In this document: one piece after another, positions 1-21,377 of the stretch
How the letters are laid out: each line of letters opens with the position of its first letter
How positions within the stretch are numbered: position 1 is the first letter of the stretch
Virus record (IMG/VR): IMGVR_UViG_3300033148_002478
Location: 1-21,377 of that record
Length of the DNA stretch: 21,377 nucleotides
Reading direction: 5' to 3' (one strand)
Source: a virus
Translations under genes and position numbers: made by a program
The notes under the pieces: generated by a model
Seen by the model: the letters and a program-made list of their open reading frames with translations, nothing else
Told to the model about the DNA's origin: nothing
Database searches by the model: none

Positions 1-1
1 G

Positions 2-103
2 TATAACGGAGATGAACGCCGCCTTTTGTGTATAAAAGGCGATCGAATAGCTCAGGCTGTGGTTAATCTAATACCTAAGATCGATCTAAAAGAAATTCTA
101 TGA
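2..103 (+). CDS. 3' end of an upstream gene, product unknown
   Basis: An open frame enters from the left edge and ends at a TGA at 101-103. The visible 33 residues end in IPKIDLKEIL. The stop overlaps the ATG of the terminase ATPase gene as ATGA, so the two are probably translationally coupled. Too little is left to recognise a family. A small terminase subunit is a common neighbour here, but nothing in the residues shows it. Confidence 0.55.
   Translation, partial: YNGDERRLLCIKGDRIAQAVVNLIPKIDLKEIL
20..41 (+). repeat. Perfect 8-bp inverted repeat (hairpin) inside the upstream gene
   Basis: CGCCTTTT at 20-27 pairs exactly with AAAAGGCG at 34-41 around a 6-base loop. It lies inside the reading frame of the partial upstream gene, about 60 bases before the terminase start. 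There is no T-run after it, so it is not a classical terminator. It may be chance, or an RNA structure affecting the following gene. Confidence 0.4.
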
Positions 104-1038
104 AAGATCTTTTTGCAGAATTACTGGAGACAGATTCCGAATTCCAAGACTTACTGGAATTAATCCAGTCGAAACCTTTAGACGAAAAAGACATGTACAT
201 AAATCTTCTGTACGATCTACATCACGATAGAGCTCAGGTGGATATGGATACTTTCCTCTTCGATAAGGATTTTATGGGGATCAAACCAAACCAAATACAT
301 GCGAAAATCCGAGAACTGTTATGGATAATCGATGATCCTGCAGTAAGAGAGGTTTTCATAGTTGCTGGAAAGGGTTCTGGTAAAAGTACTCTAGTGGGTC
401 TTGCTCAAGCAAAAGCTTTATATAACCTATTATGTTATGTAGATCCTGCTGCTTATTTCGGATTAATGCAGGGTACCTTTATTGTCTTGATTAACATGAG
501 TATTTCCGCACCTCAAGCCCTGAACGTTATCTTCAAGAGGTTTATTTCCTACATACAGCGGATTAAACAATTTCAAAAAGTATCTAAACGTCAATTCGTT
601 AAATATAAGGAGATTAAGGAGGGGGCAAAGGAAACTCTAAGGGAGTATAAAGGAGGTGATATTGACACTGAATTTTTTTCAGAAAGTGTAGGTACTCTAG
701 AATTCACTGATAAGAGTATCATGTGTCTATCTGGTCATTCCAAATTCAGCTCTTTTTTTGGCTATGATACTTTTTTTGGTTCTATTGATGAAATGAGCTG
801 GTTCAAGACTGGTAGTAAAAAACCTACAGGTGATCTAGATAACGACGACATCGCTGGTGAAATTTATCAGGGCCTAGTTTCGGCGGGTAAAACTCGTTTC
901 CCTCATCACTATACGGTAATAGGTATTTCCTCTCCTCGTTCAAAAAAAGATGATCTTTTATGGGAGAAAGTTCAGGCTATAAAGGAAAACGGAGAGGAGA
1001 TTCGTCTGGACTTAGATGCCCCTCAATTAATAATCTAA
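100..1038 (+). CDS. terL: Large terminase, N-terminal ATPase part (packaging motor)
   Basis: 312 residues that form the ATPase half of a tailed-phage large terminase, which uses ATP to pump DNA into the prohead through the portal. Visible motifs are Walker A GKGSGKST at 90-97, Walker B with the catalytic Glu in GSIDEMSW at 227-234 (D230, E231), and the coupling motif GISSPR at 275-280. The protein stops soon after motif III, before the nuclease domain that intact TerL proteins carry. The missing part is encoded 2.7 kb downstream, from 3771. The start overlaps the upstream stop (ATGA) and has only a weak Shine-Dalgarno, which suggests coupling. The last dozen residues (LDLDAPQLII) look like a tail peculiar to the split form. 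The family is certain; whether the half is functional alone is not known. Confidence 0.9.
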   Translation: MKDLFAELLETDSEFQDLLELIQSKPLDEKDMYINLLYDLHHDRAQVDMDTFLFDKDFMGIKPNQIHAKIRELLWIIDDPAVREVFIVAGKGSGKSTLVGLAQAKALYNLLCYVDPAAYFGLMQGTFIVLINMSISAPQALNVIFKRFISYIQRIKQFQKVSKRQFVKYKEIKEGAKETLREYKGGDIDTEFFSESVGTLEFTDKSIMCLSGHSKFSSFFGYDTFFGSIDEMSWFKTGSKKPTGDLDNDDIAGEIYQGLVSAGKTRFPHHYTVIGISSPRSKKDDLLWEKVQAIKENGEEIRLDLDAPQLII

Positions 1039-1039
1039 T

Positions 1040-1051
1040 TTATATAATTAT
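1040..1051 (+). promoter_or_regulatory. Putative phage late promoter, copy 1
   Basis: TTATATAATTAT lies directly after the terminase ATPase gene and 45 bases before the ATG at 1085. It is the first of five similar motifs, each at the head of a gene block (others at 5351, 9660, 12833 and 18178). No -35 hexamer is apparent. Calling it a promoter is inference from recurrence and position. Confidence 0.5.
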
Positions 1052-1084
1052 ACTGAACATTAACTTTTATTCAGGAGGTCTTTC

Positions 1085-1333
1085 ATGGAATTTCTAATAA
1101 GAATAGCCTGTAGATTTTATGCAAGATGGTCTAGGGTTTTCAACAAAATCGAGCGTAAATTATATATAGAAATACACCTCCAAAAACATGACCAAAGAAC
1201 TTATCCCACTGTGGCATGGTCCGCCTACCTAGAAAACAAGCACATAAAATGGAAGAAAGATAAATGGTGGATGGGTTGGGGTTCAAAGGTCTATGGTCCC
1301 TCAAATACGATAAACCTCCTTTTCATATCATAG
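1085..1333 (+). CDS. Unknown protein, N-terminal part of a frameshifted gene
   Basis: 82 residues with a good start: AGGAGG lies a few bases before the ATG. The protein is basic and aromatic (IERKLYIEIHLQ near residues 22-33, then WKKDKWWMGWG near 56-66). After about residue 66 the reading continues more convincingly in the -1 frame of the next entry, and the last ~16 residues here look like out-of-frame read-through. Loss of one G from the GGGG run at about 1278-1281 would explain this. The joined protein would be about 153 residues. No family recognised. Confidence 0.5.
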   Translation: MEFLIRIACRFYARWSRVFNKIERKLYIEIHLQKHDQRTYPTVAWSAYLENKHIKWKKDKWWMGWGSKVYGPSNTINLLFIS

Positions 1334-1545
1334 CGGTCTACATAGACCATAACGGTAGATATGTTACCATTTCAAATCAACATATCTTCTTCCATCGCAG
1401 CCTAGATAAAATGGTACGTCATTATGATAATAGATACAAGGATGGTAATCATGTCCGATACCTATGTGTGTTCGACCTGCTAAAAGATGATGTCTACTTT
1501 AACAAGATAATTGACTGTAAAAAAGAAGGGGTGTATCATGGTTGA
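1264..1545 (+). CDS. Unknown protein, C-terminal part of a frameshifted gene
   Basis: 93-residue frame that overlaps the end of the preceding fragment in the -1 frame. From about residue 7 onward (FKGLWSLKYDKPPFHIIAVY) it reads as the natural continuation of that fragment, with a strand-rich stretch followed by a charged helix. Its own ATG at 1264 has no convincing ribosome binding site, so it is unlikely to be an independent gene. The stop overlaps the start of the membrane protein at 1538. No family recognised. Confidence 0.45.
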   Translation: MVDGLGFKGLWSLKYDKPPFHIIAVYIDHNGRYVTISNQHIFFHRSLDKMVRHYDNRYKDGNHVRYLCVFDLLKDDVYFNKIIDCKKEGVYHG

Positions 1546-1834
1546 ATTACTTAATGTATTGCAAAAAATGGATGCGGGTGTTATTTTCATAGTGATTATG
1601 TCTAGCCGGATACTAAAGATCTCCGTGATTAAAAAAAGATTAAAAGCAAAATTTTTAGTCCCTCTTGTGCTTTCAGTTATAGTTGCTGTATTCCTACACT
1701 ACAGTGAAGGAATACAGCTGGTAATCAATCAATCTGTTAAGTATGCTGGTACAAGTATGGTAATATATGAGATATGGAAAAATTTTATAAAGCGTTTTAA
1801 AACAAAACAAACCGGAGGTATCAATGGGAAATAA
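1538..1834 (+). CDS. Small membrane protein, possible holin
   Basis: 98 residues starting at the ATG at 1538, preceded by GAAGGGGTG; a TTG start at 1511 is possible in frame but lacks a comparable site. Two hydrophobic segments are clear (about residues 13-31, AGVIFIVIMSSRI..., and about 43-60, FLVPLVLSVIVAVFLHYS), with a weaker third near 65-85. A basic tail (KNFIKRFKTKQ) follows. Size, multiple membrane segments and charged C-terminus fit a phage holin, which would let the endolysin reach the cell wall. No holin family signature was recognised, so this is inference. It overlaps the genes on both sides, showing tight coupling. Confidence 0.5.
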   Translation: MVELLNVLQKMDAGVIFIVIMSSRILKISVIKKRLKAKFLVPLVLSVIVAVFLHYSEGIQLVINQSVKYAGTSMVIYEIWKNFIKRFKTKQTGGINGK

Positions 1835-3734
1835 GGGAAAAACAGCCATCAAAGGTGGATTACTCTATAGACAGGCTGCTGACGTAACCTATAAGGGTTC
1901 AGAAGCATCTTTAAGTGTTGCTCTAAATCATTGTACGAAATGGCAAACTATTATGTCAAAAATGAATGAGTCTGCTAGAATACTAAATACTCTTTCAGAG
2001 CAAGCGATCGCTTCTGAGACTCAAGCAAAAGCTTTTGTAAGCCTAATGAGTATGACGGATAAGAGTAGTGATCTTTATAGTGCCGTACAAAATCTATTAC
2101 AGATGATACAGGCCTTCGGTCAGATGGCTAAATCCGAAGTGGCTGCCAAAGAGATTGTTATGAATGTATTTAAACATCGAAAAACTCTAGGGGGTGAAAA
2201 ACTTGCCGACCTTGACGAAATTCTAGCTCAATTAGAGGCAAAAAACGAGGCTCTAACACTCAAATTCAAGGTAAGTGAGGGTAAGCCCGGGGAGGCTGAA
2301 GTTCAGCTTCAGGTTCGAAAAAAGCAAAAAACAACTCCTTACCAGGCTAAGAGAACTCAGATGCTAAGCACTGCACTGGATTTCATAAAAGATGAGATAT
2401 CAGAAGCTGGGAGAAGCTACAAATCGGCTGTGAACGCTATTCTTCAGTTAACAGAATTCTTGGACATGGTAAACTCTTTCTCAAAAACAAAACCAAAGTC
2501 AGAAGAAAGAGACCTCCTTCAAGGGCAGATGGAAACTCACCCACTATGGGATAAGTTTCAAGAACAGGTTTCTTTCCCTGAACAGGCAGAATCTTTTGAG
2601 TATACCATGGACGTGAAATCATCCGATCACAAGGTCATGTCTGAATTCCTCAACTTCGTGACAAAAGCTGCTCTAAATATTGTAGCTGACGCAATTACAG
2701 GAGATATTAACGAGCCTGTGGCTTATATGGATAATTGGGTCATTGAACTTGGGGATGGTATCGTAGAGGGTTCAGACCTGCTTCTTGAAGCTGCAGAAGA
2801 AGAGGCTCCCGCAGAAGAGAAAAAACCTTTCATGGAGAAAGTGAAAGAGAAAGGAAAAGAATATTTAGGGAAAGCAAAAGAATTTGCAGAAGGTCTGGCT
2901 CCTGAGCCTATGCCTATAGCAGCGTCTAAAAGAGGAGGAATAAAAAGAATGGCAAATTATGATAACGAGAGAGCTTACATAGAGTATTTAGATGAAATTG
3001 GTACAAGTATACTTAGTGGCTACTCAGCTTCTCAAGTGATGAAGGAAGCGGATGAGCCTATGTACAGAGAGGGCTTAGCTAATTGGTTTGACATGGAAAT
3101 TAGAGATGGTAGAATTTCAGAAGAAGCTGATGACGCTGATGACGCTGACGACTATATAGATCAGTACGATGATTTCCTAGATGAAGTATATCCAGAGGGT
3201 TCTGAATGGGGTTTTATCTCCAGTCCGGGGCATACACTAAAAGAGGTAGACCCTGACGCGTTCAGGGTCGGTATGGGTGACTGGGAATCTGAAATGGGTG
3301 AGGATGTTTCAGAAATACTAGCGGATGTTAGAGGTTCCGTGGACGCCTATAACGAAAATGTAAATGATGAATCTTATATGAAACTTTTAACAGCGGATGA
3401 GAGGTATGATTGGCTTATAGTTGCCAATGACGATCTCGAGAGTGAGGTAAGTCAATATCTTGAAGCATTAGGAGCTCAAGATATTTATGGAGAACTGGAA
3501 TTAGATGGAGGTCCTACCGAATTTACAGAATTCTTCAACACCTATGTGGCTCCGAAATTAGAGAAAATAGGTCATGATATACAGGCAAAAAAGAAAAGTA
3601 AAGCCTGTGAACAACCAAAAGATAATCCTAAAGAGGTTAACATGGGCGACAAGGAGCCCCGAGACATAGAAAAAAGAGATTCAGATAAGGGTTCAGCTCT
3701 TAAAAAACCTAAAGTAATGAGAAGAAAAAAATAA
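1824..3734 (+). CDS. Large unknown protein, probable virion or core protein
   Basis: 636 residues, start supported by GGAGGT a few bases before the ATG. The N-terminal ~370 residues are largely helical, with a long charged stretch rich in E, K and Q; a Glu/Lys-rich linker near 325-360 leads to PIAASKRGG (364-372). The C-terminal part is strongly acidic, contains an ADDADDADD tract (435-443), and has two similar units at about 388-426 and 451-491. It ends in a Lys-rich tail. A strong internal ribosome binding site precedes Met376, so a separate 261-residue C-terminal product is possible. The gene sits between the two parts of the terminase. No homologous family recognised. A head core, scaffold or injected protein is plausible from size and composition only. 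Confidence 0.6.
   Translation: MGNKGKTAIKGGLLYRQAADVTYKGSEASLSVALNHCTKWQTIMSKMNESARILNTLSEQAIASETQAKAFVSLMSMTDKSSDLYSAVQNLLQMIQAFGQMAKSEVAAKEIVMNVFKHRKTLGGEKLADLDEILAQLEAKNEALTLKFKVSEGKPGEAEVQLQVRKKQKTTPYQAKRTQMLSTALDFIKDEISEAGRSYKSAVNAILQLTEFLDMVNSFSKTKPKSEERDLLQGQMETHPLWDKFQEQVSFPEQAESFEYTMDVKSSDHKVMSEFLNFVTKAALNIVADAITGDINEPVAYMDNWVIELGDGIVEGSDLLLEAAEEEAPAEEKKPFMEKVKEKGKEYLGKAKEFAEGLAPEPMPIAASKRGGIKRMANYDNERAYIEYLDEIGTSILSGYSASQVMKEADEPMYREGLANWFDMEIRDGRISEEADDADDADDYIDQYDDFLDEVYPEGSEWGFISSPGHTLKEVDPDAFRVGMGDWESEMGEDVSEILADVRGSVDAYNENVNDESYMKLLTADERYDWLIVANDDLESEVSQYLEALGAQDIYGELELDGGPTEFTEFFNTYVAPKLEKIGHDIQAKKKSKACEQPKDNPKEVNMGDKEPRDIEKRDSDKGSALKKPKVMRRKK
2933..2951 (+). promoter_or_regulatory. 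Internal ribosome binding site and start codon in the 636-residue gene
   Basis: A perfect AGGAGG at 2933-2938 is followed, 10 bases later, by an in-frame ATG at 2949 (Met376). The position falls exactly at the border between the helical N-terminal region and the acidic repeat region. Nested in-frame starts of this kind are known in phage head genes (for example lambda C/Nu3). Use of this start is inference. Confidence 0.45.
3126..3152 (+). repeat. Three tandem 9-base units encoding ADD-ADD-ADD
   Basis: GCTGATGAC occurs twice, followed by GCTGACGAC with one base changed. It encodes three Ala-Asp-Asp units between the two larger protein repeats of the 636-residue protein. A replication-slippage origin is likely. 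Confidence 0.7.
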
Positions 3735-3770
3735 AACACCGTCACTCTATCGAATTAATGAGGCTGATAA

Positions 3771-4028
3771 ATGCAAAACACCCCCGAAATAGCCATACGA
3801 GGACTTCCATTCAAGATCTACTTCAGAAGATTAAATCCAAACAGCCCTATACATAAAGCGGAATATCAAGTTGGCGTTCACGGAGCTACTTGGGAATTTC
3901 AAGACAGTGACCCTGAGATATTTGCACCTGATTTTGAAGAGAACCCAATAAAGGCCGCCAGAGATATAGGTGGTGATCCTCCAGAAACCTCTGGCAATGC
4001 CCTACCCAATCCAGAGATCATAGACTAA
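3771..4028 (+). CDS. terL: Large terminase, middle (linker) fragment
   Basis: 85 residues that correspond to the stretch of a large terminase between motif III and the nuclease domain. The recognisable section is HGATWEF (about 39-45), then an acidic segment, then PIKAARDIGGDPPE (about 59-72); such ATWE ... RD.G..PP patterns are typical of this region. The start is supported by GAGG eight bases before the ATG, the same style as other genes here, and an in-frame TAA sits immediately before the ATG. The fragment ends at TAA 4026-4028. Beyond it the same frame stays open to 5348 and encodes the nuclease domain, so the two ORFs are one broken or read-through gene. The ATPase half is at 100-1038. 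Confidence 0.75.
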   Translation: MQNTPEIAIRGLPFKIYFRRLNPNSPIHKAEYQVGVHGATWEFQDSDPEIFAPDFEENPIKAARDIGGDPPETSGNALPNPEIID

Positions 4029-4039
4029 AAAAAAAAAAA
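4026..4039 (+). other. In-frame TAA at the head of a 13-A run, interrupting the terminase
   Basis: The stop TAA (4026-4028) is the beginning of T followed by 13 A. After it, the same frame continues without another stop to 5348. A length error in the A-run alone cannot explain the stop, because the frames before and after it agree; a base substitution, real read-through, or a real mutation is needed. TAA ends most other genes in this window, so reassignment of TAA is unlikely. Confidence 0.7.
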
Positions 4040-4181
4040 CAGAGAGGATCCTGTAGACCGTAAGCTAAATAAGTTTGGCTGGGTTATTCCCCCTCTAAAA
4101 GAATGGTTTGTAGGTGACGATAGGTTTAGTTATTATCTTCACTTTGACCTTTCAAAATCAGGAGATCAGACGGGGGTCGGT

Positions 4182-5348
4182 ATGGTGCATTATGATTTTG
4201 AAAACTCAGAGTATTTTGCGGATTTAATAATGAACATCCCTGTATCTAAAGACTGGAACCTGAAATTCAGAACCGTCGTAAATATGATAGATATTCTGAT
4301 TGAAAGAGGTTTCCATATCGCAAGGGTTACATTCGATGGGTGGCAGTCTTTAAACATCATACAGCAGATGAATGAAAAAGGACTAGTCTCTGAAGTATAC
4401 TCCGTTGATAGGGGGACTGAAGCTTATGATACTTTAATTTCAACCATTCTCCAGAAACGCCTTAACTACTACAAGCAGGTCGTTTTCATTACGGAATTGA
4501 AAGAAATTCAACTGATAGGAAATCGTTATGATCATCCACCAAAGGGATCAAAAGATGTTTCAGATGGCGTTGCTGGAGCCCTATCTAATTGTGTGAAAAA
4601 CACAACTCATGCCGCATTTAAATTCGAAGACATTAAACATCTTTTTAGTTTGGATTATAATCTTAAAAACTTCTTCGAGGTAAGTGAGGAAGGGTTTAGA
4701 TGGATCAAACCTAAGATCAAATACGGTATACCTCATTCCGTCTACATAGATGGTATAGAAGACTCTTTAATTATTGTGCATGGGTTCCAAGATAAAGAGG
4801 ATTTCACTATAGACTATGTCCAGACTGTACCTGACTTTGACGATGCTAAAATAAAAGAACTGGCTTTTCTTGTAACAAACCTAGAAGCTAATTTTGTTTC
4901 CGTGGGGCTCAACACTTCTTTTCGAGTCGTAGATGCCTTGCGAAAAGCCAACATACGCACTGTCTCAGGGGACATGAATCGTTTAGATACTGTTCAAAAC
5001 AAGGGGATTAGAATACTAAGGTCCCAAGCAAGAGAGGCCGTAACTTCCTTCATTTCGCAGGTCAAACAGAAAAATATCCGTCTAGTGGATGAGCGTTTAG
5101 TATTTCAACAGATCTCAGAACTAAATGTCGCAAAATTCAATCAAAAACCTGTAGCAGTTGCCCTATCTATGTGGCTGCATTACATGATGCAGGACGCTAA
5201 AAATCGCATAGGAGAGGGTCCAAGGCCTATTGCTGCCGCAGGTCGAGGTGGTTTCCTAGGTTCCAGTGTTCTTAAACCTAATGCAGTTCAATCCGAACAG
5301 CCTAAAATATCTCAGAAAAAACGCCCAAGGCCTAAACTACGGCGTTAA
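4182..5348 (+). CDS. terL: Large terminase, C-terminal endonuclease part
   Basis: The nuclease domain of the large terminase, which cuts concatemeric DNA at the start and end of packaging. The only ATG after the upstream TAA is at 4182, but clear terminase sequence begins at about 4041 and includes the first catalytic Asp (codon 4146-4148, in HFDLSKSGDQTG). The other acidic residues are Asp in TFDGWQS (codon 4335-4337) and the Asp residues of KDVSDGVAGA (codons 4554 and 4563). Translation from 4182 alone would lose the first Asp. After the nuclease domain comes a further ~160-residue segment (about 4728-5200) that resembles a second, degenerate copy of the same fold, then a basic tail beginning PIAAAGRGG. 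Together with the fragments at 100-1038 and 3771-4028 it would make a TerL of roughly 836 residues. Confidence 0.85.
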   Translation: MVHYDFENSEYFADLIMNIPVSKDWNLKFRTVVNMIDILIERGFHIARVTFDGWQSLNIIQQMNEKGLVSEVYSVDRGTEAYDTLISTILQKRLNYYKQVVFITELKEIQLIGNRYDHPPKGSKDVSDGVAGALSNCVKNTTHAAFKFEDIKHLFSLDYNLKNFFEVSEEGFRWIKPKIKYGIPHSVYIDGIEDSLIIVHGFQDKEDFTIDYVQTVPDFDDAKIKELAFLVTNLEANFVSVGLNTSFRVVDALRKANIRTVSGDMNRLDTVQNKGIRILRSQAREAVTSFISQVKQKNIRLVDERLVFQQISELNVAKFNQKPVAVALSMWLHYMMQDAKNRIGEGPRPIAAAGRGGFLGSSVLKPNAVQSEQPKISQKKRPRPKLRR

Positions 5349-5350
5349 TG

Positions 5351-5362
5351 TTATATAATATG
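5351..5362 (+). promoter_or_regulatory. Putative phage late promoter, copy 2
   Basis: TTATATAATATG lies just after the terminase stop and 37 bases before the ATG at 5388. It differs from copy 4 (12833) only in the last base. Confidence 0.55.
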
Positions 5363-5387
5363 TAGATAATTTAAACTGGAGGTCATC

Positions 5388-5633
5388 ATGGATTCATTAA
5401 CAAAAGAGCTGAAGGCATTTATTGAGGATATGGAAAATCCGGTTGCGGTGGACAATGGGGACGGAACTAGTAAAATTAAAAGTGGTGATGACTCCGTTGA
5501 TGTGGATGGTGTCTCCAACGAGTCCCTAGATGACTTTATGGCCCAATCTCATTATGGAGATCGGGTAGAGCATGGTAGGTTGAGACATAACCGCCAATTC
5601 GAAGTACGTGATAATACCTTATATATTAATTAA
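5388..5633 (+). CDS. Small acidic protein, unknown
   Basis: 81 residues, start supported by GGAGGT seven bases before the ATG. The protein is acidic, with a low-complexity Asp/Gly/Ser middle (DNGDGTSKIKSGDDSVDVDG) and a more ordered C-terminus rich in Arg and His (about 56-81). It is the first gene after promoter motif copy 2. No family recognised; a small structural or regulatory phage protein is possible. Confidence 0.6.
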   Translation: MDSLTKELKAFIEDMENPVAVDNGDGTSKIKSGDDSVDVDGVSNESLDDFMAQSHYGDRVEHGRLRHNRQFEVRDNTLYIN

Positions 5634-5649
5634 ATTGTGGAGGATATAG

Positions 5650-6399
5650 ATGAACATTATTGACCGTCCTGATATCACCTCGGTAGACTTCTTAGACTAC
5701 CTAAAGGGTCTAAAGGATTTTGCTCTTGTGATAAAAGAAGCTGCTGACGAGACTATTGAGCAGAATCAAATCATATCTGATAGGGTTACTGCCAAGATTA
5801 GTCGTAGAGCTAATCTTAGAAGGGAGTTACTGGGTAAAAAGCCTGTTGTGCAAGCCAAGAGACTTAAAAATGTGATTGCTATTAAGAAGAAAACTAATAA
5901 TGAATGGTATGTCTATGACCGTACAGGAAAGAAAAAACTAGGTGGTCCTTATGCTTCTGAAAAAGAAGCTGATAAAAGGATGACTCAGGTGGAGTCTTTC
6001 AAAAGCAACTCTAACAAAAAATCTTCTATAAAACCAGAATCAACTGAGTCTTATAAGCTCAAATCTTCTGATGTGTATGCCCTTAGTGGGTTCACATCTA
6101 AACTAGCTGCATGGGCAAAGCTCAACGGGGGTTCTAAGATAAGATCATATGCTCACTCTATTAATACGGGTATGCAACAGTTATCTAATATAACTAATGC
6201 ATCCTTAAAAACTGTAGCAGCAAGTGGTAGGTCTTTTTCTGGGTCAGATAGCTCTGCTTTAAGTATTGTAAAAGATGTACATACTTCTATAGACTCTCTG
6301 AAAAAAAGAGGGTTGGATGTTAAATCGGCGAAACTACTTGACGGTATAATCAATGACATCACAGGGGTCAAACGTATTTTAGCTATGCGAAATAATTAA
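5650..6399 (+). CDS. Unknown phage protein with a short W...GK.LG...A..R...VE.FK motif
   Basis: 249 residues, start supported by GGAGG upstream. The N-terminal ~60 residues are helical and charged. Residues 86-118 (from WYVYDRTGKKKLGG to RMTQVESFK) form a short motif seen, in my recollection, in many phage structural and accessory proteins, where it appears as a small beta-hairpin plus helix. The C-terminal half is Ser-rich and mostly helical. It sits between two small unknown genes. No enzymatic motif is seen. Confidence 0.6.
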   Translation: MNIIDRPDITSVDFLDYLKGLKDFALVIKEAADETIEQNQIISDRVTAKISRRANLRRELLGKKPVVQAKRLKNVIAIKKKTNNEWYVYDRTGKKKLGGPYASEKEADKRMTQVESFKSNSNKKSSIKPESTESYKLKSSDVYALSGFTSKLAAWAKLNGGSKIRSYAHSINTGMQQLSNITNASLKTVAASGRSFSGSDSSALSIVKDVHTSIDSLKKRGLDVKSAKLLDGIINDITGVKRILAMRNN

Positions 6400-6410
6400 G
6401 GAGGTTTACT

Positions 6411-6728
6411 ATGTTAAATGATAAAAGAATTATAGGTGGCTGGGGTGGTGCTACTTTTGTAGATAAGGATTCAATCAAAGTCATGTCTCCTATGGAAAAA
6501 CAAGAGCTGGTAAGCTCCTTCAACAAGGAATGCCTTATGGCTGCCAGCGATGCCCAAGATGTTGTTGATTTTGTTACAGATATGATCTACACCTTGAAAC
6601 AGACTCCTGTCAAGGTAGATTTAACCAAACTGCAAGCCGCTTTAGCGGAGGGTTCCATAGCTCCTAAAGATACTACCACTCTGGATTATACTGAGACGGG
6701 TCAATTTGAAACAACTGAAGAGGTGTAG
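6411..6728 (+). CDS. Small protein, unknown
   Basis: 105 residues, start supported by AAGGAGG just upstream. The N-terminus is glycine-rich (GGWGGATF, about 9-16), the middle is helical (about 27-65) and the end is acidic and threonine-rich. The stop is five bases before the endolysin start, so the two are likely co-translated. No family recognised. Confidence 0.6.
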   Translation: MLNDKRIIGGWGGATFVDKDSIKVMSPMEKQELVSSFNKECLMAASDAQDVVDFVTDMIYTLKQTPVKVDLTKLQAALAEGSIAPKDTTTLDYTETGQFETTEEV

Positions 6729-6732
6729 TATT

Positions 6733-7446
6733 ATGTCTGATAAGAAAAAACAAAAAAAAACAGAAACAATAATTGGTCCTAAATTCAAATTAATAAAAAT
6801 ACCACAAGGTATCTTCCGAGATATTTATGGGAGACCTGACATAGTTGCCAATAGAATGTTATGGGTGAATGATGCTGCTAAATGTGTTATAGATCGCATT
6901 AAAAACTCCCAATATAACGGCAGGATTGTAATAACTGATATAACACGTAAACCTTCCGAGTCTTACATTGCTAGACAAAAAAAAGGAAGACATGTTGCTC
7001 AGTGCGGTTTATCAGGTCATAATTACGGGATTTCTATTGACATTGCTCTAGAGGAGACCGCAAAGGCTTTAGGTGTCCATCTAAATGCATTAAACCCTAT
7101 TCTAGAGGGCTTGGGTCTTAAAAATATACGCTCTGAAGCATGGCATTATAATATGGGATTTACTGTTGCTAGAGATTATTTCTACAATCTCTATGCTAAT
7201 TCATCTGAAACATTTAAAAACCATTTTAAAGAATCTTTCATAGAAAAGTTTAATTTAGTGGTTGGTATGAACTTAAAGTCTGTCAAAGTTATCCAAGCTT
7301 TCTTGGATATTACGGTTGATGGTGCTCTAGGTAGGCAATCCTTTTGTGCCGCCTCCATGCTTATGGCGGAGAGATTAGGTATGTTTGATACTTCAAATAA
7401 AGAAAAGACTGAAATTATAATTGATTTTGGTAAAATATGGTCTTAG
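6733..7446 (+). CDS. M15-family D,D-/L,D-carboxypeptidase endolysin with a PG-binding-like domain
   Basis: 237 residues from the ATG at 6733, preceded by AAGAGG; a TTG at 6706 is in frame but overlaps the previous gene and lacks a site. The M15 zinc peptidase signature is complete: SGHNYGISID at 94-103 (His96 and Asp103 bind zinc) and SEAWHYN at 134-140 (Glu135 catalytic, His138 third zinc ligand). This family (VanY, phage L-alanyl-D-glutamate peptidases) cuts peptidoglycan peptides. Residues about 183-215 (VKVIQAFLDITVDGALG) resemble a peptidoglycan-binding domain of the PG_binding_1 type. There is no signal peptide or membrane segment, so export would need a holin, for which 1538-1834 is a candidate. 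A role as a virion-associated lysin is an alternative, given the structural neighbours. Confidence 0.88.
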   Translation: MSDKKKQKKTETIIGPKFKLIKIPQGIFRDIYGRPDIVANRMLWVNDAAKCVIDRIKNSQYNGRIVITDITRKPSESYIARQKKGRHVAQCGLSGHNYGISIDIALEETAKALGVHLNALNPILEGLGLKNIRSEAWHYNMGFTVARDYFYNLYANSSETFKNHFKESFIEKFNLVVGMNLKSVKVIQAFLDITVDGALGRQSFCAASMLMAERLGMFDTSNKEKTEIIIDFGKIWS

Positions 7447-7478
7447 TATTATAAACAATTGTATTAATGAGGTGATTT

Positions 7479-8078
7479 ATGGGTAAAGGTAAGCGATTAA
7501 AAGAGAAAAAAGAACAAAAAAAAGACGATGACGCTCTTTTAATTGAACTGTCTAGCTGTTCGAAAGGTATACGACTCCCTGAGATGACTGCCGAGGAAAA
7601 GAAAGATCTAATCGGTCAGCGTATAAAAACTCCTGATGGTAGAGAATTCATCATGAAGGAGGTTACGCATAGGGAGCTAAGTGATGGTGAATCTATAAGT
7701 AATGTTGAGGCTGTTCAAATCTCAACTTCTACCACTATGCACTTAGGTGAGAATGCTGAGATAGTATGTGACTGGACCGAGGAGAAGTATCTAGATATTC
7801 TGTATGAGCTTTTTTTAGATGCTGTTCAATTCAGTGATCTCCATTTATCTGATAAAATGAAAGGTAAATATGAAGGGAAGATATATACAGAAGATTCTAC
7901 ATTTGAAGAGTTCTGTACCGATGCCCTTGACAGGTTAAAGGAACAGCGTACTACCTTAAAAATCAAATTAAGTGGAAATAAAATAAATGAACGTCAGCAC
8001 GGGAATGCTACAGAACTAATTGAACGATGTGAGTCTACTTTAAATAGATTCTTAGAAGGTACTATAAAATATGAGTAA
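7479..8078 (+). CDS. Unknown charged protein
   Basis: 199 residues, start supported by GAGG spaced nine bases before the ATG. The first ~20 residues are almost all Lys, Glu, Gln and Asp (KGKRLKEKKEQKKDDD), probably disordered. The rest is mixed alpha/beta with a helical acidic section (about 103-150). No family recognised. It lies between the endolysin and the HAD phosphatase in the same unit. Confidence 0.6.
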   Translation: MGKGKRLKEKKEQKKDDDALLIELSSCSKGIRLPEMTAEEKKDLIGQRIKTPDGREFIMKEVTHRELSDGESISNVEAVQISTSTTMHLGENAEIVCDWTEEKYLDILYELFLDAVQFSDLHLSDKMKGKYEGKIYTEDSTFEEFCTDALDRLKEQRTTLKIKLSGNKINERQHGNATELIERCESTLNRFLEGTIKYE

Positions 8079-8087
8079 GGTGATTTC

Positions 8088-8969
8088 ATGAAAAAAAATC
8101 CTAAAAAAGAATTTCTCGGGGCCTTTTCGCAGCATATAAGAACTAAATCTCAAATAACTAACATAAAATACTTATTTGATTTTGATGGGACTATAGTATA
8201 TTCAGAGGATTTTGATGACGAGAAGATAATCCATCCTTCTGAAAATAAAGAAATCACGGGTATTATAAGAAGGTTTATTGAACAGAATAAAGATATATCT
8301 ATACTGACTGCGAGAGCTAACGCTAAAATTGTGTCCGAGTACCTCCTCTCTATAGATCTTAACCTCCCTGTAATTGCTTTAGGGAATCCTGAAACAAATG
8401 CAAAAGGGGATTATATTCTAGATAATTTTGCCGAAGGTTATGATCAAATCTATTTTTACGACGATAGAGAGGACTGGCTGAATTATGCTGCGGAAGTATT
8501 ACAAGAAGAAGAAGTGGTTTTTATACCTATACTAATAACAGATACCAGACATAAATCAATTGAAGTTGACAGGGTAACTGCCTCTCGAATTGATTTCCTA
8601 AGAAAAGAAGCTCAATCTAAAGGTGAATTCAAAACAGAGTCTACAGTAAATCCAACAATCCAAAAACCCCTTTTAACTCATACGGACCAAGAAGAGATCT
8701 TACAAGAAATGGTCAAAGATATCTCTGATGACCCCAATCTTGCCATTCTTGTAACTCAAGATGGTAAAAGTGTGTCGTGTTGGTACTGTAAAGAGTTTAA
8801 AGACATGTTTATATTTGCTGACGAAGATCTTATAGCCCATATTTTTTACAGAAAACTAGCTGAATTAGGGGATTGGCTAGGTCTCATGCTCGATTATAAA
8901 TTCCCTAAAAAGGAACCCCTACCTGTTGATAACATGATTAATAAATTATTTGAGGGTGATTATGAATAA
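8088..8969 (+). CDS. HAD-superfamily phosphatase with a C-terminal extension
   Basis: 293 residues. The N-terminal ~150 residues carry HAD motifs: motif I LFDFDGT at 29-35 (nucleophile Asp31, acid/base Asp33), motif II SILTAR at 71-76 (Thr74), and motif IV FYDDREDW at 123-130 (Asp125/Asp126). Lys107 may be the motif III Lys. HAD enzymes hydrolyse phosphate esters by an aspartyl-phosphate. The ILTAR and DDREDW style is like the 3'-phosphatase domain of T4 polynucleotide kinase, but no kinase P-loop is present. The C-terminal ~130 residues (from about 165) are not recognised and include a CWYC pair. The start has GAGTAAGGTG upstream. The stop overlaps the next gene by 8 bases. Substrate (nucleic-acid end, nucleotide or protein) is not determinable here. 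Confidence 0.78.
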   Translation: MKKNPKKEFLGAFSQHIRTKSQITNIKYLFDFDGTIVYSEDFDDEKIIHPSENKEITGIIRRFIEQNKDISILTARANAKIVSEYLLSIDLNLPVIALGNPETNAKGDYILDNFAEGYDQIYFYDDREDWLNYAAEVLQEEEVVFIPILITDTRHKSIEVDRVTASRIDFLRKEAQSKGEFKTESTVNPTIQKPLLTHTDQEEILQEMVKDISDDPNLAILVTQDGKSVSCWYCKEFKDMFIFADEDLIAHIFYRKLAELGDWLGLMLDYKFPKKEPLPVDNMINKLFEGDYE

Positions 8970-9642
8970 TAATAAAGACTTCGGTTTAAAATTTTCTCAG
9001 AAAGTTACCGCAGATATGAAAAAATTTAAAGGACAAAATAAAACACAAAAAAAAGAAACTCCGAGAGGTTGTAATGAGATTGACCCGCAGGGGAGGACTC
9101 TGGAAGAACTCAAAGATCTCCCCGTACGCTCAACAGGGGATACAAGAAAATACACCGACAGGGGTCTACTAATGAAAACTATGGCAAAAGTAAATACGGA
9201 AGAACTTAAAAAACAAAATATCAATATAGACGCTGAGGGTCAAGTAACTCTACATACTTACTGTCATACAAAAAGAGAAGGCGACTTAATGCCTAATGCA
9301 ATGTTATTTACCACCAGTGAAAAAGCCAAAAGGATAGCTCTTATAGTATTTGGAAAAAAACATAAAATATCATCTGTAAAATTACCTATCTCCGATCTCT
9401 ATACCGATGGGAATGGTGATTTTTTCTTCATACCTGAAAATCCCGAACAATGGCATCAGGACCTGATAACACGCAAGTTAAAGGAAGGGAAACCTGTGAC
9501 TCAAAAAGCACTTGATTCTTATGGGCTGGTGAAACCTGAAAACTATAAAACCTATGAAGACATCAATAAAGAAAAAAAGATCCACAACAAAAAAGCTTCA
9601 AAACAAGATACTGAAGATCTAGATAAAAAAGAAGACAAATAA
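8962..9642 (+). CDS. Unknown basic, Lys-rich protein
   Basis: 226 residues from the ATG at 8962, with GAGGGTGATT before it; the in-frame TTG at 8950 is less likely. It overlaps the HAD gene by 8 bases. The N-terminal 50 residues are Lys/Gln-rich. Two later segments look folded (about 85-125 and 130-170). The C-terminus is again Lys-rich and probably disordered. No family recognised. It is the last gene before promoter motif copy 3. Confidence 0.6.
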   Translation: MNNNKDFGLKFSQKVTADMKKFKGQNKTQKKETPRGCNEIDPQGRTLEELKDLPVRSTGDTRKYTDRGLLMKTMAKVNTEELKKQNINIDAEGQVTLHTYCHTKREGDLMPNAMLFTTSEKAKRIALIVFGKKHKISSVKLPISDLYTDGNGDFFFIPENPEQWHQDLITRKLKEGKPVTQKALDSYGLVKPENYKTYEDINKEKKIHNKKASKQDTEDLDKKEDK

Positions 9643-9659
9643 ATAAAAATAGTCTATAG

Positions 9660-9671
9660 TTATACAATAAA
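9660..9671 (+). promoter_or_regulatory. Putative phage late promoter, copy 3
   Basis: TTATACAATAAA in the 59-base gap between 9642 and 9702, 42 bases before the ATG. It is the most divergent copy (C at the sixth base) but keeps position and flanking AT-richness. Confidence 0.45.
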
Positions 9672-9701
9672 AAGAACGTTTTATTATAAAGGAGGTTTCT
9701 A

Positions 9702-10121
9702 ATGAGTGATAGTGGGTATGGTCGTTTTGCTAAAAATCAAGAGGGTGTCAGTTCAAGTCACACAAGGGGTCTAGAGAGTGCCTTTCAGCCTAAATCGGCT
9801 TATCGTAGGGAGATTACCTCGGCTGCAACAAATGAAACTCTTGATATAGATGTTCTAGAAACTGACGTCTTTGTTAACGCTGATGATGCTAGTGCCGTGG
9901 AAGATATGTTGATTAATATGACCGACGGTGATATTGATGACGAGCTGGGTATTGAGCGTTCTGACTTCAAAAAAAGAGAAAAGGAGAAGTTCAGTTATGA
10001 CGGTTCGGATGATTATCCTGAAGAGCTTAGCACTCCTGAAGCGAGAGGTGGTGTGGCTGATGTTGAGGATGATCTTGAAGACATTGATCATGCTCTAGCT
10101 GAAATAGATCAGTATCTATGA
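9702..10121 (+). CDS. Acidic unknown protein
   Basis: 139 residues with a very strong Shine-Dalgarno (AAAGGAGGT). The protein is acidic, especially from residue 45 on, and ends in a predicted short helix (ALAEIDQYL). No cysteines or catalytic motifs are seen. It heads a block of small genes that precedes the portal, so a small head or connector role is possible. No family recognised. Confidence 0.6.
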   Translation: MSDSGYGRFAKNQEGVSSSHTRGLESAFQPKSAYRREITSAATNETLDIDVLETDVFVNADDASAVEDMLINMTDGDIDDELGIERSDFKKREKEKFSYDGSDDYPEELSTPEARGGVADVEDDLEDIDHALAEIDQYL

Positions 10122-10128
10122 GGTTGTT

Positions 10129-10353
10129 ATGAAAATATATGCTAAAATAAAAATAATAGGAAATGAAAATCTCTCATCTCTCTATACTTCCGGTGATGCT
10201 GTTGAGCTGGAGGATGGCTCAAGGGGTACTATTACTAACATTGATGAGGGTAGTAACATGGTTGAGGTGGATCTTGAGGATCCTGTAGATCATGGTATGA
10301 CTGAGATGCAGTATCAACTTCCTGAACAAGATATCCCACTTAAGAAGGGGTAA
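10129..10353 (+). CDS. Small SH3/KOW-like beta protein, unknown
   Basis: 74 residues, start with GAGGTTGTT upstream. The centre (GDAVELEDGSRGTITNIDEG, about 24-43) has the pattern of a small SH3-like beta barrel, in which strands flank a conserved Gly turn as in KOW domains. This fold assignment is by eye only. Seven bases separate it from the previous gene and three from the next. Confidence 0.55.
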   Translation: MKIYAKIKIIGNENLSSLYTSGDAVELEDGSRGTITNIDEGSNMVEVDLEDPVDHGMTEMQYQLPEQDIPLKKG

Positions 10354-10356
10354 ATC

Positions 10357-10692
10357 ATGGATTTCCAAAGTGTCGCAGATGCCGTAGTTACGCAGGCTCT
10401 ATCTAATTTAACTTGTCTTAAAGGGTCAAGGCTGCTGTCTCATGTGAGTTATCCTAACGAGGATGTGTATCGCTATGAGATAACGGCCTTTCATGCCCCT
10501 TCTGATTCAACGGTGATGTTTGAAATATTGGCATCCTTAAACAAAGATATATTGCTAGGTTATACTATAATTGACAGGCTTGGAAATATAATCCCATCTC
10601 TTACCGACGAGTCTATCCAAGACTATTTTTCAATAAGAGATGATAGGCATCTTTATTATAAAAACTACTTTTACATAGCTGTAAAACCGTGA
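10357..10692 (+). CDS. Small unknown protein upstream of the portal
   Basis: 111 residues, start with AAGAAGGGG upstream and three bases after the previous stop. The protein looks like a small alpha/beta domain with a hydrophobic core (VMFEILASLNKDILLGYTII, about 50-69) and a Tyr-rich end. No family recognised. Its stop is seven bases before the portal start. Confidence 0.55.
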   Translation: MDFQSVADAVVTQALSNLTCLKGSRLLSHVSYPNEDVYRYEITAFHAPSDSTVMFEILASLNKDILLGYTIIDRLGNIIPSLTDESIQDYFSIRDDRHLYYKNYFYIAVKP

Positions 10693-10699
10693 GGTATTA

Positions 10700-12334
10700 A
10701 TGTACACAAAAGGCTCAAAAAAATTGATAAATGGAAGCTCTTCTATAAAAAGGGCCGCAGGTAGAGCAGTGGGAGGTTTTGGGAGGAAGGGTTTTCAACT
10801 GTCTCAGGGTTCTCCTGAGTTGAGAGATCCTATGTTCAATCCTGAAACATTCTATATTGCCCAAGACTTACAAACAATGAATAGATGGATACGTTATTAT
10901 GACACATTCCATCCCATACTCCCAAACAGTCTTGATATACATGCCTTTTTCCCCATAAGTGATTTTTCCTTCAAAGGGGTAGACGATCCTTATATATTGG
11001 ATTTCTATGACTATATCAAAAACGATGTATTGAAATTATTGGATTGGGTTATCCTCGCTTCAAGAGAATATGAGGTGCTTGGAGAGTGTTTCACTTTCTT
11101 TGGGTGGGATACTTATAATGGGTACTTCAACACCGCAACAATCCTTAATCCAGATCTATTAGAAATCTATCCTTTCGATTTCAATGGGGGTAGAAAATAT
11201 GTAATCTCCATGGATATTCCAGAGAGTTTCGAAATTCTACATATGAAAAAAGACATGGATATGAGATACAGGCAATTATGGAATAATCTTGACCCTGTAA
11301 TACGTCGATGCATTGAATCAGGATTAAAAATCCCGCTAAGTCCAAATAATGTTTTTGGTATGCAGAGGTTGGCTTTTTCATATGACACTAGAGGGACTTC
11401 TCAAGTACTCCGTGTGCTCAAAGATCTTATGCATGAAGACAAACTTCGTGAGGCTCAAATGGCTGTAGCCGACGGACATATCACTCCTTACCAGATATGG
11501 AAGATAGGAAACACCGACAAGGGTTATATTCCTTCTGAGGAGGAATTGGATGATTGGAACGATCTGCTACAGCAAGCAGAGCATCAAAATCTATTTAGGA
11601 TAGTAACTCATGACGCTGTCAGTTACGAGACAAAAGGTATCCAGGATGGTCTACTTCCAATAACTCCTGAAATAGATAAGATAGAGGATAGAATTTTAAC
11701 TGCTCTCTATACCTCCCGAGCTATGACTACAGGAGAAGGTCCTACATATTCCAATGCTGTAATAGGTTTAAAAGTTTTAGAGGGTCGTTATCAGAACAAA
11801 CTTTATAGGATTTCTTCTATAATAAGATCTCTCTATAAAAAGATAGCTACAGCAAATGAATTCTATAAAATAACTCCGGCACAGTTAGCTCATCGGATAA
11901 GACCTAGCAAAAAAGACAGGGAACTAATGCTACCTACTGTACATTGGGATAACTACTTTAGTTTTGCAAAAGATCTTGAGAGAGCTAAATTCTATAAAGG
12001 ACTTGCCGAAACCCACAAGATGTCTTGGAAAAGGGTGTTTGATGTATTAGGCTTGGATTATGAAGAAGAAAAAAGGCTTCTCAAAGATGATATGGGTTCC
12101 GTGTTTCAGAATGAAATATTCGAAGCCAAGATACAACAGCTGGTACAGATGGTGGATTCAAACGCTCCTGAAGGTGCCGTAAGTCCTGTTGGGAAGGGTA
12201 TACCTACCAACCTAGCTTCGCCTGATGACGAAGAGGGAGGGGCTGGTATCCTAGAGGAGGCCGGTGCTGAAATTCCTGAAGGGGGTGCTGAACCACCTAT
12301 GCCTGACGTGGACAGGCAGTTGGCTGAAATATAA
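10700..12334 (+). CDS. Portal protein
   Basis: 544 residues, start with GAGG six bases before the ATG. The portal is a ring of twelve at one head vertex through which DNA enters, and it docks TerL. Evidence is the typical portal order: a basic N-terminal tail, a helical start with RWIRYYDTFHPILPNSLDIH (62-81), PISDFSFKGVDDPY (85-98), EYEVLGECFTFFGWD (123-137) and ILNPDLLEIYPF (148-159), then a long helical region. The C-terminal ~50 residues are Gly/Pro/Glu-rich and probably disordered. Length is normal for large-phage portals. The gene precedes the protease, scaffold-like and capsid genes, the usual order. The basic glycine tail (RAAGRAVGGFGRKGF, 18-32) is unusual. Confidence 0.82.
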   Translation: MYTKGSKKLINGSSSIKRAAGRAVGGFGRKGFQLSQGSPELRDPMFNPETFYIAQDLQTMNRWIRYYDTFHPILPNSLDIHAFFPISDFSFKGVDDPYILDFYDYIKNDVLKLLDWVILASREYEVLGECFTFFGWDTYNGYFNTATILNPDLLEIYPFDFNGGRKYVISMDIPESFEILHMKKDMDMRYRQLWNNLDPVIRRCIESGLKIPLSPNNVFGMQRLAFSYDTRGTSQVLRVLKDLMHEDKLREAQMAVADGHITPYQIWKIGNTDKGYIPSEEELDDWNDLLQQAEHQNLFRIVTHDAVSYETKGIQDGLLPITPEIDKIEDRILTALYTSRAMTTGEGPTYSNAVIGLKVLEGRYQNKLYRISSIIRSLYKKIATANEFYKITPAQLAHRIRPSKKDRELMLPTVHWDNYFSFAKDLERAKFYKGLAETHKMSWKRVFDVLGLDYEEEKRLLKDDMGSVFQNEIFEAKIQQLVQMVDSNAPEGAVSPVGKGIPTNLASPDDEEGGAGILEEAGAEIPEGGAEPPMPDVDRQLAEI

Positions 12335-12357
12335 AACATAATAAATGAGGTGTAGGT

Positions 12358-12525
12358 ATGGGATTTAAGATAACGAGTCGAGGTAAATTAACTGAGATGA
12401 CAACCGGTAAAAAGAAAGAAGTTACTGCAAAGAATGGAAAATCTACGAGTACTTGGGAAGATGAAAAAATAGATCTTACCTCCGTACAGGCAGAAAAGAA
12501 AGATAACGAGAAAGAGGGTAAATAA
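12358..12525 (+). CDS. Small Lys-rich protein, unknown
   Basis: 55 residues, ATG at 12358 with GAGGTG upstream and stop TAA at 12523-12525. It is rich in Lys, Thr and Glu with no hydrophobic core except a short ITSRG start, so it is probably disordered. The good ribosome binding site, the tight fit between portal and the next gene (one base gap) and the use of this frame support it as real. No family recognised. Confidence 0.55.
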   Translation: MGFKITSRGKLTEMTTGKKKEVTAKNGKSTSTWEDEKIDLTSVQAEKKDNEKEGK

Positions 12526-12526
12526 T

Positions 12527-12826
12527 ATGTCTGTATATGTAAACCAACCTATGTTTGACAAACATGCTGAGGATTCAATCCTTACTGGGATGGCATTCTG
12601 GGCTGGATTCATGCATGGGGTCTCCGGCAGTGCTACTGCAAATGATGAAAAAATAAAAAAAGCTCTACACAAAGTCTACACAGATGTATTTAATACCCAC
12701 GGTGAATTAAATAATACTGCACGAGTTAATATAAAAAGCTCTCTTGAACAAGAGGGGGTTGGTATAACTGAAGAGGGTGTAGAACATCTATGGAAGGGTT
12801 ATGTGGATTCGCTGGAGAAAAAATAG
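12527..12826 (+). CDS. Small helical protein, unknown
   Basis: 99 residues, start preceded by AAAGAGGG. A hydrophobic segment with aromatic residues (MAFWAGFMHGVSG, about 22-34) could be a short buried helix; the rest is charged and helical, ending EHLWKGYVDSLEKK. No family recognised. It closes the portal block before promoter motif copy 4. Confidence 0.6.
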   Translation: MSVYVNQPMFDKHAEDSILTGMAFWAGFMHGVSGSATANDEKIKKALHKVYTDVFNTHGELNNTARVNIKSSLEQEGVGITEEGVEHLWKGYVDSLEKK

Positions 12827-12832
12827 TTGTAC

Positions 12833-12844
12833 TTATATAATATC
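12833..12844 (+). promoter_or_regulatory. Putative phage late promoter, copy 4
   Basis: TTATATAATATC in the 47-base gap before the protease gene, 41 bases before the ATG at 12874. It would drive the block of protease, scaffold-like, decoration and capsid genes. Confidence 0.55.
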
Positions 12845-12873
12845 TAGGACAATAATAATGGAGAAGGTTTAGT

Positions 12874-13650
12874 ATGTTTTTTGTGGCGAGTAGAAACAAA
12901 AAAAACAGTCTGAAGGTTATCAGTAATTTTCATAGGTCTGCTGCTGGGGTAGAAATACCCCTTGATACGAAAAATTACTTTTATCTAAGGAATTGGGCCG
13001 TCTCCTCCTATGAGGATTGGGGCTTAAATCATAATGCTGACGGTTGGAGAGATAAAGTTCTTCAATCCGATTATAACTCCTTTGACGGTGCATGGGTGTG
13101 TCTAGATCATATTGCCCAGAAGTCCTCTGATTCTATAGGGTCCGTGTTGTCTCCTGTATATACTCCCGAGAAGTACGTAGAGACTGTGATGGCGGTTAGT
13201 CGGGAAAAGGCTGACAGGAAGCATCCTTTTCTTGAAAAAGATATACAAGAGGGGAGAATAACTGACACTAGTATGGGTTGTGTGGCTCAGTATAGTGTAT
13301 GTACAGTGTGTGGTAACAAAACAGCCAATGAGGATGATTACTGTGACCACTTAAGGCCTGACAAGCTGGGTGATAGCTTGAAAGGTTCATCTCTGCTTAT
13401 AGAGGGAAAGAAAATCATTGTAGGTGAGTTATATGAGAACGTTCAATTTGTAGAGGACTCCATTCTGACGGGAGAGGAGGGTGCCGATATAAACGCCAAG
13501 ATCTTTAATATAGCTGCTAAAAGAGCTGGTACTCGTAGAGCTGTAGGGGATGACCTATTTCACGCTATAAAGGCTGTAATAAAGGAACAGGGTAGATCTG
13601 ATTATTTAAATGGTTTGTTGAACAATATAGAGAAATTAGGAGGTATTTAA
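12874..13650 (+). CDS. Prohead maturation protease
   Basis: 258 residues. It resembles the head maturation proteases of large tailed phages, serine enzymes of the herpesvirus-assemblin/T4 gp21 type that cut scaffold and capsid proteins after assembly. Visible elements are a start like NHNADGWRDKVLQ (52-64), a His in VCLDHIAQ (His79) as the probable catalytic His, and DTSMGC (131-136) with Ser133 as the probable nucleophile. After it comes a Cys cluster, CTVCGN (143-148) and YCDH (156-159), a pattern I recall from other phage proteases and which could bind zinc. Start has GGAGAAGG upstream. The stop is immediately followed by the next ATG, showing coupling with the scaffold-like gene. Catalytic residues are assigned by eye. 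Confidence 0.82.
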   Translation: MFFVASRNKKNSLKVISNFHRSAAGVEIPLDTKNYFYLRNWAVSSYEDWGLNHNADGWRDKVLQSDYNSFDGAWVCLDHIAQKSSDSIGSVLSPVYTPEKYVETVMAVSREKADRKHPFLEKDIQEGRITDTSMGCVAQYSVCTVCGNKTANEDDYCDHLRPDKLGDSLKGSSLLIEGKKIIVGELYENVQFVEDSILTGEEGADINAKIFNIAAKRAGTRRAVGDDLFHAIKAVIKEQGRSDYLNGLLNNIEKLGGI

Positions 13651-14937
13651 ATGCCAAAAAAACTTAGAACAACTAGAACCTCTGCTATGCTTGGTAATAC
13701 TCGAACCGCGGGTAAAGGCACTCCAATCAAGAGAGATAGAAAGGTAGAGATTCGAAAGAAAATCGAGGCTAGACGACGTTCGGTGGTGGCCAGGAAAGTA
13801 GCGATGAAGACAGCTTTTGTAAAAAGAAAAGCTGCGTTTGATGGTATGAAAGCTCAAAAACTAAATGCTTTTGACCGTGCCATTATTTCTAATCCGAAGG
13901 CTGTTATTAATCAGGTCGAGGTAGATGCGTATTCCGTGAAAGCTAAAGGAGAGTCCTTGACTTTTTCTTTCGGTAGTAAGAGTTCAAAGGACTTCACTGT
14001 ATTAAAAAGAGTGAATGCCCAAGGGGAGGTTGATGAGAATGGTACACCTATAGTTGGAGGTGCCCCTGACCTTGATGAAGACTTGAGAGCTCCTGCTCCA
14101 ACAACCGGGGATATCCCTGCACCCGAGGCTGTCCCATCTATGGGCGCAGTTGAGGAGTTGACCGAGCCTATGTCTGATGCAGCTCCTGAAGACGCTGCAA
14201 AGGCTATAGTTACTGTGAACGATAAGCTCAGTGAGATCGAAAAACGAGAGGATGTTGACAAGATTCTTAAACAAGAGCTTAAGCAAGTTAAAGAAGCTTT
14301 AACAGGGGTGTCTGCTATTATCCGAAAGATAAAACCCGCATTAAGGGCTGCCGCGTCTAGAGGGAAGAAACCCACAACTATAGGTCGAGAAGAACTCAAA
14401 ACTATCGTCGATTTCTTAGGGAGTGCTGATAAACTCTACACGAGTGAGATGACTGGTTTTGAAACCAAGGCTAGTGTGTCTGATGTGAGTGGGTTTAGTA
14501 CTGTCGTAGCTGGTCTCAGGTCTTCTACTGATATGTCCCTTGAAAGAGCTCACGATGTTCTAGCCTCTTATCAAAAGAAAGAGGCTAGTGTGTCTGATGT
14601 GAGAGGTATTATTAAAGAAGTCAAAGCTTCTGTTGAGAAATGGCAACTTTTCAAGAAAACTGCAGGTATCTTTCAAGGTGAGGCTAAATACGCTGGGGCT
14701 TCCAAGTCACATCTAAAAAACATTCTTGCTTCCGTACAAGAGATGGTAAGCAATGAAGAGATAGGGTCAGATAGTATTGCTTCTCAGGCTATAGAATTCC
14801 TAAATCTAAACGAAAAGGAATTTAAAACTGTTAATGCTGCCTTAAGAAGGCAAGGGTCTAGCACAATGCCAAATTCAGTTCCTTCTGTGCAGAGTATTTC
14901 AAATTCGGATAATCTAGAAAGTATTTTTGACGAATAA
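13651..14937 (+). CDS. Probable scaffold or internal head core protein
   Basis: 428 residues, start one base after the protease stop with AGGAGG upstream. The first ~60 residues are very basic (KKIEARRRSVVARKVAMK near 30-47). A Pro/Ala/Glu linker (about 135-185) is followed by long charged helices, likely coiled coils (residues about 188-235, DKLSEIEKREDVDKILKQEL). The position between protease and decoration/capsid genes is where scaffold genes usually lie, and the helical, low-complexity composition fits. An ASVSDV repeat (274-279 and 312-317) suggests duplication. No scaffold family was recognised, so the role is inference; an abundant internal protein cleaved by the protease is an alternative. 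Confidence 0.5.
   Translation: MPKKLRTTRTSAMLGNTRTAGKGTPIKRDRKVEIRKKIEARRRSVVARKVAMKTAFVKRKAAFDGMKAQKLNAFDRAIISNPKAVINQVEVDAYSVKAKGESLTFSFGSKSSKDFTVLKRVNAQGEVDENGTPIVGGAPDLDEDLRAPAPTTGDIPAPEAVPSMGAVEELTEPMSDAAPEDAAKAIVTVNDKLSEIEKREDVDKILKQELKQVKEALTGVSAIIRKIKPALRAAASRGKKPTTIGREELKTIVDFLGSADKLYTSEMTGFETKASVSDVSGFSTVVAGLRSSTDMSLERAHDVLASYQKKEASVSDVRGIIKEVKASVEKWQLFKKTAGIFQGEAKYAGASKSHLKNILASVQEMVSNEEIGSDSIASQAIEFLNLNEKEFKTVNAALRRQGSSTMPNSVPSVQSISNSDNLESIFDE
14468..14603 (+). repeat. 22-base exact direct repeat in the scaffold-like gene
   Basis: AGGCTAGTGTGTCTGATGTG plus two further bases (AG) occurs at 14468-14489 and 14582-14603, 114 bases (38 codons) apart and in frame. Both encode ASVSDV. 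Identity at all 22 bases, including third codon positions, suggests a recent duplication or gene conversion. Confidence 0.75.
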
Positions 14938-14970
14938 TATAGTTGATTAACCTAATTCAAGGAGAAAAAA

Positions 14971-15468
14971 ATGAGTGAATTCAATTCAACAGGGTGTTCC
15001 GTTCTATTTCAGGGTGGTATTGCCGATGGTGAGAGACAGGCTTCTGCGGCTCTCATTGCTGCAGGGTTTTCAAGTGGTACTCCACTTGTCTGGTCTGCCA
15101 ACGGCTGGGTTATTGCTGATAACTCGGCCGGAATTTTTATCAATGTTGTAGGTGTAGGTCTTGACGACATTAACAACCAGAGTCCAATGGTTGAGGGTAC
15201 TCAGCAATCCGGACAGCGTCCATGCTTACCTGTATGGATAGGGACCAACATGTTCCTAATGGAAGGTAGTAAGGTAAACAATATTCTTACATACCCTTTC
15301 CTCCAGACACCTACTGGAGGTGCTTGGACTGAGGGTGATAGCGTTTTCATTAATGCTGCTGGTAAATGGGATGATACATCTACAGGTGGTTCATCCTTTG
15401 GTGAAGTTGTCGAGGTCGTAGGTCCTGCCGCAACTGCTACAGGACTAAGAGTTATTATTAGACAGTAA
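14971..15468 (+). CDS. Probable capsid decoration or stabilising protein
   Basis: 165 residues, start with AAGGAG upstream. The protein is Gly-, Ala- and Thr-rich with alternating strands and no charged helices (for example GTPLVWSANGWVIADNSAG, 36-54), typical of a beta-sandwich. Codon use resembles the neighbouring capsid gene, as expected for an abundant protein. Placement just before the major capsid gene is where phages often encode head decoration proteins (as lambda gpD). No family was recognised, so this is inference from context and composition. Confidence 0.45.
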   Translation: MSEFNSTGCSVLFQGGIADGERQASAALIAAGFSSGTPLVWSANGWVIADNSAGIFINVVGVGLDDINNQSPMVEGTQQSGQRPCLPVWIGTNMFLMEGSKVNNILTYPFLQTPTGGAWTEGDSVFINAAGKWDDTSTGGSSFGEVVEVVGPAATATGLRVIIRQ

Positions 15469-15505
15469 TGTAGAAAGCAAATAACAGTTAAGGAGAAACA
15501 AAACA

Positions 15506-16405
15506 ATGAGTGTACAAGAAAGACAGGCCAAAGATGGTAAAAAGCTTCTAAGAGCTGAAGCGGCTCTTGAGAGAGCTCTGCGTTCAAAAGATGGCATCTC
15601 CCGAGTAGCGGCAGCAATGTCTAACCCGGTAAAAAGAATGCTTGATTACAAAGCGATTTTTCGTCAACTCGTGGTAGTGGAAACAAATTATCCACAAGGT
15701 CACCCGTTGACATATGACAAGGATCTTGAAGCATATCCAGCAATCAAAATTGGGCCAACTGCTACATCAAGATTCGTTGATGCTATTCCAGAAAGAATGA
15801 CCCTTGATGAATTCGAGATCGTATCAAGAGTTAAGGTACCTTACAAAGAACTATACACAAGAAAGTACAAAGTTCTTAATAGGGCCAAAGAAAGATTGGC
15901 TGAAGGTGTTGGTATCAGAGAAGATATTCTCGGGTTCTCCCTTCTTGAATCCGCTGCTAATTTTGGCGGTACATATGGTAATACACCTATCAATGAAGCT
16001 ACTGCTCTTTCAAAAGGATCTCTTGCTCGTGCTTTTGCACAGATCAAGAACAGAAGACTTCAACCGAAATCTATTTTGGTTAATCCTATCGGTACATCAG
16101 GTATCCAGAGATGGGGATGGACTGAAGTGGATCAGGATGGTATCAAAGAAATCCGTCAATCGGGTTATTTAGGTAATCTTTGGGGAGCTTCTTTCTTCGA
16201 ATCAGATCTAACTGCGACTAACAAGGCTTATGTTTTGGCTGATCCAGAATTTCTCGGTTGGATGCCTATCAGAAAAGACACTGAAATTACAGGTGCTGAT
16301 GATCCTGACAATATCAGACTTGGTTTCGTTGCTTATGAGCTTCTAGGGCTCGCAATCACTAATGTATCTGCTGTTGCCAGTGTAACTTACGATGACACCA
16401 AATAA
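15506..16405 (+). CDS. Major capsid protein (HK97-fold type)
   Basis: 299 residues, start with AAGGAG upstream. The head shell subunit. Evidence is the pattern of a HK97-like capsid protein of large phages: a helical N-terminal arm (1-45), then a stretch like QGHPLTYDKDLEAYPAIKIG, a long E-loop region, RVKVPYKELYTRKYKVLNRA (109-128) and a following helix with the ED (REDILGFSLLE), then a P-domain-like helix with a partner strand set and C-terminal strands. The Pro/Gly-poor, strand-helix alternation and position after protease, scaffold and decoration genes agree. It has no obvious long propeptide, so if the protease cuts it, the N-terminal arm is the likely target. Confidence 0.8.
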   Translation: MSVQERQAKDGKKLLRAEAALERALRSKDGISRVAAAMSNPVKRMLDYKAIFRQLVVVETNYPQGHPLTYDKDLEAYPAIKIGPTATSRFVDAIPERMTLDEFEIVSRVKVPYKELYTRKYKVLNRAKERLAEGVGIREDILGFSLLESAANFGGTYGNTPINEATALSKGSLARAFAQIKNRRLQPKSILVNPIGTSGIQRWGWTEVDQDGIKEIRQSGYLGNLWGASFFESDLTATNKAYVLADPEFLGWMPIRKDTEITGADDPDNIRLGFVAYELLGLAITNVSAVASVTYDDTK

Positions 16406-16435
16406 GTGATTGTTTTAGAAAAAGTATTAATTAAC

Positions 16436-16460
16436 GGTAGGGCTCTTTTAGGGCTCTACC
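16436..16460 (+). terminator. Hairpin after the major capsid gene, weak terminator or attenuator
   Basis: A 10-bp stem with two G-T pairs (GGTAGGGCTC at 16436-16445 against GGGCTC-type arm ending CTACC at 16460) encloses a 5-base loop. It stands in the 76-base gap after the capsid gene. Only TCTG follows, not a T-run, so strong intrinsic termination is unlikely. It could lower expression of the downstream genes or protect the capsid message 3' end. Confidence 0.5.
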
Positions 16461-16481
16461 TCTGATCTATGGAGTAGAATT

Positions 16482-17219
16482 ATGCCAAGAAAAAAAACAG
16501 AATCGACCAAAAAACCAGCATCAAACAAAAAACCTGCTGCCCAAAAGGCTGTCGGCAGGGATGTAAACAATGCCGGAAACCCTATTGGGGGTGACACTCA
16601 ACTTAATATAGCCTCTCCGACAACGGACGAAGCTACGATTGAAGGTTACCTTAATGAACAGCCTATACCTGATGGTGTTCCTGATGAAATTAAACAGGTA
16701 GTAAAGCCGACAGTTGAATCAGTAACTTCTTTCGAAGGAACTCCTAAAGTGCCTCTGATTCCTGTAGATATTACAAATCAACATCAGCCTCAAGAACCAA
16801 AATTACCTTCCTTTATGGAAGAAATAACAGATTCTTCCGGCGAGCTCACATTCTCCAATAGAACACATTTTGAACTTATCTTTAATGACCTGGGCTATGA
16901 AAGCAAGGATGGTAAATTTGATCCATTAATCTTCAAGCCGTACGAAACCAAAGATCTCGAAATGGAAGGGTTTGAGAGAAAAGATGTAGTTAAATCAAAA
17001 AACTTAAGAAATTTCATACATGCTGCAAAAATAAAACACGGTAAATTAGCTCAAGATAGTGACAAATTACCTGACACAACCCTATTCGGGTCGGTTAGAC
17101 GTAATGGGGATATTACCAAAGGCCAGCAATCTATCCCTTGGCATGATACGTATTCAACTGCATGGGAAACATTTATTGCAAAAGAAAAAAGACTCTATGA
17201 TAGAAGTAAGGTAGATTAA
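16482..17219 (+). CDS. Probable head-connector or virion protein, unknown
   Basis: 245 residues, start preceded by GGAG. The N-terminal ~80 residues are Lys/Pro/Ala/Asn-rich and look disordered (KKPASNKKPAAQ near 10-21). From about 105 a folded domain begins (SFMEEITDSSGELTFSN), with a distinctive LIFKPYETKDLEMEGFERKD (about 149-168) of mixed strands and loops. The stop is followed by the next ATG after a single base, so both are coupled. No family recognised. Position after the capsid gene suggests a head-tail connector, but only by synteny. Confidence 0.55.
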   Translation: MPRKKTESTKKPASNKKPAAQKAVGRDVNNAGNPIGGDTQLNIASPTTDEATIEGYLNEQPIPDGVPDEIKQVVKPTVESVTSFEGTPKVPLIPVDITNQHQPQEPKLPSFMEEITDSSGELTFSNRTHFELIFNDLGYESKDGKFDPLIFKPYETKDLEMEGFERKDVVKSKNLRNFIHAAKIKHGKLAQDSDKLPDTTLFGSVRRNGDITKGQQSIPWHDTYSTAWETFIAKEKRLYDRSKVD

Positions 17220-17220
17220 T

Positions 17221-18075
17221 ATGGGAATTCATGGATATCAGCCAACATCGCAATCCGAGCTAAAAGGTATGCCTTTCCAGTTAATGGTGATCTTTAAATA
17301 TAATGGTCACCCTGTAACTGTAACCTATCCTAAAGTAAGACTTATATCGGCAGACGGTAATCAAGTACAATCTTTTGAAGCTCTAGACAGTTTCCCTTTA
17401 AACCCTGACAAAACAGAATGGGAACTGAACACGGTGGCGAACACGGTTAATGTCTATGAAATAACTATTGATCCTTTATCTTTACCTATCGGGGTATATA
17501 AAGCTGTTTTTGAGGGTGATATCAACACTGGTACAAAAACATTTACACAACAAATAAAAGGAACTATCGGGTTAGGTGAACTCTCCCGATCTGACAGAAT
17601 TGTCAGTATGGCTAGAGATTTCCTTATGGATTATCCTGAAGAGTATCTTTTTAAACCTCAGATACATCAATTCAAGGCATCGTCCTTATTTAAATTCATG
17701 GAGCACGGTATACAACATTACAACCTAGCGGCTCCCCCGGTTTCTACTTTCACACTAGACGACTTACCTGCCAATGTGGATGCAATTATTGTTGACTATA
17801 TTGTTGCTATGTGTCTTTTTGGAAAAGCTCGACTTGGCGTAGAAAATGATGTAACTATCAATGACTCTAGAAGTGTAAGTATTGACACCCACGGGAAATA
17901 TATGTCTATGTATCAAGCAGCGATGCAATCTGTCAACGATGCTATTAAATCTTCAAAGGCTTTAACAAGACCAAGTCCAATAGGCCATAGAAGAGCAAGA
18001 GCCCCTTTCTGGGCGGCTAGAATTATAAGCATGATGCCTCAATACCGTAACACATTTCTTATGAGTCCCCGGTAG
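17221..18075 (+). CDS. Probable neck/connector protein
   Basis: 284 residues. The N-terminal ~120 residues look like an Ig-like or similar beta domain (strands such as PFQLMVIFKYNGHPVTVTYP, 18-37, and GVYKAVFEGDINTGTKTFTQ), and the rest is helical with conserved-looking DRIVSMARDFLMDYPEEYLFKP (129-150). The ribosome binding site is weak, so translation is probably coupled to the preceding stop, one base away. Its N-terminus, MGIHGYQ, resembles that of the fibre-like protein at 18615 (MGIHIYQ). A neck role is suggested by position only. Confidence 0.55.
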   Translation: MGIHGYQPTSQSELKGMPFQLMVIFKYNGHPVTVTYPKVRLISADGNQVQSFEALDSFPLNPDKTEWELNTVANTVNVYEITIDPLSLPIGVYKAVFEGDINTGTKTFTQQIKGTIGLGELSRSDRIVSMARDFLMDYPEEYLFKPQIHQFKASSLFKFMEHGIQHYNLAAPPVSTFTLDDLPANVDAIIVDYIVAMCLFGKARLGVENDVTINDSRSVSIDTHGKYMSMYQAAMQSVNDAIKSSKALTRPSPIGHRRARAPFWAARIISMMPQYRNTFLMSPR

Positions 18076-18177
18076 TCTCCCACCTAAGACAAGGTAGCAT
18101 TAAAACTAGTAAAAACAACCACTTATAAAAGTACTATTTTATCATAAATATATATCAATTTTCCAAGTATATCTGAT

Positions 18178-18189
18178 TTATATAATAAA
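18178..18189 (+). promoter_or_regulatory. Putative phage late promoter, copy 5, in a 143-base AT-rich gap
   Basis: TTATATAATAAA stands 41 bases before the ATG at 18219. The gap 18076-18218 is the longest non-coding stretch after 5348. It contains also an AT-only inverted repeat (ATAAAA at 18125-18130, TTTTAT at 18137-18142), too weak to call a terminator. I see nothing else in the gap. Confidence 0.5.
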
Positions 18190-18218
18190 TTAAATAAATT
18201 ATTGGAGAGGTTAATAAC

Positions 18219-18602
18219 ATGACAAGAACATTACAAAAACTAGATACTCAGGCCTACCCAAACAGTCAAGACGTGTTTGATGAGGTGGCTCTAACTGTAT
18301 CTGGTGGTGCTACTCCATCCGTTACTTCTAACATTATAAAAATGGATGATGATATAGAGCAGCACATCCTCTACGCTTATTCTGCGGGAAATGCTGTAAC
18401 TCCTGCTACAGTAGAGTGTCAGTACTACATTAATGATACTTCGGGTTGGGTTACTAGAGATACTTTCAATCTAGCCGACGGTAACCTGTCTACCAATGTT
18501 TATAACTTTGGTCAAGATGCTATACGATTTCAGGCAACTAACAATGATGCTGGAAACCCTTGCTCAATAACTCTTCATCTAAGATGTAAGAAAACTACTT
18601 AA
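18219..18602 (+). CDS. Small beta-rich virion protein, unknown
   Basis: 127 residues, start preceded by TGGAGAGG. The protein has alternating strands with Thr/Val/Asn-rich loops (TVECQYYINDTSGWVTRDTF, about 67-86), no long helix and three Cys. It is followed 12 bases later by the fibre-like gene, so it may be a small fibre-associated or decoration protein. No family recognised. Confidence 0.5.
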   Translation: MTRTLQKLDTQAYPNSQDVFDEVALTVSGGATPSVTSNIIKMDDDIEQHILYAYSAGNAVTPATVECQYYINDTSGWVTRDTFNLADGNLSTNVYNFGQDAIRFQATNNDAGNPCSITLHLRCKKTT

Positions 18603-18614
18603 AGGAGGCTTGAT

Positions 18615-20450
18615 ATGGGTATACATATTTACCAAGGCCGATCTTTTGGTTTTGCTGAAAACATTATAGTAGCAGATAGAGCTCCATTGGCTACCGATGA
18701 TATGCATCGTGTAGGTTCTAAGTGGATTTATGAGGGTATTGCCGCTTATAATTGCATTTCCAACACCTCAGGTGCGGCCATATGGGATATTTCAGGCGGA
18801 GGCGGAGGCGGAGGGAATCACCTAACTATACCTAATTCAGATGCAGGTGTTAATGGGGTCGGTAATCACACAGGTATTGTTCAGAGATTGGCTATTGCAA
18901 GAGACCCTAACACCAATGATGATGACGTGAATACGGGTGGTGTTGGTGTTAACGTATTAGTGCCCTGTCTGTGGGTTAACACTGTTACGAATACTATCTT
19001 CGAATGTAGCAATGCTGCAGCGGGTGCCGCTGTCTGGGATCAGAGGGCTATAAATTATCTATTCACGACAGTAGCTTTAGCTGAAGCGGCTGCTGGTGCT
19101 GACAACAATCTAATGTATTGCGTAGAGACAGAATCTTATTACCGATATGAGGTCAACGGAGCCACATATACTGTAGACGACACCTTTGTTCTTAGCACTG
19201 GCGACGCTGGAAATACACGCTGGGTAGCAATTTCTGGTCGCCATACTTATGGAGAGAAACAATTAACTGAAAGCCTGACAATGGATTTCAATAAAATATT
19301 GAGACTAGGTTTTTCTCAATCGAATCCCTATGCATGGTATCAAGTTAATCAATCCTCCGGAACAAATGTCCCCGATGTATCCGGAAATGGCCGAAGTGGA
19401 ACCGCCGTAAACATGGACGATACCAATTGGGTAGCAGGGAAATTAAATAATTGTTTATCATACAACGGCACAGATGAAAGTGTTGATTGCGGTGCTATAG
19501 CAAACTGGGAACGAACACAATCCTTTTCTTTTGAAACGTGGATGAACACTAGCGATTTGAGTGGTCAAGTTATCACCAGTAAAATGTTGCCTGGCGGAAG
19601 TAGTCGAGGTTGGACAGTTGAACTGAGAGGTACTGGGGCTGTAAGACTCCAATTGATCAATACCTCCCCAGGAAACCAGCTAACGGTGGATACCACAGCA
19701 ACAGGATTTAATGATGGCGGTTGGCACCATATCGTAGTAACCTATGATGGTACCTCTACACCCGGTGGAGTGCATATCTATGTAGATGATACGGACGAGC
19801 CCTTGACTACCTCAGTAGATGCCCTTAGTGCTACCATACTAAACACAGCTGACATGCATTTGGGAAGTAGAGATGGGACCTCTTTGTTTTTCGATGGCTT
19901 GATTGACGAAACTCTTCTGTATGAATACGTAGTAAATGCCAGCTATGTCAGCAACAGGTGGAACGGAGGAGCTGGTACGGAGACGTATCCTTCAGATGCT
20001 TTTATTGCTAATATAGTTAACAAGCTAGCAGAAGGCAATCTTGAGATAAATTTCAATGGGTTTGAGAATCAGTTTATATTTGATCGTTCTGGAAGACTCA
20101 AGGTCGGCACCGCTAATTATGCGGCTCTCGTAGATTCTGACGACGTAGTTCCAAACAAGGGTTATGTTGATAGTTTGGCTGCGACTCTAACTACCTATTT
20201 GTCTGTCACTGCAACTAAAGCTTCTGGATCTGTTTACGATGTAACAGCATCCGGGGTTAGCTACACCCAGTCAGGCGACGCTGGAGATTTAGGGGTTGAT
20301 GCTGCAACTTTCAATGGATCGGAAAGAATAAGAATATACATCAATGGTGTAATGCAAAGAAAAGCTGTCGATGCTGTATGGGCTTCTGCGACAACATTCA
20401 CTTTAAATTTTATAGTAGATAGTGGTGACGTAATTACAATATTAAGTTAA
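18615..20450 (+). CDS. Fibre-like virion protein with LamG domain
   Basis: 611 residues, start with AAAGGAGG upstream. The N-terminus has two modules of the type often found in phage head or tail fibres: about 22-58 (VGSKWIYEGIAAY to SGAAIWDIS) and about 97-142 (LWVNTVTNTIFE to AAGAAVWDQ). A run of seven Gly (61-67) links them, and a related third unit may lie at 150-208. Residues about 238-452 are a LamG/concanavalin-like lectin domain (SSGTNVPDVSGNGRSGT, SFSFETWMNT, GGWHHIVVTYDG, HIYVDD, FDGLIDE). A short shaft and a C-terminal domain follow (RIYINGVMQRKAV ... FIVDSGDVITILS). Such proteins bind surface carbohydrates. Whether it sits on the head or the tail cannot be told. The LamG segment seems more GC-rich than its flanks, suggesting acquisition. 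Confidence 0.75.
   Translation: MGIHIYQGRSFGFAENIIVADRAPLATDDMHRVGSKWIYEGIAAYNCISNTSGAAIWDISGGGGGGGNHLTIPNSDAGVNGVGNHTGIVQRLAIARDPNTNDDDVNTGGVGVNVLVPCLWVNTVTNTIFECSNAAAGAAVWDQRAINYLFTTVALAEAAAGADNNLMYCVETESYYRYEVNGATYTVDDTFVLSTGDAGNTRWVAISGRHTYGEKQLTESLTMDFNKILRLGFSQSNPYAWYQVNQSSGTNVPDVSGNGRSGTAVNMDDTNWVAGKLNNCLSYNGTDESVDCGAIANWERTQSFSFETWMNTSDLSGQVITSKMLPGGSSRGWTVELRGTGAVRLQLINTSPGNQLTVDTTATGFNDGGWHHIVVTYDGTSTPGGVHIYVDDTDEPLTTSVDALSATILNTADMHLGSRDGTSLFFDGLIDETLLYEYVVNASYVSNRWNGGAGTETYPSDAFIANIVNKLAEGNLEINFNGFENQFIFDRSGRLKVGTANYAALVDSDDVVPNKGYVDSLAATLTTYLSVTATKASGSVYDVTASGVSYTQSGDAGDLGVDAATFNGSERIRIYINGVMQRKAVDAVWASATTFTLNFIVDSGDVITILS
18795..18812 (+). repeat. Three GGCGGA units encoding poly-glycine
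   Basis: Three tandem GGCGGA hexamers plus a GGG codon encode Gly61-Gly67 in the fibre-like protein. It probably acts as a flexible linker between the first module and the next; the repeat length could vary by slippage. Confidence 0.75.
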
Positions 20451-20465
20451 AAAAGGAGAGAAAAG

Positions 20466-21359
20466 ATGGGAAATCAAGTTAACGAAAGACAAGTCGTCTT
20501 AAGAAAAGGTGGGAATTTTACAGCAATGGATGACTACATGGACAAAGTAGTCGTCAAGAAGCAGCCATGGGATGAAGCGTATGTTCTTACTGCCGCAGCT
20601 AATGCTGTGTTGGTATTGGCAGCAACAACTCTGACAGGCTTTATTTACATTGATGGCAGTAATGCCGCTTCTGGAGACGGAGATATCCCTGCACCCGCCG
20701 TTGCAGGCTTTACAGCAGGTACAGCAGCAAACAGTGTAGCTGATCTTATTTCGGACACATATGGAAACATTCTCAACCAGGTTGAAATCAGGGATGCTTC
20801 TACACATGACCCAATCATGGAAAGCGGAAGACAGGTCTTTGCATTGATTCAATCCGCGACAGGGTCGGCGGATCATGCAGCAGTCGTAACAACTGGAGCT
20901 TCAGAGAATTTACAGCTCTCATTCTTTTACATTGCAAGTGATGGTACTCTTACCGCAACGGTTGTAACAGATACAATTGAATTCCATATCAATCAGGAAT
21001 ATAAGCTTAGAAATACCGCTGTAATCGAGATGGAAGGGTCTGGTAGTGCTGCGGATGTTCTTGAAGATGTATCTTCATGGAGTGTATCAACTTTTACAGT
21101 TACTACAGCAACAAGTGCTGGAGCCAGCGTTCTTACTCTTGCTGATGGGTCACTTACTAACGGGGGAGCTTCAACACAGGCTGGAGACACCATTACAATG
21201 GGAGCCATTGGTACATTCAACAAAAACACTTTTCTCGGAATGGACAACGGTGTTGAGATGTTGAAAGCAACCGACGTTTCTTTTTCAAGTGCAGGTAACA
21301 TAACAATTGCAAGACAGCTTGATATTGGGGATGTTATTACAGTTAGAGATAAAGCGTAA
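20466..21359 (+). CDS. Probable abundant virion protein, unknown
   Basis: 297 residues, start with AAAAGGAGAG upstream, 15 bases after the fibre-like stop. The sequence is rich in Ala, Thr, Gly, Val and Ser with long strand-like stretches (for example EFHINQEYKLRN near 171-182) and a short N-terminal helical region. Composition and codon use resemble those of the capsid and decoration genes, which suggests a highly expressed structural protein. A second decoration protein, fibre or other surface protein is possible. No family recognised. The 18 bases after its stop contain a T-run but too little is left to judge a terminator. Confidence 0.6.
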   Translation: MGNQVNERQVVLRKGGNFTAMDDYMDKVVVKKQPWDEAYVLTAAANAVLVLAATTLTGFIYIDGSNAASGDGDIPAPAVAGFTAGTAANSVADLISDTYGNILNQVEIRDASTHDPIMESGRQVFALIQSATGSADHAAVVTTGASENLQLSFFYIASDGTLTATVVTDTIEFHINQEYKLRNTAVIEMEGSGSAADVLEDVSSWSVSTFTVTTATSAGASVLTLADGSLTNGGASTQAGDTITMGAIGTFNKNTFLGMDNGVEMLKATDVSFSSAGNITIARQLDIGDVITVRDKA

Positions 21360-21377
21360 AGACATCCTTTTTTAAAA

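Follow-up and report, generated by a model that had tools for sequence, protein, structure and literature searches.

The large terminase (TerL), the hallmark motor of tailed phages and herpesviruses, is encoded by two separate open reading frames (ORFs) about 2.7 kb apart in a viral lineage known from two genomes, both fragments of environmental assemblies. One is the 21,377-base virus record analysed here in full (the window) and the other is G001 (IMGVR_UViG_3300001533_003144). The split is real, and in neither virus do both domains lie on one polypeptide. The case is one of homology to TerL with an altered architecture, not of a standard TerL. Our preferred reading is that these are probably conserved genes-in-pieces, whose chains would rejoin non-covalently. 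The window carries TerL-A, three other genes and then TerL-C, laid out as follows.

Positions 100-1038, + strand: TerL-A, 312 aa, with ATPase subdomain I, one helix and a short low-confidence tail.
Positions 1040-1048, + strand: promoter-like TTATATAAT motif, directly after the TerL-A stop and 53 nt before the next start.
Positions 1085-1545, + strand: first block gene, a remnant in two frames, versus a single 188-aa ORF in G001.
Positions 1538-1834, + strand: second block gene, 98 aa, probably membrane-anchored, 38-40% identical to an 88-aa protein of G001.
Positions 1824-3734, + strand: third block gene, 636 aa, its N-terminal part ~42% identical to a 467-aa protein of G001.
Positions 3760-3763, + strand: GAGG ribosome-binding site of TerL-C; the upstream frame ends at an in-frame TAA (3768-3770), and the ATG is at 3771.
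Positions 3771-4028, + strand: first segment of TerL-C, up to TAA 4026-4028, with the ATWE motif and the predicted lid (ATPase subdomain II).
Positions 4026-4039, + strand: in-frame TAA that opens a 13-A run, absent from G001.
Positions 4029-5348, + strand: TerL-C continued in the same frame, with the hinge, the RNase H-fold nuclease (~4125-4595) and a lineage-specific C-terminal extension of ~220 aa.
Positions 5351-5359, + strand: another copy of TTATATAAT, immediately past the TerL-C stop.

Much of this layout had been proposed in an earlier note on this DNA. Its ATPase half at 100-1038 with Walker A, Walker B and motif III was recovered as an ORF with those motifs, its count of at least three unrelated genes between the halves agrees with the three found, and its promoter-like motif at the start of the inserted block is the TTATATAAT at 1040. 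The ribosome-binding site ascribed to the second part and the in-frame stop just before its ATG are likewise present, as the GAGG and the TAA listed above. The note erred in treating 3771-5348 as uninterrupted, having overlooked the TAA at 4026-4028. It was partly right in dividing the protein into ATPase and linker/nuclease halves, as the nuclease does lie ~2.7 kb downstream, but the break falls inside the ATPase domain, before the lid.

TerL-A has the features of a P-loop ATPase (Walker A, Walker B-Glu and motif III), with the motifs GKGSGKS, IDE and SSPR, respectively, conserved in both viruses at 45% identity between the two proteins. Its AF2 model has a pLDDT of 82, and a Foldseek search with that model ranked the ATPase domain of T4 gp17 first; HK97 and P74-26 were also high in the list. 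TerL-C, 48-52% identical between the viruses, retains the nuclease motifs HFD, FDG and DVSD and with them the acidic residues of the RNase H fold. Its first 265 residues are mostly well modelled (AF2), and Foldseek matched it to the TerL nucleases of G20c, P74-26, P22 and SPP1 and to gp17. The predicted order of strands and helices in the TerL-C extension (window 4713-5195; L009:8901-9386) resembles an RNase H fold. A second RNase H-like domain there was considered and set aside as a weak lead, with model confidence of ~50 and no support from profile comparison.

The position of the break was placed by fold order and alignment. TerL-A closes with the strand of motif III, a single helix and a tail modelled at low confidence, and TerL-C starts with an ATWE/STWV segment that in intact relatives comes directly after a loop of very variable length. 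In T4 gp17, motif III sits at the junction of subdomains I and II (PMC9958956, PMC3012670). Our sequence/profile alignment to gp17 was weak and of low probability, with motif III in a plausible register. Fold order together with alignment suggests that the ATWE segment belongs to subdomain II. The break thus falls between motif III and the lid, within the ATPase domain, and leaves lid, hinge and nuclease together. Given the place of motif III at the subdomain junction, such a break would detach the engine, with the transmission remaining joined to hinge and nuclease.

G001, a 120-kb record, was retrieved by a scan with the major head protein, which is 74-77% identical between the viruses. Its ATPase half (31367-32236) and nuclease half (34910-36046) are again separate, with the same three block genes in the same order between them (proteins of 188, 88 and 467 aa). 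The two genomes are collinear over 21 kb, most window genes being matched in G001 by an equivalent at the corresponding place. The G001 TerL-C is uninterrupted, an ORF of 503 aa; a TGA stands directly before its ATG, where the window has the TAA at 3768-3770. Between the halves of the two viruses, third codon positions vary most, an excess indicating that selection has kept both TerL parts at the protein level. The tails adjoining the break are not conserved in length or sequence between the viruses, and the model shows them as disordered. Scans of viral and genome databases for other members of the lineage yielded only G001 and an 8-kb fragment without TerL. The portal genes also differ: that of G001 (L004:4009-6648) appears to carry an intein of ~335 aa in frame (CVSADTEV...VTGN/T), with a match to LAGLIDADG_3, unlike the window portal, which has no intein.

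The TTATATAAT motif recurs at the equivalent place after TerL-A in G001 (G001:32260). Altogether it occurs four times in the window (1040, 5351, 12833 and 18178) and nine times in G001, always on the coding strand (13 of 13) and in 12 of these 13 cases 42-58 nt upstream of a ribosome-binding site and start. This spacing and strand bias make it a probable phage promoter element. Within the block that the first copy precedes, the second and third genes have counterparts in G001 and the first is damaged in the window, being shortened, frameshifted and devoid of a middle segment relative to G001. The intact 188-aa protein of G001 (L008:2285-2851) had no Pfam match; it shows a GDCDD...HH pattern reminiscent of a cysteine peptidase or transglutaminase, in the middle segment missing from the window copy. 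Domain searches of the block genes, including Pfam, detected no homing endonuclease domain of the kind that marks the break in classic genes-in-pieces cases.

Intact relatives supply the comparison on which the term genes-in-pieces rests. Profiles of each TerL part were searched against 80 IMG/VR relative loci and named phages (~85 relatives in all; one of the 80 loci lacks the 5' part of TerL). Wherever both parts are present, the ATPase and nuclease profiles fall within one ORF, the window and G001 being the exceptions; the comparison with related TerLs suggested in the earlier note thus finds the halves joined in the nearest relatives. Separate trees of the two parts (28 taxa) group the window with G001 (support 100) and place the pair as sister to the same 14 taxa, including Circinus, LukeCage, Trina, Jenst and phiYS40, with UFBoot values of 98 for the A part and 90 for the C part. 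The next branch after that sister clade is L036 in both (95 and 93). The congruence of the trees points to one ancestral TerL gene that was split, and on the same ground we rejected independent acquisition of the two halves. Together with the contiguous gene of the relatives, the trees indicate that the split is derived and occurred once. Among the single-ORF TerLs, that of Gordonia phage GordDuk1 (L017:2013-5081) reaches 1022 aa, far exceeding the length of its relatives, and its extra length is probably an intein or large insertion.

The structural genes tell of a different ancestry. They resemble those of Bacillus phage G (portal 32%, head protein 37%), whose own single-chain TerL has no detectable similarity to that of the window; a search with the window TerL profile, run without a positive control, matched 0 of 36 phage G-like contigs. 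Window positions 10700-16405 hold the phage G-like portal and head genes, versus a TerL from the Stanwilliamsviridae/phiYS40 side. These similarities indicate that the lineage has a mosaic head-packaging module.

The in-frame stop in the window TerL-C requires attention of its own. Translation from 3771 runs for 85 codons to TAA 4026-4028; the frame reopens at 4029, with no ATG, GTG or TTG before 4182, a point beyond the first catalytic Asp. Because of this stop, the window TerL-C as assembled could not yield a nuclease chain. The TAA begins a run of 13 A, the longest A/T homopolymer of the window (the next longest has 9 bases). Across the 51 codons that follow it, window and G001 are 75% identical with changes mostly at third positions, which implies that the stop either arose very recently or reflects an error of sequencing or assembly at the run. 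Reassignment of TAA as a sense codon was rejected, since TAA ends 21 of the 29 predicted window genes, and slippage on the run as a way past the stop was rejected because the TAA begins before the run and the downstream frame is unchanged. A dead TerL-C in the window, with the TAA as a real nonsense mutation of a genome that is defective or in decay and a working two-gene TerL in G001, is a minority possibility that we take seriously: the unreassigned TAA and the frameshifted neighbouring block gene fit it, and the conservation beyond the stop argues against any but the most recent loss. The note's preference for a two-piece motor that is expressed, rather than a gene that is simply broken, fits the comparative evidence, in that the arrangement and the catalytic motifs are kept at ~45-50% identity; it was reached without the stop in view. 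The same split with the same block genes in a diverged virus argues against simple gene death.

For the arrangement in both viruses, the main rival is a complete TerL of a different type, encoded outside the sequenced fragments and packaging the DNA, with the halves described here as leftovers or in another role. In its favour, neither record is complete, the structural module resembles that of phage G whereas the TerL is of another type that phage G-like contigs did not match, and the window has both its stop and its damaged block gene. Yet all catalytic motifs are kept in both halves at 45-52% identity, hence under selection, and the halves adjoin the portal and head module. No second TerL was found in the 120 kb of G001 by our own profiles, phage G gp1, PF03237, PF04466, PF03354 or PF17289, and we consider this explanation unlikely. 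Less likely still is that the 2.7-kb block is an undescribed or highly diverged self-splicing intron whose removal gives a mature mRNA for one TerL chain. TerL genes are known intron targets (PMC11878797), and the exons of the herpesvirus terminase flank an intron with two to five genes (PMC6466031). However, the block, at ~2.7 kb and with three conserved genes but no homing endonuclease, contrasts with a mean of 802 bases for Bastillevirinae introns (PMC11878797), the coding tails that flank the break are unconserved between the two viruses, TerL-C starts at an ATG of its own that a stop codon immediately precedes, and a promoter-like TTATATAAT follows the TerL-A stop. The earlier note had seen no intron core, and an Rfam covariance search of the window and G001 agrees, with no group I or group II intron at gathering score or even at E<=1. 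A split intein was rejected because the tails are too short (at most ~30 aa past motif III and the helix in TerL-A, and ~15-40 aa before ATWE/STWV in TerL-C), and there was no Hint or intein match in Pfam, nor an intein domain in the block. An assembly artefact or chimera, which the earlier note had named as a way for its reading to fail, has a negligible probability. The environmental assembly does have visible homopolymer and frameshift problems, but the diverged G001 shows the same order across 21 kb, which rules an artefact out as the source of the arrangement.

Returning to our preferred reading of a conserved TerL in pieces, we consider it likely that the lineage's ancestor underwent a single split of a one-gene TerL, at the variable-length loop inside the ATPase domain, and that two separately started proteins are made from it. 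TerL-A would act as the engine that binds nucleotide, formed by subdomain I and its three motifs, and TerL-C would combine the lid or transmission (subdomain II), the hinge, the nuclease/translocation domain and an extra C-terminal domain, and would be expressed from a transcription unit beginning at the TTATATAAT after TerL-A. The two chains may dock through the natural interface of subdomains I and II and form the usual motor ring on the portal. If both are expressed, reassemble and package DNA, the result would be a natural two-subunit packaging ATPase, with the engine and the transmission plus nuclease as separate, separately regulated proteins; we lean slightly towards this stronger proposal. 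Counting against a two-chain motor are the weak ribosome-binding site of TerL-C in G001 and the outcome of an artificial cut of T4 gp17 at its linker, which kept the ATPase and nuclease activities and abolished translocation (PMC3012670). That cut likewise gives a two-piece TerL, but between the ATPase and nuclease domains; the natural break lies earlier, before the lid.

Essential phage enzymes in pieces are well documented, as in the NrdA of Aeromonas phage Aeh1 (split by mobE), Aeromonas phage gene 43A/43B and the T4 topoisomerase (mobA), with activity from separate polypeptides demonstrated for NrdA and 43A/43B (PMC2988022). TerL here resembles them as an essential enzyme in separate polypeptides that would have to reassemble, but those enzymes are interrupted by a homing endonuclease or by a segment that is not translated, and TerL by 2.7 kb with three conserved genes. 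Herpesvirus UL15/UL89 is likewise a two-part terminase gene with other genes between (PMC6466031), yet its mRNA is spliced into one chain, whereas we found no splicing signal here. Introns and inteins are known from the TerL genes of Bastillevirinae and Campylobacter phage IBB_35 (PMC11878797, PMC3322345); there too the coding region is interrupted, but by introns, inteins and homing endonucleases, none of which was detected here. The nearest named relatives of both halves, the TerLs of Stanwilliamsviridae, Thermus phiYS40 and the Trina type (Circinus, LukeCage), share the ATPase and RNase H-fold nuclease but are all one ORF and lack the C-terminal extension of ~220 aa. A survey of jumbo phages describes TerL as a universal protein whose ATPase domain is N-terminal and whose nuclease domain is C-terminal (PMC7824862). 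We found no report of TerL made as two chains in the literature searched, largely papers outside subscription journals. What appears new here is therefore TerL as two chains, while genes-in-pieces phage enzymes, TerL introns and inteins and the spliced herpesvirus terminase were already known.

TerL serves as a marker gene, and full-length TerL profiles would miss or miscount lineages such as this one. The two-piece encoding suggests that a packaging motor can be assembled from two pieces, and a conserved natural split away from the T4 linker shows which connection evolution can break. A two-chain TerL would offer a ready system for separating ATP hydrolysis, lid motion and translocation. If the two-subunit motor is real, the covalent link between ATPase core and lid would be dispensable for DNA translocation, and the chains could be produced in unequal amounts or swapped during the packaging cycle.
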